A DNA stretch of 64,000 bases, from assembly GCF_900109545.1 (NCBI RefSeq), contig NZ_FOAP01000010.1, positions 186,001 to 250,000 on the forward strand, written 5' to 3'. The notes under the pieces are model-generated. The model ran no database searches. It was given only the letters and a program-made list of their open reading frames with translations, and was not told where the DNA came from. A program made the translations under genes and the position numbers. This document shows positions 1-64,000 of this stretch, in pieces (positions within the stretch are counted from its first letter, which is position 1; each line of letters starts with the position of its first letter). This DNA is from Stigmatella aurantiaca (lineage in GTDB: Bacteria; Myxococcota; Myxococcia; Myxococcales; Myxococcaceae).

Positions 1-418
1 TCAGCTCGTGGAGGAGCAGCTCGTCCAGGTCCCGCTGCGAGGCCTTCAGCGGCTCCCACGTCTCCGGTGACTGGACGTCCAGCAGATCGTAGCGGGCCCA
101 GGCCCGGAGCCAGGTGTAGCCCGAGCGGCCGGTGACCCGCTCCAGGGCGCCATGGTCTGGCTGGAGGCGCACGGTCACCGGTTGGGTGAGCCGCCCCCAT
201 CGCATGAGCGGGGGGGTGGCGTTCTGGATGGCCCTCTGGAGCATCGCCGCCGCGTCCGGCTTCTTGGGCGGAACCTGGAGCTGGAAGACGCCGAGCCCTG
301 TTTCCAGCGGGGCTTTCTCGGCCACCAGCCGGGAGCGGGACCCCAGGCATCCGGTTCCCAGCAGCAGGCAGAGCACCGCCGTAAGTCCTGCCCGCCTGTG
401 GCCCAGTCCTTCCGTCAC
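1..418 (-). CDS. Lipoprotein, 3' end off window (possible metallopeptidase-like)
   Basis: The visible 139 codons begin with a GTG start at 418 and run off the left edge. The N-terminus is a lipoprotein signal: a hydrophobic stretch followed by LLGTGC with the lipid-bearing Cys at residue 24. The mature part is not a family I can name, but the last visible residues are LLLHEL. A histidine or threonine just past the edge would make this an HExxH-like zinc site, which cannot be checked here. The next in-frame GTG, at 424, is an alternative start. It lies 8 nt after the stop of the upstream phosphatase-fold gene, so the two are probably co-transcribed. Confidence 0.7.
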   Translation of the reverse strand, partial: MTEGLGHRRAGLTAVLCLLLGTGCLGSRSRLVAEKAPLETGLGVFQLQVPPKKPDAAAMLQRAIQNATPPLMRWGRLTQPVTVRLQPDHGALERVTGRSGYTWLRAWARYDLLDVQSPETWEPLKASQRDLDELLLHEL

Positions 419-425
419 GCGCACC

Positions 426-1400
426 TCACTCCACGGCCAGCCACCGCAGCACCGTGCGGCCCACGTCGGCCACGGTGGCCAGGGCGTCCAGCTCGGGCGC
501 CGGGGGGCCAAAGTAGAGCACGGGCACGGGGTTCAGGGTGTGGCTTCGCGTGGAGAGGTCCTCCACATTGCCGTGGTCGCTACAGATGAGGATCCGGGCA
601 TCCTCCGGGCGGGTGGCGATCACCGCCCGGGCGAACTGGTCGAAGGTGTCCAGTGCTTCCAGGGCCGCGCCGAAGTCCTGGGCGTGTCCGGCCTCGTCCG
701 CCAGGTAGTGCTCGAAGAAGGTGAAGTCCATGCCCTCGGCCACCCGCCAGAAGATGCGCGCGGCCTCCTCGGGCGTGCGCTGGGGCACGGAGAAGCCCCG
801 GTGCTGGGCCCGCAGGCCGGTGATGTCGTGGGAGAGCCCCGCGCCCCCCCGGGCATCGTCCAGGGTGCGCAGGGGGACCTTCGCGGCGGCGAAGGCCAGG
901 GTGGAGGCGGAGGCCTTCAGGCGGCGCAGCGTGGCGGGGGGGAAGGTGAACTCGGCGGGCTCGGCGGAGGCGCGGCGGGGCAGCTTCAGGGCGTCCAGGT
1001 AGGCGACAGGGTAGGTGTTGGCGAAGGTGGCCGAGCGTCCCGCGGCCACCAGGCGCTTCACCAGGGAGCGCTCGGCGAGCAGCGCCTGGAGGGGGGGATT
1101 GGGGTAGCCCAGCACGTGGCGCTGGATGAGGGCAGGGGCCGGGTCCCCCGTGAGGATGGCGGTCTGGTTGGAGGCCGACTGGGGGCGGCCTTCCACGCCA
1201 AACGTGGTGTCCACGGGGTGGTAGTGTCCACTCCCCGGGAGGGGGAGCCCGGACCCCTCGCCGAACCGGGAGAGCAGGTGCTCCCTCCGGGCCAGCGGGT
1301 TGACGGAGGGGTCCTTCCGGCCCACCCCCACACCATCGATGAAGAGGAGCGCGACGCGCACGGCCTCTGACTGTATCCTCGAATTCCCCGCTTCCGTCAT
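426..1400 (-). CDS. Alkaline-phosphatase-superfamily metalloenzyme
   Basis: This 324-residue protein belongs to the phosphoglycerate-mutase/phosphopentomutase branch of the alkaline phosphatase superfamily. It begins with the metal-binding core (LLFIDGVGVG), has a central ...ASNQTAIL segment where the phospho-acceptor Ser/Thr normally lies, and ends with the metal ligands SDHGN about 50 residues before the C-terminus. No signal peptide is seen, so it is probably cytoplasmic. The substrate is not evident. The ATG at 1400 is only 2 nt from the divergent start of the DUF4388 gene; a GTG at 1361 just before the conserved core is a credible shorter start and would leave room for promoters. Confidence 0.75.
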   Translation of the reverse strand: MTEAGNSRIQSEAVRVALLFIDGVGVGRKDPSVNPLARREHLLSRFGEGSGLPLPGSGHYHPVDTTFGVEGRPQSASNQTAILTGDPAPALIQRHVLGYPNPPLQALLAERSLVKRLVAAGRSATFANTYPVAYLDALKLPRRASAEPAEFTFPPATLRRLKASASTLAFAAAKVPLRTLDDARGGAGLSHDITGLRAQHRGFSVPQRTPEEAARIFWRVAEGMDFTFFEHYLADEAGHAQDFGAALEALDTFDQFARAVIATRPEDARILICSDHGNVEDLSTRSHTLNPVPVLYFGPPAPELDALATVADVGRTVLRWLAVE

Positions 1401-1402
1401 CT

Positions 1403-2491
1403 ATGGCCATCCAAGGCGATCTCTTTAGCTACCCCCTTCCTGAACTCCTCCAATGGCTGGACGGCTCCCGCAAGACGGGAACGTTGCAGCTCTCGTGGGA
1501 GGCGGGCGAGCGCAAGCTCTTTGTCCTCTCCGGCCAGGTGACCGCCATGTCCAGTGCCGGCCTGCGCGAGCGCGTGGCGCGGCTCTCGGAGCTGGCCCGG
1601 CTGTGCCGGGGCAACCGGGTGCTCGCGGCCTTCGACGAGCTGCAGCGCGACCCGGACGTGGAGGACGCCTTCCTGCGGCACGGCGTGGACGTGCGGATGG
1701 TGCGGGAGATGGGCCGCGAGGAGCTGGTCAGCTCGGTGATGGACCTGACCATGGCGGGCCGGGGCACCTTCCACTGGACGGAGGATGGGGACCGGACGGG
1801 CGAGGACTGGCTCCCCTCGGACATGAGCCTCCGGGAGCTGCTCTTCGAGTCGCTGCGGTGGGTGGACGAGCACGCGGACGTGGAGCGGGCGCTGCCCATC
1901 GACGCGATGAGCGTGCGCGCCCTGGCGCCGCCCAGCGCCAGCCAGCCGTTCCTGCACCGGGCCCTGCTCACGCTGTGCGCCCAGCCACAGAACCTGGGGC
2001 GGCTGCGGCTGTCCATGGGCGTGTCGCGCTCGGCGCTGACCCGGCGCGTGTACGACTTGCTGCGGCTGAAGCTGGTGGAGGTGGAGGGGGCGCCCCACGT
2101 GGAGGCCGACCCCGTGGCGGAGATGCTGGAGAAGGGCGCTGTGCTGGTGCGCGAGGGGCAGTTCGACGCGGCGGGCATCATCTGCGCCTCGCTGTTGTCG
2201 AGCGACCCGGCGGACCGGCGCGTGCGCGAGTTCGCGCGCATGGTGCAGCGCGAGCACGTGGCGGCGCTCTATGGCGAGCTGTCCCCGGTGGCCGTGCCCG
2301 TCATGGTGCATGACCCCGGGGCGATGACGCTGCTCAAGCCCGAGGAGCGGCAGATCGCCGGCCTCGTCAACGGGCACTGGGACGTCTCGACGCTGGTGCT
2401 GGCGGTGCCCGCGCGCGAGCTGGACACCCTGCGCACCCTGGCGAAGCTCACGCGCATGGGGCTGCTCCAGCTCACCGTGCCCGGGCGCTGA
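1403..2491 (+). CDS. DUF4388 domain protein
   Basis: The 362-residue protein opens with the DUF4388 (PatA-N-like) signature GDLF.YPLPELLQWLDGSRKTGTL, then FVLSGQVTAMSS, which is common in myxobacterial regulators. The middle (about residues 175-240) looks like a winged-helix segment (LSMGVSRSALTRRVYDLLRLKLVEVE), and the C-terminus contains a second small winged-helix-like region (LVNGHWDVSTLV). No catalytic domain is visible. Such proteins are usually partners in motility or developmental signalling; the actual role here is unknown. It starts 2 nt from the divergent phosphatase-fold gene. Confidence 0.75.
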   Translation: MAIQGDLFSYPLPELLQWLDGSRKTGTLQLSWEAGERKLFVLSGQVTAMSSAGLRERVARLSELARLCRGNRVLAAFDELQRDPDVEDAFLRHGVDVRMVREMGREELVSSVMDLTMAGRGTFHWTEDGDRTGEDWLPSDMSLRELLFESLRWVDEHADVERALPIDAMSVRALAPPSASQPFLHRALLTLCAQPQNLGRLRLSMGVSRSALTRRVYDLLRLKLVEVEGAPHVEADPVAEMLEKGAVLVREGQFDAAGIICASLLSSDPADRRVREFARMVQREHVAALYGELSPVAVPVMVHDPGAMTLLKPEERQIAGLVNGHWDVSTLVLAVPARELDTLRTLAKLTRMGLLQLTVPGR

Positions 2492-2511
2492 AGCCCTGTC
2501 CGCGCGCCCGG
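2481..2511. terminator. Inverted repeat between convergent genes
   Basis: Perfect 8-bp arms CCGGGCGC (2481-2488) and GCGCCCGG (2504-2511) with a 15-nt loop sit exactly between the convergent stops at 2491 and 2512. There is no T-run. The position suits a bidirectional terminator. Confidence 0.5.
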
Positions 2512-3651
2512 CTATGCCGTCTCTGGCAGCCGGGCGTCGTTGAGCCGGGTGAAGACCTGCATCAGGAAGTAGAGGGCGAAGGCCGCGTCATCCACGCGCA
2601 GCGTCTCCACGCGCTTGGAGAGCCCCTGGAGCTTCAGCAGGTCCGCGCCATCCGTGCGCAGCAGGAAGCCCTGCTGGGCGAGCGTTCCCTCGCCGGCGTA
2701 GGCCAGGGCGCGCCGGACGGCGTCCATGCACGAGGCCACGCAGGTGCCGTACTGGCCGCTGGCGAAGGCGGCCTCGGCGGCCCGGGCGTAGTCGAACAAG
2801 TCCCCGGGGGCCAGGGCGCTCGCGGGGCCCAGGGTGCGCTGGCCCGCCGGGGTGGGCGCCGGGGCCGTCAGCGGCGCCGGGGTCTCCACCCGGGGCGCCT
2901 GGGCCGTGGCGGCCTGGGCGGGGTTCTGGCGGGGCATGAGCGAGGGCGGATGGGCGGGGAGGCCGGTGTGGGACGGGGGGCGGGGCAGGTGCTGGCTCAG
3001 CCGGGCCTCCAGGCCCGCGCCCGGGTTCTCCACGGGCGGCGCGGTGGGGCGGGGCGAGGGGACGATGCGCTTGGCCCGCAGGTCCTTGATGACCAGCCGG
3101 GTGATGGACTTGAGCGTGTCGAGGACGCCCTGGCCGCTGGTGGCGGCGGTCTCGTACTCGGGCACCCCGCGGGTGTTGAGCACCGCGCGCAGCTGCTCCA
3201 CGGGCAGCGTCTTCTCGATGTCCCGCTTGTTCCACTGCATCACCAACGGGAAGCGGTCCAGGCGGACGCCCTGCTCCAGCAGGTTCTCCTCCAGGTTCTG
3301 GAGCGACTCGCGGTTGGAGTCCAGGGCCTCGGGCTGCGAGTCGGCGACGAACACCACGCCGTCGGCGCCCTGGAGCACCAGCTTGCGGGTGGCGTTGTAG
3401 AAGACCTGGCCCGGCACGGTGTAGAGCGCCAACCGGACCGAGCAGTCGTTGACGCGCTCCACCTTCACGGGGAGGAAGTCGAAGAAGAGCGTCCGGTCCC
3501 CTTCGGTGGCGATGGACATCATCTCGCCCCGGTGCGCTGGCCGGATCGTCTCGTAGATCTTGCGCAAGGTCGTCGTCTTGCCGGAGAGACCCGGACCATA
3601 GAAGACGATCTTGGCGGCCACTTCGCGGGCCATCAGGTTCACGCTGCTCAC
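2512..3651 (-). CDS. MglA-like Ras-family GTPase with C-terminal extension
   Basis: Residues 1-195 closely resemble the gliding-motility GTPase MglA: P-loop GPGLSGKT at 19-26, DRTLFFDFLP at 52-61, the MglA-type switch TVPGQ at 78-82, and NKRD as the nucleotide-base motif. Unlike MglA (about 195 residues) it continues through a Pro/Ala-rich linker (about 200-285) to an Ala-rich C-terminal domain of about 95 residues of unknown fold. The GTG start overlaps the anmK stop in a GTGA, so translation is probably coupled; an ATG at 3633 is an alternative. It is a paralogue of MglA rather than MglA itself: a probable cell-polarity or trafficking switch. Confidence 0.85.
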   Translation of the reverse strand: MSSVNLMAREVAAKIVFYGPGLSGKTTTLRKIYETIRPAHRGEMMSIATEGDRTLFFDFLPVKVERVNDCSVRLALYTVPGQVFYNATRKLVLQGADGVVFVADSQPEALDSNRESLQNLEENLLEQGVRLDRFPLVMQWNKRDIEKTLPVEQLRAVLNTRGVPEYETAATSGQGVLDTLKSITRLVIKDLRAKRIVPSPRPTAPPVENPGAGLEARLSQHLPRPPSHTGLPAHPPSLMPRQNPAQAATAQAPRVETPAPLTAPAPTPAGQRTLGPASALAPGDLFDYARAAEAAFASGQYGTCVASCMDAVRRALAYAGEGTLAQQGFLLRTDGADLLKLQGLSKRVETLRVDDAAFALYFLMQVFTRLNDARLPETA

Positions 3652-4802
3652 GGTGTCAGCTTACCTAGAACGACTTGGCGCCTCGCGCCAGTCGCGGACG
3701 GTACATTCGCGGCGGTTCCCGAGAGGTACTCGGCCGCCAACAGGGCGAAACAGGCTGCTTCCTTCGCGCCTTCGGGGAAGCCCAGCGTGTCCAGGAGGCG
3801 CACGGGCAGGGGGGCCAGCCGCTCGGTGAACCGGCCCATCAGGTAGGGATTCCGCGTGCCACCTCCCGAGACGTACACGGCCTCCAGGCTCCCGAAGCGG
3901 GGCAGGACGTGCACCTCGTAGGCCCGGGCCATGGACTCGACGGTGAAGGTGAGCGCCGTGGCCATCAAGTCGTAGGGGCGCGAGGCGCCCCGCTCCCAGA
4001 GCCGCTCCAGCAGCGCGCCGCCGAAGCCCTCCCGCCCCGCGCTGCGCGGCGGGGGCTGGGCGAAGAACGGCAGGGTGAGCAGCTCCTCCAGCAGCTCCGG
4101 GAGGACCTGGCCGCGCCGCGAGAGCTGGCCGTCGAGGTCGCACGCGAGCTGGCCCTGGGTGATGCGCCGGGCCAGCCCGTCCAGCAGCATGTTGCCGGGC
4201 CCGGTGTCGAAGGCGAGGGTGTCCTCCAGCCGGTCTCCCACGACGGCCAGGTTGGCGATGCCCCCGATGTTCTGGAACGCCCGGGCGGTGCCCGCTTTCC
4301 GGAAGATGGCCCAGTCGAGGTAGGGGATGAGCGGCGCGCCCTCGCCCCCCGCGGCCATGTCCCGGGTGCGGAAGTCACTCACCACGGGGATGCCCGTGCG
4401 CTCGGCGATGACGGCGGCCTCGCCGAGCTGGAGTGTGGAGGGGACGGGGGAGAGGCTCGCGGGGAGGTGGGCCACCGTCTGCCCGTGGGAGCCGATGACG
4501 TGGATGTCCCGGGGCGAGAGGCCCGCGTGGGCGATGACGTCCAGGGCGGCCGAGGCGAAGCGCTCGCCCAGCTCGAAGTTGAGCGCGCAGAGCGTCCGGG
4601 CGTCGTTGGCCGCGAGCACCCGCTGGGTGAAGGCGGGGGGAAAGGGGTGGGACACGTGGGACACCAGCTCCAGCGTCACCTGGGCGCCGGTGCCCTCCAC
4701 GCGGCAGAGCGCGGCCTCCGCCGCGTCCACGCTGGTCCCGGACAGCAGCCCGATGCACAGCCGCGAGGACGGAGCCGAAGGCCCGGAAGCGCGAGAGCTC
4801 AT
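3648..4802 (-). CDS. anmK: Anhydro-N-acetylmuramic acid kinase
   Basis: AnmK phosphorylates and opens 1,6-anhydro-MurNAc released during cell-wall turnover, giving MurNAc-6-phosphate for MurQ, which is also encoded here about 3 kb upstream in the same direction. The 384-residue protein has the N-terminal phosphate-binding GLLSGTSVD, then GSHGQTVAHLP, QNIGGIANL, FDTGPGN and the C-terminal VSGGGTRNP, in family order. It has a TAGACT box 7 nt before the ATG and no Shine-Dalgarno sequence, so it may be transcribed as a leaderless message. Its stop overlaps the MglA-like gene. Confidence 0.95.
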   Translation of the reverse strand: MSSRASGPSAPSSRLCIGLLSGTSVDAAEAALCRVEGTGAQVTLELVSHVSHPFPPAFTQRVLAANDARTLCALNFELGERFASAALDVIAHAGLSPRDIHVIGSHGQTVAHLPASLSPVPSTLQLGEAAVIAERTGIPVVSDFRTRDMAAGGEGAPLIPYLDWAIFRKAGTARAFQNIGGIANLAVVGDRLEDTLAFDTGPGNMLLDGLARRITQGQLACDLDGQLSRRGQVLPELLEELLTLPFFAQPPPRSAGREGFGGALLERLWERGASRPYDLMATALTFTVESMARAYEVHVLPRFGSLEAVYVSGGGTRNPYLMGRFTERLAPLPVRLLDTLGFPEGAKEAACFALLAAEYLSGTAANVPSATGARRQVVLGKLTP

Positions 4803-4809
4803 GCCCCGG

Positions 4810-4815
4810 AGTCTA
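4810..4815 (-). promoter_or_regulatory. Putative -10 box of leaderless anmK transcript
   Basis: TAGACT on the minus strand lies 7 nt before the anmK ATG, so transcription would begin at or next to the start codon. No Shine-Dalgarno sequence or clear TTGACA-like -35 is present. Confidence 0.4.
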
Positions 4816-4861
4816 TGCCCTGGGCGCTTTCTCTAGGAGGGGGGAGGGGCTGGCCAGGCGT

Positions 4862-5956
4862 TCAGTGGGCCCCTTCCCCTCTGGGGGCAGGGGGCGGGGT
4901 GGGGGCCGCCAGCGGCTCCACGCGGACGAGGAAGGACTCCTTCCACCGCAGCTTCGACTTCAAGGTGTCCTCGCGGAGCCAGTACGCCAGGGGGGTGGGG
5001 GCGCCACTGCGCAGGCCCATGAGCGGAATGCCCTGGTTCTGCACGTAGGGGTTCGCGGAGAGCTGGGGGAACGGGTAGGGATCGTTGACGAGGTACCAGG
5101 TGGTGGCCTGGGTCTTCAGGGCGCCGGTGATCAGCGCGAGGTGCAGGGGCGGAAAGAAGCTGTTCAGTCCCGGCTCCGTCACGGCGGAGGGGGCGCCGGG
5201 GTTGAGGCCCACGAGGACGGGGTTGCCTTGCTCCAGCTCGCGCCGCACCTCGCCCGAGTCGAGCACGGGGGCGGCGGCGGCGAAGAGGCGCGGCGGCTGG
5301 CGGCTGGGGGTGGTGCGCTTGCGCGGGAAGTCCGTCAGCATGCCCAGGACTTCGTACGTGCTTCCACCGGCCATGGACTTGCAGAAGTTGCAGTTCGAAT
5401 TGCACTCGAACCGGGGGTTGCCCGCGAACAGCGTGCGGACAATGGTGCACTGCGTGGGAAAGCCGGGCGGATCCCCCGCGCCAAGCACGCCGTAATGGCG
5501 GAAGAGCATCTCCCCGATGGAGAGCCAGCTCCACGCGGGCCGGGTCTGGAACGTGGGCGGAATGGGCAGCTTCTTGAGCTGGACGTCCGGCTCGCGCTGA
5601 AGCTCCGCGGTGCAGGACACGGGGCCCTGCGTCAGGGTGGCCTTCCAGGTGGAGCCCTCGAGGGGGCCCGCGAGTTCGGCCTGGTAATGGTGGGGGACGC
5701 TCGCGGTGAGGCGCAGCGAGTTCTCCTCCACCGAGAGGGTCTTGAGCTGCGCCGAGAGCCCTTGCTGCGGCGAGCCCATGAAGCCTTCGAGGCCCTCCGC
5801 GCCCTGGGTGATGAACACCGTCAACGGGAAGGGTGGGGGCGTCTGCCCGGGGGCGGAGGCCTGGGGTGGGCAGGTCACGGGACCCTCCCAGAGGCCCTCC
5901 ACCGGAGGAGACGCGGCCAACCAGGCGGTCATGGAGAGGGAAAGGAGAATGCTCAT
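4862..5956 (-). CDS. Secreted papain-like protein with catalytic Cys replaced by Ser
   Basis: The 364-residue protein starts at the ATG at 5956, giving a signal peptide (MSILLSLSMTAWLAASP); the much longer upstream frame is antisense-like filler. Residues 20-120 form a small beta-rich domain. The C-terminal half resembles the C39/C70 papain-like peptidases: the segment normally reading CWAAxGEM reads SWLSIGEM here with Ser143 at the Cys site, followed by a Cys-rich loop (CNSNCNFC), HLALITGA and NDPYP for the His and Asn/Asp. It is probably an inactive relative, perhaps a binding protein. It lies 23 nt after the DUF3396 immunity gene. Confidence 0.65.
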   Translation of the reverse strand: MSILLSLSMTAWLAASPPVEGLWEGPVTCPPQASAPGQTPPPFPLTVFITQGAEGLEGFMGSPQQGLSAQLKTLSVEENSLRLTASVPHHYQAELAGPLEGSTWKATLTQGPVSCTAELQREPDVQLKKLPIPPTFQTRPAWSWLSIGEMLFRHYGVLGAGDPPGFPTQCTIVRTLFAGNPRFECNSNCNFCKSMAGGSTYEVLGMLTDFPRKRTTPSRQPPRLFAAAAPVLDSGEVRRELEQGNPVLVGLNPGAPSAVTEPGLNSFFPPLHLALITGALKTQATTWYLVNDPYPFPQLSANPYVQNQGIPLMGLRSGAPTPLAYWLREDTLKSKLRWKESFLVRVEPLAAPTPPPAPRGEGAH

Positions 5957-5979
5957 CGGCGGGACTCCGGAAGCCTGAT

Positions 5980-6888
5980 TCAGTCGAGGAAGCGCCGTTC
6001 CCACTTTTGGCGCACCTCTTCGGGAAAGTATGCCCAAGGGCCTTGAGTGTGATGCAGCCAGGGCCCCAGCGCGTGTGCCAGTTCTCTGTAGTGAGTCAAT
6101 GGATGACCGGAGAGCGTGTCGCCCGCTTCCGGCCGAGGGCCCAGGGAGATGGCAACGCTGCCTCCCGCGAGAGGGCGTACCTCCGTATGGGGCGAATGCA
6201 GGCGGGATCGAAGTGTATCGGTATCGCCCAGCCGGCCGAGTGCGAGGGGCCCCAGGAAAGTCAGCCAGGCGGGGCCTCTGAGCTGGTGGCCGAGCTGCCA
6301 GGAAAGGGAGTCCACGTCGGCGATATCGATGCCAGGATAGCGCAAGCACACACGCGCCAGTTCCTCCTCGGTCTGACGAACACCCCGGAGGGCGTTGAAC
6401 GAGAGTCCCGCGTGGCCTGAGCTGAAGGGCAGCGCTGTTCCCAGTGCCAAGGCCAGTTCGAGGACACGTGCCGGGCCTTGTGCTTCCAGGAATTCCGTGG
6501 GCAGCCAGAATCCAACGGCTGAGACCGCATCCGGCTCAGCGTCTCTCAGCCGGACAAGCTGCTTACCGTAGTACTCGAAACGAAAAGCATGAACGCCCGC
6601 AGGGTCATCTACCAGCTCGAAACCGGGCCAACGTCCTTCCAGGATTTCGCGCCGCGTGGCTTCCCACCCGCTGGCATCGAGTCCGCTCCAATCGCCCTGA
6701 TGGTCATTGAACCAGCCGAGTGCGTGAGTGCCCACGGCATCTAGATAAGTATCCAGCGCGTTGAGCACTTCCTGGCCGATGTCCTTCCTGGCGCGGTGCA
6801 TGTAGAAGCAAATCTTCAAGCCTTCGCGAATCAGGGGGATTCCCTGGCTTGAGACAATGCGGATCCGGGGCAGGGTGGGCTCACTCAT
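5980..6888 (-). CDS. DUF3396/TsiV-like immunity protein
   Basis: The ATG at 6888 gives 302 residues and overlaps the stop of the upstream toxin-like lipoprotein in an ATGA, the layout of a cognate immunity gene. The sequence matches the DUF3396 (type VI immunity, TsiV-like) family as I know it: GLKICFYMHRAR near the N-terminus, FRFEYYGKQLV, SGHAGLSFN, and a run of the type RYPGIDIAD followed by SWQLGHQLRGPAWL. It has no signal peptide, so it acts in the cytoplasm. The gene is visibly richer in A/T than its neighbours, a sign of recent transfer. The family call is from recall of motifs only. Confidence 0.7.
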   Translation of the reverse strand: MSEPTLPRIRIVSSQGIPLIREGLKICFYMHRARKDIGQEVLNALDTYLDAVGTHALGWFNDHQGDWSGLDASGWEATRREILEGRWPGFELVDDPAGVHAFRFEYYGKQLVRLRDAEPDAVSAVGFWLPTEFLEAQGPARVLELALALGTALPFSSGHAGLSFNALRGVRQTEEELARVCLRYPGIDIADVDSLSWQLGHQLRGPAWLTFLGPLALGRLGDTDTLRSRLHSPHTEVRPLAGGSVAISLGPRPEAGDTLSGHPLTHYRELAHALGPWLHHTQGPWAYFPEEVRQKWERRFLD

Positions 6889-7694
6889 TTCTGTCCTCTC
6901 AGGACGCCCCAGCGGGGAGCTACCCGGGCCGGATTTCCTCCAAAGGCCTTTTGGTACATCTGCCATTGAGAGTACTCATGGTATGGATGATGTTCCGGAT
7001 AGCTGTTCCAGGTGGGCGAGTTGCTGCCTGGGCAGGGGAACTTGAAGTCATAAACATCCAGAACCTCCAGCGGGTTTCCGGTGTGAAGGACGACATCGGG
7101 CACGAGGGTGCCCACCAGTTCCTCTCCGCCTGCGCGCAATAGGGCCTTTTCTTGTGAAGGGCTGATGAGCTTCAGCTTTCCCGTGCTGAGGTCAAAACGG
7201 TAGCGTGAGTTGAGGCTGAAGCTTCCCGGGATGAGCTGGCTGAGGTGATGCTGAACGCAGTCACGGGCTGCTTGGTGCTTCTCCCTTCCGAGGAGAATGG
7301 CACGCTTGAGGGGATTGCCTTGTGCGTCCATGACCTCCTCGGCGCATTGCTGGCGTGACGGGTTGTTTCCCCCCATCAGCCTCTTGTTGACCGCGTAGTC
7401 CGCCTCCTGTGCGCATTGATGCAGAATGCCGTCGATCTGGGCTCGCAGCACCTCATCCAGGACCCTCTGGCCCGCAGCCAGAGAGGCGCCTGTTTCAGCG
7501 GCCTTTTGGCGGGAGGCTTGGACGGAGGCTGCTCTTTCCATCGCGCCTGGGCATGAGGCAGGGAAACGGAGGCACGCGTTGGTTTCCGAATCGAGCGCCT
7601 GGGCGTAGACGGATGGAGGGCGGTGGCGTGCTGTTCCAGTCCCACACGCTCCGAGAAGGAGGCCAAGAACGCAGAGGAACAGGGGCTGTCTCAT
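6885..7694 (-). CDS. Putative lipoprotein toxin (effector of DUF3396 pair)
   Basis: This 269-residue protein has a lipoprotein signal (LLLGAC, Cys17), an Ala/Gln-rich helical middle, and a compact C-terminal domain from about residue 165. That domain holds the pattern PDVVLHTG...LDVYDFKFPC, an Asp followed after about 13 residues by D-x-K, then SQWQMYQKAFGG, which resembles the PD-(D/E)xK nuclease core. Its stop overlaps the DUF3396 gene by 4 bases. I infer an antibacterial effector that is lipid-anchored, perhaps moved between kin by outer-membrane exchange like SitA. The nuclease fold is an inference from a short motif. Confidence 0.6.
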   Translation of the reverse strand: MRQPLFLCVLGLLLGACGTGTARHRPPSVYAQALDSETNACLRFPASCPGAMERAASVQASRQKAAETGASLAAGQRVLDEVLRAQIDGILHQCAQEADYAVNKRLMGGNNPSRQQCAEEVMDAQGNPLKRAILLGREKHQAARDCVQHHLSQLIPGSFSLNSRYRFDLSTGKLKLISPSQEKALLRAGGEELVGTLVPDVVLHTGNPLEVLDVYDFKFPCPGSNSPTWNSYPEHHPYHEYSQWQMYQKAFGGNPARVAPRWGVLRGQK

Positions 7695-7727
7695 GCTCGT
7701 GGGGTTCCCTCTCAGGCTTCGCCGGCG

Positions 7728-8639
7728 TCAACCGCCGTTCTTCTGTGCCAGGGCACGCAGGGAAGAGGTTCGCAGCCGCTTGCGGGCCGCTCCGGCCTTG
7801 AGCCCCGTGAAGTGCATGGCCAGCGCCACCTTGACCTCTCCGCCCGCGGAGGTCAGCAGCCGCTGGGCCTCAGGCAGCGGGAGCTCTGTCAGCTCCGCCA
7901 CCATGCGGGCGGCCCGGGCCCGGAGCTTCACGTTTGTCGGCCGCACGTCCACCATCCGGCCCCGGTACACCTTGCCCAGGGAGATGAAGGCCGTGGTCGT
8001 CAGCGCGTTGAGGATCAGCTTCGTCGCGGTGCCGGCCTTCAGCCGCGTGGAGCCCGCCACCAGCTCCGGCCCCGTGGGCGCCAGGATCAGGATGTCCGCC
8101 GCCGTGCCCCGCTTGGGCGGGTTGCAGCAGACGAGCACCGTGCGGGCCTTGCGCTTCCGGGCCTCTGCCAGGGCGCCCAGCACATAGGGCGTGGAGGCGC
8201 TGGCGGAGATGCCGCACACCACGTCCTGGGGACGGATCCGGAAACGGCGCACCGCCTCGGCCCCCGCGCCCGCGTCGTCCTCCGCGCCTTCTACGGCACG
8301 GGTCATCGCCCGGCGGCCACCGGCCAGGGCGGTCTGGACTTGGGAAGGAGGGCTGCCGAAGGTGGGGGGACACTCACTGGCGTCCAGCACCCCCAGGCGT
8401 CCACTGGTGCCAGCGCCCACGTAGAGCAACCGGCCGCCTGCACGCAACGCGTCCGCAACGGCTCGAGCCGCTTCCGCGATAACGGGAAGGGCGCCACGGA
8501 CCGCTCGGACGGCTGCCAGGTCTTCTCGATGCAACCGGCGGACGATCTCCTCCGGAGATTGGAGGTCGAGCGCGTCCGCACGGGGATGAAGCCGCTCGGT
8601 GGGTGGGAGCGCGGGCGAACCTCGCCGCGGACTTCCCAC
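7728..8639 (-). CDS. murQ: N-acetylmuramic acid 6-phosphate etherase
   Basis: MurQ cleaves the lactyl ether of MurNAc-6-phosphate to GlcNAc-6-phosphate and D-lactate, the step after AnmK in murein recycling. The SIS-domain protein shows the family signatures LPPTERLHP at the N-terminus, YVGAGTSGRLGVLDASECPPTF, GISASASTPYV, and GSTRLKAGTATKLILN. The GTG at 8639 gives 303 residues, the usual family length; the frame extends further upstream but overlaps rpmB. It lies 17 nt after rpmB in the same direction, so it may be read from the rpmB promoter. A toxin/immunity pair follows 33 nt downstream. Confidence 0.95.
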   Translation of the reverse strand: MGSPRRGSPALPPTERLHPRADALDLQSPEEIVRRLHREDLAAVRAVRGALPVIAEAARAVADALRAGGRLLYVGAGTSGRLGVLDASECPPTFGSPPSQVQTALAGGRRAMTRAVEGAEDDAGAGAEAVRRFRIRPQDVVCGISASASTPYVLGALAEARKRKARTVLVCCNPPKRGTAADILILAPTGPELVAGSTRLKAGTATKLILNALTTTAFISLGKVYRGRMVDVRPTNVKLRARAARMVAELTELPLPEAQRLLTSAGGEVKVALAMHFTGLKAGAARKRLRTSSLRALAQKNGG

Positions 8640-8656
8640 CTGTGAGCGTCCGCGGC

Positions 8657-8848
8657 TCAGGCGGCCTTTACCACCTTGCCCGCCTTGATGCAGCGGGTGC
8701 AGGCCAGAACGCGCTCCGTGCGGCCCTCGACGCTGGCCCGGATCTTCTGGAGGTTCGGCAGGCTCCGCTTCTTGGTCTTGTTGTTCGCGTGGGAGACGTT
8801 GTTCCCCACCAGCGGACGCTTTCCACAGAGGTCGCACTTCCACGCCAT
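8657..8848 (-). CDS. rpmB: 50S ribosomal protein L28
   Basis: L28 is a component of the large ribosomal subunit. The 63-residue protein starts [12 protein letters not shown] and has a zinc-ribbon pair of Cys-x2-Cys motifs (CDLC at 5-8 and CTRC near the C-terminus), the zinc-binding form. The usual [10 protein letters not shown] and LPNLQKIR segments are present. The ATG at 8848 has a good ribosome site, AAGGAG, 10 nt upstream, so a TTG start three codons earlier is not needed. Confidence 0.97.
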
Positions 8849-8945
8849 GACAGCCAACTCCTTGAAAACAGGGGCGATACAGGCAGGGCCCCGAAAAGAG
8901 CGGCGGAACCTACCAGAAATTCTTTGAAAATCCAGCCGATCTGCT

Positions 8946-10457
8946 TCACCCCTTGAGGGGGTTCTTCTTCTTGAGCATTTCCTGCACCAGCCGGGCAGCG
9001 CGCATCCCCGCCAGGAACTCGCCCTCCAGCCCCAAACCCGGCAGCACCTCGCGGCCCGCCAGCAGGATGTTCTTCGCCTGCGTGCGCTGGTTCAAACCCG
9101 TGACGCCCAGGAAGGCTTCCGCCTCGAAGGAGTACAGGGGGTGGGGCATCAGCCGACTCCCGCGCACCCCGCCCGCGTCCAGGTAGGGGACCGAGCGCAG
9201 CACCCGCTTGCCCTGCGTGAAGGGCATCAGCCCATCCAGGTGCGTGTCGATGCGCTGAGCCACCTTCTGGAGGTGCTCCTCGCCCAGCTCCCGCGCGCTG
9301 GCGGGGATGAAGACCCCGGCGCAGACGATGCGCAGCGCCTCGTCCTCCTTGCCGCCGGGCGTGCGTGCCGGGTGCTGCTGGATCAGCATCGCGCCCAGCT
9401 CCGCGTCCTCGGTGTCCATGAGCAGCAGCTCGCCCATGCCCCGCGGCAGCGCCTCCACCGGCACCACCCAGTTCACCGTGAACAGCAGCGAGCGGGTGGT
9501 GGAGGCGTCCAACTGCTCCAGCAGGCCCCGGTGCCGCTTGCGGTCCGTGACGAGCCGCCGCAAAGCCCCCGAGTCCGTGGCGGCCACCAGACACGAGGCC
9601 CGGTACACCACGTCCGAGCGCAGCACCTTCACGCCCTCGAAGCGGGCCCCATCGAAGGTGAGCTCCTCCACGATGAAGCTCTCGGAGTTCTCCCGGCTGA
9701 GCACGTCCCCTCCCAGCTCGGTCAGCCGCTTGACGAGCAGCTCCCGCAGGCCCTCCGTGCCGCCCGGGTAGCGCTGGGGCGACTGGAGCGCCTGGGACAG
9801 CGGGCGGGTGAGCGCCAGCGGCGCGGAGGACTTGTCCAGGTGGGTGAGGAATGGCTGAAGCGCGCGCAGCAGCGCTCCCGGCGGGGTGTTGCTGGAGATC
9901 CGCGGGTGGGCCTCCAGCCCCTCGTGCTGGCGGATGCGCTTGTTGAGCTTCCACGTCTCCAGCATGCCGTCGGGCGGCAGGTTGGGCTGTTCCTTGAAGA
10001 ACGCGTCGCTGGCCTCGTGCTGGGTGGTGGTCGCCGAGAGCGCCGAGAACAGCCCCTCGGCCGTCTCCCCGAACTCGCGCCCCAGCTCCGCGCGGCGGCG
10101 GGTCAGGTCGCCGTGCAGGTCCACCCGGTGGCGCGGGAGGATGAGCTGCAGCTCGGGCACGTGGGAGCGCAGGTTGCGCTGAATCGTGGACGTCAGGCCC
10201 AGCTCGGTGAATGCCTCCTCCACCGAGGGCATGGCCTTCAGGGATGGGGTGATGGACGGGGTGTAGGGCAGAATGTAGCCCCCGTGCTCGTAGCCCGTGC
10301 CCGTGCCGTCGTGCTCGATGAGCAGCACCCGGTGGCTGCGCCGCGCCAGGAGCGCGGCCGCGAGGGCCCCACCAATCTGGCTGCCCAGGACAATCGCGTC
10401 ATAGACGTGCCGGGAAGGGCCCGAGGGAAGCTGAAGTCTGGCTGGTTGCGTCGCCAT
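8946..10457 (-). CDS. FAD-dependent oxidoreductase, phytoene-desaturase/CrtI-like
   Basis: The 503-residue protein has an N-terminal dinucleotide-binding fold, [21 protein letters not shown] then LLIEHD at about residues 20-50, and the C-terminal FAD-closing segment [22 protein letters not shown], in the layout of amine oxidase/phytoene desaturase proteins. The P-loop has GSQIGG rather than the usual GxGxxG. Substrate unknown; carotenoid or isoprenoid oxidation is possible given the prenyltransferase cluster 2.3 kb away, but there is no direct link. TAGTGT lies 9 nt before the ATG, with no Shine-Dalgarno sequence. Confidence 0.75.
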
Positions 10458-10466
10458 GGGGTGGAC

Positions 10467-10472
10467 ACACTA
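10467..10472 (-). promoter_or_regulatory. Putative -10 box before FAD oxidoreductase
   Basis: TAGTGT on the minus strand lies 9 nt before the ATG at 10457, in the gap after the HAD gene stop at 10482. No -35 match and no Shine-Dalgarno sequence were found. Confidence 0.3.
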
Positions 10473-10481
10473 CACAACGTC

Positions 10482-11174
10482 TCAGCGGCTGGCGCCTTTC
10501 CCGTCGAGAAGCAGGGCTTCCAACTCGGGCGGGAGCGAGGCGAAATCCGGGGCCGTCCAGTGGGCGCCCGCCTCGCGGAGCAATTCCGGGGGGGTGGTGG
10601 AGGTGATGCCCACCGCGAGCATTCCCGCCGCCCGGGCCGCGCGGATGCCGTTCAGGGCATCCTCGAAGACGACACAGGCCGCGGGCTCCACGCCTAAGCC
10701 CCGGGCCGCCGCGAGGAAGATGTCCGGCGCGGGCTTGCCGTGGACCACCTCCTCGGCGCCCACCACGCGCGCGAACGTGCTCCGGATGCCCAGGCCGTCG
10801 AGTACCAACTGGCGGTTCTCCGTGGGCGAGGCGGTGGCCACGGCGAGCCGGAGGTGCGCGCCCTGGAGACGGGCGATGAAGGCCTCGGCGCCGCGCATGA
10901 GCGCCAGGTGCGGGGTGTAGATCGTCCGGTAGTGGATCTCCTTCTCCAGCGAGAGGCGGGCCAGCTCCTCGGCGGGCAGCGGCCGGCCCAGGAGCAGCGG
11001 GAGGATCTCCTCGTTCTTCTTACCGGCGAACTCGCGCTCGAAGCGCTCGGCGGTGGCTTCGACGCCCAGCTTCCGGGAGAGGGACACCCAGGCTTCCGAG
11101 TGGAAGCGCATGTTGTCGACGAGGGTGCCATCCATGTCGAAGATGACGGCGAGCGGCCGGGGGAAGGCGGTCAT
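10482..11174 (-). CDS. HAD-family phosphatase, beta-phosphoglucomutase-like
   Basis: The 230-residue protein is a haloacid dehalogenase-superfamily hydrolase, subfamily IA. Motif I is FDMDGTLVDN (catalytic Asp pair), a helical cap follows (FHSEAW...GKKNEEIL), motif II is VATAS, the Lys of motif III is in HGKPAPDIF, and motif IV is VVFEDALNGIRAA. This combination is typical of beta-phosphoglucomutase-like sugar-phosphate enzymes, but the substrate cannot be told from sequence. It precedes the FAD oxidoreductase by 24 nt and follows the APC permease by 41 nt on the same strand. Confidence 0.88.
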   Translation of the reverse strand: MTAFPRPLAVIFDMDGTLVDNMRFHSEAWVSLSRKLGVEATAERFEREFAGKKNEEILPLLLGRPLPAEELARLSLEKEIHYRTIYTPHLALMRGAEAFIARLQGAHLRLAVATASPTENRQLVLDGLGIRSTFARVVGAEEVVHGKPAPDIFLAAARGLGVEPAACVVFEDALNGIRAARAAGMLAVGITSTTPPELLREAGAHWTAPDFASLPPELEALLLDGKGASR

Positions 11175-11215
11175 CCCCCTTGCTTATCGTGTCTGGCCTG
11201 CGCCGGGGAGCTTTC

Positions 11216-12679
11216 TCACGCGGCGTTGGAAGGCCCTTCCACGGGGGCCGGGGCGGGCTTGAGCAGGGTGACCTTCGGTCCCACGAAGGTGTGCCGCTGC
11301 GCCACGATCCAGTAGAGCGCCAGCAGGGCAAGCGCCCCGGCGAAGGTGTAGCCTGCCAGCTCGTTGGGCGGCAGCACGAAGAGCACCGTGATGGTGCCGC
11401 ACCACACGAGCGCCACCAGGTTGATGGGGGTGGACCAGCGCCCCAAATCCCACGGGCCCCGGTGGGACCAGGTGCCGTTGCGGCGGGCCCGCCACCCCAC
11501 CCAGATGGGCAGCGCGTAGGAGGCATAGAGCGCCAGGGTGCTCAGCGCCACCATGGCCGCATAGGCGCCGCTCCAGATGGCCACGAGGAACGCGCCCGCC
11601 GCGCTGACCCAGACGGCCACGTACGGGCTCTGGAACCGCCCGGACACGCGGGCGAGCTGCGCCGAGGCGGGAAGCCCATTGTCGCGCGCGAACGCGAAGA
11701 GCATGCGCGAGTTGGAGGTGATGGAGGAGAGGCCGCAGAACCACATCGCGCCAATCGCCACCCACACCAGCGCCCCGCCCAGCGCCGGGCCCAGCGCGGT
11801 GGTCAGCACGTGGATGAAGGGGTTGGGCGCCGCCGCCGCCGAAGGCAGGTCCGTGATGGCCAGCGTCACCGCGGCGAGCAGGCCGTAGCCCACCACAGCG
11901 CTCACGGCCACCGAGAGGAAGATGCCCCAGGGGGCGTTGCGCGTGGGGTCCACCGTCTCCTCGGAGACGTGGGCGCTCGCGTCGTAGCCGGTGAAGGTCC
12001 ACTGGGCCTGCAGCAGGCCGATGAGGAAGCCGTAGAGGTAGACGTGGTTGCCCGTGGTGAACCGGGTGAGCAGGAAGGCCGGGTCCTGCTTGGGCGCGAA
12101 CGCGACGAGCGCCCCGATGACCACCGCCACGCCGGCCACGTGGTACCAGGCCGACAGGTTGTTGAGCCAGGCCACCGCGCGCACCCCCACGTGGTTGAGC
12201 ACCGCGTGCGAGGTGAGGATGGCGGCGTACAGGGGCAGCACGGAGCCACGCTCCCGCGGCCAGCCGAGCATGTCCGCGACGAACTCGGCCAGCCCGTAGT
12301 CGATGCCCGCGGTGATGGCGAACTGGCCCACGGTGTTGAACCAGGCAGTGAAGAAGCCCACGCGGGGGCCCCCCAGCATCGCGGACCAGTGGTAGAGCGC
12401 GCCCGCCGTGGGAAAGGACGAGGCGAGCTGCGCGAGGCTCGCCGCCACTGTGAGCGTCATCACCGAGACCAGGGGCCAGCCAATGCCCATGACGAGCGGG
12501 CCACCGAAGTTCAGGCCGTGGCCGTAGAGCGTCACCGCCCCGGTGAGGATGGAAATGATGGAGAAGGAGACGGCGAAGTTGGAGAAGCCCCCCATGTCGC
12601 GAAGCAGCTGCTGCCCGTAGCCCAGCCCCTGGAGCTGGGCCGCATCGGCTTCCTTCTGACGCGCCCGATCTTCACTCAT
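11216..12679 (-). CDS. APC-family amino acid permease
   Basis: This is an integral membrane transporter of about 12 helices, 487 residues from the ATG at 12679. The signatures fit the APC superfamily amino acid/GABA permease branch: DMGGFSNFAVSFSIISILTG in helix 1, the FPTAGALYHW loop, TGYDASAHVSEET in the helix 6 region, and SSITSNSRMLFAFARDNGLP. Import of an amino acid or amine is expected; substrate unknown. A GTG two codons upstream is possible, but the -10 box ends next to it, so the ATG is preferred. The gene diverges from the prenyltransferase operon. Confidence 0.88.
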   Translation of the reverse strand: MSEDRARQKEADAAQLQGLGYGQQLLRDMGGFSNFAVSFSIISILTGAVTLYGHGLNFGGPLVMGIGWPLVSVMTLTVAASLAQLASSFPTAGALYHWSAMLGGPRVGFFTAWFNTVGQFAITAGIDYGLAEFVADMLGWPRERGSVLPLYAAILTSHAVLNHVGVRAVAWLNNLSAWYHVAGVAVVIGALVAFAPKQDPAFLLTRFTTGNHVYLYGFLIGLLQAQWTFTGYDASAHVSEETVDPTRNAPWGIFLSVAVSAVVGYGLLAAVTLAITDLPSAAAAPNPFIHVLTTALGPALGGALVWVAIGAMWFCGLSSITSNSRMLFAFARDNGLPASAQLARVSGRFQSPYVAVWVSAAGAFLVAIWSGAYAAMVALSTLALYASYALPIWVGWRARRNGTWSHRGPWDLGRWSTPINLVALVWCGTITVLFVLPPNELAGYTFAGALALLALYWIVAQRHTFVGPKVTLLKPAPAPVEGPSNAA

Positions 12680-12686
12680 AGTCACA

Positions 12687-12716
12687 TCTTAACGTGACGG
12701 TCCAAGGCATCGACAA
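12687..12716 (-). promoter_or_regulatory. Putative sigma70-type promoter of APC permease
   Basis: On the minus strand TTGTCG (12711-12716), an 18-nt spacer and TTAAGA (12687-12692) precede the ATG at 12679 by 7 nt, predicting an almost leaderless transcript. Confidence 0.45.
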
Positions 12717-12783
12717 CCCCCGGGGGGGCTGACACCCTGCCGCGCATGTGGATGGACAACAGTCTTACGGGAGAGGAGCGCGG

Positions 12784-13719
12784 GTGAGCCCCCTGCGGCG
12801 GTGGGTGTACGCGCTGAAGCCCGCGAGCTGGCCGAAGGTGTTCGTGCCAGCGCTGCTGGGCCAGGCCCTGGGGGCGGCCAGCACGGGCAGGGTGTCGGTG
12901 GGCGCGCTGGCCTTTGGCCTGCTGTGGATGATCGCCGATGTCGCCTTCGTCGTGTTGCTCAACGACTGGGGGGATCGCGAGGTGGATGCGCTCAAGCGCC
13001 GCATGTTCCCGCGCGGGTGCTCTCCGAAGACCATCCCCGACGGCATCCTTCCCGCCCGGGCCGTGCTCGCGGCGGGCCTCGGGGCCGGGGCGGTGGCGCT
13101 GCTCCTCGCGGCGGTGGCGGGAAGGCTCCTGGAGCGCCCCGCGTTGCTGCCGCTGGCGGCGCTGGGGCTGTTCGTGTTCGCCGCTTACACGCTGCCGCCC
13201 TTGCGGCTCAATTACCGGGGTGGGGGAGAGCTGCTGGAGATGGTGGGCGTGGGGGGCGTGCTCCCGGTGCTGCATGCCTATGCGCAGGGTGGGGTGTGGC
13301 TCCCCCTGGAGCTGAAGCTCGTGATGCCGGGGCTGCTGGCGCTCTGCCTGGCGAGCGCGCTCGCCAGCGGGCTGTCCGACGAGGAGAGTGACCGGGCGGG
13401 AGGAAAGCGCACGTTCACCACGCTCCTGGGCAACACGGTGTCCCGCCGTGCCTCCGAGGTTCTGCTGGTGCTGGGCGCGCTGCTCTGGCTCGGGGCCGCG
13501 GGGTGGGCCCGGGGCGCCCTGCTCCAGGGAAGCTTGGTGCTCGGTGCGCTGCTCACGCTATTCTTCGCGGCGCGCGTGTGGAGCAAGAGCCCCTCGGCGG
13601 TGACGAATGCGTTTGGTGCCCAATCGGCCTACAAGCTGGAGCTGCATCGTGCCATCTGGTGGGGCTCCACCTTGCTGTCCATTCTGGTGCTCGCGGTAGG
13701 GCTGGGGGCGCAACGGTGA
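12784..13719 (+). CDS. UbiA-family prenyltransferase (first copy)
   Basis: The GTG at 12784, with GAGAGGAG about 6 nt upstream, gives 311 residues. It is a polytopic membrane prenyltransferase: the first Asp motif is NDWGDREVD (60-68) and the second is DEESDRAGGKRTF (from 199), both needed for magnesium and prenyl diphosphate. Lys-Arg-Thr after the second motif recalls MenA. It transfers an isoprenoid chain to an unknown acceptor. The stop overlaps the next gene in a GTGA, and a second UbiA paralogue follows one gene later. An in-frame GTG at 12748 is a longer, less likely start. Confidence 0.85.
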   Translation: MSPLRRWVYALKPASWPKVFVPALLGQALGAASTGRVSVGALAFGLLWMIADVAFVVLLNDWGDREVDALKRRMFPRGCSPKTIPDGILPARAVLAAGLGAGAVALLLAAVAGRLLERPALLPLAALGLFVFAAYTLPPLRLNYRGGGELLEMVGVGGVLPVLHAYAQGGVWLPLELKLVMPGLLALCLASALASGLSDEESDRAGGKRTFTTLLGNTVSRRASEVLLVLGALLWLGAAGWARGALLQGSLVLGALLTLFFAARVWSKSPSAVTNAFGAQSAYKLELHRAIWWGSTLLSILVLAVGLGAQR

Positions 13720-14441
13720 GCGAGTTGCCGGAAGGCCTGCGCCTCGAGCTGGAGGGGTTGAAGCCCCTGCTGGGGAACTGCGCCTCGCTGGATGCCACGC
13801 GGGCCCGGGCGCCCTTTCCCCACGAGCTGGCGGCTCGGCTGATGGAGGGCCGCGGCGACATGGAGCAGCGCCGCGCCTTCGTGCAGGGATTGATCGACGT
13901 GGTGCGCGCCATCCTGGAGGACTTCCCGGACAACATCTTCTGGGACCTGGATTACCTGGCGAGCTGCCTGTGGCTTGCCGGAGGCCCGCGCGAGACGGAG
14001 CACCTCGCGGGCCGGGTGGTGCGGCTGTGCCGTGGCTTCGGCAACAAGTCCAAGCTGCGCTTCCGGTACGCCCACGACTTCCTGTTCGGCTACGACTGGG
14101 CCCGCTGGGTCCTGCGTGAGCCGGAAGGGCGCGAGGACACAGGGCCGTTCGATCTCGGCTTTCTGGACTACCTCGATGCCCGGTGCCAGGAGTTGGTAGA
14201 GCTGATCTCCCGCAGCGACGCCAAGTATGGCCCCCTCCAGGGGCCGGAGTTCCGCAATCCCTTCATCTTCTGCCGCGAGCCCGCCGACGAGGCCCACCTG
14301 CACCGAGTGCTCGCCCGGGAGGATCTCATCCCGGTCAAGGCCTGGCGCTTCGATGGGGAGCGCCGCTGGCACCTGCCCTTCACCGACTTGAGGGCCGAGG
14401 CGGCCCTGCGCCTGGGCCTGTCGCGGAAGGCCGGACCATGA
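13716..14441 (+). CDS. Unrecognised protein between two prenyltransferase genes
   Basis: The 241-residue protein is soluble, without signal or membrane segments. I do not recognise the family. Visible features are an acidic/aromatic centre (DNIFWDLDYLAS), a basic stretch (GFGNKSKLRFRYAHDFLFGYDWARW) and a C-terminal part with FIFCREPADE. It overlaps the upstream UbiA stop by 4 bases (GTGA) and the downstream UbiA start by 4 bases (ATGA), so it is translated in step with both. A role in the same pathway, as enzyme or accessory, is an inference from position only. Confidence 0.7.
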   Translation: MSELPEGLRLELEGLKPLLGNCASLDATRARAPFPHELAARLMEGRGDMEQRRAFVQGLIDVVRAILEDFPDNIFWDLDYLASCLWLAGGPRETEHLAGRVVRLCRGFGNKSKLRFRYAHDFLFGYDWARWVLREPEGREDTGPFDLGFLDYLDARCQELVELISRSDAKYGPLQGPEFRNPFIFCREPADEAHLHRVLAREDLIPVKAWRFDGERRWHLPFTDLRAEAALRLGLSRKAGP

Positions 14442-15346
14442 CGGCGGGAAAGGGGACGCTCCGGGATTGGCTCCAAGCATCCCGGCTGCCCTCCCAGTCG
14501 TACATCGCGCTTCCGCTGTTGCTCGGGCAGCTCGTGGCCCTGCGCGCGCAGGGAGGGGACATCCCGTACGGGCTCCTGCTGTGCGTGCAGCTCTTCGGAG
14601 TCTTCGATCAGCTCTTCATCGTCTACGCCAATGACTGGGCGGACCAGGAGACCGATCGCCGCAACCAGACGGCCACCCCTTTCTCGGGGGGCTCCCGGGT
14701 GCTGGTCGAGGGGTGCATCTCGCCCCGGGCGCTGGGCGGGGCAGCCCTCTTCTGCGCGGCCGCGATGCTGGCGGTGTCGGTGGGCCTGGCGGTGGTCCAA
14801 GGGGCGCCTGGGCTCGTGCCGCTGGCCTTCGCCGCGTTGGGGCTGTTGTGGGCCTACAGCTATCCGCCCGTGCGGCTCTCCTATCGCGGGGGAGGGGAGT
14901 TGCTGCAGATGGTGGGGGTCGCCGGGGTGCTCCCGCTCTATGGCTACCTGGCTCAGGGGGGGGACTTGGGACGTTTTCCGTGGCCCCTCACCGTGGCGTT
15001 GCTCCCCACCCATCTGGCCTGTGCCATCGCCACGGCGCTTCCGGATGAGCCCTCGGACCGGGACAGCCACAAGCGCACGGTGCCCGTCCGGCTCGGAGGG
15101 GAACAGGCCGTGTGGATCATCGCGGCGCTGAATGGGCTCTCGCTGGCGTTGGCCCCGTGGGGGCTGGCCTCCCTGGGCATGACGGCTGGTTGGGCCCTGG
15201 CCGTTCCCGCCGCGGCCACGCTCGCGGTGCTGGGCCTGCGCCCCGCGCCTCCGGGGTCTTTGCTCATCCAAGCCCGGGTCGCGGCCTGCATCACCGCCAC
15301 CCTGGCCGTGGTGGCCATTCCCCTCCTGGGCCTGACGGCCAGGTGA
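14438..15346 (+). CDS. UbiA-family prenyltransferase (second copy)
   Basis: This 302-residue membrane protein is a paralogue of the first UbiA gene in the operon: NDWADQETD at 65-73, a middle AYSYPPVRLSYRGGGELLQMVG nearly identical in layout to the first copy, and DEPSDRDSHKRTVPVRLGG from residue 203, very MenA-like. The ATG overlaps the upstream stop (ATGA). Two related prenyltransferases side by side suggest two prenylation steps or a heteromeric enzyme. The lycopene-cyclase-like gene follows 7 nt downstream. Confidence 0.85.
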   Translation: MTAGKGTLRDWLQASRLPSQSYIALPLLLGQLVALRAQGGDIPYGLLLCVQLFGVFDQLFIVYANDWADQETDRRNQTATPFSGGSRVLVEGCISPRALGGAALFCAAAMLAVSVGLAVVQGAPGLVPLAFAALGLLWAYSYPPVRLSYRGGGELLQMVGVAGVLPLYGYLAQGGDLGRFPWPLTVALLPTHLACAIATALPDEPSDRDSHKRTVPVRLGGEQAVWIIAALNGLSLALAPWGLASLGMTAGWALAVPAAATLAVLGLRPAPPGSLLIQARVAACITATLAVVAIPLLGLTAR

Positions 15347-15353
15347 GGTAGAC

Positions 15354-16043
15354 GTGCCTTACGACTTCCTGGTGCTGGCGCTGCTGTTCCTGGTTCCAGG
15401 CATCGTCATCGCCTTTCTGCGGCCGGATTTGCGCTGGCTGATGGCGAGGGCCGCCCTGCTCGCGCTCCCGTTCGCGGCGACGGAGTGGCTCTTCTACCCG
15501 GAGTACTGGTCGCCCAGGTTTCTGTTCGGGCTGGCGGACCGGATCGGCTTTGGCATCGAGGACGTGCTGTTCGTTGCTGGGCTGGGGGCCTTTTCCTCCA
15601 CCGCCTACGCCGTCGCCTTCCGCCAAGGGGTGCGCCTCCGGGAAGGCGTCTCCCGGCCTTGGCGGCGGGGCGCGCTCGCCATCGTGGCCGTGCTGGCCCT
15701 GGCGGGGGCCTTGCGGATGGTGGGGGTGCCCATCCTCTATGCCGCCGTCGTGGCGATGGGGCTGGGCGCCGGGGGCGTGCTGTGGGCTCGCAGGGACTTG
15801 TGGGGTCCCGGTGTCCTGGGGGCCCTGGTGTCGATGGGGCTCTACCTCGGGCTGTGCCTGATCTTCGCGGCGCTCGTTCCGGGTGTCTTCGAGCGCGCGT
15901 GGCGGCCGAGCCTCCTGCTGCCAGGAAAGTTCCTGGGCGTCCCGCTCGATGAGCTGCTGTACGGGCTGGGCGCGGGGCTGGCCGCCACGGTGTTTCCGGC
16001 GTGGGCCTTTGGCTTCGGCTTCACCCCGCTCTCACGGCGGTGA
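15354..16043 (+). CDS. Lycopene-cyclase-domain membrane protein
   Basis: The 229-residue protein has about seven hydrophobic helices arranged as two related halves, as in bacterial CrtYc/CrtYd-type lycopene cyclases. Each half carries a membrane acidic motif with aromatic follow-up: EYW...GIEDVLF in the first half and VPLDELLYGLGAGLAAT in the second, corresponding to the P-x-E-E-x-x-F motif of the family. It would cyclise the end of a carotenoid or other isoprenoid. GTG start with GAGG 7 nt upstream. It closes the UbiA operon. The family call is from motif and topology. Confidence 0.65.
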   Translation: MPYDFLVLALLFLVPGIVIAFLRPDLRWLMARAALLALPFAATEWLFYPEYWSPRFLFGLADRIGFGIEDVLFVAGLGAFSSTAYAVAFRQGVRLREGVSRPWRRGALAIVAVLALAGALRMVGVPILYAAVVAMGLGAGGVLWARRDLWGPGVLGALVSMGLYLGLCLIFAALVPGVFERAWRPSLLLPGKFLGVPLDELLYGLGAGLAATVFPAWAFGFGFTPLSRR

Positions 16044-16046
16044 GAG
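16029..16046. terminator. Short hairpin between convergent genes
   Basis: CTCTCAC (16029-16035) and GTGAGAG (16040-16046) with a 4-nt loop span the stop of the cyclase-like gene and the gap before the convergent MRJP gene stop at 16049. Confidence 0.35.
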
Positions 16047-16048
16047 GG

Positions 16049-17143
16049 CTACGGCTTTGGCAGGTCCAGCCGGTAGAGGCGGATGGGCCACTCGATCTTC
16101 GACTCCTTGTTGTTGAAGAGCCCCACCCGGTCCATCTGGGGAACGGGCAGCCAGATCGTTCCCTTGCGATCGAGATAGGGGGCGTCCGTCCAGTGCAGGC
16201 GCGGGTCGGTGAGGACGGTCTCCACGCGGCGGTCCGGGGTCAGCTTGCGCAGGCTGTGGGTGGCCAGCTCGGTGAAGTAGAGGTTGCCCTGGGCGTCCAT
16301 GGCGGTGCCGCCCACGGGGGGCAGGTCGAACCACTTCTCCACCTTGGAGGCCAGCGTGGCGGCGTCGAGGCTGGCGTCATCCAGCCAGCGCGTCTCGATG
16401 CGGTAGAGCGGCCCTTCGAGCGGCGCGAAGTAGAACCAGCGCCCATCCGGGCTGAGCTCCAGCGGATCCGCGTTGACCTTGAGCGGCTGGCCATCCGGGG
16501 CGAGGACCGTCTTGCCGCCGACCGTGATGGGTCGGTTGCCGGGGGCGGAGGTGAAGGGGCTGTTGTCCAGGACGCGCCGGGCGGCGCCGGTCTCCACGTT
16601 CAGCACGATGAGGCCCGGGCGCCCCGCGTCGGTCAGGTAGGCCTGCTGGCCGTTGAAGCGGATGTCGTCGACGTAGCTGTTCTCCGTCGCGACCTCGGAC
16701 CCCAGGACATAGACCCGCGCGACCTTCCGCGTCTTCAGGTCGATGCGGACGAGCTTGGCGCCGCCCGGAATCACGGTGCCGCCGAAGCCCGAGGCGCCCG
16801 TGTCGATGACCCAGAGGCCGTTGTTCTGGTCCCGGTGGATGGCGTTGACGTTGATGAACCCCTTGCTGGGGTCCTTGCCGGGTTGCCAGTCGTTCCAGGC
16901 CTCATCGGGGAAGGGCACGGGCTTGCCCTTGGCGTCGATCTCCGCCACGGAGGGGCCCTGGGAGCCGGTCCACCGGGGGCCGCTGACCAGCACCCGGCCC
17001 TGGTCGTCCACGGCGACACCGTTCCAGATCATCTCGTGGCTCTCCGCGGCGATGGCCAGGGAGGGCGGGGCCGCATGGGCCTGGGGAGCGAGGGGGCTGC
17101 CAAGAAGGACGAGCGCGGCGCTGAAGGAGAGGAGCGTTTTCAT
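16049..17143 (-). CDS. Secreted major-royal-jelly/yellow-family protein
   Basis: From the ATG at 17143 the product is 364 residues with a signal peptide ending about AHA-AP. The body is a predicted six-bladed beta-propeller of the MRJP/yellow (SMP-30-like) type: NGVAVDDQGRVLV, SKGFINVNAIHRDQNNGLWVIDTG, SYVDDIRFNGQQAYLTDAG, and DPLELSPDGRWFYFAPL follow the family pattern. Bacterial members are often annotated as lactonase- or dopachrome-tautomerase-like, but activity is unproven. An ATG at 17152 would add three residues. The gene diverges from a LysR regulator, its likely controller. Confidence 0.8.
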   Translation of the reverse strand: MKTLLSFSAALVLLGSPLAPQAHAAPPSLAIAAESHEMIWNGVAVDDQGRVLVSGPRWTGSQGPSVAEIDAKGKPVPFPDEAWNDWQPGKDPSKGFINVNAIHRDQNNGLWVIDTGASGFGGTVIPGGAKLVRIDLKTRKVARVYVLGSEVATENSYVDDIRFNGQQAYLTDAGRPGLIVLNVETGAARRVLDNSPFTSAPGNRPITVGGKTVLAPDGQPLKVNADPLELSPDGRWFYFAPLEGPLYRIETRWLDDASLDAATLASKVEKWFDLPPVGGTAMDAQGNLYFTELATHSLRKLTPDRRVETVLTDPRLHWTDAPYLDRKGTIWLPVPQMDRVGLFNNKESKIEWPIRLYRLDLPKP

Positions 17144-17210
17144 GCGGCGCATCCTGGGTGCTTTCCGCGAGGTGAAGAACGCGCTACGGAGGACAAACAC
17201 TTTCTTCTGA

Positions 17211-18161
17211 ATGACGAAAATGGTCCGACTCGAAGACCTCCAGGTGTTCGTCGCGGCGGCGGATGCGGGCAGCTTCTCGGCCGCCTCCCGCGTGCTGAAC
17301 CTGACGCCGGCGGTGGCCAGCACGGCCATGAAGCGGCTGGAGCGGGAGCTCGATGTCCGCCTCTTCGTCCGCTCCACCCGAAGCCTGCGCCTGACCGACG
17401 AAGGGGAGCGCTACCTCTCGCACGCACGGCTCGCGCTGAAGGCCCTGGAGGATGGCCAGATGACGGTGGCCCGGAAGAAGGGCGGCCTGACCGGGATCCT
17501 CAAGCTGTCCGTGCCCTCGGACTTCGGGCGCAACGTGTTGCTGCCGTGGCTGGATGCGTTCCAGGACCAGTTTCCGAAGCTCACCGTGCAGATGCGGGTC
17601 AGCGATCGCGTGGCGGACCTGTACCGCCAGCCGGTGGATGTCGCCATCCGCTACGGCGTGCTAGAGGACTCCGCGCTGGTGTCACAGCCGCTCGCCCCCA
17701 CCAACCGCCGGGCGCTGTGCGCCGCCCCGGCCTACCTCGCACGCCACGGTGCCCCCGCGTCCCTGGAGGACCTGCGCCGCCACAACTGCCTGCGCTTCAC
17801 GCTGGGGGACGTGGTGCATGACCGCTGGACCTTTCACGGGCCTCAAGGCGCCGAGGTCATCACCGTGGATGGCAACCGGTTCTGCGATGATGCCGATGTG
17901 GTCCGCCGCTGGGCCTTGGCAGGGCAGGGCCTCGTCTACAAGTCGTTCCTGGATCTGGCGGGGGATCTGCAAGCCGGGCGCCTCGTGCCCGTGCTGCCCG
18001 AGTACCGGGGCGAGGCCACACCCCTTCACCTGGTCTGCGCGCACCGCTCGCTGCTCTCGCCCGCGGTGGCCCGGTTGCGCGACTTCCTGAAGGCCCGCTG
18101 CGAGGCGCTGCTCGCCACGATGGAGCCTCTGCTGTCGCCCCCTACAAGTCCTCGTCGCTGA
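17211..18161 (+). CDS. LysR-family transcriptional regulator
   Basis: The 316-residue protein has the LysR N-terminal winged helix (LEDLQVFVAAADAGSFSAASRVLNLTPAVASTAMKRLE, residues about 7-45) followed by a LysR substrate-binding domain (GILKLSVPSDFGRNVLLPWL onward). The RLFVRSTRSLRLTDEGERYL segment places it in the large CrgA-like subgroup. It is divergent from the MRJP gene across a 67-nt gap, the classical LysR/target layout. Its last 20 bases overlap the convergent DUF523 gene. Confidence 0.9.
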   Translation: MTKMVRLEDLQVFVAAADAGSFSAASRVLNLTPAVASTAMKRLERELDVRLFVRSTRSLRLTDEGERYLSHARLALKALEDGQMTVARKKGGLTGILKLSVPSDFGRNVLLPWLDAFQDQFPKLTVQMRVSDRVADLYRQPVDVAIRYGVLEDSALVSQPLAPTNRRALCAAPAYLARHGAPASLEDLRRHNCLRFTLGDVVHDRWTFHGPQGAEVITVDGNRFCDDADVVRRWALAGQGLVYKSFLDLAGDLQAGRLVPVLPEYRGEATPLHLVCAHRSLLSPAVARLRDFLKARCEALLATMEPLLSPPTSPRR

Positions 18162-18621
18162 CGGTGAGGATGCCCGCGGCGTGCAGCCGCGCGGCGGTGA
18201 CGCCCCGGCCCTGCACGAGCTGCTCGCCCACATAGGTTCCCTGCGTTCCGCAGGAGGGGCTGCGCTCCTTGAGCAGGGCCACCGTGGCCCCGAAGCGCCG
18301 CGCCGCCTCCAGCGCCAGTTCCGCCCCGCGCCGGAACGCCGCCGTCTGATCCTGGCCGGACTCCCGCTCCACCGCCTGCGCGTGTCCTGCCAGCACGGCC
18401 TCGCCGGTGCCACCGCGCAGCACCACCGCGGGCCGGGGCGTGCCGAGCCCCGCGCCGGTCTCCGGGCAGAGGGGCACCACCTCCTTGCCCTCCAGGGCCT
18501 GGCGCACCCGGTCCGAGCCCTTCGACTGGCCGTCATAGCGGCACGCCTGGCCCAAGAGGCAGGCGCTCACCAGCACCACCCGGGCCTCCCGCAGCGCCGC
18601 CCGCCGTTCTTCCCGGGTCAC
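18142..18621 (-). CDS. DUF523 family protein
   Basis: The 159-residue protein carries the DUF523 landmarks: SACLLGQACRYDG, PLCPETGAGLGTPRP and LLKERSPSCG, giving four or five conserved Cys that may bind a metal or cluster. Function unknown. The GTG at 18621 overlaps the purN stop (GTGA), and this start is preferred to an ATG at 18648 inside purN. It is the third gene of purM-purN-DUF523. Its 3' end overlaps the LysR gene tail to tail. Confidence 0.85.
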   Translation of the reverse strand: MTREERRAALREARVVLVSACLLGQACRYDGQSKGSDRVRQALEGKEVVPLCPETGAGLGTPRPAVVLRGGTGEAVLAGHAQAVERESGQDQTAAFRRGAELALEAARRFGATVALLKERSPSCGTQGTYVGEQLVQGRGVTAARLHAAGILTVSDEDL

Positions 18622-19283
18622 CGCGGCATTCCGGGGTTGTGCAGGCACAAACCCTCCGTCGCGGGGGGCGCCGCCACGCGCGTGCGCATGCCCTCCAGGG
18701 AGACCTTGCCCGTCACGGCCAGCCGCACCGCGAGCGGGAAGAGCTTGTGCTCCTCCGAGAGGATGCGGGCGCTCAGGCTCGCCTCGTCATCGTCCGGAAG
18801 CACGGGGACCGCCGCCTGCGCGACGATGGGGCCCGTGTCCGTGCCCGCGTCCACGAAGTGCACCGTGCACCCCGTGACTTTCACCCCGCGCTCCAGCGCC
18901 TGGCGCTGCGCATGGAGCCCCGGGAAGGAGGGCAGCAGGGAAGGGTGGATGTTCAGCACCCGGCCCGGAAAGCCCGCCAGGAAGTCCGCGCTCAGCAGCC
19001 GCATGAAGCCCGCCAGGCACACCCACTCCACGTTGGCCGCCCGCAGCGTCTCCACCAGGGCCTGTTCGAACGCCCCCCGGGAGCCCGCCGCCTTGGAGTC
19101 CAGGGCCACCGCCGGCACGCCCGCGCGGCGGGCCCGCTCCAGCGCGTACGCGGTGGGCACGTTGGACACCACGCACGCGACTTCCGCGGGGTAGTCCGCG
19201 CGCGCGCACGCATCCAGCAGCGCCTGCAGGTTGCTGCCGCTGCCGGACACGAGCACCCCGAGCCGCGCCCGCCCCGCGCTCAT
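18618..19283 (-). CDS. purN: Phosphoribosylglycinamide formyltransferase
   Basis: PurN transfers a formyl group from 10-formyl-tetrahydrofolate to GAR in purine synthesis. The 221-residue protein has [15 protein letters not shown] at the N-terminus, the catalytic Asn-His of [13 protein letters not shown], and the Asp of [14 protein letters not shown]. The ATG overlaps the purM stop (ATGA), so the two consecutive purine enzymes' genes are translationally coupled. The C-terminus is slightly extended beyond the usual end. Confidence 0.95.
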
Positions 19284-20314
19284 GGCTCGATGACCGCCGT
19301 GGCCTCGCCCTGGCCCTGCTCCACCCGGCCCACCTGGGTGGCCTTCACCCCGCGCGCGTTCAGCGTGCTCAGCGCCGTGGCCGCGTCCTCCGGGGCCACC
19401 ACCACGATGAAGCCCAGCCCCATATTAAAGGTGGAGAACATCTCGTCCCGGGGCACGCCGCCCAGCCGGGCGATGACGTCGAACAGCGCGGGGCGCTGCC
19501 AGGCCTTCTCGCTCAGCACCGCGCGCGTCCCATCCGGCAGGCACCGGGGCAGGTTGCCCGGAATCCCGCTGCCGGTGATGTGCGCCATTCCCTTCACCTT
19601 CACTACCTTCAGCAGGGCCTGGATGTCCTTCACGTAGATGCGCGTGGGCTCCAGCAGGGCCTCCGCCAGGGGCCGGTCCAGCCCCTCGGGCGTGGCGTCC
19701 AGGGAGAGCTTCCGGTCGTCCAGGAGCACCTTGCGGGCCAGCGAGTAGCCGTTGGAGTGCAGCCCGGAGGAGGGCAGGCCGATGAGCACATCGCCGGGGG
19801 CGATGGTGCGCCCGCCGATAATCTCCGAGCGCTCCACCACGCCCACGCAGAAGCCGGCGAGATCGTACTCGCCCCGCCCGTAGAAGCCCGGCATCTCGGC
19901 CGTCTCGCCGCCCAGCAGCGTGCACCCGGCCTGCTCGCACCCGAGCGCGATGCCCTTCACCACCTCGGCGGCCGCGTCCACCTCCAGCCGCGAGGTGGCG
20001 AAGTAGTCCAGGAAGAACAGGGGCTCGGCGCCGCAGGTGAGGATGTCGTTCACCGACATGGCCACCAGGTCCACGCCCACGGTGTCATGGCGGCCCGCCA
20101 GGAAGGCCACCTTCAGCTTCGTGCCCACCCCGTCCGTGCCGGACACCAGCACGGGCTCCCGGTACTTTCCCGGGGGAAGGGCGAACAGTCCGCCGAAGCC
20201 ACCCACCCCGGACACCACCTCCGGGCGTACCGTGCGCGCGGCATAGGGCTTGATGCGCTCGACGAACGCATCCCCGGCCTCGATGTCCACTCCGGATTGC
20301 TTGTAGGTCGTCAC
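19280..20314 (-). CDS. purM: Phosphoribosylformylglycinamidine cyclo-ligase
   Basis: PurM (AIR synthetase) closes the imidazole ring in purine biosynthesis using ATP. The GTG at 20314 gives 344 residues, the family norm; a longer frame to 20374 is unlikely. Landmarks: [68 protein letters not shown] and [16 protein letters not shown]. First gene of the leftward purM-purN-DUF523 operon, divergent from a CRP-like regulator. Confidence 0.97.
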
Positions 20315-20403
20315 GGGCGGACTTCTACCGGCAAGGGCCCGCCTTGTCTTGCCAACAGTGAAATTTGACCCCAACGATGGGGACTGGTTGACTCGGAATC
20401 CAG

Positions 20404-21054
20404 ATGGGCGCCGAGGAAACCCTATTTCAGCGGTTCGGACAGGAATTCCCCAAGGGCACGGTCCTCTTCCAAGAGGGCGAGCCTGGCAAGGACATGTTCG
20501 TCTTGCAGTCCGGGAAGATCACCATCTCCAAGAAGGTGCGCGAGGTGGAGAAGCACCTGGCCGTGCTGGGGCCTGGCGAGTTCTTCGGAGAGATGGCCAT
20601 CATCTCCAACAAGCCACGCAACGCCACCGCCACGGTGACGGAGGACGCGAAGCTCCTGGTCATCGACTCGAAGACCTTCGAGGGCATGATCCGCGGCAAC
20701 GCGGAGATCGCCGTGCGGATGATCAAGAAGCTGGCCGAGCGGCTCTCGGAGATGTCCGCGCAGATCGAGAACCTGATGCACTCGGATCCCGCCAGCCGGG
20801 TGGTGCACCAGATTCTCCACGCCTGTCAGTCCCGGGGGCGCCCCGTGGAGGATGGCCTTGAGGTGGACTTCAACCCGCGCGAGCTGCCCCAGCAGCTCGG
20901 GGTGGGCGAGCCGGCGATCCGGCTCATGCTCAGCCGCCTGGAGCGCTCGGGCCTCGTCGAACGCAAAGGTGACAGCCTCATCGTGTATGACACGGCCCGG
21001 CTGCACGACTTCCTCCAGTATCTGGAGATGAAGTGGAAGTTCGGAGACCTCTAG
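20404..21054 (+). CDS. CRP/FNR-family cyclic-nucleotide-binding regulator
   Basis: Residues 10-115 form a cyclic-nucleotide-binding fold ([22 protein letters not shown], then [21 protein letters not shown], which is the phosphate-binding cassette with the Arg that contacts the nucleotide phosphate). After a long helix comes a winged helix ([32 protein letters not shown]) at about 160-195. The GEMA...PRNATA cassette suggests real cNMP binding. The next gene, a cyclic-nucleotide phosphodiesterase, begins directly after its stop codon. TTGACC-17-TTGACT lies just upstream as a weak promoter candidate. Confidence 0.9.
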
Positions 21055-21810
21055 GTGAAGCTGAAAGTCCTCGGCTGTCACGGTGGCGAACTGCTCTCGT
21101 GCCGGACCACCTGCTTCCTCGTCGACGAGGTGCTCGCGCTGGACGCGGGCGCCCTGACGGGCACGCTCACGCTCGAGCAGCTGTGCAAGGTGGACGACAT
21201 CCTCGTGGGGCACAGCCACTTCGACCACACCAAGGACCTGCCGCTCTTGGCGGACCTGGTCATCGGCCGTCGTGAGCACCCCGTCACCATCCATGCCTCG
21301 CGGGAGTGCGCCCGGGCGCTGCGCCACTCCATGTTCAACAACGAGCTGTGGCCGGACTTCACGCGGATTCCCACGCGCAAGGCGCCCGTGCTGCGCATCA
21401 AGACGTTCCGCGCGGGCAGCACCTTCCAGATCGGCCCCTACACGGTGCAGTCCGTGCCGGTGAGCCACCCGGTGGAGTCCTGCGGCTTCATCATCTCCCG
21501 GGGCAAAACGGCCGTGGCCATGAGCGGTGACACCGGCCCCACGGACCGGCTCTGGAAGGCGCTCAACGCGACGAAGAACCTCAAGGCGCTGCTGGTGGAG
21601 ACGAGCTTCCCCAACGCCCTGCAGCAACTGGCGGACCTGTCCGGGCACCTGACGCCGCAGACGCTCCAGACGGAGCTGGCCAAGTTCAACCGGAATGGGG
21701 CCGAGGTGCTCTTGTACCATCTCAAGCCCGCCTTCGTGAGCCAGCTCAAGCGGGAGCTGGCGGGGCTGCCGGTGGAAATCCTGGAGCTGGGGGACAGTTT
21801 CGAGTTCTGA
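21055..21810 (+). CDS. MBL-fold class II cyclic-nucleotide phosphodiesterase-like
   Basis: The 251-residue metallo-beta-lactamase-fold hydrolase has the metal motif HSHFDH (His53, His55, Asp57, His58), VPVSHPVESCGFII, and MSGDTGPTDRLW carrying the bridging Asp. The N-terminus LGCHGGELLSCRTTCFLVDEVLALDAG matches class II cAMP phosphodiesterases rather than lactamases. It would hydrolyse cAMP/cGMP in the cytoplasm. Its GTG start immediately follows the stop of the CRP-like regulator, so sensor and hydrolase are made together. Confidence 0.8.
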   Translation: MKLKVLGCHGGELLSCRTTCFLVDEVLALDAGALTGTLTLEQLCKVDDILVGHSHFDHTKDLPLLADLVIGRREHPVTIHASRECARALRHSMFNNELWPDFTRIPTRKAPVLRIKTFRAGSTFQIGPYTVQSVPVSHPVESCGFIISRGKTAVAMSGDTGPTDRLWKALNATKNLKALLVETSFPNALQQLADLSGHLTPQTLQTELAKFNRNGAEVLLYHLKPAFVSQLKRELAGLPVEILELGDSFEF

Positions 21811-21821
21811 CGAACCAGGGG

Positions 21822-21849
21822 TTGACGTGCGGGCCCAGCCGGATTAACC
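21822..21849 (+). promoter_or_regulatory. Putative promoter of accD-folC
   Basis: TTGACG (21822-21827), 16-nt spacer, TTAACC (21844-21849), then 11 nt to the accD ATG. No Shine-Dalgarno sequence follows, so a near-leaderless message is predicted. Confidence 0.4.
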
Positions 21850-21860
21850 CCGGCCCTCTC

Positions 21861-22712
21861 ATGGCCTGGTTCTCCAAGAAGCCCCGTATCGCCGCCCGCC
21901 AGGAGCCCGCCGAGGAGCAAGCGCCTTCTCGAATGCAGGGCCTGTGGGCCAAGTGCGAAAACTGCGACGAGATCATCTACCGGCAAGAGCTGGAGAAGAA
22001 CATCATGGTGTGCCCGCACTGCGAGCACCACCATCCCTGGCAGGCGCGCGCCCGGCTGGCGGGACTGCTCGACCCGGACAGCTTCGAGGAGTTCGACAAG
22101 GAGCTGGAGCCCCAGGATCCGCTCGGGTTCAGCGACTCCAAGAAGTACAAGGACCGGCTGAAGTCCACGCGCAAGAACCTCGACGAGAATGACGCGTTCA
22201 TTTCCGGCGTGGGCCGCATCGACGGCACCCCGGTCTCGGTGGGCTGCTTCGTGTTCGAGTTCATGGGCGGCTCCATGGGCTCGGTGGTGGGCGAGAAGGT
22301 GACGCGCGTCTTCGAGCGTGCGTACGAGCTGAAGTACCCCGCGATCGTCTTCTCGGCCTCGGGCGGCGCCCGCATGCAGGAGGGCATCTTCTCGCTCATG
22401 CAGATGGCCAAGACGTCCGCGGCCATCGCCCGCTTCCGCAACGGCAACAAGCCCTACGTCTCCGTGCTGCTGCACCCGACGACGGGCGGCGTGGCGGCCT
22501 CCTTCGCCTGGCTGGGGGACATCATCCTCGCCGAGCCCAAGGCGCTCATCGGCTTCGCGGGCCCGCGCGTCATCGAGCAGACCATCCGCCAGAAGCTCCC
22601 CGAGGGCTTCCAGCGCTCCGAGTTCCTGCTGGAGCACGGGATGATCGACGCCATCGTGCCGCGCAAGGAGATGCGCTCGCGGCTGAGCCAGCTGCTGCGC
22701 ATGGTGGGCTGA
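21861..22712 (+). CDS. accD: Acetyl-CoA carboxylase carboxyltransferase subunit beta
   Basis: AccD is the zinc-bearing half of the carboxyltransferase that makes malonyl-CoA for fatty acid synthesis. The 283-residue protein has the N-terminal zinc ribbon with Cys32, Cys35, Cys51 and Cys54, then the crotonase-fold core: VFEFMGGSMGSVVGEK, FSASGGARMQEG, HPTTGGVAASFA and GFAGPRVIEQT. The ATG at 21861 has a promoter-like sequence just upstream. folC follows 11 nt downstream, the common accD-folC arrangement. Confidence 0.97.
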   Translation: MAWFSKKPRIAARQEPAEEQAPSRMQGLWAKCENCDEIIYRQELEKNIMVCPHCEHHHPWQARARLAGLLDPDSFEEFDKELEPQDPLGFSDSKKYKDRLKSTRKNLDENDAFISGVGRIDGTPVSVGCFVFEFMGGSMGSVVGEKVTRVFERAYELKYPAIVFSASGGARMQEGIFSLMQMAKTSAAIARFRNGNKPYVSVLLHPTTGGVAASFAWLGDIILAEPKALIGFAGPRVIEQTIRQKLPEGFQRSEFLLEHGMIDAIVPRKEMRSRLSQLLRMVG

Positions 22713-22723
22713 GCCCTCGCGGA

Positions 22724-24037
22724 ATGCCGCCGCGCACGCCGCAAGAGGCGCTGGGGTTTCTCGCCGGGCTCAACCCGTCCGGCATCAAGCTGGGCCTGGA
22801 GCGGGTGCGCGAGGCGCTCGCCGCCCTGGGCCACCCGGAGCGGCGCTTCCCGTCGCTCCACGTCGCGGGCACCAACGGCAAGGGCAGCACCTGTGCCTTC
22901 GCCACCGCGGCCCTGCGCGCCGCCGGGCACCGGGTGGGGCTCTACACCTCGCCCCACCTGAGCTGTGTCAACGAGCGCTTTCAGGTGGACGGGGCGGACA
23001 TCTCCGATGAGGTGCTGGGCCAGCGCATCCTGGAGGTGCTGGCGCGCTACCCGGAGGCCGCGCACACCCCCGCGCCCCTCACGTACTTCGAGTTCGCCAC
23101 GGTGGTGGCGCTCTGGCACTTCGCCCAGGAGGCCGTCTCGGTGGCCGTGATGGAGACGGGCCTCGGCGGGCGCCTGGATGCCACCAACACTGTCTCGCCG
23201 CTCGTCACGGTGATTACCCCCGTCTCCTTCGATCACATGGAGTACCTGGGCAACACCCTGGAGGCCATCGCGGGCGAGAAGGCGGGCATCCTCAAGCCGG
23301 GGGTTCCCGCGGTGATCAGCGCGCAGGAGCCCGAGGCGTGGCAGGCGATCCTCCGCCGGGCGGACCCGCTGGGGGCGCCGGTGCTGCGGGAGGACAGGGA
23401 CTTCTCCCTGGAGGCGCAACCGGACGGCACGTTCACCTACCGGGGGCCGCGCTACCGCCCCCTGGAGGGCCTCTCGCTGGCCTTGAGGGGCCCCCACCAG
23501 CGCCAGAACGCGGCGGTGGCCCTCGCCGCGCTGGAGCAGCTCGATGCGCGGGGCCTCGCGGTGCCCGCGGAGGCGGCCCGGGTGGGCCTGGCCTCCGCGC
23601 GCTGGCCGGGACGGCTGGAAGAGCTGGGCAGCCGGCCGGCCGTGGTGCTGGATGGGGCCCACAACCCCGCGGGCATGAAGGTGTTGCTTGCCTCGCTGGA
23701 TGCCCTGTATCCGGGCCGGGTGCTTCACGCGGTGTTCGGCGTGGTGGGGGATAAGGACCGGGGGCCCATGATGCGGGGCCTGTTTCCCCGGTGTGCGTCC
23801 GTCCACCTGACCCCCCTGGACTCCCCCCGTTCCCTGGCCCCCGAGCGGTACCTGCACGAGGCCCAAGCCCTCTGTGGGGATGTGTATGCCCACGCTTCCC
23901 TGGATGACGCCCTGGCAGGCGCCAGGGCTCACGCGCAGGCGGAAGACCTCGTCCTTTGTACGGGCTCGCTGTTCCTCATCGGGGCCATTCGCTCTCGGCT
24001 GATGAGAAACCTTGGCGCGATACAGCGGCAGTCATAA
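22724..24037 (+). CDS. folC: Folylpolyglutamate synthase/dihydrofolate synthase
   Basis: FolC adds glutamate to dihydropteroate and folates using ATP. The 437-residue Mur-ligase-family protein shows the P-loop GTNGKGS at 49-55, YTSPHLSCVNERFQV, GLGGRLDATN, ITPVSFDHMEYLGNTLEAIAGEKAGI with the carbamylated-Lys region, and the C-terminal domain hinge VVLDGAHNPAGM. All motifs are intact. It is 11 nt after accD, and its stop codon lies inside the -10 box of the next gene. Confidence 0.96.
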   Translation: MPPRTPQEALGFLAGLNPSGIKLGLERVREALAALGHPERRFPSLHVAGTNGKGSTCAFATAALRAAGHRVGLYTSPHLSCVNERFQVDGADISDEVLGQRILEVLARYPEAAHTPAPLTYFEFATVVALWHFAQEAVSVAVMETGLGGRLDATNTVSPLVTVITPVSFDHMEYLGNTLEAIAGEKAGILKPGVPAVISAQEPEAWQAILRRADPLGAPVLREDRDFSLEAQPDGTFTYRGPRYRPLEGLSLALRGPHQRQNAAVALAALEQLDARGLAVPAEAARVGLASARWPGRLEELGSRPAVVLDGAHNPAGMKVLLASLDALYPGRVLHAVFGVVGDKDRGPMMRGLFPRCASVHLTPLDSPRSLAPERYLHEAQALCGDVYAHASLDDALAGARAHAQAEDLVLCTGSLFLIGAIRSRLMRNLGAIQRQS

Positions 24038-24040
24038 GTT
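24012..24040 (+). promoter_or_regulatory. Promoter of alpha/beta hydrolase, inside folC 3' end
   Basis: TTGGCG (24012-24017), a 17-nt spacer and TAAGTT (24035-24040) end 6 nt before the ATG at 24047. The -10 box includes the folC stop codon. A leaderless transcript is predicted. Confidence 0.5.
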
Positions 24041-24046
24041 TGAGAC

Positions 24047-25324
24047 ATGCGTCTCCCGGAAGATTGGAGAGTGGAGGCCTCGGGGCCGCGAATACCGACC
24101 GTCGACGAGGTCGACTTCCGGGCGCTGTATCAGAAGACGAATTACGTCGTTGAGACCGCGGACGGCTGGTCGCTGGTGATGACGCGGTACCGGCCGGTGA
24201 AGCAGCCCTTCCCGCAGCCGCTCTTCGGCGAGACGCTGCTCCTGGTCCACGGCTTCTCCCAGAACCGGCACGCCTGGACGAGCGGCCAGTTCGTCAAGAA
24301 CCTGCTCTTCTTCGGCGTGGACATCCACATCTTGGAGCTGCGCGGCCACGGCAAGAGCTCCATCGCCTTCCAGCGCGAGCGCGCCCAGCGCTTCCGCCGG
24401 CCGCTGCCGCCGGATCTCGACTACGGCTGGGACATCGACAGCTACTTCCTCTATGACTTGCCCGCCGCCGTCTCGGGCGTCAAACGCATCACCCGGCGGG
24501 ACCGCATCTTCTACTGCGGCCACTCCATGGGCGGCATGCTCGGCTACGGCTATGCCGGCATCCACGATGACTTCGAGGGGCTCATCACCATCGGCTCGCC
24601 CGCGGACCTGGGGCGGGGCTTCTTCCTGCTGAAGGCGCTGGCGTTGAGCGCGCCGGCGCTCGCCGGACTGGTGGACGTGACCCTGGAGGGCGTGAACGCG
24701 CAGCGCAAGCTGAGCCACCTGGGCCTGTCCGCGCTGGCCCGCGGGGCGGGGTGGGTGAGCCGGGAGCTGGGCGAGCGCCTGTCCCCCCGGACGCAGCCCA
24801 ACGCGGCGAGCTTCCAGTACGTGCCCGTGGACGCCTGGCTGAAGTACGCGGAGAAACAGCTCGCCCGCGCCGAAGGGCATGAGCTCTACGAGCGCCTGGC
24901 GGCCCGGATCAACCGGCTGAGCAACCCGGCCCGCGTGAGCGCCCAGGACATCCGCTGGCTGCTGCGCGAGGGCGGTGAGCGCGAGCCGCGCAAGGTGCTG
25001 GAGCAGTTCGCCCGGTGGATCCGGCGCGGGGAGATGGTCTGCTACCGCACCGACTACGACTTCAAGCGCGGCTTCTCGAAGATCAAGATCCCCATGGCCA
25101 TCATCTTCGGGGACATGGATCCGCTGGCCTCGGTGGAGTCCACCCGGAGCGTGTACCGGGCGGCCCAGAGCGAGTACCTGCTGTGGCGCCCGGTGAAGGG
25201 CAACAGCCACGTCGAGCTGACGATGGGGCACGACATCCGGCAGATCTGCTACGACATCAAGAACCTCATCGAGTACGCGCGGACCCACCGCGCCCATGCG
25301 CCGGTGCTGCCACGGATTCGGTAA
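24047..25324 (+). CDS. Alpha/beta-fold hydrolase
   Basis: The 425-residue protein has the alpha/beta-hydrolase core with oxyanion HGFSQNRHAW, the strand-loop LELRGHGKSS, the nucleophile elbow GHSMGG (Ser), an acid candidate in FGDMDPLASVES, and the catalytic His in GNSHVELTMG. A large helical cap of about 140 residues lies between the nucleophile and the acid. The fold and length resemble bacterial lipase/polyester-synthase-type proteins, but the substrate is unknown. No signal peptide. It carries its own promoter within folC. Confidence 0.85.
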   Translation: MRLPEDWRVEASGPRIPTVDEVDFRALYQKTNYVVETADGWSLVMTRYRPVKQPFPQPLFGETLLLVHGFSQNRHAWTSGQFVKNLLFFGVDIHILELRGHGKSSIAFQRERAQRFRRPLPPDLDYGWDIDSYFLYDLPAAVSGVKRITRRDRIFYCGHSMGGMLGYGYAGIHDDFEGLITIGSPADLGRGFFLLKALALSAPALAGLVDVTLEGVNAQRKLSHLGLSALARGAGWVSRELGERLSPRTQPNAASFQYVPVDAWLKYAEKQLARAEGHELYERLAARINRLSNPARVSAQDIRWLLREGGEREPRKVLEQFARWIRRGEMVCYRTDYDFKRGFSKIKIPMAIIFGDMDPLASVESTRSVYRAAQSEYLLWRPVKGNSHVELTMGHDIRQICYDIKNLIEYARTHRAHAPVLPRIR

Positions 25325-25352
25325 GCTTCCGGCAGACAGCAGCAATGGAAAA

Positions 25353-25381
25353 TTGGAGCCCCGGGGGGCTTGCTCTACATT
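25353..25381 (+). promoter_or_regulatory. Putative sigma70-type promoter of AMIN-domain gene
   Basis: TTGGAG (25353-25358), 17-nt spacer, TACATT (25376-25381), 27 nt before the ATG at 25409. Confidence 0.45.
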
Positions 25382-25408
25382 GACGCCCTCTCAAGAAGGG
25401 AATGGTCG

Positions 25409-26752
25409 ATGAAGGCCTATGCGGTGGCCCTGCTGGGCTGGGTGTTGCTGCCCCTGTTCGCGTTCGCGCAGGAGAAGGCGGCACTGAACGCCATCACCCG
25501 GGTGACGGTGAGCGGCGGGGTGGTGGAGATTGCCGGCAGCCAGAAGCCGAACTTCACCACCTTCACCATGACGGACCCGCCGCGGCTCGTCATCGACATC
25601 TCGGGCGCGGTGCTCTCCGGCGTCCCCGAGGAGATTCCGGCCCGGGGCTTTGGGGTGACGGGGCTGCGCACGGCCAACTACGGCTCGGAGGCGACGTCCG
25701 TGGCCCGGGTGTTGATCGGCTACGAGCGGGACGTGGAAACGGACATCCAGGTGTCCGGCAACGTCCTCTCCGTCAAGGTGCTGGAGGAGGGCGGTCAGGC
25801 CGTGGCCCAGGCGCGGCCGTTCGAGCGCGAGCCGGCGCCCGCGGCGGGGACCGCCCCGGAGACGCAGGCCGAGGCAACGCCCCCGGACACCGCGCAGGCC
25901 CAGCGCGAGGCCCAGGCGCAGGAGGCCCAGCGCCAGGCTCAGGAGACCGCCGCCGCCGCCGAGAAGCAGCGGCAGCAGGAAGCCGAGCGGCTCCAGGCGG
26001 AGGCCAAGCGGCAGGCCGAGACCGAAGCCAAGCAGCGGGAGGAGACGGCCCGTGCCCAGGCGGATGCCCGCAAGGCCGCCGAGGCCGAGGAGAAGCGGCG
26101 CCAGGCCGAGGAGGCCCAGGCCAAGCGCCAGGCGGAAGCGGAGGCCAAGCAGCGCGCGCAGGAGGACGCGCGTGCCCAGGCCGATGCCCGCAAGGCGGCC
26201 CAGGCCGAGGAGAAGCGGCGCCAGGCCGAGGAGGCCCAGGCCAAGCGCCAGGACGAGGAGGAGGCCCGGCGGCGTGCGCAGGAGGACGCGCGTGCCCAGG
26301 CCGATGCCCGCAAGACGGCCCAGGCCGAGGAGCGGCGCCGGCAGGAAGAGGCGCGCGCGGCGCGTGTGGCCAGCGCCGAGCCTCCTGCCCGTCCGGTGGA
26401 GCGCGAGCCCGCGGCCACGCCGGGAATCTCCGCGCGGCGCAAGACGCTGGAGATTGTTGGCTTCCAACAGCGCGCTTCATCCTCGCGCGTGTACATCCGC
26501 ACCAACGAGCGTGTTCAGTATAAGGTCTCGCAGAGCGACAGAGAGATCATCCTCGAGCTGGAGAACACGCAAATCGGCAAGGGCAACAACACCCGTGCGC
26601 TCGACACGTCCTTCTTCGATACCGCCGTTGCCCGCGTGGACCCCGTCGCGGGGCCTGACCGCTCCGTGCGTGTGTCCATCCGGCTCAAGGAGCCGGTGTC
26701 CGTCCAGACGCGCCAGGAGGGCAACACCATCTCGCTGGAGTTCCCCCGCTAG
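25409..26752 (+). CDS. Secreted protein with two AMIN domains and coiled-coil repeat
   Basis: From the ATG at 25409 the product is 447 residues with a signal peptide (ending FAFAQ). Residues about 25-125 form an AMIN domain (VSGGVVEIAGSQKPNF, PPRLVIDISG, RVLIGYERD), as in PilQ and murein amidases, which binds peptidoglycan. Residues about 150-335 are a highly charged Ala/Glu/Gln/Arg coiled coil containing exact 40-residue repeats. The C-terminal 105 residues are a second AMIN domain (LEIVGFQQRASSSRVYIRT, IILELENT, VRVSIRLKEP). It is probably a periplasmic cell-wall tether. lptD follows. Confidence 0.85.
   Translation: MKAYAVALLGWVLLPLFAFAQEKAALNAITRVTVSGGVVEIAGSQKPNFTTFTMTDPPRLVIDISGAVLSGVPEEIPARGFGVTGLRTANYGSEATSVARVLIGYERDVETDIQVSGNVLSVKVLEEGGQAVAQARPFEREPAPAAGTAPETQAEATPPDTAQAQREAQAQEAQRQAQETAAAAEKQRQQEAERLQAEAKRQAETEAKQREETARAQADARKAAEAEEKRRQAEEAQAKRQAEAEAKQRAQEDARAQADARKAAQAEEKRRQAEEAQAKRQDEEEARRRAQEDARAQADARKTAQAEERRRQEEARAARVASAEPPARPVEREPAATPGISARRKTLEIVGFQQRASSSRVYIRTNERVQYKVSQSDREIILELENTQIGKGNNTRALDTSFFDTAVARVDPVAGPDRSVRVSIRLKEPVSVQTRQEGNTISLEFPR
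26051..26345 (+). repeat. 120-bp in-frame tandem repeat
   Basis: Copies begin at 26051, 26171 and 26291, each opening CGTGCCCAGG, with an exact 120-bp (40-codon) period; two are full and the third breaks off after about 50 bases. The units encode RAQADARKAAQAEEKRRQ-type heptads of the coiled coil. Copy number could vary by slippage. Confidence 0.9.
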
Positions 26753-26809
26753 GCGAGGCACCGCGCCGCTTCGCCTGGCCCCCGCGGCGTCCGCCCGGGT
26801 GGATGGGCC

Positions 26810-29359
26810 ATGAGCCTTCTTCTTCCGCTGACCCTCGCGCTGCTCGTGTCGGCGCAGACGCCCGCGTCCACCCCGTTCCAGCTCCCCAACGGGGAGACGG
26901 TCGAGGTGACGGCGGACCACGTCGTCTATGAGCCGGACCGCCAGCGGGTCACTGCCCAGGGCCACACCCAGGTGCGCACCGCCGGAGCGCTGCTGCGCGC
27001 GGACGCGCTGACGTACGAGCCGGGCGCGCGGAAGGTGAGCGCCACCGGCAACGTGATGTTCGTCAGCGGCGAGTTCGCCGCGGTGGCGGAAGCCGTGACG
27101 CTGGACCTGGAGTCCAACGAGGCCATCGCCCAGGGCGGCCTCTTCATGCAGAAGCGGAACGTCACCCCGGAGGCACTCGCCACGGCGCAGACGCCCCAGC
27201 AGCTGCGCGAGATGGGGGAGACGCCCGTGCTGATGCGCGGCACCCGCATCCAGCGCACGGACACCCACACCTTCGAGGTGGATGGAATCGCCTTCACCCC
27301 GTGCGCGTGTGGCAAGGACGCGCCCGACTGGCGCATCGAGGCCCAGCGGGCCTCCGTCATCACCGGCGAGCGGGCCATCCTCACCTGGCCGGTTATCTAC
27401 ATCCACTCGGTGCCGGTGTTCGCGCTGCCCTGGCTGTACCTGCCGCTGTCCGACCGGCGCACCGGCCTGCTCATGCCGCGCCCGGGCATCTCCAGCCTCA
27501 ACGGCTTCAGCATCGAGCAGCCGCTCTTCATCACGCTCGGGCGCAGCTACGATGTCACCCTGTCGCCGGGCTATTACACGGGCGCCTCGAAGGAGACGCA
27601 TGATCTCGGCAACGGCACGCTCCGCGAGGAGCCGCGCTACCAGGGCATCCGGGGCCCCCGCCTGGTCACCGAGTTCCGCTACGTCCCCAGCGTGAACACC
27701 CGGGGCCGGGCGACGCTCGGCTTCCTCTACGACTTGCAGCCCCTCCGGGATCCGCGCACGGGGGCCTTCTTCCGCCAGGGGAACGCGCCCCAGGGCGAGG
27801 CCCTCACCGGCGCCCGTGGGCTGCGCGGGGAGGCCTCCTGGCAGCACATCCAGGAGATGGGCCACGGGTTCTCCAACCGGGTGGAGGCCTCCCTCGTCTC
27901 CGACGGGGTCTTCACGAGAGACCTCGTCGCCGACGTCGTCGCCCGCGAGAACCAGTACCTGCGCAGCACCGCCTCGCTGTCGCACCGGGGAGAGGACCAC
28001 TTCGCCGGGCTGGAGGTGGCCCTCCGCCAGGACATCCGCTGGGGCTATTCGTTCTTCCGGGAGGACCGGGTGCCCGCCGCGGCGGACCCCCTGCGGCCCG
28101 TGCTCCAGGGCCCTCGGACGTTCCAGAAGCTGCCCGCCCTCACGCTCTCGCTGCCCGAGCGGCGCCTGGGGGAGCGGTGGGTGGTGGGCATGCGCATGGA
28201 GTTCAGCCGCTTGTCCCCCCTGCGCTCGCGCTTCGGGGACGAGGGCGAGGATGGCCGCTTCGAGGCCTCCGGCCTCCAGACGGTGACGGGACCCGATGGC
28301 GCGCCCCAGGGGCTGCCGGATCCGGCCCAGGCGAACGGCCGCTTCGATGCCTCGGACCGGGAAGCACGCGACCGGTTGGATCTCTTTCCCCGCCTGTCCA
28401 CCTCCTTCGGGTGGGGGCCCTATGCCCGGGTGACGCCCACCGTGGCGCTCCGGCAGGACCTCTATGCCGGGGAAGTCTCCGGCCGTACCGCGCAGCGGGG
28501 CTACCCCCTCGCGGATCTCCAGGTGGACTCCGAGCTGGCCCGGAACTTCGTCCGGGGGGAGACCACCTTCCGCCACACCCTCATGCCCTCCGTCCGCCTG
28601 CGGTATGTCCCCGGCGTGTGGGGTGGGGTGCCGCCGCCGGGTGCCTCGCCCGGACGCCCCCCTCAGCGCTACGACGAGATCGACGCCGCGCTGCCCGTGG
28701 GGCCCGAGGGTGAGGACGAGGGCTTCCTGCACGCCGTGGTGGAGGTGACCCAGTCCCTGCAGCGCAAGCAGGGGCTGGCCGTGACCGAACCCCTGCGGTT
28801 GCAGCTGGGCCAGGGGTTTGACCTGACCCGTTATGCCCCCACGTGGCGGGGGGCAGGCAGGCAAGAGGCGCCCGTCCTGCGAGACACCTTCGGGCGGTTG
28901 CTTGCCCGTGTTGGTATTTTTGGCGCGGGGATCCTGGCCCGTTATGACACTCGGAGCACGCGTGTTTCTCAACTCAGCGCGGATTTCAGTGTCGACAATG
29001 GACGCGGGGATGCCCTGTATGCACGGTACGACGACTTGCTCGCGGTGGGGTCTGACCGGCTCCGCCGGGGGATCGACACCTTGGTAGGTCCGTCCTCAGA
29101 GAGCCGGGCGCGGGCCCAACTTCTGACGGCGGGCGGGCGTTTGACGCTCGGCATCGGGCTCGGTCTGAGGTACGAAGCGCTCGTACAGCCCCTCGTGAAG
29201 GAGCAGTCTCCGCTGACACAGCAGACCCTCGGTGTGTCTTATGGACCGGATTGCGGCTGCTGGCGGCTCGAGGGCGTCGCCACGCTGCGGCGGGGCCAAA
29301 ATCTGCCGGATTTCGGCTTCAATTTCAGTGTGGCCAGCTTCGGCGCGCTGGGGTCGTGA
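26810..29359 (+). CDS. lptD: LPS-assembly protein LptD
   Basis: LptD is the outer-membrane barrel that inserts lipopolysaccharide. The 849-residue protein has a signal peptide, an N-terminal OstA/LptA-like jellyroll (VEVTADHVVYEPDRQRVTAQGHTQVRT, ADALTYEPGARKVSATGNVMF), then the LptD core (FTPCACGKDAPDWRI, WPVIYIHSVPVFALPWLYLPLSDRRTGLLMP) and a long C-terminal beta-barrel. Two Cys near the jellyroll and two near the C-terminus (DCGCW) could form disulfides across domains as in E. coli. It follows the AMIN gene in the same direction. Confidence 0.92.
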   Translation: MSLLLPLTLALLVSAQTPASTPFQLPNGETVEVTADHVVYEPDRQRVTAQGHTQVRTAGALLRADALTYEPGARKVSATGNVMFVSGEFAAVAEAVTLDLESNEAIAQGGLFMQKRNVTPEALATAQTPQQLREMGETPVLMRGTRIQRTDTHTFEVDGIAFTPCACGKDAPDWRIEAQRASVITGERAILTWPVIYIHSVPVFALPWLYLPLSDRRTGLLMPRPGISSLNGFSIEQPLFITLGRSYDVTLSPGYYTGASKETHDLGNGTLREEPRYQGIRGPRLVTEFRYVPSVNTRGRATLGFLYDLQPLRDPRTGAFFRQGNAPQGEALTGARGLRGEASWQHIQEMGHGFSNRVEASLVSDGVFTRDLVADVVARENQYLRSTASLSHRGEDHFAGLEVALRQDIRWGYSFFREDRVPAAADPLRPVLQGPRTFQKLPALTLSLPERRLGERWVVGMRMEFSRLSPLRSRFGDEGEDGRFEASGLQTVTGPDGAPQGLPDPAQANGRFDASDREARDRLDLFPRLSTSFGWGPYARVTPTVALRQDLYAGEVSGRTAQRGYPLADLQVDSELARNFVRGETTFRHTLMPSVRLRYVPGVWGGVPPPGASPGRPPQRYDEIDAALPVGPEGEDEGFLHAVVEVTQSLQRKQGLAVTEPLRLQLGQGFDLTRYAPTWRGAGRQEAPVLRDTFGRLLARVGIFGAGILARYDTRSTRVSQLSADFSVDNGRGDALYARYDDLLAVGSDRLRRGIDTLVGPSSESRARAQLLTAGGRLTLGIGLGLRYEALVQPLVKEQSPLTQQTLGVSYGPDCGCWRLEGVATLRRGQNLPDFGFNFSVASFGALGS

Positions 29360-29445
29360 AGTTTGACGGGCAGAGGAATTCCGAAACGCCCCCAGTTGTT
29401 TTAATTACCCAGTTAAATTGTCTCAAACCGGAGGACAGGTTCTAC

Positions 29446-29796
29446 GTGTCGGAACTCGGAAAACGTATCGGCCAACGCATCCGCGAGCTTCGCACGCAGA
29501 GACCGGAGCGGTGGACCCAGGAAGAGCTCGCTGAGCGGGCTCAGATCAGTGTGTCGTTCTTGTCCATGATCGAGCGCGGTGAGCGCGTGGCCCACGTGGA
29601 GACACTGGCCGCGCTCGCCGGGGCGCTCGGCGTGAGCCTCGGGGAGCTGTTCGCGGGAACGGAGCAGTCCCTGGCCCAGACGGAGGATCTGCTCCGCCCG
29701 CTGTCGGACTTTGCCCGCGCACGCGGGCTGACGGCCCGGGATGTGGACCGCCTGTTGGGGGTGGCCCGGGCCATGTTCAACGGCACCGCGGCCTAA
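29446..29796 (+). CDS. XRE-family helix-turn-helix regulator
   Basis: The GTG at 29446, with GGAGG 11 nt upstream, gives 116 residues. Residues 5-68 are a Cro/C1-type helix-turn-helix (IGQRIRELRTQRPERWTQEELAERAQISVSFLSMIERGERVAHVETLA in pieces), followed by a short helical C-terminus that may dimerise. The upstream 86 nt after lptD are unusually A/T-rich (about 29396-29421), the likely promoter. The frame extending back into lptD is not used. Target genes unknown. Confidence 0.85.
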   Translation: MSELGKRIGQRIRELRTQRPERWTQEELAERAQISVSFLSMIERGERVAHVETLAALAGALGVSLGELFAGTEQSLAQTEDLLRPLSDFARARGLTARDVDRLLGVARAMFNGTAA

Positions 29797-29803
29797 GCCC
29801 CCC

Positions 29804-29830
29804 CGCGGCGCCTTTCGCCGAGGCGCCGCG
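29804..29830 (+). terminator. Stem-loop after XRE gene
   Basis: CGCGGCGCC (29804-29812) and GGCGCCGCG (29822-29830), perfect 9-bp arms with a 9-nt loop, start 8 nt after the stop. Only a weak T-stretch follows. Confidence 0.5.
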
Positions 29831-29940
29831 CGGGTGGCGCTGTTCTTGACTGGACGCAGGGCGGCCCAGGAAGATGGAGGACTGTTGGCTGTGCGTCATT
29901 TGGGCGCACGCCTCTTCCTCATCGACTGGAGACACCGCAG

Positions 29941-31464
29941 ATGCGTCTGGGTCTGGCCTCATGCGTGGCGCTCGCGAGCGTGCTTTGGGTGGCCTGCGAG
30001 CCTCCTCCTCCCGCCACGCTGGAGTTCGTGGATCAGTCCCCGGCCCAGCCCCGGTTGGGTGAAATCACCACGGTGCGGTTCCGGGCCATCGACAGCCGGG
30101 GCATGCCCCAGGCTGGGAGCACGGTCTCCTTCCGCCTGCAGCCGGAGGTGCCGGGCGTCAGCCTGAGCCCCACCGAGGCGACCACCAATGTCAGCGATGG
30201 CATCGCCTCGACCCAGCTGATCGCCACCGGCCGTGTCGCCTCGGCGGTGGTGGTGGCCACCGCGGGAGACAAGACGGCGGTGAGCCCTGCGGTGAGCTTC
30301 GCGGGCGCCAATGCCCACGGCAAGCAGTTCACCTTTCAGTGCGGCGAGGTGGCCGGCAGCGCCTCCGGTGGCGTCCACGCCATCGGCGCGTATGACGAGA
30401 CGCGTTACCTCATCGCCGGCGTGAAGCTGCGCTGCACCGCGCACGTGGCGGACCGCAACGGCGATGGCATCTCGGGGGCGCAGGTCTCCTTCATCACCGA
30501 GGCGGGCACCATCGGGCCGAGCAGCACCTCCACCACGGACGTGGTGGGCAACGCCCAGGTTCTCTACAAGACGTCCTACCCGCTGCCGGTGGAGACGGAT
30601 CCGGGCACCTTCACCTGGAACCCCCCGAACGATGCCACCCACACGGGCGACTACCTGGCCCCGCTGTGGATGCAGCCCTTCATCTGGACGGCGAACCCCA
30701 TCCAGGACTACGGCGCGCCCCCCGATCCGTCGACTCCCCGGCCGGAGCCCTTCCGCGCGGATCCGGTGCGCCCCAACCGCACCAACAACCCGCGCGACAA
30801 CCTGGTGGCGATGATCGCGGTCACCACGGGCGAGGAGGGGTACGACGACAGCAACAACAACGGCCAGTACGACGCGGGCGAGACGTTCGTGGACCTCACC
30901 GAGCCGTTTGTCGACAGCAATGACAACGGGACGTGGGATGCCGGCGAGCGGTTCGTGGACACCAACGCCAACGGCCGGTGGGACGGGAAGAACGGCCTGT
31001 TCGACGCCAACACCCTCATCTGGGTGCAGGAGCGCATCCTGTGGACGGGCTGGCCGCACCCGTTGGACCGCCTGGATGCCCGGCCCATCGTGCGCCAGCT
31101 GTCTCCCTCGACGTCGCCCGTGGCGGTGGGCCACTTCACCACGGTGCTGTCCACCTTCCTGCTGTCGGACCCCTGGTTCAACAGCATCGCCCGCAACGCG
31201 AGCGGGGACGGCTGCAAGGGCGGCGCCATTGGCCCGGTGCTGGTGGAGCCGCTGCCCAAGGGGGTGGCCTTCACCTACCCGGCCTTCAGCGTGGAGACCT
31301 ACACCATCCGGGACGCGCACGACCCGGTCACCGAGCCGCCGCCGTCCCCCTTCATCCCGCCGCTCCCGTACGAGGTCAACGCCTCCTGCTCGTACACAGG
31401 CTCGCCCGAGGAGGGGCACGTGGTGCTCATCGCCGCGCCGCAGATCCGAGGCACGGTGCAGTAG
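29941..31464 (+). CDS. Lipoprotein with Ig-like domains and Asp/Asn calcium-type repeats
   Basis: The 507-residue protein has a lipoprotein signal (LWVAC, Cys19). Two invasin/Ig-like modules follow (about 25-105: GEITTVRFRAIDSRGMPQAGSTVSF; about 150-205: AHVADRNGDGISGAQVSF). Residues about 301-355 hold three tandem loops of the form DSNNNGQYDAGE-FVD, DSNDNGTWDAGE-FVD, TNANGRWDG, which look like Ca2+-binding thrombospondin-3/dockerin-type loops. It is presumably outer-membrane or surface-exposed. Function unknown. RBS GGAGA lies upstream; its neighbours are unrelated regulators. Confidence 0.75.
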   Translation: MRLGLASCVALASVLWVACEPPPPATLEFVDQSPAQPRLGEITTVRFRAIDSRGMPQAGSTVSFRLQPEVPGVSLSPTEATTNVSDGIASTQLIATGRVASAVVVATAGDKTAVSPAVSFAGANAHGKQFTFQCGEVAGSASGGVHAIGAYDETRYLIAGVKLRCTAHVADRNGDGISGAQVSFITEAGTIGPSSTSTTDVVGNAQVLYKTSYPLPVETDPGTFTWNPPNDATHTGDYLAPLWMQPFIWTANPIQDYGAPPDPSTPRPEPFRADPVRPNRTNNPRDNLVAMIAVTTGEEGYDDSNNNGQYDAGETFVDLTEPFVDSNDNGTWDAGERFVDTNANGRWDGKNGLFDANTLIWVQERILWTGWPHPLDRLDARPIVRQLSPSTSPVAVGHFTTVLSTFLLSDPWFNSIARNASGDGCKGGAIGPVLVEPLPKGVAFTYPAFSVETYTIRDAHDPVTEPPPSPFIPPLPYEVNASCSYTGSPEEGHVVLIAAPQIRGTVQ

Positions 31465-31479
31465 CCGCAAACGGGGCTA

Positions 31480-31508
31480 TTGACCGCGGGCCCCTGCCTC
31501 CGTAGGGT
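31480..31508 (+). promoter_or_regulatory. Sigma70-type promoter of TetR-crotonase operon
   Basis: TTGACC (31480-31485), exact 17-nt spacer, TAGGGT (31503-31508). Start of transcription would fall near 31515, inside the inverted repeat that follows. Confidence 0.5.
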
Positions 31509-31510
31509 CT

Positions 31511-31544
31511 TCCACGGCTGATTTTTGAGTCAACGGGCCGTGGA
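31511..31544 (+). promoter_or_regulatory. Inverted repeat, candidate operator of TetR regulator
   Basis: TCCACGGC (31511-31518) and GCCGTGGA (31537-31544) are perfect 8-bp arms 18 nt apart, directly downstream of the promoter and just before the GTG at 31551. Position fits autoregulation by the TetR protein, though it could also be a leader hairpin covering the ribosome site. Confidence 0.4.
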
Positions 31545-31550
31545 GGACGT

Positions 31551-32243
31551 GTGAGCCAGCAGAGCAGCAAGGCCGTCGAGGGAGGCAGCCGGGAGGGAGA
31601 GCGCCGCAGGACCATCCTCCGGGCCGCCATCGACGTCTTCGCGCGCAAGGGCTACCACGGGTGCCGCATCGCGGATGTGGCGCGCGAGGCAGGCGTGGCC
31701 TACGGCCTCGTCTACCACTACTTCAAGAACAAGGATGAGCTGCTGGAGACCGTCTTCGAGACGGGCTGGAGCGGCTTCGTGTCGCGCATCCGCGCGGTGG
31801 TGGAGGCCGAGGGGCCGGTGGGCCTCAAGGTGCGCGGCATCACCGATGTGGCCTTCGAGGCCTACCGGGTGGACCCCCGGGCGGTGAAGGTGCTCATCGT
31901 GGAGATCGCCCGCAGCCCGGGCGGCCACGTGAACCGGCAGAACGCCTTCACGGACACCATCCGCATGTGCGCGGAGATGTTCGTCCGGGCCCAGGCCTCC
32001 GGCGAGCTGCGGCCCGAGGTGGATCCGCTGCTCGCCTCGGCGCTGCTCTTCGGCTCCATCGAGATGGGGCTCACCGCGCTGGTGCTGGGGCTGGTGGATC
32101 CGAGCGACACCGAGATGCTGGAGCGCGCCCGGCAGCAGATCGCCGGATCCTTCCTTCATGGTGTCCTCACGCAGGATGCCGCCGCCGCGGAGGAGTCATG
32201 GAAGAAGTCCGCTATGCGGTCCAAGAGCGCCAAGCTCTTGTGA
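31551..32243 (+). CDS. TetR/AcrR-family transcriptional regulator
   Basis: The 230-residue protein has a TetR helix-turn-helix at residues 19-65 (RRTILRAAIDVFARKGYHGCRI, ADVAREAGVAYGLVYHYFKNKDELLE) and a helical ligand-binding C-terminus. The layout resembles TetR regulators of fatty-acyl-CoA degradation. GTG start with GGAGG 6 nt upstream. Its last 46 bases overlap the downstream crotonase gene, which it probably controls together with itself. Confidence 0.9.
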   Translation: MSQQSSKAVEGGSREGERRRTILRAAIDVFARKGYHGCRIADVAREAGVAYGLVYHYFKNKDELLETVFETGWSGFVSRIRAVVEAEGPVGLKVRGITDVAFEAYRVDPRAVKVLIVEIARSPGGHVNRQNAFTDTIRMCAEMFVRAQASGELRPEVDPLLASALLFGSIEMGLTALVLGLVDPSDTEMLERARQQIAGSFLHGVLTQDAAAAEESWKKSAMRSKSAKLL

Positions 32244-32971
32244 CCATCGACCGGCCGCGGGCGCGCAACGCCCTGTCGCCGGATGTTGTCCAGGGGCTGA
32301 TGGAGGCCGTCTCCCGGGCGGAGGCGGACCCCGAAGCGCGCGTGCTGGTGCTCACCGGCGCCGGCGAGAAGGTGTTCTGCGCCGGTGGAGACCTCGGGCA
32401 GATGGGCGAGGGCGGCTTCCTGGCCACGCACGAGGGGCGCCGCGCCTATGCCCAGCTGCTGTCGCGGCTGCAGGGCTGCCGCAAGCCCACGGTGGCGCGC
32501 CTCAACGGCCACGCGCTCGCGGGCGGGCTGGGGCTGGTGCTGGCGTGTGACCTGGCGGTGGCCGCCGAGCACGTGGAGCTGGGCACGCCGGAGATCGACG
32601 TGGGGCTCTTCCCCATGATGGTGATGGCGCTCCTGCAGCGGCACCTGGGGCGCAAGCGCGCCCTGGAGCTGGTGATGACCGGCGACCGGCTGTCCGCGCG
32701 CGACGCCGTGGCCCTGGGGCTCATCAACCGGGCAGTGCCCGCCGCGGAGCTGGATGCGGCGGTGGGCGCGCTCGCGGGCAAGCTGGCCGGCAAGAGCCAG
32801 GCGGTGCTGGCGCTCGGGAAGAGGGCCTTCCTCACCGCCGAGGACATGCCGTTCCCCGTGGCCCTGGAGTTCCTTGCCTCCCAGCTGTCGCTCAACACCC
32901 TGGCGGAGGATGCCGCCGAGGGCATCGGGGCCTTCCTGGCCAAGCGCGCCCCGGAGTGGAAGGATCGCTGA
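32198..32971 (+). CDS. Crotonase/enoyl-CoA hydratase-family protein
   Basis: The 257-residue protein has the crotonase core: TIDRPRARNALSP, the oxyanion segments KVFCAGGDLGQM and NGHALAGGLGLVLACDLAVAAE, and LGTPEIDVGLFP. Of the two catalytic Glu of classical hydratases only the one in TPE is kept; the other position is Gly112. It may therefore be an isomerase, lyase or other crotonase reaction on a CoA thioester rather than a true hydratase. The ATG with GGAGG lies inside the TetR gene end. Confidence 0.88.
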   Translation: MEEVRYAVQERQALVTIDRPRARNALSPDVVQGLMEAVSRAEADPEARVLVLTGAGEKVFCAGGDLGQMGEGGFLATHEGRRAYAQLLSRLQGCRKPTVARLNGHALAGGLGLVLACDLAVAAEHVELGTPEIDVGLFPMMVMALLQRHLGRKRALELVMTGDRLSARDAVALGLINRAVPAAELDAAVGALAGKLAGKSQAVLALGKRAFLTAEDMPFPVALEFLASQLSLNTLAEDAAEGIGAFLAKRAPEWKDR

Positions 32972-32975
32972 GCCC

Positions 32976-33890
32976 CTACGGCGCCGGCGTGCTCCGGGGC
33001 GGGGGCGCGGCGAAGAAGTTCAGCTTGAGCAGCGTCTCGCCATCCACCCAGAGCTCGCCGGCCTTCACGCCCCAGTGCAGGTGCGGGCCGGTGACGCGGC
33101 CCGTCTTTCCCACCTTGCCGAGCAGCTCGCCCTGCCGGACCTTCGCGCCCACCTTCACGTCGATGCGCGAGAGGTGGAAGTACGTGGTGTAGAGCCCTCC
33201 GCCGTGGTGGAGGATGACCGTGTTGCCCGCGCTGTAGTTGTCGCGCGTCATCACCACCACGCCATCGTTGGCGGCCTGCACGGGCGTGCCCGGATCCCCG
33301 TCGATGTCCGTGCCGAAGTGCTGGCTCTGGAGCTTGCCGTTGAAGGAGCGCTTGTCGCCGTAGGGCGCGGTGATGCGGTCCTGGCGCGGCCACGCGAAGT
33401 TCTGGGAGATGAGCAGCGGCCCGAGCGCCTGGGAGAAGGCGGTGGCGAAGGCGGCCTTGTCCTCGGCCATCCGGGCCTTCACCGAGGCGGGCGGCTGGAC
33501 GTACTTGCCCGCCACGCGCAGCTGCCGGTCCGGGTAGGCGGGATCCACCACGTCCAGCGTGCCGGTCAGCTCCACCGGCTCCTTGCCGGAGGGCCCGAAG
33601 CCCAGCACCTGGATGGCGGCGGTCCCCGGCGTCAGCTCCACCGGAAGCCCGGAGATGGCCTGCCAGCCGCCGGTGGCTTCGTAGAAGCGCAGCGCGCGCC
33701 CGGCCAGGGTGCCGGTGGGCGTTCCGTTCAAGCCCCAGACGGTGATGAGCACCGGATCCCCCGGCTTCGCCGTGCCGGGCTGAATCGACAGGCTCGGCTC
33801 CGCCCCGGCGCGGCCCGCCCCCAGGCTCAGGAGGGCCAGGAGCAGGGACAGGGCAGGGGACCAGCGGCGGGCAGGGGCGAGCGGCGGCAT
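32976..33890 (-). CDS. Secreted M23 (LytM-type) peptidase
   Basis: The 304-residue protein has a signal peptide (ALSLLLALLSLGAGRAGA), an N-terminal Ig-like domain of about 120 residues (LSIQPGTAKPGDPVLI), and a C-terminal LytM domain with the zinc ligands in HFGTDID (His-x3-Asp) and GPHLHWG (His-x-His). It would cut peptidoglycan cross-links in the periplasm. The ATG at 33890 puts the signal peptide at the front; TATAGA sits 9 nt upstream and there is no Shine-Dalgarno. The gene converges with the crotonase gene, 4 nt apart. Confidence 0.88.
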   Translation of the reverse strand: MPPLAPARRWSPALSLLLALLSLGAGRAGAEPSLSIQPGTAKPGDPVLITVWGLNGTPTGTLAGRALRFYEATGGWQAISGLPVELTPGTAAIQVLGFGPSGKEPVELTGTLDVVDPAYPDRQLRVAGKYVQPPASVKARMAEDKAAFATAFSQALGPLLISQNFAWPRQDRITAPYGDKRSFNGKLQSQHFGTDIDGDPGTPVQAANDGVVVMTRDNYSAGNTVILHHGGGLYTTYFHLSRIDVKVGAKVRQGELLGKVGKTGRVTGPHLHWGVKAGELWVDGETLLKLNFFAAPPPRSTPAP

Positions 33891-33899
33891 AGGGGAGGC

Positions 33900-33905
33900 T
33901 CTATA
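33900..33905 (-). promoter_or_regulatory. Putative -10 box of M23 peptidase
   Basis: TATAGA on the minus strand, 9 nt before the ATG at 33890, no Shine-Dalgarno sequence: possible leaderless transcript. Confidence 0.35.
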
Positions 33906-34121
33906 GCGGGAAACGGCCGGCCCTGCTCCCTTCACGCGGGGACTTGACGGGCCGCCCGCCCATCCCCAGGCGTCCAGCGAGGAAAGGGAATCTGTTCACC
34001 ACTGGGAAGCAAGCTGGTCGAAGAGCGAACGTCCAGGCGTTGGGAATAGGGCGCGACATTCCGTGAACCCGGACGTCTGCCTAGCTTTTGGAGCGGACCA
34101 TTCAGCCAGGGGGATCGCAGC
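33906..34121. other. Intergenic region between divergent genes
   Basis: This gap holds the M23 gene upstream region and the promoter of the 34122 gene. Apart from the -35/-10 pair at 34059-34087 I see no gene, repeat or RNA. Confidence 0.5.
34059..34087 (+). promoter_or_regulatory. Putative promoter with GCCTAGCTT -10 region
   Basis: TTCCGT (34059-34064), 17-nt spacer, TAGCTT (34082-34087). The -10 region GCCTAGCTT closely matches GCCTAGGTT before the membrane-protein operon at 35544. Confidence 0.35.
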
Positions 34122-34604
34122 ATGCCTCGTTCATACAGCTATGATCATTTTCAAGTGCCGGCGGCCGAGCCTCGCAGCAGGGCCCTGCGCCGCGAGGACA
34201 AGCAGCACCTCGCGGACTCGCACCACGTGAGCCCTGGCCATGACGGTGGCATTCACTACGGCAAGAGCCACGCGCAGACCGAGGAGATCCTCAAGGCGCG
34301 CGCCGCCGAGCCGCGCCATGCGAAGAAGCAGGAGGACGAGGAGGAGCAGGCCCCTGCGCAGATGAAGGCCGAGGCCCTGCCGCCGCCGGTCAACCGCAAC
34401 ACGGCCCCCATCGGTGCCTTGCCGATGACCGAGGAGCTGCCGCCGCGCCGGCGCCTGAAGGACCTGCTTGACGAGGCGACGCGCCAGGTCGAGGCCATCC
34501 AGGGGGGCATTGGCGACGTGGTGAAGGCCGCCCAGCGCCTGGCCTCGCTTCCGGGGGAGGCGGTCCGTCTGGCCGCGCGCCGGTTGAACCCCCTCGAGGG
34601 CTGA
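34122..34604 (+). CDS. Hypothetical charged protein
   Basis: The 160-residue protein is hydrophilic, rich in His, Arg, Glu and Ala, with no signal peptide or membrane segment. The first 30 residues are Tyr/Ser/Arg-rich (MPRSYSYDHF), the middle is Lys/Glu-rich and probably disordered, and the last 50 residues (RLKDLLDEATRQVEAIQGGIGDVVKAAQRLA) form an amphipathic helix. I do not recognise the family. It shares a promoter-like motif with the membrane-protein operon 1.4 kb downstream. Confidence 0.7.
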   Translation: MPRSYSYDHFQVPAAEPRSRALRREDKQHLADSHHVSPGHDGGIHYGKSHAQTEEILKARAAEPRHAKKQEDEEEQAPAQMKAEALPPPVNRNTAPIGALPMTEELPPRRRLKDLLDEATRQVEAIQGGIGDVVKAAQRLASLPGEAVRLAARRLNPLEG

Positions 34605-34617
34605 GGACGCCGGGCCC

Positions 34618-35382
34618 GTGGAGCTGACCCTCGTCTCGTACAACATCCACAGCGGGATTGGCACGGATGGGCGTTTTGATCTGCACCGGGTGGGCGAGGT
34701 GCTCCGGGAGATCCAGGCGGATGTCATCGCGCTGCAGGAAGTCGGCGACTTCCGCAGCGTGACGCCCCGCGAGGACCAACCGGAGCATCTGGCCGACATG
34801 CTGGGCCTGCACATGGCCTTCGGACCCAACGTGGTGAAGTCCGGGCGCCGCTACGGCAACGCCATCCTCACCCGGCTGCCCATTCTCCAGTCGAAGAACT
34901 ACAATCTCAGTGTCCCCGGGCGCGAGCCCCGGGGCGCGCTGCGGTGCGACCTGGACCTGGGCTCCGGCAAGCCCCTGCACGTCTTCTGCCTCCACCTGGG
35001 GCTCTCCATCGGCGAGCGCCGCCGGCAGGAGCGGCTGTTGCTGTCGGCGGACATCCTCCAGGATGCGGCGCGCAAGGACCCGGTGGTGGTCTGCGGGGAC
35101 TTCAATTACTGGGGCAACAAGCCCGTGCCGGCCCTGGTGCGCCAGGCGATCCACGACGCGGCCCTGGAGCTTGGTGCCCCGGCGAGGACCTACCCCTCGC
35201 GGCTGCCCATGCTCCGGCTGGACCGCATCTTCGTGGACTCGGGCGTGCGGCCCCTGGCCATCCGGCCCCACCGGTCGTCGCTGGCCAGCGTGGCCTCGGA
35301 CCATCTGCCCCTGGTGATGCGCTTCGAGGCCCCGGTGGTGTCCATGGCGGAAGTGCCGGCTCCCGTGCAGCTCATCGGGTAG
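34618..35382 (+). CDS. Endonuclease/exonuclease/phosphatase-family protein
   Basis: The 254-residue protein carries the metal-dependent EEP fold: SYNIHSGIG, the catalytic Glu in IALQEVG, CLHLGLSIGERRRQ, GDFNYWGN and the closing SDHLPLVM. Members cut DNA, phosphoinositides or other phosphodiesters; the substrate cannot be told. GTG start, 13 nt after the hypothetical gene, so the two are probably co-transcribed. No signal peptide. Confidence 0.88.
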   Translation: MELTLVSYNIHSGIGTDGRFDLHRVGEVLREIQADVIALQEVGDFRSVTPREDQPEHLADMLGLHMAFGPNVVKSGRRYGNAILTRLPILQSKNYNLSVPGREPRGALRCDLDLGSGKPLHVFCLHLGLSIGERRRQERLLLSADILQDAARKDPVVVCGDFNYWGNKPVPALVRQAIHDAALELGAPARTYPSRLPMLRLDRIFVDSGVRPLAIRPHRSSLASVASDHLPLVMRFEAPVVSMAEVPAPVQLIG

Positions 35383-35470
35383 GTGGGGGCGGAGCACAGG
35401 CCGTCCTCCGGCGGCGTTGGTTGAGTGGCCAACGCTCTGTGTCTGCTGGACACATTCGTTTGTGACGGGG

Positions 35471-35499
35471 TTGTCGCAGCGGGTGCATATGCCTAGGTT
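35471..35499 (+). promoter_or_regulatory. Putative promoter of small membrane-protein operon
   Basis: TTGTCG (35471-35476), 17-nt spacer, TAGGTT (35494-35499), 45 nt before the ATG at 35544. The -10 region GCCTAGGTT is shared with the promoter at 34059-34087. Confidence 0.4.
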
Positions 35500-35543
35500 G
35501 GCTTCCGCCCGTGGGGACGACACGCGCGTGGTTTGGAGAACAG

Positions 35544-36005
35544 ATGAACGTGGGCTCGGAACAGACGGACCGCGGCATTTCCGCGCTTGTCGGGCGGATG
35601 GCCGATGGGTTCAGCCGCCTGGTGTCCCAGCACCTCACGTTGGCGCGCATGGAGATGGCGGAGGATGCCAAGGCCATGGGCAAGGACGTGGCCCGCATCG
35701 CCGCGTTCGTGCCCTTCATCCTCGTGGGCTACCTCTTCGTCTGTGGCGCCCTCGCCGCGGTGCTTGCCCGGTGGTTGGGCGTGGCCGGGGCGCTGGTGAC
35801 GGTGGGCGTCCTCAACCTCATTGGTGGGGGCATTGGCATTCACCGGGCCATCTCCCGTCTCCAGGGCCGGCAGGTCATGGATGACAGTGCCCAGGAACTC
35901 TCTCGCAGTGTGGCGGCGCTCGGTGGGCCCGGCACCCAGGACACCGAGGCCTCGCCCGCTGCGGCGTCTCGACCCATGTTGAAGGAAACTCCGCATGCCC
36001 AGTAA
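35544..36005 (+). CDS. Phage-holin-superfamily III/DUF1469 membrane protein
   Basis: The 153-residue protein has an amphipathic N-terminus (ISALVGRMADGFSRLVSQHLTLARMEMAEDAKAMGKD), two hydrophobic helices (about 57-78 and 82-105) and a polar tail: the YqjE/DUF1469 layout. ATG with GGAGAA upstream. First gene of a five-gene run of small membrane proteins like E. coli yqjCDE/elaB. Despite the holin name the family is usually a stress-related inner-membrane protein. Confidence 0.8.
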   Translation: MNVGSEQTDRGISALVGRMADGFSRLVSQHLTLARMEMAEDAKAMGKDVARIAAFVPFILVGYLFVCGALAAVLARWLGVAGALVTVGVLNLIGGGIGIHRAISRLQGRQVMDDSAQELSRSVAALGGPGTQDTEASPAAASRPMLKETPHAQ

Positions 36006-36210
36006 TGGTCCTCCCAAGACCGAGCCTCGTAGCCCTGAAGCCCTGCGCGCCGAGATCGAGCGCACCCGGGCCGAACTGTCCACCTCCGTGACCGCGCTGC
36101 GCGAAGAGGTGGCCGCCGCCGTGGACTGGCGCGAGTGGGTGCGCACCCATCCGATGGCGGCCGTGGGCGCGGCCTTCACGCTTGGCTTCCTGCTCGGCCA
36201 GCGCCGCTGA
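35995..36210 (+). CDS. DUF3618 small membrane protein
   Basis: The 71-residue protein matches DUF3618: SPEALRAEIERTRAELSTSVTALREEV, then DWREWVRTHPMAAVGAAFTLGFLLGQRR with one terminal membrane helix and a positive end. It overlaps the upstream gene by 11 bases. The coiled-coil head faces the cytoplasm. Confidence 0.85.
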   Translation: MPSNGPPKTEPRSPEALRAEIERTRAELSTSVTALREEVAAAVDWREWVRTHPMAAVGAAFTLGFLLGQRR

Positions 36211-36264
36211 CCACTTCTTTCCACCGGACTTCAGTCCCATATTCGCAAGAAGGAGAAGGCTTCC

Positions 36265-36465
36265 ATGGAAATCAATCCGCAGCAGATTCAGGACCGTGCC
36301 CGTGAGCTCCAGGACCGCATCGTTCCGCAGATCGACGAGGCGCGCCGCAACCTGGTGGACTTCAACACCCGCGCGGTGAGCTTCATCCGGGCCAACCCGG
36401 GCACCTGCCTCATCGGCGCCATCGCCGTGGGCTTCCTCGTCGGCCGGCTCGCCTCGCGCCGCTGA
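36265..36465 (+). CDS. ElaB/YqjD-like small membrane protein
   Basis: The 66-residue protein has an amphipathic helix (QDRARELQDRIVPQIDEARRNL) followed by one C-terminal membrane helix (CLIGAIAVGFLVGRLASRR), the ElaB/YqjD plan in which the tail anchors the protein in the inner membrane. Ribosome site AAGGAG lies 13 nt upstream. Third gene of the operon. Confidence 0.78.
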   Translation: MEINPQQIQDRARELQDRIVPQIDEARRNLVDFNTRAVSFIRANPGTCLIGAIAVGFLVGRLASRR

Positions 36466-36499
36466 GCCGTTCCTTCCTCGATCTACCGGGAGCACAGTC

Positions 36500-36931
36500 A
36501 TGACGACCTTCCAGAGTCCTCAGAACAACGGCACCGCCGGCAGCACCGACAACAACGGCTTCGGCCAGCGCGTGGATCAGATCGGCGTGGACGCCCAGCA
36601 GCTGTGGAGCGATGCGCGCAGCGCCGTCACGGGCCTGTCCGAGACGCTCGACGTCCGCGGCCGCGTGGACCGCAACCCCTACGGCATGGTGCTGGCCGCG
36701 GTGGGCGTGGGCTATGTGCTGGGAGGCGGACTGTTCACGCCGCTCACCGGGCGCATCCTCAAGCTCGGCGTGCGCCTGGCGGCGCTGCCCTTCGTGAAGG
36801 ACGAACTGCTGGGCATGGCCGAGGCCGCGCTCCAGGGCTTCCAGACCGGCCAGGCCAACGTCAATGGCCAGAACCCTTCCGCGGGCATTGGCGCCGCGCC
36901 CCGGACCTCGGGTCCCGGGAGCATCAGCTGA
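36500..36931 (+). CDS. Hypothetical membrane-associated protein
   Basis: The 143-residue protein begins with a Gln/Asn-rich tail, then a helix (VDAQQLWSDARSAVTGLSETL) and a hydrophobic, Gly-rich segment (MVLAAVGVGYVLGGGLFTPLTGRILKLGVRL) probably in the membrane. The last 30 residues are polar. I do not recognise a named family. It lies between the ElaB-like and YtxH-like genes, so probably serves the same envelope function. Confidence 0.72.
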   Translation: MTTFQSPQNNGTAGSTDNNGFGQRVDQIGVDAQQLWSDARSAVTGLSETLDVRGRVDRNPYGMVLAAVGVGYVLGGGLFTPLTGRILKLGVRLAALPFVKDELLGMAEAALQGFQTGQANVNGQNPSAGIGAAPRTSGPGSIS

Positions 36932-36981
36932 TCCGTCGCACGGCCTCACACCCTACACCTCATTACCTGGAGATCTGATCC

Positions 36982-37254
36982 ATGTTCACCGCCAGAGACC
37001 TCAAGAAGCTCGAGAAGGACGACCTGCTCAACCTCATCGGGCTCGAGACCCGCAAGGACACCGCGGACTACCTGCTGCCCGCGCTGGGCGCCTTCACCGT
37101 GGGCGTGCTGCTCGGCGTCGGCGTGGGCGTGCTGCTGGCCCCCAAGCCGGGCCAGGAGCTGCGCACGGACCTGCGCAACCGGTTCCAGAGCGGCCAGGAC
37201 GCGGTCTCCGGCGCGGTGGGCCGCGTGACCGAGGGCGTCACCCGCAACGCCTGA
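36982..37254 (+). CDS. YtxH-like small membrane protein
   Basis: The 90-residue protein has LEKDDLLNLIGLETRKDT, a Gly-rich membrane helix (GAFTVGVLLGVGVGVLLAPKPG) ending in APKPGQELR, and an amphipathic tail: the YtxH signature, found in general-stress proteins. ATG with GGAGAT upstream. Last gene of the five-gene operon; a clear terminator follows. Confidence 0.82.
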   Translation: MFTARDLKKLEKDDLLNLIGLETRKDTADYLLPALGAFTVGVLLGVGVGVLLAPKPGQELRTDLRNRFQSGQDAVSGAVGRVTEGVTRNA

Positions 37255-37277
37255 TCCGGACCGCATCCAGGTCCAAC

Positions 37278-37313
37278 GCCCCCTGAGCGCGGAAGCGTGC
37301 TCGGGGGGCTTTT
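37278..37313 (+). terminator. Rho-independent terminator of membrane-protein operon
   Basis: GCCCCCTGAGC (37279 region) pairs with GCTCGGGGGGC (up to 37309), one T-G wobble, loop about 10 nt, followed by TTTT. It lies 24 nt after the YtxH stop. Confidence 0.7.
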
Positions 37314-37323
37314 CATTTCCGGG

Positions 37324-37329
37324 TACACT
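37324..37329 (+). promoter_or_regulatory. Putative -10 box of leaderless transcript
   Basis: TACACT ends 7 nt before the ATG at 37337; the gap is CGCCCCC with no ribosome site. Confidence 0.4.
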
Positions 37330-37336
37330 CGCCCCC

Positions 37337-38326
37337 ATGCCGCCGAAGGATGGACCCTCCCGCCCCCGACGCCCGCGCCCGCCCGCGAGGGGGCTCGTGG
37401 ATGCGCGCAGGGACACGCCCCGGGACATGCCCGCCCTGGAGGCGGCCCCAGAGGGCGTTGGGGACGGCCCGGGGGACGTGCTCTCCCGGGTGCGCGGCCT
37501 GGAGACGCTGGAGCCCGCCTATGAGGCCTGGCTGGCGCTGCGGGCGGAGCATGGCGCCACGCGGGCGCGCTTCCGGGAGGAGCGCGAGCGGTTGGATCAG
37601 CAGGGCAGCTTCCTGTTGGGGGCCGTGCGGGCCGCGGGCCTGACGCCCGAGGCCGGGGAGGCCTCCGCGCTGGCGCCCACGGGCGGCGAGGGCTTCCTGG
37701 GGGAGGCCCAGGGGCGGTTGACCGAGCGGCGGGCGCAGCTGGAGCGCCAGGAGGCAGAGGCGGAGGCGCGGTACCAGGAGGCCTTCGCGGAGATCCGCGC
37801 CACGCTGGTGGACCGGGTTCAGCGCTTCCTGGAGGCCACGCGCCCGAGGCTCCAGTTGCTCCTGCGCAAGGTGGATGCGCAGCGCTCCATCCTCCACGTG
37901 GCGCGCGTGGGCGCGGACGAGGCCGTGCTGCTCTGCTTTCTGTGGGCCGGGCGCATCCCGTCCCGTTACGGCTTTCTCTTCGATGACTCCACGGAGGATG
38001 TCGCGCTGCCGCCGCCTGTCCTGTACGCGGAGGAGGGCGTGGCCCCGGAGGGCATTCGTCCCAGCGCCGCCGCCCTGGAAGCATGTCTGAGGGCGCCCGG
38101 GGCGGTGGTGCCCCTCAAGGGCTTCCTGCCCCTCTTCATCCCGAGGCCCGGAGGGGGTGAGGACTTCTTCCGGCTGCTGCAGCGCGGGCCCGTGATGGAG
38201 GTGGAGGTGGCCGAGGGCGGCACGTTCCGCAGCTTCCTGGCGCGCGAGGAGGCGGAGCGCTTCGCGGGGCACCTCCTGCGGCTGAAGCTCGCGGGGAAGA
38301 TCGACTTGGAGCTGGAGGCGGGCTGA
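37337..38326 (+). CDS. Hypothetical coiled-coil protein
   Basis: The 329-residue protein has a Pro/Arg-rich N-terminus (about 1-30), a long Arg/Glu-rich coiled coil with LTERRAQLERQEAEAEARYQEAF around residues 125-150, and a globular C-terminal half (VLLCFLWAGRIPSRYGFLFDDS onward). No signal peptide. I do not recognise the family. Its stop overlaps the first codons of an IS66 transposase remnant, so an insertion event may have fixed its 3' end. Confidence 0.72.
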   Translation: MPPKDGPSRPRRPRPPARGLVDARRDTPRDMPALEAAPEGVGDGPGDVLSRVRGLETLEPAYEAWLALRAEHGATRARFREERERLDQQGSFLLGAVRAAGLTPEAGEASALAPTGGEGFLGEAQGRLTERRAQLERQEAEAEARYQEAFAEIRATLVDRVQRFLEATRPRLQLLLRKVDAQRSILHVARVGADEAVLLCFLWAGRIPSRYGFLFDDSTEDVALPPPVLYAEEGVAPEGIRPSAAALEACLRAPGAVVPLKGFLPLFIPRPGGGEDFFRLLQRGPVMEVEVAEGGTFRSFLAREEAERFAGHLLRLKLAGKIDLELEAG

Positions 38327-38424
38327 GCGAGCGCGAAGCTCGCGAGTTCCTGCTGGAACCCCTGGGAGCGAGCGTTTCGGTGGGGAGCATCAGCGCGGTG
38401 GAGAGACGCGCCATCGCGATCTTG
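38323..38424 (+). pseudogene. IS66-type transposase fragment
   Basis: Reading from 38323 gives 34 codons starting LSEREAREFLLEPLG and continuing SVSVGSISAVERRA. This matches the IS66 transposase segment that usually reads R-x-x-x-x-L-x-x-x-x-G-x-x-x-S-x-G-T/S-I/V-S-x-x-E-x-R. There is no start, and the reading continues only to a stop about 75 nt later without further similarity. It is a truncated relic and overlaps the last four bases of the upstream gene. Confidence 0.65.
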
Positions 38425-38575
38425 AGCGTGGAACGAGGATGGAACCCGGAACGTGATCGTCTCCGGTGTGCCGTTCCCGTAGCGGAGGACCTCACGCCCA
38501 CCTGATGGGAGAGCGGCCAACGCCTTCTGGTATTGCATGAGTATGTGCTCGGCACGGTTACCAGGAGCGTTCCGC
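38425..38575. other. Spacer between IS66 relic and SitA-type gene
   Basis: Non-coding as far as I can see; the frame of the transposase relic continues a further 75 nt without recognisable similarity. The last 20 bases hold the ribosome site CAGGAG of the toxin gene. No inverted repeat end of an insertion sequence was found. Confidence 0.5.
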
Positions 38576-39808
38576 ATGCGGCCAGGGTGGTGGATTCCCC
38601 TCCTGCTGGTCCTCCTCACGGGATGCAGCAGCACCCGGACAAAGGTGCGCCTGGACACCGGCCGTGGCTCGCCCCTCATGGTCACCCCACGCTCCAGTGC
38701 CCATCCGGTGGCACTGGACGAGGACGACTTCGAGCAGGCCTTGGGCGCGTTGGCCCGCGCCGTGCGCCCGTCCACACGCCCCCAGGAAACCGCCAGGCGG
38801 TTGTTCGAGGCGGAGCCGCGCAGCGGCTCGTACTTGTATGACCCTCGCACCCGTCGCGTCACTCCACTCGGGCTGAGCGAATCGCTGGAGGGGGAACGCC
38901 CCCTGGCGGACGTGGAGTTGACGCGTACCTACCTGCGCTGGTGCGAGCGCACGAACAAGCCCGGAGATTGCCTGCGCCTCCTGGTGGAGAGCCCTACGGT
39001 CACCGGGGATGGACGTTACGCCCTGGCCATGGCGCTGGCCCAGGGCGCCGTGTTGGACGAGATGATGGACGCCTTCAAGGACATGGCCGACCCCCAGGCC
39101 ATGCTCACCACCGTCCTATGGACGTGGACCACGTACTGCATCTTGCTCGCGGTGCCCGAGCCTTTCTCGAAGGGCGTGGCCGCCGTGATGACCGCCACGC
39201 TCATTGCCTACGTGGGGATCGACACCTTCTGGAACCTCATCGTGGGGTTCAAGCGGCTGGTGGTAGCAGCGGACCGGGCCACCACCTTTGACGAACTGCG
39301 CGTGGAGGGGGAGCGCTACGGCAAGGTCATGGGCCGCAACGCGGCGCGCGCGTTCGCCCTGTTGGCCACGGCCGCCATTGGGAACACGGCGGCGGGACTT
39401 GGGTCAAAGGTGCCAAAGCTCCCCGGCGCCGCGCAGGCGGCGGTGCAGGCCGAAGCTCAGGTGGGGATCAGGCTCGCAGCGGTTGAGGCAGTGGAAACGG
39501 TCACCGTGAGTGCCGAAACCATCACCATCGCCCTCGCGCCCGGCGCGGTAGCGATGACGATGCGAGGGCGGCAAACCAGCTCCAACCCATCGGAGTCGAT
39601 CAAGTCCCTGAAGGCACGACTGGCGGAGCACCAGCAGAAGCTGGCGGATTACAAGGGCAACCCCGATGCTTTCGATAATCAGGGCATCTTGAGGAATGCC
39701 CCCTCACCTGAGGTCCGCGAGAGGATCATCAACGGCCGGATCAAGCACTTGGAGGACGAGATCTGGGCGTTCGAGAAGGCCATCAGAGACTTGGGAGGAG
39801 AACCATGA
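38576..39808 (+). CDS. sitA: SitA-family lipoprotein polymorphic toxin
   Basis: SitA proteins are lipid-anchored toxins that myxobacteria pass to neighbours by TraA/TraB outer-membrane exchange. From the ATG at 38576 (CAGGAG upstream) the 410-residue product has a lipoprotein signal (LLLVLLTGC, Cys17), then the family shaft: STRTKVRLDTGRGSPL, WCERTNKPGDCLRLLV, MADPQAM, PEPFSKGVAAVMTATLIAY, GERYGKVMGRNAARAFAL and ALAPGAVAM. The last 75 residues are the variable toxin tip (LAEHQQKLADYKGNPDAFDN, NAPSPEVRERII). The tip's activity is not evident. Its stop overlaps the immunity gene in ATGA. Confidence 0.82.
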   Translation: MRPGWWIPLLLVLLTGCSSTRTKVRLDTGRGSPLMVTPRSSAHPVALDEDDFEQALGALARAVRPSTRPQETARRLFEAEPRSGSYLYDPRTRRVTPLGLSESLEGERPLADVELTRTYLRWCERTNKPGDCLRLLVESPTVTGDGRYALAMALAQGAVLDEMMDAFKDMADPQAMLTTVLWTWTTYCILLAVPEPFSKGVAAVMTATLIAYVGIDTFWNLIVGFKRLVVAADRATTFDELRVEGERYGKVMGRNAARAFALLATAAIGNTAAGLGSKVPKLPGAAQAAVQAEAQVGIRLAAVEAVETVTVSAETITIALAPGAVAMTMRGRQTSSNPSESIKSLKARLAEHQQKLADYKGNPDAFDNQGILRNAPSPEVRERIINGRIKHLEDEIWAFEKAIRDLGGEP

Positions 39809-40098
39809 AGATTCAGCTTTCCGACCTGCGACAGGCGGCAAATGCCCTGTTCGACCATCTGGAGCAGACCGGCCGTACGGAGATCGAAGTCACCGAGGAC
39901 TTCTACTGGAACATCCCGGAGAAGCACTTGTACTCGGTATACATTCCCCCGCCCGAGTCCGAACTGACGATGGGGCAGTTGTCTGACAACTGGAACGAGG
40001 TGGCGAAGATAGCATCCGGTCAACGCCCCCCAACCGCCTATGGCCTGGTCTGGCTCTCGTCGATCCTGCGCTTCATCGGTACGAAGCTCGTCTCATGA
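39805..40098 (+). CDS. sitI: Cognate immunity protein of SitA-type toxin
   Basis: The 97-residue soluble protein starts within the toxin stop (ATGA), the fixed layout of toxin-immunity pairs. It reads MKIQLSDLRQAANALFDHLE, EIEVTEDFYWNIPEKHLY, MGQLSDNW and YGLVWLSSILRFIG. I recall similar small immunity proteins next to polymorphic toxins with NPDAFDN-type tips in other bacteria. No signal peptide, so it protects from the cytoplasmic side. A/T-richer than its surroundings. Confidence 0.75.
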   Translation: MKIQLSDLRQAANALFDHLEQTGRTEIEVTEDFYWNIPEKHLYSVYIPPPESELTMGQLSDNWNEVAKIASGQRPPTAYGLVWLSSILRFIGTKLVS

Positions 40099-40218
40099 CG
40101 GGATGATGCGGAAGGAAATGCCGGGCCAGATGCCCTCGCGGTGCTGTTGAAACACCACCGGACGGTTTGCCCCCCGCCAGTGTGGCCTTCGTTGGCCTCG
40201 GAGTTCCAGCGCGTGTCA

Positions 40219-41070
40219 TTAGCGCGTGCGGATCACGCCCACGTCCGCCGTGCCTGCCAGCAGGGCGCTGCCCAGGAAGAGGTTGTCGGACTCGGCGCCC
40301 CCGCTGCGCACCGACTGGAAGGTGACGAGGTAGGTCTGCTGGGGCGAGGGGAAGGCCTCCGGGGGCAGGGTGATGCGCGCCTGCTTCCAGTCCGAGGGGA
40401 AGGCGACGAGCTCGACGAAGTCGAGCGGCTCGGTGGGGACGTTGCTGTAGGTGGGCTTGCCGCGCGCCCCGTTCTGGCTCAGGGGGACGACCGTGACGAA
40501 GCCGATGGTGCGGTCCTGGCCCGAGGCCGGGGCGGCGCGCTCCAGGGTGAGGGACTGCCCGGCGTTCAGGCGCACCACGCCCTCGGGCGGGTGCAGGACG
40601 GAGAGCTTCTCCTGAGGGGGGACGTTCTCCACCCGCCCCTCGTAGCGCGTGCCGTTGCGCTCCGCGATGAACTGGTAGTTGGCGCCGCTCTGGTACTTCA
40701 GGGAGTCATCCCCGTTGACGGAGCGGCTGTAGGCGCCCGAGCCATCGGGCGTCAGCTCCACCCCGGTGCCATTCTGGGGCCGGAGGGTGACGGTGGCGCC
40801 GGAGAGCCCCTGGGGCGAGCCGCCCTCGCCATCCCGGGTGCCGATGAAGACGAAGGCCGCCGTCTGGGCGGGGAGGACCAGATCGTCCTCCCCGTTCTGC
40901 GGCGGCGTTCCGGTGTCCACGTTCAGGAAGGCAACGGGGGAGATGCGCACCTCGGGGGTGGTCAGCAGGGTGCCCACCATCACCGTGTCGGCGGTGAGCT
41001 TGTCGAGATCACATCCCAGGGGCAGCAGGCAGCAGGCGGCGGCGGTGAACAGCAGCGGGAGGCGGTGCAT
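40219..41070 (-). CDS. Lipoprotein of unknown function
   Basis: The 283-residue protein has a lipoprotein signal (LLPLGC, Cys20) and a beta-rich body with no known motif. Segments such as GLSGATVTLRPQNGTGVEL and SGANYQFIAERNGTRYEGRV suggest Ig- or carboxypeptidase-regulatory-like beta-sandwich modules. ATG with AAGGAG upstream. It stands alone between the SitA locus and the divergent CHASE2 gene. Function unknown. Confidence 0.78.
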   Translation of the reverse strand: MHRLPLLFTAAACCLLPLGCDLDKLTADTVMVGTLLTTPEVRISPVAFLNVDTGTPPQNGEDDLVLPAQTAAFVFIGTRDGEGGSPQGLSGATVTLRPQNGTGVELTPDGSGAYSRSVNGDDSLKYQSGANYQFIAERNGTRYEGRVENVPPQEKLSVLHPPEGVVRLNAGQSLTLERAAPASGQDRTIGFVTVVPLSQNGARGKPTYSNVPTEPLDFVELVAFPSDWKQARITLPPEAFPSPQQTYLVTFQSVRSGGAESDNLFLGSALLAGTADVGVIRTR

Positions 41071-41153
41071 GGGGCTCCTTGGAGCCAGAAGGCCGGCCCC
41101 GGGGGAAAGGCACCCAGCATAGCAGTCCCCGGACGCGGCGGGCGGGGGCGCGC

Positions 41154-41159
41154 TATCCT
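41154..41159 (+). promoter_or_regulatory. Putative -10 box before CHASE2 cyclase gene
   Basis: TATCCT ends 9 nt before the GTG at 41169; no Shine-Dalgarno sequence. Confidence 0.3.
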
Positions 41160-41168
41160 CGCACCCCC

Positions 41169-43763
41169 GTGCGAAACCCTCTTTTCCAATCCTCCGGCCG
41201 CCGCTTCCTCAAGCGCCTGGGGTTCGCGCTCCTGCAGGCCGTCCTCGTGGGCGGACTGGTGGGCTCGCTCCTGTACTTCCGGGTGCCGCGCACCCAGCTC
41301 GAGGAGGAGGGGACGTCCCCGACGCTGATCGCCTACCTGTCCGAGTGGGTCGAGGCGCCCGAGCGCTCCACCTACGATGTCCGCGTGCGGCTGCTGGGCG
41401 AGTGGCTCCAGCGCCAGCGGCGGCGGGAGCCCAAGCGCCAGGACCGCGTGGTGGTGGTGACGGTGGACGACGACACGCTCGCCAATGCCCGCCAGAGCGA
41501 GTACCCGGGGCTGGCCTCCTACCCCTGGCCCCGGGAAATCACCGGCGGCATGACCCAGCGGCTCATCCAGGAGGGCGCCTCGGCCGTCCTGCTCGACATG
41601 CGCTTTCCGGAGCTGAGCCCCCGCACGTGCGAGCTTCCCCGCGCCGGCAAGGAGGGCAGCGGCGATGACGACGCGGCCTTCCGCAAGCTGCTGGACCAGA
41701 CCCCGGGGCGCTCCGCGCTCGCCTTCTCCTGGTCCGTGCCCCGTGCGAGCCCGCCCTCGCTCCGGCTGTGGCCCTACCGGGTGCGCGTGGGCTCCCCCCA
41801 GGCGCTGCCCGAGGCGCATGCCCTGGCGCAGCGGGTGCTCGCCGCGCAGCGCCCCGCGTTCCTCCTGCCCGAGGGCGAGCGGATGGCCGTGTGGGCGGGC
41901 GTGGAGGATGAGCGGGACGGGCAGCTGTTCGCCGCGCAGCTCGGCTTGCCCCCCACGAAGGTGGAGGAGCGCAGCGCGCGGGACGGTGACCACCGCTTCA
42001 CCGCGTTGGATCTCTTCGTCTCCCTGGCCGAAGTCGAGGTGGAGGGGCTGGACGCCTCCCGGCTGCTGCAGGTGCGCAACCTCCGGCACCCGGTGGCGCC
42101 CCTGCTGAGCCCCTCCATCCTCTATGGCGCGGCCACGGCGCTGCCGGACCCCGATGGCGTGGTCCGGGGCCTGCTCCACCTCGTCAGCTATGCGCCCCGG
42201 GAGGGCGTGCGCCATGTCCTGCCCTCGCTGCCCCTGGCCGCGGCGATGCAGCAGGCGGGCACCCGGAAGCTGCGCTACGCGAACGGCCTGCTCCACGTGG
42301 GGGACGCCTACGCGATTCCCATGGACGAGACGGGCTTCAGCCTCATGCGCTGGGAGACGGGGGATGTGGGCCGCTCCGCGGGGGCCTCGGTGTTCCGTAC
42401 CCTGCGCGCCTGGAACATCCTGTCCAACCTCTTCGAGACCGCCAACGGCCGGCCGCCCCGCGCCGATCATGATCTCGAGGGCCGGGCCGTCGTCCTCACC
42501 CACACGTCCTCGTACGCCACGGACTACAAGCCCACCCCCATCGGGAAGCTGACGCCCGGGGGCGCCATGCTCGCGCAGTCGCTCGACAACCTCCTCCAGT
42601 CCCGGGGCATCCTCCGCGCCCCGCTGGACCTGGACCTGATGCTGACGGTGGGCATGGCCTTCCTGGGCGCGGCCATCTCCTTCTTCTTCAGCAACACGTT
42701 CCGCTCGGGCTTCGGCGCCACGCTGTTCTTCTCCGTCGCGGTGCTGACGGGGCTGGGCTACTGCGCGGCGGCGGGCTACGTCTTCGTGACGCAGAGCCTG
42801 TGGATCGCCGTGGTGGGGCCGCTGGCGGCCATGGGCGTCACGTTCCTCTTCACCACCCTGTACGCGGTGCGCACCGAGCGCGAGCTGCGGGAGTTCGTCA
42901 ACCACGCCCTGGGCCGCTACGTGAGCCCGGAGGTGGCGCGGCTCGTCACCCGGGACTTGACGCTGCTCGTGCGCCCCGAGCGCCGGCAGGTGTCCGCGTA
43001 CTTCTCCGCCATCGAGGGCTTCACCCGGTTGTCCGAGCAGATGCCGCCCGAGCAGCTCGTCCAGTTCCTCAACGAGTACTTCACGGAGATGACGGTGGCG
43101 GTGCGCTCCACCGGCGGCCAGGTGGACAAGTACATCGGCGACGGGCTGATGACGTTCTGGGGCGCGCCCGTGCGCTCGGACCGGCACGCGCACCTGGCCT
43201 GCGAGGCCGCGATGAAGATGCACGCCGTGCTGAAGGAGCGCCAGCCGCACTGGCAGAAGACCTATGGCCACCGCATCCAGCTGCGCGCCGGCATCAACAG
43301 CGGCGAGGCGGTGGTGGGCGACATGGGCAGCGAGCTCAAGTCGAACTACACGGTGATGGGCCGGGCGGTGAACCTGGCCTCACGCCTGGAGAGCGCCAAC
43401 AAGGCCTATGGCACCTCGGTGCTCGTGGGCGAGGACACCGCCCAGCTCGCCAGCGACGCCTACGTCTTCCGCGAGGTGGACCGGGTGCGCGTGCCGGGCA
43501 GCCCCGAGCCCACGCGCATTCACGAGCTGCTCGGCCGCCGCGGGCAGATCGCCCCCCGCGTGCAGGAGCTGCTGGGCGTGTACGAGCAGGCCCTCACGGC
43601 CTACCACCAGCGGCGCTTCGACGAGGCGCTGGCCCTGTTCGAGCGGGGCGAAACCGAATACCAGGATCCCGTCTCCGCCGTGTACGCGGGACGGTGCCGC
43701 CGCTTCCAGGTGGCCGCGCCGGCGGAGGACTGGAACGGCGTGTACGCGCTGCAGGAGCCGTGA
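41169..43763 (+). CDS. CHASE2-domain class III adenylate/guanylate cyclase homologue
   Basis: The 864-residue protein has an N-terminal membrane helix, a periplasmic CHASE2 domain (VVVVTVDDDTLANAR, LIQEGASAVLLDMRFPELSP, PDPDGVVRGLLHLVSY), three membrane helices at about 520-595 (LDLMLTVGMAFLGAAISFFFS onward), then a cyclase domain. The domain keeps the second metal Asp in IGDGLM (Asp658) and NYTVMGRAVNLASRLE, but the first metal Asp, normally in F-x-D-I, is Ala614 (YFSAIEGFT). It may be a weak or inactive cyclase acting as sensor. GTG start. Confidence 0.85.
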   Translation: MRNPLFQSSGRRFLKRLGFALLQAVLVGGLVGSLLYFRVPRTQLEEEGTSPTLIAYLSEWVEAPERSTYDVRVRLLGEWLQRQRRREPKRQDRVVVVTVDDDTLANARQSEYPGLASYPWPREITGGMTQRLIQEGASAVLLDMRFPELSPRTCELPRAGKEGSGDDDAAFRKLLDQTPGRSALAFSWSVPRASPPSLRLWPYRVRVGSPQALPEAHALAQRVLAAQRPAFLLPEGERMAVWAGVEDERDGQLFAAQLGLPPTKVEERSARDGDHRFTALDLFVSLAEVEVEGLDASRLLQVRNLRHPVAPLLSPSILYGAATALPDPDGVVRGLLHLVSYAPREGVRHVLPSLPLAAAMQQAGTRKLRYANGLLHVGDAYAIPMDETGFSLMRWETGDVGRSAGASVFRTLRAWNILSNLFETANGRPPRADHDLEGRAVVLTHTSSYATDYKPTPIGKLTPGGAMLAQSLDNLLQSRGILRAPLDLDLMLTVGMAFLGAAISFFFSNTFRSGFGATLFFSVAVLTGLGYCAAAGYVFVTQSLWIAVVGPLAAMGVTFLFTTLYAVRTERELREFVNHALGRYVSPEVARLVTRDLTLLVRPERRQVSAYFSAIEGFTRLSEQMPPEQLVQFLNEYFTEMTVAVRSTGGQVDKYIGDGLMTFWGAPVRSDRHAHLACEAAMKMHAVLKERQPHWQKTYGHRIQLRAGINSGEAVVGDMGSELKSNYTVMGRAVNLASRLESANKAYGTSVLVGEDTAQLASDAYVFREVDRVRVPGSPEPTRIHELLGRRGQIAPRVQELLGVYEQALTAYHQRRFDEALALFERGETEYQDPVSAVYAGRCRRFQVAAPAEDWNGVYALQEP

Positions 43764-43779
43764 GGCGGCAGGGGGCCGC

Positions 43780-44136
43780 TCAGGGGCCCTCGTCCGGGTC
43801 TCCGTAGAACTCCCGGACGGGCGCATCCTGCGCGACGTGCTCGGCGACCACCCGGCGCATCCGCTCGGGCGTCATGCGCGAGTAGTAGACCTCGCCCGGC
43901 CAGCCCATGAGCTGGTAGTCCTCGGGGGACAGGGGGTCCTTCTTGCGGCCCGTGTCCTCGCGGATGACGACGTTGGGGCCCATGTGGCAGAAGCCGTAGC
44001 AACCGCCCCGGTACGCTTCACAGCGGGGCGCGAGGCCCCGGCTGGCGAGCTCTTCCTGGGCGGCGGCGAAGACGGCGTTGGATCCGTTGGCCTTGCAGTC
44101 CATGCCTTTGCACACGGACAAACGGTAGCGCTTCAT
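43780..44136 (-). CDS. Thioredoxin-like [2Fe-2S] ferredoxin
   Basis: The 118-residue protein has the thioredoxin-like ferredoxin pattern with four Cys: two in SVCKGMDCKANG and two in GGCYGFCHMGPN. The same fold occurs in NuoE, and it lies just after the nuoI end on the same strand, 97 nt away. It may carry electrons to or from complex I, which lacks nuoE and nuoF here. TAGGGT lies 6 nt before the ATG at 44136 and no Shine-Dalgarno is present. Confidence 0.85.
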   Translation of the reverse strand: MKRYRLSVCKGMDCKANGSNAVFAAAQEELASRGLAPRCEAYRGGCYGFCHMGPNVVIREDTGRKKDPLSPEDYQLMGWPGEVYYSRMTPERMRRVVAEHVAQDAPVREFYGDPDEGP

Positions 44137-44142
44137 CCCGCC

Positions 44143-44148
44143 ACCCTA
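44143..44148 (-). promoter_or_regulatory. Putative -10 box of leaderless ferredoxin transcript
   Basis: TAGGGT on the minus strand lies 6 nt before the ATG at 44136. The gap GGCGGG has no room for a normal ribosome site. Confidence 0.35.
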
Positions 44149-44233
44149 CGGGACTTTGAGGCACCCAGGAAGGGCACCCCCGCCCGAAGCCCACGGACGT
44201 TCCCGGAGAGCGGGAAGCCAGCAGGCAGGGGGG

Positions 44234-44968
44234 CTACTTGTGAGCAGGCGGGTTCGGGGGGACCCCTTCACCGCTGGCGAGTTTCGCGGGCTCGTGACCC
44301 GCACCCACGGAGTGGGGCGTCTTGAGCTGCACGAGGCCCTCGCCGATGCGGGTGTGGGCTTCCTTGTGCGCGTGGTGGGGCTCCTTCGAGCTGTCACGCT
44401 TGTTCCAGGGATCCGACGGGTGCGACACGGCGGGGCCCTTGAGCAGCTTGGGGATGTCGAAGACGAAGCCCTGGCGGTTGTACTCCGGCTTGGTGTGCTC
44501 GTACGTGTCCATGCGGATGGCGTCCTTGGGGCACGCCTCCACGCACAGGCCGCACACGATGCAGCGCAGCTCGTCGATGACGAACTGGGTCGGGTACTTC
44601 TCGATGACGCGCGACTGGCTGTCGTCCGACTCCGGCGCGTACTCGCCCGCCTCGATGTAGATGCACTGGGCGGGGCAGATGGTGGCGCACATGTAGCAGG
44701 CCACGCACCGGGGCTTGCCATCCTCGCGGGGAACCAGCCGGTGCAGCCCCCGGTAGCCCGGCGGATAGACGGGCTTCTCTTCCGGGTACGACACGGTGGT
44801 GACGAGGCTGGTGCCCGTGCGGTCGACGACCTCGGTGTTCGTGTCCCGGGTGCCGAAGAGGTTGCGGAAGAAGTGCTTGGTGGTGATCGCCAGCCCGCGC
44901 AGCAGCTCGGGGACGTAGCTCCGCTCGCGGATGTCCGTGCGGGGATCTTGGCTTACCTTGTAGGCCAT
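44234..44968 (-). CDS. nuoI: NADH-quinone oxidoreductase subunit I
   Basis: NuoI carries the two [4Fe-4S] clusters that pass electrons toward NuoB in complex I. The 244-residue protein has both C-x2-C-x2-C-x3-C-P motifs: [12 protein letters not shown] and [12 protein letters not shown]. It is longer than usual by about 60 residues because of a charged, probably disordered C-terminal tail after DIPKLLKGP. Last gene of nuoCDGHI; 12 nt after nuoH. Confidence 0.97.
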
Positions 44969-44980
44969 GGCTTTCCTAAC

Positions 44981-46411
<1,431 letters not shown>

Positions 46412-48301
46412 TTAAATCCCTCGCACGCGGGGCGTGCCGAACTCGCGGTAGCCCGCAGGACGGCCGTCGGCGCCGCTGGGCAGCGGGTTGATGCCCGGCT
46501 TCTCGCGGTCCGGCGGGGACGCCTGATCCCAGTTGAATGAAGCGAACGCGGCCACCTGCGCGGCCAGCTCGCGGAACACGTCGCGCGCGGAGGTCCACGC
46601 CTGCGTGCCCCCCAGCGCCTTGCTGATCTCCGCGATCCACCGCCAGTGCGGCACCGCCTCGCCCTTGGAGGGGTAGGCCTTGCGGAAGCGCTGGACGGTG
46701 CCCTCCTGCTGCACGAAGGAGCCCTCGTCCTCGATGTGCGCCGAGGCCGGCAGCAGCACCGTGGCCTGCGCGGTGACGGCCGACTCGGTGAGCGCCTGGG
46801 CGACGAAGACCTCGAGCTGCGAGGCCGCCTGCGCGAAGGCCTCCTCGCCCGTGGGCACCTCGGTGCCCAGCGCGTAGAGCGCCTTCACCTTGCCGCCGCG
46901 CAGGGCGGCCGTCAGGTCCTCGAACGGCTTGAGCGTCAGCCCCAGCCCCTGGGCGATCAGCTCCAGGCCCTTGCGGTTGGGGTTCTTGTCGGCCGTCATC
47001 AGGAAGTGGTCCGCGTCGCCCTGGGGGCGGCCGCCCACGTACACGTCCTGGATGCCCAGCGTGGCCTTGGCGAAGGACAGGCCCGCGAGCAGGTCCTCGT
47101 TGGAGAGCAGCGGCGAGGCGAGCACGGCCAGCTTCGCGTTGCCCTTGAAGGGCTGGAGCGCCTGGGCCGCGGCCTTGGCCGCCTCCACGCGCGTGAGCGC
47201 CGGCTGGGCGGTGTCCGGCGCCTGGGTGGCGCGGCGGCCCACCGAGGCCACGAGCACGCGCCCCAGGTTCAGGGACTTGTACGAGAGCCGGCCCTGGTCA
47301 CACATCCAGCTCTTGTTGATGGCCTCGTTCTCGCGCGGGCGGTAGCGGTAGGTGTCCTGGGACATCCAGTCCGCGTAGATGTTGCAGCCGCGCGAGCAGC
47401 CCGTGCACACCGAGGGCGTGGCGGACAGGAACCACGCGCGGGCCCGGAAGCGGAAGTCCCGGCTGAGCAGCGCGCCCACGGGGCACACGTCCACCGTGTT
47501 GAGCGAGTAGTTGCTCGACAGCTCGTTGCCCGGGAAGACGTCGATGCGCTCGTGGCTGCCGCGGCCGAACACGCCCAGCTGCGGCTCCTTGGGCACCTCG
47601 TTCATGAAGCGCACGCAGCGGGTGCACAGGATGCAGCGCTCCTGGTCCAGCACCACGCGGGGCCCGAGCACCTTGCGCTTGTTCTTCAGCGCCTTGCCGC
47701 CCTCCAGGCGCGAGGGGCGGTAGTCGTACTTCATGTAGTAGTCCTGCAGCTTGCACTCCCCGGCCTGGTCGCAGATGGAGCAGTCCACGGGGTGGTTGAG
47801 CAGCAGGAACTCCATCACCGAGCGCCGCTGCTCCTTCACCTTGGCGGAGGTGGTGTTGATGACCTGGCCCTCGGCCAGCGGCGTCTGGCACGCCGGCACC
47901 ATCTTGGGCGCGTTGGAGGCCTCCACCAGGCAGATGCGGCAGTTGGCCGCGATGGAGAGGCGCGGGTGGTAGCAGTAGTAGGGGATGTCCGAGCCGACCG
48001 TCTTGGCCGCCTCGATCATGTTCGTGCCCGGCTTCACCACCACTTCCCGGCCGTCGATGGTGCAGGTGACGAAGCCCGGGTTCTTCGGGGGCGGAGGCTT
48101 GGGCGGGCCGGGCGGGGGCGGGGGCGCCGCGGGCTTGGTGCCCGTGGTGCTGCTGTGGGCCACCGGCGGGTTGTCCGCCTTGGGGGCCGCCGGCGGGTTG
48201 GACGGCTCGGGGCCAATCTTCGCCGCCGGCGTGTCCGTGGGCGCGCCCTTGGGGGGCGTCTGCGCGTCGCCCGTCGGCTTCTTGGTGTCGTTGTCGCTCA
48301 C
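46412..48301 (-). CDS. nuoG: NADH-quinone oxidoreductase subunit G
   Basis: NuoG holds several iron-sulfur clusters of the peripheral arm. After a Pro-rich N-terminal extension of about 75 residues (APPPPPGPPKPPPPKNPG) comes the [2Fe-2S] domain (CYHPRLSIAANCRICLVE, ACQTPL), the His-Cys3 cluster (HPVDCSICDQAGEC), CILCTRCVRF, and CTGCSRGCNI, then a short molybdopterin-like domain. At 629 residues it is shorter than the E. coli protein. GTG start overlapping the nuoD stop (GTGA). Confidence 0.96.
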   Translation of the reverse strand: MSDNDTKKPTGDAQTPPKGAPTDTPAAKIGPEPSNPPAAPKADNPPVAHSSTTGTKPAAPPPPPGPPKPPPPKNPGFVTCTIDGREVVVKPGTNMIEAAKTVGSDIPYYCYHPRLSIAANCRICLVEASNAPKMVPACQTPLAEGQVINTTSAKVKEQRRSVMEFLLLNHPVDCSICDQAGECKLQDYYMKYDYRPSRLEGGKALKNKRKVLGPRVVLDQERCILCTRCVRFMNEVPKEPQLGVFGRGSHERIDVFPGNELSSNYSLNTVDVCPVGALLSRDFRFRARAWFLSATPSVCTGCSRGCNIYADWMSQDTYRYRPRENEAINKSWMCDQGRLSYKSLNLGRVLVASVGRRATQAPDTAQPALTRVEAAKAAAQALQPFKGNAKLAVLASPLLSNEDLLAGLSFAKATLGIQDVYVGGRPQGDADHFLMTADKNPNRKGLELIAQGLGLTLKPFEDLTAALRGGKVKALYALGTEVPTGEEAFAQAASQLEVFVAQALTESAVTAQATVLLPASAHIEDEGSFVQQEGTVQRFRKAYPSKGEAVPHWRWIAEISKALGGTQAWTSARDVFRELAAQVAAFASFNWDQASPPDREKPGINPLPSGADGRPAGYREFGTPRVRGI

Positions 48302-49545
48302 TGCTCGACCTCGCCGCCGATCATGTTGATCGTGTCAAAGGTGGGAATGAGGTCCGCCAGCATCTTGCCCTCGATGATGTGGGAGATGGACGAGAGGATG
48401 GGGAACCCCGGAGCCCGGACGTGGACCTTGTAGGGACGGCCGCGGCCGTCGCTCACCAGGTACCAGCCCAGCTCGCCGTTGGACGCCTCGGTGAAGTCGT
48501 AGACTTCGCCCGGCGGAACCTGGATGCCTTCCATGACGAGCTTGAAGTGGCTCATCACGCCCTCGATGGTGCCGTACACCTCGGGCTTGGGCGGCAGCGC
48601 GATGCGCCAGTCGTCCACGATGATGGGGCCGCCGGGAAGCTGCTTGAACGCCTGGCGCAGGATGCGGTCGGACTGTTCGATCTCCGCCAGCCGCACGAGG
48701 AACCGGTCGTAGTTGTCCCCCTTCTCCCCCACGGGGATGTCGAAGTCGAACCGGTCATAGACCCAGTAGGGCTTGGCCTTGCGCACGTCGTAGTCGACGC
48801 CCGAGCCGCGCAGCGCGGGGCCGGTGAAGCCGAAGTCCAGCGCGTCCTCCGCGTTGATGACGCCCGTGTCCTTCATGCGGTCCACGAAGATGCGGTTGCG
48901 CAGCACCAGGGCCTTCACCTCGACCATCACCTCTTGGATCTTGTCGAGCGACTTGAGGACCTTCTCGACCCACCCCTCGGGCAGATCGCGGTTCAGGCCG
49001 CCCACGCGTCCATAGCTGGTGGTGAGCCGGGCGCCCGTCAGCTCGGACACCCGGTCCATGATGAGCTCGCGGCCCTCCAGCGCCAGGAGGAACGGGGCGA
49101 AGCCGCCCAGCTCCAGGCCGGTGGCGCCCACCGAGGTGATGTGGTCCTGCATGCGGTGCAACTCGGAGCCGATGACGCGGATGTACTGGGCGCGCTCGGG
49201 GATCTCCAGGCCGATGAGCTTCTCCACGGCGTTGAGGAAGCCGAAGTTGTTCATCAGCGCCGACACGTAGTTCAGCCGGTCCGTGTACGGCAGGCACTGG
49301 GTCCAGGTGACGTTCTCGCAGCTCTTCTGGAAGCCGCGGTGCAGGAAGCCGATCTCCGGGTCCGCCTTGATGATCGTCTCGCCGTCCAGCTCGACGCGCA
49401 TGCGCACCGTGCCGTGCGTGGCCGGGTGCGAGGGGCCCATGTTGATGTACATCCGCTTCGTCTGGAGGTGGGCCTCCAGCTCGGACTCATGGGCGTAGGC
49501 GTCGGTATCCGGGTTGAGGTCTTCGGGCTTGGGGTGTTCCGACAT
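48298..49545 (-). CDS. nuoD: NADH-quinone oxidoreductase subunit D
   Basis: NuoD forms part of the quinone pocket. The 415-residue protein has MGPSHPATHGTVRMRVELDGE, with the His and Asp needed for quinone chemistry, GFLHRGFQKSCENVTW, RLNYVSALMNNFGF and the C-terminal LADLIPTFDTINMIGGEVEQ. The [NiFe] ligands of the ancestral hydrogenase are absent, as expected. ATG start; nuoC precedes by 24 nt. Confidence 0.97.
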   Translation of the reverse strand: MSEHPKPEDLNPDTDAYAHESELEAHLQTKRMYINMGPSHPATHGTVRMRVELDGETIIKADPEIGFLHRGFQKSCENVTWTQCLPYTDRLNYVSALMNNFGFLNAVEKLIGLEIPERAQYIRVIGSELHRMQDHITSVGATGLELGGFAPFLLALEGRELIMDRVSELTGARLTTSYGRVGGLNRDLPEGWVEKVLKSLDKIQEVMVEVKALVLRNRIFVDRMKDTGVINAEDALDFGFTGPALRGSGVDYDVRKAKPYWVYDRFDFDIPVGEKGDNYDRFLVRLAEIEQSDRILRQAFKQLPGGPIIVDDWRIALPPKPEVYGTIEGVMSHFKLVMEGIQVPPGEVYDFTEASNGELGWYLVSDGRGRPYKVHVRAPGFPILSSISHIIEGKMLADLIPTFDTINMIGGEVEQ

Positions 49546-49569
49546 GGGTGTCCTCGAAGGGCCGGGGCG

Positions 49570-50103
49570 TCAGGAATGACCGCTGGTGCCGGGGCCGCGG
49601 AAGATGTCTTTGATGGGGCGCTCGGGGATGAGCGGCTGGCGATCCCGGAGGGCGTAGTCCTTGCGCAGGGGGTGCCCCTGGAACTCCTCGTAGAGCAGGA
49701 CGCGGCGCAGGTCCGGGTGGCCCACGAACCGGATGCCGTAGAAGTCCCACACGAAGCGCTCCCACCAGTTGGCGCCCTTGAAGAGCGGCACCAGCGAGGG
49801 CACCTCGGGGTGGGCCTCGGAGACCCGCACCTTGAGCCGCACGTGCTCGTTCCGGGTGAGCGAGCGCAGGAAGTAGACGATCTCGAAGCGCGGGTCGTTC
49901 TCGGCCAGGTGCAGCCGGTCCACGCCGTCGATGGAGACGAAGAGCTTGAAGTTCAGCTCGGGATCATTCTTGAGGTAGGCCACCACCGTGGGCAGGTGCT
50001 GGGCGTGAATGACGGCCCACGCGCCGCCCGTCCGGTCGACGTAGCGCTCCGCGACCGCCTCCGGCAGGTGAGCGGAGACTCTGTCCAACGCGAATGTGCT
50101 CAA
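49570..50103 (-). CDS. nuoC: NADH-quinone oxidoreductase subunit C
   Basis: NuoC is a peripheral-arm subunit partnered with NuoD. The signature WWERFVWDFYGIRFVGHPDLRR, then EEFQGHPLRKDYAL, is complete. The start is a TTG at 50103 (GGGATG 5-10 nt upstream) giving 177 residues, the usual length; the longer frame runs through the promoter and cyclase gene and is not used. It is the first gene of the second nuo block and has its own strong promoter. Confidence 0.93.
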   Translation of the reverse strand: MSTFALDRVSAHLPEAVAERYVDRTGGAWAVIHAQHLPTVVAYLKNDPELNFKLFVSIDGVDRLHLAENDPRFEIVYFLRSLTRNEHVRLKVRVSEAHPEVPSLVPLFKGANWWERFVWDFYGIRFVGHPDLRRVLLYEEFQGHPLRKDYALRDRQPLIPERPIKDIFRGPGTSGHS

Positions 50104-50134
50104 GGGGCATCCCAATGGCAGGAGGATCGCGGCT

Positions 50135-50163
50135 TTATAAGGACGGCAGACCAAGTGCGTCAA
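50135..50163 (-). promoter_or_regulatory. Strong sigma70-type promoter of nuoCDGHI
   Basis: On the minus strand TTGACG (50158-50163), exact 17-nt spacer, TTATAA (50135-50140). This is one of the best consensus promoters in the window. Transcription would start near 50128, about 25 nt before the TTG. Confidence 0.65.
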
Positions 50164-50180
50164 CGTAATCCCCCAGCCAT

Positions 50181-50202
50181 CTAGCGCACTTACGCGCGCT
50201 AG
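50181..50202 (-). terminator. Hairpin between cyclase gene and nuoC promoter
   Basis: CTAGCGC (50181-50187) and GCGCTAG (50196-50202), 8-nt loop, 50 nt after the cyclase stop and 18 nt upstream of the nuoC -35. It may end the cyclase transcript or act as an operator; there is no T-run. Confidence 0.4.
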
Positions 50203-50251
50203 AAGCGTGTATGGGGGCTGGGGTGTCCGAAAACGGCCTCGGAGGGCCCGC

Positions 50252-51523
50252 TCAGGCCGCCACGGTGGCGTCCGCCGGCCGGGAGGTTGCCCGGTTGCGG
50301 GGCACGTGGATGGGCACGGGCTGGCTCTTGCCGGCCACCGAGGCAGGGGGCAGCTCGCTCCAGAGGAAGGTGTCCCCGGCCTGCTCCCGGGTGGCGCCGG
50401 AGGCCAGGACGGGCACACCGGCCGTCTTGGTCAGGCTCTCGATGCGGCTGGCCAGGTTCACCGTGTCCCCGATGGCGGTGTACTCCAGGCGCCGGGTGGC
50501 CGAGCCGATGTTGCCGAGCACCGCGGGCCCGGTGTGCAGCCCCACGCCGATGCGCAGGCAGGGCTCGCCCCGGGCCGTGCGCGCCGCGTTGAGCGCCTCC
50601 AGCTCCTGGACCATGTCCAGGGCGCACTGCACGCCGCGCCGGGCGTGCTCGGGCTCGGCGATGGGGGCGCCGAAGTACACCATCAGCGCGTCCCCGATGA
50701 ACTTGTCCAGGGTGCCGCCGTGGCGGAACACCACCTCGACCATGCGGCCGTAGTACTCGTTGAGCAGGGTGACGACCTGCTCGGGCCGCAGCCGCTCGCT
50801 CAGGGAGGTGAAGTCCCGGATGTCCGCGAACAGGAGGGTGACCTCCCGCAGCTCCGGGGCCGTCTCGGAGCGGCCCAGGTCCTGCAGCCGCTCGGCCACG
50901 GCGGGGGAGAAGTAGCGGCCCAGCCGGGCGCGCTTGAGCTCCTCGCGCGTCGCGGTCGTCAAGAGCGTGCGGATGCGCAGCAGCATGTGGCAGGCCCCGG
51001 CCGCGCAGGCGCCCAGGACGACGACCGCGGCGAGCTGGGCGCCCAGGTCGATCTGGGCCTCCTGCTGGAGGGTGATCTCCGCCACGGCTGCGCACCCCAT
51101 CACCACCAGCGTCGCCGTGCGGCGCAGGGACAGGGCCGACAGCAGGATGAGCGTGGCGTAGATGCCCAGGGTGAAGCCCGCGATGCCCCCGGGCGAGGGC
51201 GACAGGGGCAGGGCGATGTGCTGGAGCCAGTAGATGGCGGGCACGTCCACCAGGGCCAGGGACAGCCCCGCCCATTTCCGCAGCCGCTCGAAGCGCAGCA
51301 GGGACACCAGCGTCAGCGCCGTCACCGACCAGTACGCGGCGAAGGGGGGGATGTAGACGGCCCAGTCGGCCATGCCGCGCACGCGGCCGAAGTACAGCGA
51401 GACGCTGAAGACCGCGGAGACGCCCAGCAGGCGCACCCATGCCAGGTTCAAGGCATTGTGGCCCTGCTCGACCTTGAGCGTCTGGGCCAGTGTTTCCTGG
51501 GTTGTCTGTCCCACGGCGTCCAT
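50252..51523 (-). CDS. Membrane-bound class III adenylate/guanylate cyclase
   Basis: The 423-residue protein has about six N-terminal membrane helices (residues 30-185), a short linker, and a complete cyclase domain: [15 protein letters not shown] with the first metal Asp, [12 protein letters not shown] with the second, and [12 protein letters not shown] with the transition-state Asn/Arg region. Cyclic nucleotide synthesis in the cytoplasm is likely. The ATG at 51523 is preferred to an upstream GTG at 51538. It lies between nuoB and nuoC, on their strand, and is one of two cyclase-type genes here. Confidence 0.9.
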
Positions 51524-51663
51524 AGGGCCCTTGGGCACCCCCCGGTGGGTAGTGCGGCGGGCCCCATGTTGGCATGAGTCCCCGGGTCGCGCACGTCAGT
51601 GGCGGGGAAAGGCGCTTGCCAGGCTGGAGGCGCCCCGTGGATTCGGATAGAGGCTGAGGCCGC

Positions 51664-53661
51664 ATGTCCTCCCGTTCCCCGTCCGGTCTCTTGCGCGGGT
51701 TGTCGCGCGCCGCCCTGCTGGGGGCGGTGCTGGGGTTGGGGCTGTTCGCCTGGGAATCCGAGCGCTTGCTGCGCACGGCGGGCGTGGGGGTGGGCATCGA
51801 TGTCCAAGGCCCCTATGCGGCGCTGATGGCGGCCATTGGCCCCCTGGTGCCCGGGCTGCTCGCGCGGATCGCCGCCGTGTATGCCCTGGGCGGCGCGGTG
51901 CTGGGGGCGCTGGCCGGAGGGCTCATCCGGGCCTGGGGAGGCGTCCGGTGGCTCTGGACGGTGCCCGCGTGGCTGGGGCTGCTGGGGCTGCTGGCCTGGG
52001 ACCGGGCCATTCAGCGGCCCGCCCTCTTCGATGACGTGCCCGCGCTCCGGCCGGTGCTGGGCACCTTGGTGGAGGGGGGCGAGCCGTGGCACCCGCGCCT
52101 GGCCGCGGGCCTGATCCTGGGGCTCAGCCTGGCGGTGCTGGCGTGGCGGGTGCGTCCCGGGAAGCGGGCCCTGGCGGCCGGGGCGGGGGCCGTGGGGGCC
52201 GTGGCGCTGCTCTCGGCCGGGGGCGCGCGGTTCCGGGACGGGGATGTGCGGTACCCGCTCGTGGTCCTCATCGGCGTGGATGCCTTCCGTCCGGACCGGC
52301 TGCGGATGCTGGGGGGCACCCGCGCCGTGGCGCCGGCCCTGGAGCGCTTCCTGGAGGAGGGCGCCACGCTCTTCACCCAGGCGTACACCCCGATTGCCCA
52401 GACGGAGCCCGCCTGGCGCTCGCTGCTCACCGCGCGGTGGCCTCACCGCACGGGGGTGCGCTATTCGCTCACGGCCGAGTCCCGCTGGATTCAGGCCCCC
52501 ACCTTCGCCCGCCAGTTCTCCGAGGCCGGGTGGCGCACCGTGTTCGCCACCGACTGCTCGCGCTTCCACGCGGAGGGGCCGGACTCCGGCTTCACCACGC
52601 GCCTCCAGCCGCCCCGGGGCGCGGTGAACTTCCTGCTGGAGAAGCTGCGCTACCGGGGCGTGGGCCTCTTCGCGGACCATGCCCTCGGCGCCGCGTGGCT
52701 GCCCGAGTTCACCGACAACCGCGCCCTGGCGGGGATTCATGACCCCGTGGGCTACTCCGAGCGGCTCGCGGCGCGGCTGCTCGCCGAGTCGCGGCAGGGG
52801 CCCACGCTCTTTGCCTTCCACGCCACCGCGGCGCACTTCCCGGGGGACCCCGTCTATCCTTATTACCGGCGCTTCGTGGCGGCCTCCGAGCCGCTCGAGC
52901 GGCGGCTGCGCATGCACTTCTCCCCGGTGGTCCCCGGGGGCGCGGGCGGCGCGGGCGCCTGGAGGCGGGAAGGGGCGGAGGCGCTCTACGACGAGCTGCT
53001 CGCCCAGGCGGATGCGCAGGTGGGCCGGTTGCTCGACACGCTGAAGCAGTCGGAGCGCTATGACGATGCGCTCATCGTCCTCTTCTCGGACCACGGCGAG
53101 AGCTTCCACGCGGACCACCCGGAGCTGGCCGGGGCGACGCCGGTCCACGGGGCCCGGCTCTCGGAAGAGGAGTACCGCGTGGTGCTGGCGGTGAAGCCGC
53201 CGCGAGGCCAGCCGGTCCCTGCCCGCGTGGACACCCTGGTGCGCCTCGTGGACGTGGGGCCGACGCTGCTGGCGCTGGCGGGCCTTCCGGCCCTGCCGGC
53301 AGACGTGGATGGCGTGTCGCTGGCCCCGCTGCTGCGCGGGGAGCCCTTCTCGCCCTCGCCGCTGTATGCGGAGACGGGCTTCACGCACGTGAGCCCGGAA
53401 GTCTTCGACCCGGGGCACTGGCCGGGGGCCCCTCGCGCCTTTGACGCCTACCGCATCCGCCCCGATGGGGTGGTGGAGGTGGGCGCGGAGGCCCACGACG
53501 CCATGGTCCAGGAGAAGGACCGGGGGGCGTTCGATGGGCGGCGGTGGTTGGTGGATCAGCCGCGCGCGGACGGGAGCGTGCGGCGCACGTGCACGGGCGA
53601 TTGTGCGGATGCCGGCGCCCTGGGCCAGTGGCTGGACGCGGTGCGGATGCAGGGCCCGTGA
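51664..53661 (+). CDS. Membrane-bound sulfatase-fold hydrolase/transferase
   Basis: The 665-residue protein begins with five or so membrane helices (1-195), then an alkaline-phosphatase/sulfatase-like periplasmic domain: LVVLIGVDAFRPDRL (metal Asp), TEPAWRSLLTARWPHRTGVR, FSDHGESFHADHP (metal Asp-His). Where sulfatases have C/S-x-P-x-R, this has T-E-P-A-W-R, so formylglycine is impossible and a Thr nucleophile, as in phosphoethanolamine or lipoteichoic-type transferases, is more likely. Possible role in modifying envelope lipids. Inserted between nuoB and the cyclase. Confidence 0.8.
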   Translation: MSSRSPSGLLRGLSRAALLGAVLGLGLFAWESERLLRTAGVGVGIDVQGPYAALMAAIGPLVPGLLARIAAVYALGGAVLGALAGGLIRAWGGVRWLWTVPAWLGLLGLLAWDRAIQRPALFDDVPALRPVLGTLVEGGEPWHPRLAAGLILGLSLAVLAWRVRPGKRALAAGAGAVGAVALLSAGGARFRDGDVRYPLVVLIGVDAFRPDRLRMLGGTRAVAPALERFLEEGATLFTQAYTPIAQTEPAWRSLLTARWPHRTGVRYSLTAESRWIQAPTFARQFSEAGWRTVFATDCSRFHAEGPDSGFTTRLQPPRGAVNFLLEKLRYRGVGLFADHALGAAWLPEFTDNRALAGIHDPVGYSERLAARLLAESRQGPTLFAFHATAAHFPGDPVYPYYRRFVAASEPLERRLRMHFSPVVPGGAGGAGAWRREGAEALYDELLAQADAQVGRLLDTLKQSERYDDALIVLFSDHGESFHADHPELAGATPVHGARLSEEEYRVVLAVKPPRGQPVPARVDTLVRLVDVGPTLLALAGLPALPADVDGVSLAPLLRGEPFSPSPLYAETGFTHVSPEVFDPGHWPGAPRAFDAYRIRPDGVVEVGAEAHDAMVQEKDRGAFDGRRWLVDQPRADGSVRRTCTGDCADAGALGQWLDAVRMQGP

Positions 53662-53669
53662 GGGCAGGT

Positions 53670-53675
53670 TAGGGT
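53670..53675 (+). promoter_or_regulatory. Putative -10 box before thioesterase gene
   Basis: TAGGGT ends 9 nt before the ATG at 53685, without a Shine-Dalgarno sequence. Confidence 0.3.
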
Positions 53676-53684
53676 GGGGCCACC

Positions 53685-54158
53685 ATGCCGACCCCTGATT
53701 CCCAGAGCCTCCAGGAGCGTTACGCCCCCCACAGCGCCTGCTTCGGCTGTGGTCCCTCCAACCCTCAAGGCCTGCGCATCCGCAGCCTGGTGGACGAAGA
53801 CCGGGTGGTGGCCGAGTGGACGCCCGCCGGGCACCACCAGGCCTTCCCGGGCATGCTCAACGGCGGCATCATCGGCTCGCTGCTGGACTGCCACTGCAAC
53901 TGGACGGCGGCCTACCACCTGATGAAGGCGGGTGGCCTGGAGTCGCCGCCCTGCACCGTGACGGCCGACTACACCATCCAGCTCAAGCGCCCCACGCCCC
54001 TGGCGGGGCCGGTGTTCCTGGAAGCCAGGCCGGTGGAGCTCAAAGCCGACCGCGCCGTCATCGAGGGCACGCTCACCGCCGGTGGCAAGGTGACCGCCAC
54101 GTGCCGGGGCACGTTCGTGGCCGTCAAGCCGGGCCACCCCGCCTATCACCGCTGGTAG
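53685..54158 (+). CDS. PaaI-family hotdog thioesterase
   Basis: The 157-residue hotdog-fold protein has CFGCGPSNPQGLRI at the front and HQAFPGMLNGGIIGSLLDCHCNWTA, where the G-M-L-N-G-G segment carries the catalytic surroundings (Asn and nearby Asp). Such proteins hydrolyse acyl- or aryl-CoA thioesters as tetramers. Substrate unknown. It converges with nuoB and a perfect hairpin lies between. Confidence 0.85.
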   Translation: MPTPDSQSLQERYAPHSACFGCGPSNPQGLRIRSLVDEDRVVAEWTPAGHHQAFPGMLNGGIIGSLLDCHCNWTAAYHLMKAGGLESPPCTVTADYTIQLKRPTPLAGPVFLEARPVELKADRAVIEGTLTAGGKVTATCRGTFVAVKPGHPAYHRW

Positions 54159-54176
54159 GCCCTCATGCCGAGGGCC
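54158..54176. terminator. Perfect stem-loop between thioesterase and nuoB
   Basis: GGCCCTC (54158-54164) and GAGGGCC (54170-54176), 5-nt loop, begin at the last base of the thioesterase stop and lie between convergent genes, fitting a bidirectional terminator. Confidence 0.55.
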
Positions 54177-54235
54177 CCGGCATCTCCCGCCAGGGAGACA
54201 CACGGGGCCCGGGCCCTTCACGCCACGGCAGGGCG

Positions 54236-54799
<564 letters not shown>

Positions 54800-54805
54800 G
54801 GTTTC

Positions 54806-55174
54806 TCAGCTCTCCCAATCGAGAGCACCCTTCTTCCAGATGTAGATAAGACCCACCACCAGGGTTGCAGCGAAAACCACCATCTCCCAGTACCCGAACC
54901 AGCCGAGCGCCTGGAAGTTCACCGCCCAGGGATACAGGAAGACCGCCTCCACGTCGAAGATGATGAAGAGCAGAGCGATGACGTAGAACTTCACCGCGAA
55001 GCGCTGCCGCGCGGGGCCCGTGGTCTCCGAGCCCGCTTCGAAGGCCATGGACTTGATGGCACTGGGGCGGCGGGGGCCGAGCAGGCTCGCCAGGCCGGGC
55101 ATCACCAACGCCAGGACGCCCGAGACGAGCAGCGCCACGGCCATGGGCAGGTAAGGGGCCAGAGGAGAATTCAT
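54806..55174 (-). CDS. nuoA: NADH-quinone oxidoreductase subunit A
   Basis: NuoA is a small three-helix membrane subunit. The 122-residue protein has PLAPYLPMAVALLVSG, KSMAFEAGSETTGPARQRFAVKFYVIALLFIIFDVEAVFLYPWAV (in pieces), where FDVEAVFLYPWA is the diagnostic loop. The ATG at 55174 is 10 nt from a good -10 box and has no Shine-Dalgarno sequence, so a nearly leaderless message is likely. Confidence 0.95.
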   Translation of the reverse strand: MNSPLAPYLPMAVALLVSGVLALVMPGLASLLGPRRPSAIKSMAFEAGSETTGPARQRFAVKFYVIALLFIIFDVEAVFLYPWAVNFQALGWFGYWEMVVFAATLVVGLIYIWKKGALDWES

Positions 55175-55183
55175 CGGCGGCGG

Positions 55184-55213
55184 ACCTTAAGGAGAGCCCT
55201 CCCGCCCTGTCAA
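55184..55213 (-). promoter_or_regulatory. Sigma70-type promoter of nuoAB
   Basis: On the minus strand consensus TTGACA (55208-55213), exact 17-nt spacer, TTAAGG (55185-55190), also readable as TAAGGT. Only 9-10 nt separate the -10 from the nuoA ATG. Confidence 0.6.
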
Positions 55214-55350
55214 AGGGAAAGACGGATCCGCCCCCGCCTAAACCTTTGAGAAGACAGTAGAAAAGCGGGGCCCTGGGCCACTCGAAGGCGCCGGCCGCTT
55301 CCTGGCCCACCCGCCGAGGGAACAAAGGGTGGCTGCCACCTTCCGCCTGT
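55214..55350. other. Intergenic region between divergent nuoA and chemoreceptor genes
   Basis: Apart from the two divergent promoters at its edges I see no gene or repeat in it. A few A/T-rich bases near 55238-55265 could be upstream activating sequence. Confidence 0.45.
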
Positions 55351-55380
55351 TTGACGCTCTTGGGGCGAGGCGCCTACCGT
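55351..55380 (+). promoter_or_regulatory. Promoter of chemoreceptor gene
   Basis: TTGACG (55351-55356), 18-nt spacer, TACCGT (55375-55380), 30 nt before the ATG at 55411, which has GGAGCGAGG as ribosome site. Confidence 0.5.
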
Positions 55381-55410
55381 CCGCGTGTCGTTTCAACTCC
55401 GGAGCGAGGC

Positions 55411-56949
55411 ATGTGGGGTCGGCTCAGTTTACGGTGGCAGGTGGCGCTCGCGGTGCTGGTGCCGTCGATCGTCATCTCCGTGCTGGGGGCAGGTGTCTTC
55501 CCCCCGCGGCAGAAGGCCATTGGCATGGAGCGGCTGAAGGAGCGCGCCCTCAGCGTGGGGCTGCTCGCGGGCCCCGAGGTGGCACGGCGTCTGGCCGAGG
55601 CGGCCCAAAGCGGCACCGCGCCGCTCCAGTCCCTCTTCGAGCAGGTGGAGCAGGGCGGACGCGTGGCGTTCCAGGCCGTGGTGGAGCCGGACGGGGCGCT
55701 GGTGGCCCAGCGGGGCACGGTGCCGCCGGCGATCCGGTCCATCCGGGCCACCGCCACCGGCTGTTCCGATGGGCACGTGGGCGAGGCCGTGGTGGTGCGG
55801 TGCGCCCTGCCGGATGGCCGCGGCTACGTGATTGGCTATGACACCGCGGTGGTGCACGAGGACACCCGGGCCTTCCTCTTGCTGGCGCTGCCCGTGTTCC
55901 TGGCCGCCACGCTGCTGGGGCTCGTGCTGGCCTTCCTGCTGAGCCGGGCCATCTCGGAGCCCGTCTCACACATGACGGACATGGCCCGGGAAGTGGCCAT
56001 GGGCGATGTGTCCCGCAGCCAGATGGAGGTGCCCGCGGCGGGCGAGGTGCGCCTCATGGCCACCTCCTTCAACGAGATGCTGGGCACGCTGCGCGCCACG
56101 GTGGCCGAGCTCGTCTCGCGCACCGAGCAGCTCTCCAGCGCGTCGCGCGGGCTCACGGGGGCCTCCGCGGACCAGGAGCACGTCATCAGCCAGCAGGCCG
56201 CGTACGCCCAGCAGATCGCCGCCACGTTCGAGGAGCTGAGCCGCACCGCCGAGCAGATCTCCAGCTCCACCGAGGTGGTGGAGTCCAGCGCGCGCCGCAC
56301 CCACGAGGCCGTGGCCGAGGCCATGGCGGTGGTGGCCCAGGTGGTGGCGGGCATCAACGACATCCGCATCGAGTCCAAGGGCGTCGCGGACGCCATCGTG
56401 GGGCTCAACCAGGATCTCCAGCAGGTGTCGAAGATCGCCCAGGTCATCAACCAGGTGGCGGAGCGCTCGGACCTGCTGGCGCTCAACGCGGCGCTGGAGG
56501 GCACCAAGGCGGGCGAGGTGGGCCGGGGCTTCTCGCTGGTGGCCGCCGAGATGCGCAAGCTGGCGGAGAACGTGTCCGGCTCCGCGCGGGACATCGCCCG
56601 CATCGTGGAGAAGGTGCAGGACTCCGGGGACGAGGCCGCCGCCAAGGCCCGCGTGGGCATGGCGACCTCGGACCGTGGCGTGGAGGTGGCCGAGCAGGCC
56701 TCGGCGGTGTTCGAGCGCATCGTGGAGCTGGCGCGCGGCACCAGCGAGGCGGCCCGTCAAATCACCATCGCCACGCGCCAGCAGCGCCAGTCCAGCGAGC
56801 AGGCCGTGCAGGGCGCGCGCAACGTGGCGGAGCTGGTGAAGCAGGGCGTGGACGCCACGGGCCGCACCACCCGGATTGCCCAGGACCTTCAGGCCGTGGC
56901 CGAGGGGCTCACGGCGGTGACGGGGCGGTTCAAGGTCGCCCGCGACTGA
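55411..56949 (+). CDS. Methyl-accepting chemotaxis protein
   Basis: From the ATG at 55411 the protein is 512 residues: a membrane helix (about 12-30), a small periplasmic domain with a Cys pair (ATGCSDGHVGEAVVVRC), a second membrane helix (about 155-178), HAMP (SRAISEPVSHMTDMAREVAMGD) and a long signalling coiled coil. The hairpin tip reads ERSDLLALNAALEGTKAGEVGRGFSLVAAEMRKLAE, the usual CheA/CheW contact. It would tune a Che pathway controlling motility or development. No che genes are adjacent. Confidence 0.92.
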   Translation: MWGRLSLRWQVALAVLVPSIVISVLGAGVFPPRQKAIGMERLKERALSVGLLAGPEVARRLAEAAQSGTAPLQSLFEQVEQGGRVAFQAVVEPDGALVAQRGTVPPAIRSIRATATGCSDGHVGEAVVVRCALPDGRGYVIGYDTAVVHEDTRAFLLLALPVFLAATLLGLVLAFLLSRAISEPVSHMTDMAREVAMGDVSRSQMEVPAAGEVRLMATSFNEMLGTLRATVAELVSRTEQLSSASRGLTGASADQEHVISQQAAYAQQIAATFEELSRTAEQISSSTEVVESSARRTHEAVAEAMAVVAQVVAGINDIRIESKGVADAIVGLNQDLQQVSKIAQVINQVAERSDLLALNAALEGTKAGEVGRGFSLVAAEMRKLAENVSGSARDIARIVEKVQDSGDEAAAKARVGMATSDRGVEVAEQASAVFERIVELARGTSEAARQITIATRQQRQSSEQAVQGARNVAELVKQGVDATGRTTRIAQDLQAVAEGLTAVTGRFKVARD

Positions 56950-56961
56950 GCCGACCGCCCC

Positions 56962-57345
56962 CTACCCGGTGGCCCCATCGCCGTCCTGGGCCTTCGGGGC
57001 CAGCCGGTGGACCTGCTCCAGCAGGTCGTGCAGGGAGAAGGGCTTCTTGAGGAAGCCCTCCCACGCGTAGCCGCCGGCGGGCACCTCGGGGACGATGGCG
57101 CTCATGAGCAGCACGGGCAGCCGCTCGAAGGCCGGCTGTTTCCGGAAGGCCTTGAGCGTCTCGTAGCCGTTGAGCCGGGGCATCATGATGTCCAGGATGG
57201 CCAGGTCCGGCTTCACCTCGTTCAAGCACCGCAGCGCCTCGGACCCATTGCCGCACGCATGGACCCGGTAGCCGTCCTCCTCGAGGATGGCCTTCACCGC
57301 CTCCACGATGTCGAACTCATCATCGACGACGAGGATGGTCTTCAT
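56962..57345 (-). CDS. Single-domain response regulator
   Basis: The 127-residue receiver has the acidic pair VVDDE, phospho-acceptor Asp52 in AILDIMMP, the switch Ser in LLMSAIVP and the Lys in FLKKPF. There is no output domain, so it works by protein contact. The ATG overlaps the KaiC-like gene stop (ATGA), making it the third gene of the kinase-KaiC-receiver operon. Confidence 0.93.
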   Translation of the reverse strand: MKTILVVDDEFDIVEAVKAILEEDGYRVHACGNGSEALRCLNEVKPDLAILDIMMPRLNGYETLKAFRKQPAFERLPVLLMSAIVPEVPAGGYAWEGFLKKPFSLHDLLEQVHRLAPKAQDGDGATG

Positions 57346-58925
57346 GAACGTCCCTGCCGGGATTTGCCCCGCAGCGGGGGCTTCGGGGCCTTCTTGCCAG
57401 AGGACGCCTTCTTCTTGCGCGGGGCCTGGGCTTTGGCGTCCGCGGTGCCCGTCACGCGGGCATGGCCGGTGAGGAGCGACTCGACGCTGGTGAACGTGTC
57501 CGCGACCGAGATGCCCTTCTCCGAGATGGAGAACTCCCGGATGCCGCTGTCGTACAGGCTCTCGCGCATCTTCATGATGGAAAGGAGCCGGTAGAGCTGG
57601 GAGCGCAGCTCGACGTAGCGCAGGAGGATGATGTTCTCCACGTACGCGGCCTCCTCCGGGTGCGGGGAGTCCACGCCCGGGCTGAGCAGCGGCGTCTCCT
57701 CCGAGTAGAGGGCCGTCACATCCATCATCCGCAGTTGGTGCGAGAGGGCCGAGAAGAAGCGGCCCATGCGCTGCGGGTAGACGGTGGCGGAGCGGAAGCC
57801 GGCCACGCTGTCGATGAAGAGCCGCAGCCGCTTCGCTTTGCGCTCCTGGAGCCGCTCCAGGAGCCGCTCCGCGAGCGCGTCGAGGTTGTGCTCCAGGGGG
57901 GGCTGCCACTGGAGCTCAATCAACCCGTTGTCCACGTACTTCTGGAGGTCCGGCATGCCCACCCCCGCGGCCTTCTCGATGAGCCGGGGCGGCGTCTCGT
58001 AGAAGCCGAAGTAGGTGCCCGGCTGTCCCTCCCGGGCCCCCTGGAGCAGGAAGTGCAGCCCCAGGAGCGTCTTGCCCGTGCCGGGGCTGCCCAGCAGCAT
58101 GGTGGTGGAGCCGGACAGCAGGCCGCCATGGAGCGACTCGTCCAGCCGGGGAATGCCGAAGGACATCCGGATGCGGTCCTCCTGGCCACTCTCCTGGGGA
58201 TTGGAGAATTGGACTTCGGTGCGCGGGTGGATGACGACTCCCCGCTCGGAGATCTCCACCTCGTGCTTGCCCAGCAGCGAGTCACTGCCGCGGAACTTCA
58301 GCGCGACCAGCTCGCGCACGGCCCGGGGGCCCGACAGCCAGAGCGACAGCTCGAAGACCCCGTCCACGGCGGTGCTCTCCGGGTGCACCTCCCCCTCGTG
58401 GTGGGGCGAGAGCAGCAGCACGGTGGCGCCCAGAATGCCCACGAACGTCTGCAGGCTCTGCAGGAAGCGCTTGAAGGACAGCTCCGACCGGGCGAACTCC
58501 TTGGCCGCGTCCATGCCGTCGATGATGAGCAGGCTGGCCTGGTGGTCCTGGGCGGCCTGCCGCACCAGCTCCAGCAGCCCCTTGAGCCCCTCTTGCTCCA
58601 GCTCCCGGTAGCCGCTGATGTAGTGCAGCTTGCCGGGGATGACGCTCCGGTTGAAGAAGGTCATCCCCTCCAGGTTCCCCAGCATGCGCGCGTGAGACTC
58701 GGACAGCAGCGTCACATAGAGCGCCCGGCCGCCGTTCTGGACGTGGTTGAAGGCGATCTGGTTGGCCAGCACCGTCTTGCCCGAGCCGGGGGGACCGAGA
58801 ATCGAGTAGGCGTTGCCCTTGAGCAACCCCCCCTTGGTGATGAAGTCCAGCCGGGGCACCCCGGTGATGAGCCGCTCGGGCTTGGCCTTGCGGCTGGGGG
58901 GAGGGCCCCCTGTCGTGTCCTCCAC
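57342..58925 (-). CDS. KaiC-like double RecA-fold ATPase
   Basis: The 527-residue protein has two RecA/KaiC domains: P-loop GPPGSGKT at 44-51 with Walker B LLIIDGMD, and P-loop GSPGTGKT at 278-285 with LFIDSVAGF. A basic Lys/Ala/Pro tail (about 490-527) follows. GTG start at 58925 with AAGGAG upstream; the longer frame belongs to the upstream kinase region. KaiA and KaiB are not here, so it is more likely a signalling scaffold ATPase than a clock. Flanked by a kinase and a receiver in one operon. Confidence 0.92.
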   Translation of the reverse strand: MEDTTGGPPPSRKAKPERLITGVPRLDFITKGGLLKGNAYSILGPPGSGKTVLANQIAFNHVQNGGRALYVTLLSESHARMLGNLEGMTFFNRSVIPGKLHYISGYRELEQEGLKGLLELVRQAAQDHQASLLIIDGMDAAKEFARSELSFKRFLQSLQTFVGILGATVLLLSPHHEGEVHPESTAVDGVFELSLWLSGPRAVRELVALKFRGSDSLLGKHEVEISERGVVIHPRTEVQFSNPQESGQEDRIRMSFGIPRLDESLHGGLLSGSTTMLLGSPGTGKTLLGLHFLLQGAREGQPGTYFGFYETPPRLIEKAAGVGMPDLQKYVDNGLIELQWQPPLEHNLDALAERLLERLQERKAKRLRLFIDSVAGFRSATVYPQRMGRFFSALSHQLRMMDVTALYSEETPLLSPGVDSPHPEEAAYVENIILLRYVELRSQLYRLLSIMKMRESLYDSGIREFSISEKGISVADTFTSVESLLTGHARVTGTADAKAQAPRKKKASSGKKAPKPPLRGKSRQGRS

Positions 58926-58939
58926 GTGTGTCTCCTTGC

Positions 58940-60058
58940 TCAGTACGGCTCGGTCCGGCGCAGCGGGAGGAGCACCTGGAACGTCGAACCCTGGCCAGGG
59001 TGGCTGTCCACGGTGATGGTTCCCCCGTGCGCCGAGACAATCTCGCGTGCGATGTAAAGGCCGAGGCCCAAACTTCCCGATTGTTCGGTGGTGGTCGCTC
59101 GCTCGAACCGCTCGAAAATCCGGGATTGGTCCGCCGGGGCGATGCCGATGCCCTGGTCCGTCACCTGAATCGAGGCCATGTCCTCGCGCTCTTCCACGCG
59201 CAGGCACACGGGTTTCCCGTCCCCATACTTGAGGGCATTGGTCAGCAGGTTGTTGAGCACCTGCTCCAGCCGCAGGCGGTCTCCAATGAGGACGATGGGC
59301 TCGCTGGGCAGCTCGAGCCGGAACTCCACCTCGGCCACGCGGGCCGCGGGCTCGAGGCGCTGGGCCAGCTCCCGGGCCAGCTCCACCAGGTCCACCGTAC
59401 CCACCTCCAGCTTGAGCCGCCGGCTGGAGACGCGCGACACGTCCAGCAGCGCGTCGAGCAGCTGCTGCAGCCGGGAGAGCTGGCGCAGGGAGGCGTTGAG
59501 CGCGTTGTCCAGCGTCACCTTGGGCCCGGCGCGCTGAGCGAGCAGGAGCGTGCGCTCCAGGTTGAGCCGCAGCGCGGTGAGCGGCGTCTTCAGCTCGTGG
59601 GCCGCGACGGAGAGGAAATCGTCGCGCACGCGGATGGCCTCCTGGGCCCGCCGCTGGAGCCGCAGGAGCGCCTCGATGTTGGCCAGCAGCTCCTCCTCCT
59701 CCAGGGGCGTGGTCCAATAGGCGTCCGCGCCATAGGCGAGCCCCCGGATGCGGTCCTCGCGGGTGACGGAGACGGCGGACAGGTGCGCGATGAGCAGCCC
59801 CTGGGTCTCCTCATGCTTGCGCAGGCGCCGGCAGACCTCGTAGCCGTCGATGTCCGGCATCTCCACATCCAGCAGCACCAGGTCCGGCTTCTGGGCCGCG
59901 ATGGCCAGGGCCTCGTGGCCCGTGCTGGCCTCCAGCACCTGGTAGCCCGCCATGCTCAGCATGCGGCTGACCATGTAGCGCGTGGCGGCGTGGTCGTTGA
60001 CGTTGAGGACGGTGGCCTTGGGTTCGGCGGTCTGTGTGTTGGGGCCCGGTGTCGTCAC
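58940..60058 (-). CDS. Receiver-histidine kinase hybrid
   Basis: The 372-residue soluble protein has an N-terminal receiver (Asp64 in LVLLDVEMPDIDG), a HisKA domain with His154 in AAHELKTPLTALR, and a full HATPase (NNLLTNALKYGDG, DQGIGIAPADQ, GLGLYIAREIVSAHGG). The receiver before the kinase means its output is probably modulated by another kinase. Its GTG is at 60058; the KaiC gene starts 14 nt after its stop, so it likely phosphorylates the receiver at the operon's end, perhaps with KaiC. Confidence 0.93.
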   Translation of the reverse strand: MTTPGPNTQTAEPKATVLNVNDHAATRYMVSRMLSMAGYQVLEASTGHEALAIAAQKPDLVLLDVEMPDIDGYEVCRRLRKHEETQGLLIAHLSAVSVTREDRIRGLAYGADAYWTTPLEEEELLANIEALLRLQRRAQEAIRVRDDFLSVAAHELKTPLTALRLNLERTLLLAQRAGPKVTLDNALNASLRQLSRLQQLLDALLDVSRVSSRRLKLEVGTVDLVELARELAQRLEPAARVAEVEFRLELPSEPIVLIGDRLRLEQVLNNLLTNALKYGDGKPVCLRVEEREDMASIQVTDQGIGIAPADQSRIFERFERATTTEQSGSLGLGLYIAREIVSAHGGTITVDSHPGQGSTFQVLLPLRRTEPY

Positions 60059-60182
60059 GTGTTGGTCCAGGCTCGAAATTCTGGGTACCCCCCTCTCAAA
60101 GGGGAATCCCCAGGATGCTTCTCCTTGGCATGAAGTGTGCTCAAGGTGCCACGGGTGTTGGATTCTTCCCAGAGTTCGCGGC

Positions 60183-61001
60183 TCACGCCGAGGCCCGGGC
60201 GCGCAATTGCTGGAACAGCGCGGCGGGCATGGAGGCCATGCCCAGGTGCCGCCCCGGGGCCACCTTCTCGCCGTGGAAGTCGCTGCCGGCGGTCACCACC
60301 AGGCCGAATTCCCGGGCAAGCGCCACGTACTTCTCGCGCACGCTCGGGTTGTGGTCGGCGTGGAGGACTTCCAGGCCGGCCAGCCCCGCCTTCGCCAGCA
60401 GGGCAATCTCCGCCCGGTTCATCTTCGAGCTGCCCGGGTGGGCGAGGGTGGCGGTGCCCCCGGCGGCGCGGATGAGCTGGATGGCGTCCGCCCCGTCCAA
60501 CCGGTAGCGGTCCACCCAGGCGGGGCGCCCGCTTCCGAGGAAGCGGTCGAACGCGTCCTTCGTGTCCACGCACCAGCCCTTCTCCACCAGCACGCGCGCC
60601 AGGTGGGGCCGGCCCAGGTGCGCGTCCTCCGCCAGCGCGTACACGTCCTCCATGCGCACCGGGAAGCCCAGCTTCCGCATCTTGTCCACCATCTGCTTCA
60701 TCCGCTGCTCGCGCTCGGTGCGCAGCGCGTCCGCGAACCGGGCGATGCCGGGGTCCTCCGGCCGCAGGAAGTGCCCGAGGATGTGGGCCTCGCGCCCCAG
60801 CACGAAGGCGGACAGCTCGATGCCCGGGATGAGTTCCACCCCCCGGGTGGCCGCCGCGGCCTTGGCCGCCGCCAGCCCCGCCACCGTGTCGTGGTCCGTC
60901 ACCGCGAGCACCGTCACCCCGGCCGCGGCCGCCATCGTGAGCAGCTCCTCGGGCGAGTGCTGGCCGTCGCTCGCGGTGGTGTGGGAGTGGAGATCAATCA
61001 C
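60183..61001 (-). CDS. PHP-domain phosphoesterase (YciV/RnaseAM-like)
   Basis: The 272-residue PHP protein has the metal ligands HSHTTASDG, TDHDTVAG, the Glu of IPGIELSA, HILGHFL, TLAHPG and SDFHG, matching the 3',5'-nucleoside bisphosphate phosphatase/5'-3' exoribonuclease group. It would degrade pAp or short RNA. GTG at 61001 is chosen because the PHP motif begins at once; the frame further upstream has no similarity. It stands alone, divergent from a small hypothetical gene. Confidence 0.88.
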   Translation of the reverse strand: MIDLHSHTTASDGQHSPEELLTMAAAAGVTVLAVTDHDTVAGLAAAKAAAATRGVELIPGIELSAFVLGREAHILGHFLRPEDPGIARFADALRTEREQRMKQMVDKMRKLGFPVRMEDVYALAEDAHLGRPHLARVLVEKGWCVDTKDAFDRFLGSGRPAWVDRYRLDGADAIQLIRAAGGTATLAHPGSSKMNRAEIALLAKAGLAGLEVLHADHNPSVREKYVALAREFGLVVTAGSDFHGEKVAPGRHLGMASMPAALFQQLRARASA

Positions 61002-61144
61002 GGCATGCTCCAAGGGCTTCGGGGAGGCCTTCCGCCGCCTTTCTACCTGAAGCCCTGGACGGAAAGGCCGCTTCCGGGGCCCTTCTCTGGCCAGGACTGA
61101 ACGGCCGGGGGCCAGGCCTCCCGCCAGCCCCGCGCCCCCAGGCA

Positions 61145-61150
61145 TAGACT
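61145..61150 (+). promoter_or_regulatory. Putative -10 box of leaderless transcript
   Basis: TAGACT ends 7 nt before the ATG at 61158 with no ribosome site; the same box and spacing as anmK. Confidence 0.4.
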
Positions 61151-61157
61151 TCCGTCC

Positions 61158-61430
61158 ATGGCCAAGGCGAAGGACACCATCGAGAACCGGGTCTACCTCT
61201 TCGAGTCGCTGGCGAGCAGCTATGTGGCGGCGGCCTCGGAGGCGCTGGGCTCCGAGGACCCGGCCGTGCGCGAGCGGGTGCGGCGGGCGCTGGCGGAGCT
61301 GGCGTACATCTCCTGTGTCGTCTCGGACACCGGACACCTGCCGCCCGAGCAGGTCCGGGAGCGGGTGCTGGGCCCGCCCGGGCCGGAGGCGCCCCCCCCG
61401 GGGCCCTCCAAGGGGCGGGGGCGGCGCTGA
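61158..61430 (+). CDS. Small hypothetical protein
   Basis: The 90-residue protein has a helical front (ENRVYLFESLASSYVAAASEAL), a middle with one Cys (LAYISCVVSDTGHLP) and a Pro/Gly/Arg-rich tail. No family recognised. Codon pattern is like its neighbours. It starts 7 nt after a TAGACT box, and the deoxyhypusine-synthase homologue follows 58 nt downstream. Confidence 0.65.
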   Translation: MAKAKDTIENRVYLFESLASSYVAAASEALGSEDPAVRERVRRALAELAYISCVVSDTGHLPPEQVRERVLGPPGPEAPPPGPSKGRGRR

Positions 61431-61488
61431 GGCGGCGGCGAAAGCGGATGCTCCCCTTGGCGCGCGGCGGATGGTAGATCGGCGCGCC

Positions 61489-62709
61489 ATGGCCAAGACC
61501 TCGACCCCGAAGAAGAGCTTGCGCAACGCCTACGCGGGCGCGCGCAAGGCGGACCCGCGCCCCATCACCGGCAAGGAGAAGCCGGCGGAGCTGCTCGCCC
61601 ACGCCTTCAGCGCCTATGTGGGGCGCCAGGAGCGCACCGCGTTCGAGCTGATGTCGAAGTCCATGGAGCAGGACGCCTCCATCTTCATGACGCTCTCGGG
61701 CGCGATGACGCCCGCGGGCCTGCACCAGAGCTGCCTCATTCCCCTGGTGGAGAAGGGCATCATCTCCGCGCTGACCACCACGGGCGCCAACCTCTACCAC
61801 GACGCCCACCGCATCATCGGCCACGCCATCCGCGAGGTGAACCCGAACGCCGGAGACCTCCAGTACCGGCTGGCGCGCATCATCCGCATCTACGATTTGG
61901 GCTTCTGGGAGGAGGCGCTCCTGGACACGGACCGGCTCTTCTCGGCCATCATCCGGGGCCCCGAGTTCCAGAAGAAGATGACGACGCCGGAGTTCCACTA
62001 CCTGCTGGGCAAGGCGGTGTACGGCATCGAGAAGCAGCTCGGCGTGAAGCAGCCCTCGCTCTTGTCCACCTGCTACAAGCACGCGGTGCCCATCTGGGTG
62101 GGCGCGGTGCAGGACGGCTCCATCTTCCTGAACGTCGTCAAGCTCAAGCGGCTGCTCGGAGCGGAGTTCAAGTTCGAGCTCGACATCAACGACGACGTGT
62201 ACTCCATGGCGGCGATGCAGCACTTCTGCCGCCACCAGGGCTCGAAGAAGCTGGCCATCTGGATTCTGGGCGGCGGCGTGCCCAAGAACTACACGCTCCA
62301 GGGCGAGCCGCTGCTGGACCAGATCCTCAACGTGCCCACCTCGGGCTTCGACATCGACGTGCAGTTCTGCGTGGACCCGGTGGACAACGGGGCGCTGTCG
62401 AGCTGCCCGGCCGGCGAGGGCCACACCTGGGGCAAGGTCTCCGTGGAGGCCGTGGAGACGGGCTCCATGTACGTGCACTGCGACGTGACGGCCGTGTTCC
62501 CCTGGCTCACGCACGCGCTCTTGTCCGAGCCGAAGAACAAGCGCAAGCCCATGCGGCTGATGGACAAGATGAACGACGCCATCGCCTTCCTGGACGCGGA
62601 TGTGAAGAAGCGCAGCAAGCAGCTCATGAAGACGTTGGACTGGAGCGTCGAGGAGGCAGAGCCCTCGACCCCCGAGGACGCCGGGAAGCACGGCGCCTAC
62701 GTCCGCTAA
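61489..62709 (+). CDS. Deoxyhypusine-synthase-family protein
   Basis: The 406-residue protein matches deoxyhypusine synthase over most of its length: SGAMTPAGL, TTGANLYHDAH, PIWVGAVQDGSI, GGGVPKN, and the catalytic Lys316 in HTWGKVSVEA. In eukaryotes the enzyme makes hypusine on eIF5A from spermidine; bacteria lack eIF5A, and bacterial homologues are thought to act on polyamines (homospermidine-type chemistry). NAD-dependent. Start ATG at 61489 with TAGATC 8 nt upstream. Confidence 0.88.
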   Translation: MAKTSTPKKSLRNAYAGARKADPRPITGKEKPAELLAHAFSAYVGRQERTAFELMSKSMEQDASIFMTLSGAMTPAGLHQSCLIPLVEKGIISALTTTGANLYHDAHRIIGHAIREVNPNAGDLQYRLARIIRIYDLGFWEEALLDTDRLFSAIIRGPEFQKKMTTPEFHYLLGKAVYGIEKQLGVKQPSLLSTCYKHAVPIWVGAVQDGSIFLNVVKLKRLLGAEFKFELDINDDVYSMAAMQHFCRHQGSKKLAIWILGGGVPKNYTLQGEPLLDQILNVPTSGFDIDVQFCVDPVDNGALSSCPAGEGHTWGKVSVEAVETGSMYVHCDVTAVFPWLTHALLSEPKNKRKPMRLMDKMNDAIAFLDADVKKRSKQLMKTLDWSVEEAEPSTPEDAGKHGAYVR

Positions 62710-62740
62710 CCCTCACCCCCTCTTTCCCCAGGAGCCCCCC

Positions 62741-63178
62741 ATGAGCCAGCCCTCGCAGCCCACCGGCGTGGTGATGACCGCCACCAGCGCCGCTTCCTTC
62801 AAGACCGAACTCGAGCACGGGCCCTCCGGCTCGCGCATCGCCACCGAGGCCCCGAAGGACAACGGGGGCACGGGAGGTTCCTTCTCGCCCACGGACCTGG
62901 TGGGGGCGGCGCTCGCCTCGTGCGCCATCACCACCATGGCCCTGGTGGCCTCGCGCGAGGGGCTGCCCTTTGGCGAGGCCCGGGCCACGGTGGAGAAGCG
63001 GATGACGCCGCCGCCGCGCCGCATTGGCGAGCTGGTGCTCACCCTCCACATGCCCAGCGGCCTGTCCCCGGCGCACCGCACCCGGCTGGAGCAGGCCGCC
63101 CAGGAGTGCCCCGTGGCGCGGAGCCTCCACCCGGACGTGAAGCTGCCCCTCGTGTTCCGCTACCCGGGCGAGTCCTAG
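62741..63178 (+). CDS. OsmC-family protein
   Basis: The 145-residue protein is in the OsmC/Ohr fold with both reactive Cys: Cys61 in ALASCAITTM and Cys123 in QECPVARSL. These reduce organic hydroperoxides in this family. Landmarks FSPTDLVGAALASC match OsmC rather than Ohr. ATG with CAGGAG upstream. It follows the deoxyhypusine-synthase homologue by 31 nt, probably in the same transcript. Confidence 0.9.
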   Translation: MSQPSQPTGVVMTATSAASFKTELEHGPSGSRIATEAPKDNGGTGGSFSPTDLVGAALASCAITTMALVASREGLPFGEARATVEKRMTPPPRRIGELVLTLHMPSGLSPAHRTRLEQAAQECPVARSLHPDVKLPLVFRYPGES

Positions 63179-63297
63179 GCCGCACAGGGAGGGCCGCCTT
63201 GCCTGGCTGCCCTCCTGCCTGCCCAGCCGGTGCCCGTGCGCGGGCCCCGGGACGTGCCGACCCTGCTCAGCACAAGGCTCACGAGGGGAGGCCGTGC

Positions 63298-63819
63298 ATG
63301 AACGTGAAGTTGCTGGGCATCTATCTGAACGATCACCTCGCCGGCTCGCGCTTCGGGTTGGACCTGGCCCAGCGGGCCGCCCGGCGGAACGCGGGCAACC
63401 CGGTGGGGGACTACCTCTCCACCCTGCGGGTGGAACTGGAGCAGGACCGGACGCTGCTGGAGCGGGTGATGCGGGGGCTGGAGGTCCCCAAGGACCGGCT
63501 CAAGGAGGGCGCGGCCTGGGCCATTGCCTGGATGGAGCGCCTGAAGCCCAACGGCGGCGGGCTGCTGGGCTATTCGCCCCTGAGCCGGGTGATGGACCTG
63601 GAGGCCCTGTGCATCGGCACCCGGGGCCGCATCTGCATGTGGCGCGCGCTGGAGCGGCTGGCCAAGACGGAGGCCCGGCTCGCGGGCATCGACTTCGAGG
63701 CGTGCGTCGAGCGGGCCGAGGCCCAGCTCAAGACGCTGGAGCGGCTGCGGCTGCGGGCCTCCGACACGGCCTTCGCCAGCGAGTCCGTGGCGCCGGGGAC
63801 GTCCGTCCCCGCGCGCTAG
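63298..63819 (+). CDS. Hypothetical helical protein
   Basis: The 173-residue protein is all-helical in appearance with no signal peptide: NVKLLGIYLNDHLAGSRFGLDLAQRAA, a central LERVMRGLEVPKDRLKEGAAWAIAWMERL, and Ala/Leu/Arg-rich C-terminal helices. It resembles a ferritin-like four-helix bundle of small myxobacterial proteins but lacks an obvious E-x2-H metal site. ATG with GGGGAGG upstream. Function unknown. Confidence 0.72.
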   Translation: MNVKLLGIYLNDHLAGSRFGLDLAQRAARRNAGNPVGDYLSTLRVELEQDRTLLERVMRGLEVPKDRLKEGAAWAIAWMERLKPNGGGLLGYSPLSRVMDLEALCIGTRGRICMWRALERLAKTEARLAGIDFEACVERAEAQLKTLERLRLRASDTAFASESVAPGTSVPAR

Positions 63820-63828
63820 CAACGGGGG

Positions 63829-63865
63829 CCGGGAGCTTGCGTCCCAGGGTGGGGCAAGCTCCCGG
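63829..63865. terminator. 12-bp-arm hairpin between convergent genes
   Basis: CCGGGAGCTTGC (63829-63840) and GCAAGCTCCCGG (63854-63865), perfect 12-bp arms with a 13-nt loop, lie between the stop at 63819 and the convergent stop at 63875. Likely bidirectional terminator. Confidence 0.65.
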
Positions 63866-63874
63866 AGCCGTGCA

Positions 63875-64000
63875 TCAGGTGCCCGTGGGCGGGGCGACGC
63901 GGGGCGTGGTGGCGTCCTGCGGCGGCACCAGGCGGAGCTGGCCGTGGCTGGCGTTGAAGGCCGCGTCCACGTCGCGCTCCAGGTAGGTGTAGCCGGACAG
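63875..64000 (-). CDS. C-terminal end of a gene running off the right edge
   Basis: The last 41 codons are open, ending LRLVPPQDATTPRVAPPTGT and a TGA at 63875-63877. The start lies outside the window. The visible part (SGYTYLERDVDAAF) is too short to name, and the end is Pro/Thr-rich. Confidence 0.55.
   Translation of the reverse strand: MSGYTYLERDVDAAFNASHGQLRLVPPQDATTPRVAPPTGT

Follow-up and report, generated by a model that had tools for sequence, protein, structure and literature searches.

What pathway is encoded by four genes packed into positions 12784-16043 of the window, i.e. the whole stretch of 64,000 nucleotides of Stigmatella aurantiaca DNA that was analysed? An earlier, sequence-only reading had described them as an operon of two UbiA prenyltransferases, an unknown protein and a lycopene-cyclase-like protein, and had likened them to the elongase and cyclase genes of C50 carotenoid synthesis. 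The description held, down to the GTGA and ATGA overlaps and the 7-nt gap: UbiA1, UNK, UbiA2 and LCD form a tight four-gene operon, all on the + strand. The genes, their conserved motifs and a neighbour that had been linked to them are the following.

12784..13719, + strand: UbiA1, membrane prenyltransferase, GTG start, 7 hydrophobic segments
12961..12987, + strand: UbiA1 motif I, NDWGDREVD (NDxxDxxxD), defining positions invariant in 10/10 aligned members
13378..13392, + strand: UbiA1 motif II, DEESD (DxxxD), invariant in 10/10 aligned members
13716..14441, + strand: UNK, soluble 241-aa protein without an assigned family, overlapping UbiA1 by GTGA
14438..15346, + strand: UbiA2, membrane prenyltransferase, ATGA overlap with UNK
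14630..14656, + strand: UbiA2 motif I, NDWADQETD (NDxxDxxxD), defining positions invariant in 11/11 aligned members, including that of Ilyobacter
15044..15058, + strand: UbiA2 motif II, DEPSD (DxxxD), defining positions invariant in 11/11 aligned members
15354..16043, + strand: LCD, lycopene-cyclase-domain membrane protein, 229 aa, 7-nt gap after UbiA2
15558..15563, + strand: LCD half-1 acidic pair E69-D70, invariant in 19/19 aligned members
15948..15953, + strand: LCD half-2 acidic pair D199-E200, E200 invariant in 19/19 aligned members
8946-10457, - strand: 'CrtI-like' neighbour, 2.3 kb left of the operon, scoring 22.8 bits with crtI_fam (cut-off 238.1)

Profile searches of 195 Myxococcota genomes found UbiA1, UbiA2 and LCD intact in exactly the same 20 (the UbiA1 profile giving 20 full-length loci). 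UNK had 22 confident matches: the 20 operon carriers plus G065 and G126, where UNK is intact but the UbiAs and LCD are not (one of the two genomes has a decayed operon, the other UNK alone). Another genome, G056, was left out of the carrier count: its weak UNK match (E 4e-4) lies inside an 807-codon open frame, and none of eight window proteins tried with tblastn matched in the 14 kb read around it. The gene-order survey in myxobacteria that the sequence-only reading had suggested revealed a conserved unit, with its order unbroken in 17 of the 20 intact carriers; around the 22 UNK matches, the flanks vary between genera. The dN/dS ratio was 0.19-0.29 for all four genes (two comparisons per gene). 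Co-occurrence in the same 20 genomes, combined with these ratios, excludes a chance arrangement: the four-gene set is a real unit, inherited together in some Myxococcota. The 'CrtI-like' gene does not belong to it. It adjoins the operon in only three of the 22 loci, all from the window's own genus, and this, together with its score, led us to reject it as a pathway member.

Both UbiAs belong to the UbiA prenyltransferase superfamily. They scored 81.4 bits (UbiA1, in the version starting at 12748) and 85.5 bits (UbiA2) against PF01040 (cut-off 34.2), which has nine matches in the whole genome, and NDxxDxxxD and DxxxD, given in PMC9835599 as the prenyltransferase motifs of the superfamily, are retained by every aligned member of both sets. 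In the UbiA tree the two are sisters within a single clade (support 98/96*). Among PDB sequences, the UbiA2 profile matched chlorophyll synthase, UBIAD1 and 4tq3.

The claim that the last protein is cyclase-like was supported by its PF18916 (Lycopene_cyc) score, 36.9 bits for a cut-off of 27, and by the acidic motif present in each half. The PF18916 match covers residues 128-215, i.e. the second half only, the first half giving no family match. All 19 aligned LCD members matched this model at E up to 1. It also matched three of the four reference cyclase subunits, two of them with scores under its cut-off. The second curated model, TIGR03462 (cut-off 39.4), was matched by all four references (CrtYc 80.6, CrtYd 64.5, CrtYe 52.1 and CrtYf 40.0 bits); it gave no match with the window LCD at E up to 1, nor with the LCDs of G187, Ilyobacter and Methylophaga at E up to 0.01. 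As a test for the internal duplication of a two-half lycopene-cyclase fold, the two LCD halves were compared with each other: they line up with their acidic pairs matched, but the repeat signal is weak, its score of 19.25 being reached by 5 of 150 column shuffles. When the halves were compared with CrtYc/Yd/Ye/Yf, 2 of 150 shuffles scored at least as high as half 2 and 13 of 150 at least as high as half 1; comparing the LCD alignment directly, as a profile, with the same proteins produced no meaningful match. At position 199 the Myxococcaceae-side rows of the 19-member alignment have D, those of G187 and Ilyobacter E. The AlphaFold2 model was poor (pLDDT 48.2, from an input of the window and two Archangium rows), PDB sequences yielded nothing usable, and the alignment found no relative in viral contigs.

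UNK is conserved, with many invariant residues, and devoid of hydrophobic segments. It had no credible Pfam match, fell in no NCBIfam family and retrieved nothing usable from PDB sequences; its AlphaFold2 model, from the same input rows, was again poor (pLDDT 43.6). The intact UNK of G065 and G126, whose UbiAs and LCD are decayed or absent, is at odds with a protein acting only with UbiA1.

The set is not always in one piece. In G187, the most distant carrier, UbiA1-UNK stands apart from a run made of a divergent ABC ATPase, an ABC2 permease, UbiA2 and LCD. In Ilyobacter polytropus, a bacterium of sea mud, LCD and UbiA2 are adjacent, in the reverse of the myxobacterial order. There the UbiA2 homologue, which UbiA1 detects at 28% in a local search of the Ilyobacter stretch, is the sole UbiA on its 961-kb replicon, to which the search was confined. 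A plasmid search with UNK and UbiA1 gave no match; the UbiA1 search was insensitive, missing the Ilyobacter UbiA2 as well. Both organisms display the split into two modules: UbiA1-UNK and UbiA2-LCD are separate in G187, and Ilyobacter has the UbiA2-LCD part.

Could the operon make a C50-type carotenoid, UbiA1 and UbiA2 elongating lycopene supplied from elsewhere in the genome and LCD cyclising its ends? A UbiA protein plus a lycopene-cyclase domain is indeed the C50 recipe according to PMC6393565, and the characterised systems (CrtEb with CrtYe/CrtYf, LbtA with LbtBC, LyeJ) likewise combine a UbiA and a lycopene-cyclase-domain membrane protein in one operon, Arthrobacter having CrtYe and a fused CrtYf-CrtEb. 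The sequence-only remark that there is no phytoene synthase is true of the operon; elsewhere in the genome, on a different contig, there is a crt cluster. Each of the six intact carriers examined (G000, G187, G095, G061, G093 and G127) has a phytoene-synthase-family gene and a CrtI gene over cut-off, which makes a carotenoid acceptor conceivable; the same holds for two of the three congeneric non-carriers, so that the presence of these genes in carriers does not discriminate. Squalene as a general substrate was rejected because the only PF00494 (phytoene-synthase-family) gene of G187 lies beside crtI. The enzymes themselves argue against a C50 role. Both UbiAs are far under the models that recognise the known elongases: 33.5 (UbiA1) and 27.1 bits (UbiA2) against NF009516 (cut-off 205), for which the LyeJ reference scores 397.5, and 9.9 and 19.0 bits against NF009608 (cut-off 217), for which the CrtEb reference scores 469.4. 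The best tree separates them from CrtEb/LyeJ; uniting both with all four CrtEb/LyeJ rows costs 12.5 log units, and this joint clade is disfavoured, short of formal rejection (AU p 0.0595). Placing UbiA1 alone or UbiA2 alone with the CrtEb/LyeJ clade gave p 0.011 each, under a constraint that also splits UbiA1 from UbiA2. (A constraint with only two of the four rows, p 2.76e-12, was discarded: it also separated LyeJ from its near relatives.) The PF18916 match is shared with most of the reference cyclase subunits, but the LCDs of the window, G187 and Ilyobacter lie outside TIGR03462. The genome also has a myxobacterial heterodimeric lycopene cyclase, CrtYc/CrtYd, with PF18916-type domains as in LCD; these are two short proteins of the crt cluster, whereas LCD is a single chain. 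Unlike the C50 systems, the operon contains two UbiAs and UNK and is without crtE/B/I, and its minimal form occurs in Ilyobacter polytropus, a strict anaerobe (PMC3035301) in which a PF00494 search of the 961-kb replicon, but not of the 2-Mb chromosome, yielded no match. The C50 parallel thus appears weak at best, and a pathway of this type unlikely.

A quinone side branch, in which one or both UbiAs would prenylate DHNA or a related quinol and LCD would cyclise the chain into a modified menaquinone or a chromanol, is likewise of low probability. Whether the two UbiAs group with ordinary quinone enzymes has a half-positive answer: the phylogeny that the sequence-only reading had proposed puts them on the MenA-like side, not within MenA (DHNA polyprenyltransferase) but as a separate starred clade. 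A clade with MenA is absent from the best tree, but the tree constrained to contain it is not rejected (p 0.271). Asp-rich motifs are common to both groups, and the best NCBIfam score of either UbiA is with the DHNA polyprenyltransferase model NF004751. These scores (37.8 bits for UbiA1, 51.0 for UbiA2) are however far under 264, the cut-off, whereas the MenA that the genome encodes elsewhere reaches 331.8 bits; for TIGR00751 (cut-off 102.15) UbiA1 has 21.2 bits, UbiA2 is unlisted and MenA has 215.3. That MenA clusters with MenH and MenC, both over cut-off, whereas the operon UbiAs lie outside the men cluster and occur with LCD in all 20 intact myxobacterial carriers. In addition, no respiratory quinone is expected in Ilyobacter, whose energy comes, according to PMC3035301, from substrate-linked phosphorylation only. 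It is improbable that the proteins, instead of synthesising a released small molecule, form a membrane complex that exports or modifies a lipid carrier, a role of the kind proposed in PMC6282210 for EboC, the UbiA protein of the ebo cluster. The ABC-2 transporter inside the UbiA2-LCD run of G187 would suit it, as would a PMT-type glycosyltransferase gene that immediately precedes the operon in three g19 loci out of seven (one of the seven is too short to tell, and the family was assigned on one of the three). Yet when the other 21 loci, the Ilyobacter stretch and the first 24 kb of the window were searched by tblastn (E up to 1e-3), no homologue of the G187 ABC proteins turned up, and the glycosyltransferase had none beyond its three g19 loci; the intact catalytic motifs of both UbiAs would rather argue for catalysis. 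Least credible, and rejected on motifs, is that UbiA1 and UbiA2 are terpene synthases cyclising a prenyl diphosphate themselves: such enzymes exist in the UbiA superfamily, but with the motif pair NxxxG/AxxxD and QDxxDxxxD (PMC9835599), whereas both UbiAs have the prenyltransferase type. Bacterial Pyr4-like meroterpenoid clusters such as zig offer another likeness, a UbiA-like prenyltransferase with a compact membrane cyclase bearing an acidic catalytic residue. The zig cluster, however, also encodes a polyprenyl synthase and five P450s, among other proteins (PMC13307353), none of which is in the operon, and the sole credible Pfam match of LCD is PF18916.

The reading that we tentatively prefer, at a little short of even confidence, is that of an undescribed membrane isoprenoid pathway with a UbiA2-LCD core and a UbiA1-UNK add-on. 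UbiA2 would take a prenyl group from the corresponding diphosphate and attach it to an acceptor; LCD would then protonate the free chain end and close a ring. UbiA1 and UNK, as a second module, may add a further prenyl group, either to that acceptor or to a different one; the part of UNK would be to present the acceptor or to modify it. We infer this order of reactions, this division of roles between the modules and the service of UNK to UbiA1. The product would be a prenyl lipid or meroterpenoid with a closed ring, and probably no C50 carotenoid of the CrtEb type. Of the prenyl-elongation/cyclisation pathway that had been proposed from the sequence, what stands is a distinct, conserved prenyltransferase and cyclase unit, found in no characterised pathway; the C50 analogy is weak at best. 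Among the matches listed by full-text literature searches, whose coverage excludes most subscription journals, no description of the operon was found, and the main text of a preprint on Myxococcota biosynthetic gene clusters (PMC12224551) does not contain 'UbiA'. A broader proposal, which we regard as possible but doubtful, is that UbiA2-LCD is a new pair for prenyl transfer and ring closure, apart from carotenoids and quinones, oxygen-independent and common to Myxococcota and Fusobacteriota, to which myxobacteria would have added UbiA1-UNK, and G187 an exporter, to make an undescribed class of cyclised isoprenoid, either a membrane lipid or a meroterpenoid.

If this is true, the lycopene-cyclase domain has uses other than carotenoid synthesis: with MenA-like prenyltransferases it forms a compact module whose genes an automatic annotation would assign to carotenoids or quinones. 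UNK, conserved and in no family found, lends itself to a first functional assignment. With only four genes, the operon would be a route, short enough to test, to an unknown lipid or natural product of the myxobacteria, a group mined for its chemistry.

Because genes on the opposite strand bound the run on both sides, the unit consists of four genes, UbiA1-UNK-UbiA2-LCD, i.e. two UbiA prenyltransferases, a soluble orphan protein and a lycopene-cyclase-domain protein:

11216-12685, - strand, amino-acid permease gene (left boundary)
12784-13719, + strand, UbiA1 (PF01040 well above cut-off)
13716-14441, + strand, UNK (no credible family match)
14438-15346, + strand, UbiA2 (PF01040 well above cut-off)
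15354-16043, + strand, LCD (PF18916 match, second half of the protein)
16049-17377, - strand, MRJP-family gene (right boundary)

The tight four-gene operon proposed by the sequence-only reading was borne out: in the window sequence, UbiA1/UNK and UNK/UbiA2 overlap by 4 nt and a 7-nt gap separates UbiA2 from LCD.

One profile per operon protein was searched against 195 Myxococcota genomes; the profiles contain the first-found carriers, which match by construction. The UbiA1 profile gave 20 full-length matches (at least 499 bits), followed by the UbiA2s (at most 123 bits) and a fragment in genome G065. The UbiA2 profile gave 20 matches (at least 412 bits), followed by the UbiA1s (at most 130 bits) and another UbiA family (about 100-107). 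With LCD, 20 matches and one G065 fragment were found; with UNK, 22 confident matches and a weak one in G056. Intact UbiA1, UbiA2 and LCD are carried by the same 20 genomes, and UNK by these plus G065 and G126. Fisher values for this co-occurrence take no account of kinship among the genomes and do not stand for probabilities. Single-sequence searches with UNK and LCD returned the same genome sets. The dN/dS values of all four genes, window versus two congeners, were 0.19-0.29; the operon is a unit under selection.

The gene-order survey in myxobacteria that the sequence-only reading had asked for covered 22 loci around UNK matches and the window. The order was uninterrupted in 17 of the 20 intact carriers; two small ORFs separate UbiA2 from LCD in G122, and LCD is ~22 kb distant in G094. 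The 4-nt UNK/UbiA2 overlap was present in all 19 intact loci with both genes on one strand (starts picked by script). In the loci read, flanking genes are common within a genus and different between genera. None of the operon genes was found at the G056 locus. UNK stands alone in G126 and is full-length in G065 (locus L042), where UbiA1, UbiA2 and LCD are fragments still in order around it; this operon appears decayed via internal deletions. UNK thus remains whole in genomes that have lost the rest of the operon or keep it only in decayed form, and so may have a role of its own; its dN/dS was 0.24-0.39 in three pairs with G065/G126, compared with two control pairs at 0.25 and 0.36. A shared gene was seen at L049:8720-10033, L050:8721-10052 and L047:5602-6930, the L050 copy matching PMT_2 glycosyltransferase. 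Among the seven loci labelled g19, one of which ends before that position, this gene lies just ahead of UbiA1 in two loci and ahead of a lone UNK in a third.

The likening of the operon to the C50 carotenoid elongase/cyclase system is a weak one. The curated models separate the operon UbiAs from the lycopene elongases CrtEb and LyeJ more clearly than the tree does: on their NCBIfam models the reference CrtEb and LyeJ reached 469.4 and 397.5 bits, whereas the operon UbiAs scored 9.9-33.5. Four reference carotenoid cyclase subunits matched TIGR03462 (cut-off 39.4), i.e. CrtYc (80.6 bits) and CrtYd (64.5) from the window's genome and CrtYe (52.1) and CrtYf (40.0) from Arthrobacter; in contrast, the window, G187 and Ilyobacter LCDs matched PF18916 and not TIGR03462. 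The Arthrobacter record being unannotated there, its CrtYe, CrtYf and CrtEb were named here from gene order and model matches.

In a 32-row tree, UbiA1 and UbiA2 form one clade (98/96*), each alone a starred clade. As to the phylogeny against CrtEb/LyeJ and MenA, they fall on the MenA-like side, with CrtEb and LyeJ on the other, but in clades of their own and not with MenA. The deep branching order is unsure because of eight long-branch rows (two pairs of them joined) and odd letter make-up in three rows, including Ilyobacter UbiA2. The tree disfavours rather than rejects a CrtEb/LyeJ origin: forcing the operon UbiAs with the whole four-row clade was 12.5 log units worse (p 0.0595). UbiA1 or UbiA2 singly gave p 0.011 each, a constraint that also splits one from the other; leaving out two LyeJ-nested rows gave p 2.76e-12, an unfair test superseded by the four-row version. 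Forcing them with MenA was 2.7 log units worse (p 0.271). The operon UbiAs are unlikely to be plain menaquinone enzymes: they lie far below the MenA cut-offs, and the genome has a separate MenA (NF004751 at 331.8 bits, cut-off 264) clustered with MenH (256.3, cut-off 208.55) and MenC (130.9, cut-off 130.55).

The window's genome holds other UbiA genes. Two are head to head in L003 (G000:C11:13346-17053), where own_C11b (13486-14523), of the next-best-scoring UbiA family outside the operon, shares a GGSRVLV stretch with UbiA2. L008 (G000:C36:20648-24376) has a UbiA gene next to what looks by eye like an acyl-carrier-protein-like gene; the UbiA gene presumably resembles the aurachin prenyltransferase of Stigmatella.

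The operon indeed lacks a phytoene synthase gene, but another contig of the same genome carries one in the run polyprenyl synthase / crtI / crtB / HMG-CoA reductase / second gene of the crtI family / two short cyclase genes; an HMG-CoA reductase gene between crtB and crtD is described in five species including Stigmatella erecta (PMC9304148). In G187 the corresponding run is polyprenyl synthase / lycopene cyclase of the flavoprotein type (PF05834 at 176.6 bits) / crtI / crtB. Eleven genomes were checked: six intact carriers, G065 and G126 with their remnants, and three congeners without the operon. Since phytoene-synthase-family and CrtI genes above cut-off were found in all six carriers (and both remnant genomes), lycopene is probably available in carriers. 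Two of the three operon-less congeners have both; the third gave no phytoene-synthase-family match and no CrtI above cut-off. Carotenoid clusters thus also occur without the operon. The CrtI-like neighbour does not hold up as a pathway link: among the loci read it adjoins the operon solely in the window's genus and, at 22.8 bits against a cut-off of 238.1, is at most a very distant CrtI relative.

G187, of a different family (51% GC), has UbiA1-UNK in one direction and ABC ATPase-ABC2 permease-UbiA2-LCD in the opposite one; homologues of the ABC pair were sought in the other loci and none was found. On a 961-kb record of Ilyobacter polytropus, LCD is 41% identical (97% of query covered) and is followed after 6 nt by a UbiA2 homologue (45% over 77%), the sole UbiA on that replicon. 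These two cases suggest that UbiA2-LCD is the core, to which UbiA1-UNK was added. UNK had no match in the plasmid collection, and no phytoene/squalene synthase was found on the 961-kb replicon. I. polytropus is described as a strict anaerobe gaining energy from substrate-linked phosphorylation, its genome consisting of a 2-Mb chromosome, a 1-Mb chromosome and one plasmid (PMC3035301). Family-39 glycosyltransferases lie 3.7-7 kb from its LCD-UbiA2 pair. Lycopene-cyclase-domain genes also occur on plasmids of Methylophaga (L081:11989-12681) and Croceicoccus (L146:3150-3856, annotated as two pieces). Both stretches hold isoprenylcysteine-methyltransferase-family and DUF2933 genes, at a distance of ~1 kb in Croceicoccus and, together with a copper ATPase, of >10 kb in Methylophaga; neither stretch has an annotated carotenoid gene.

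All aligned UbiA1s and UbiA2s keep NDxxDxxxD and DxxxD, described as prenyltransferase motifs that differ from those of UbiA-type terpene synthases (PMC9835599). In LCD, E44, E69, D70 and E200 are kept in 19 of 19 aligned members, and position 199 is D or E. When its two halves are aligned with each other the acidic pairs coincide, which is only suggestive of internal duplication, as 5 of 150 shuffles score equally high. As in lycopene cyclases, the acidic residues E44, E69, D70, E200 and D/E199 would supply the proton that initiates cyclisation. Because the UbiA motifs and the LCD acids are both kept, we infer that prenyl transfer by UbiA would come first and that cyclisation would follow.
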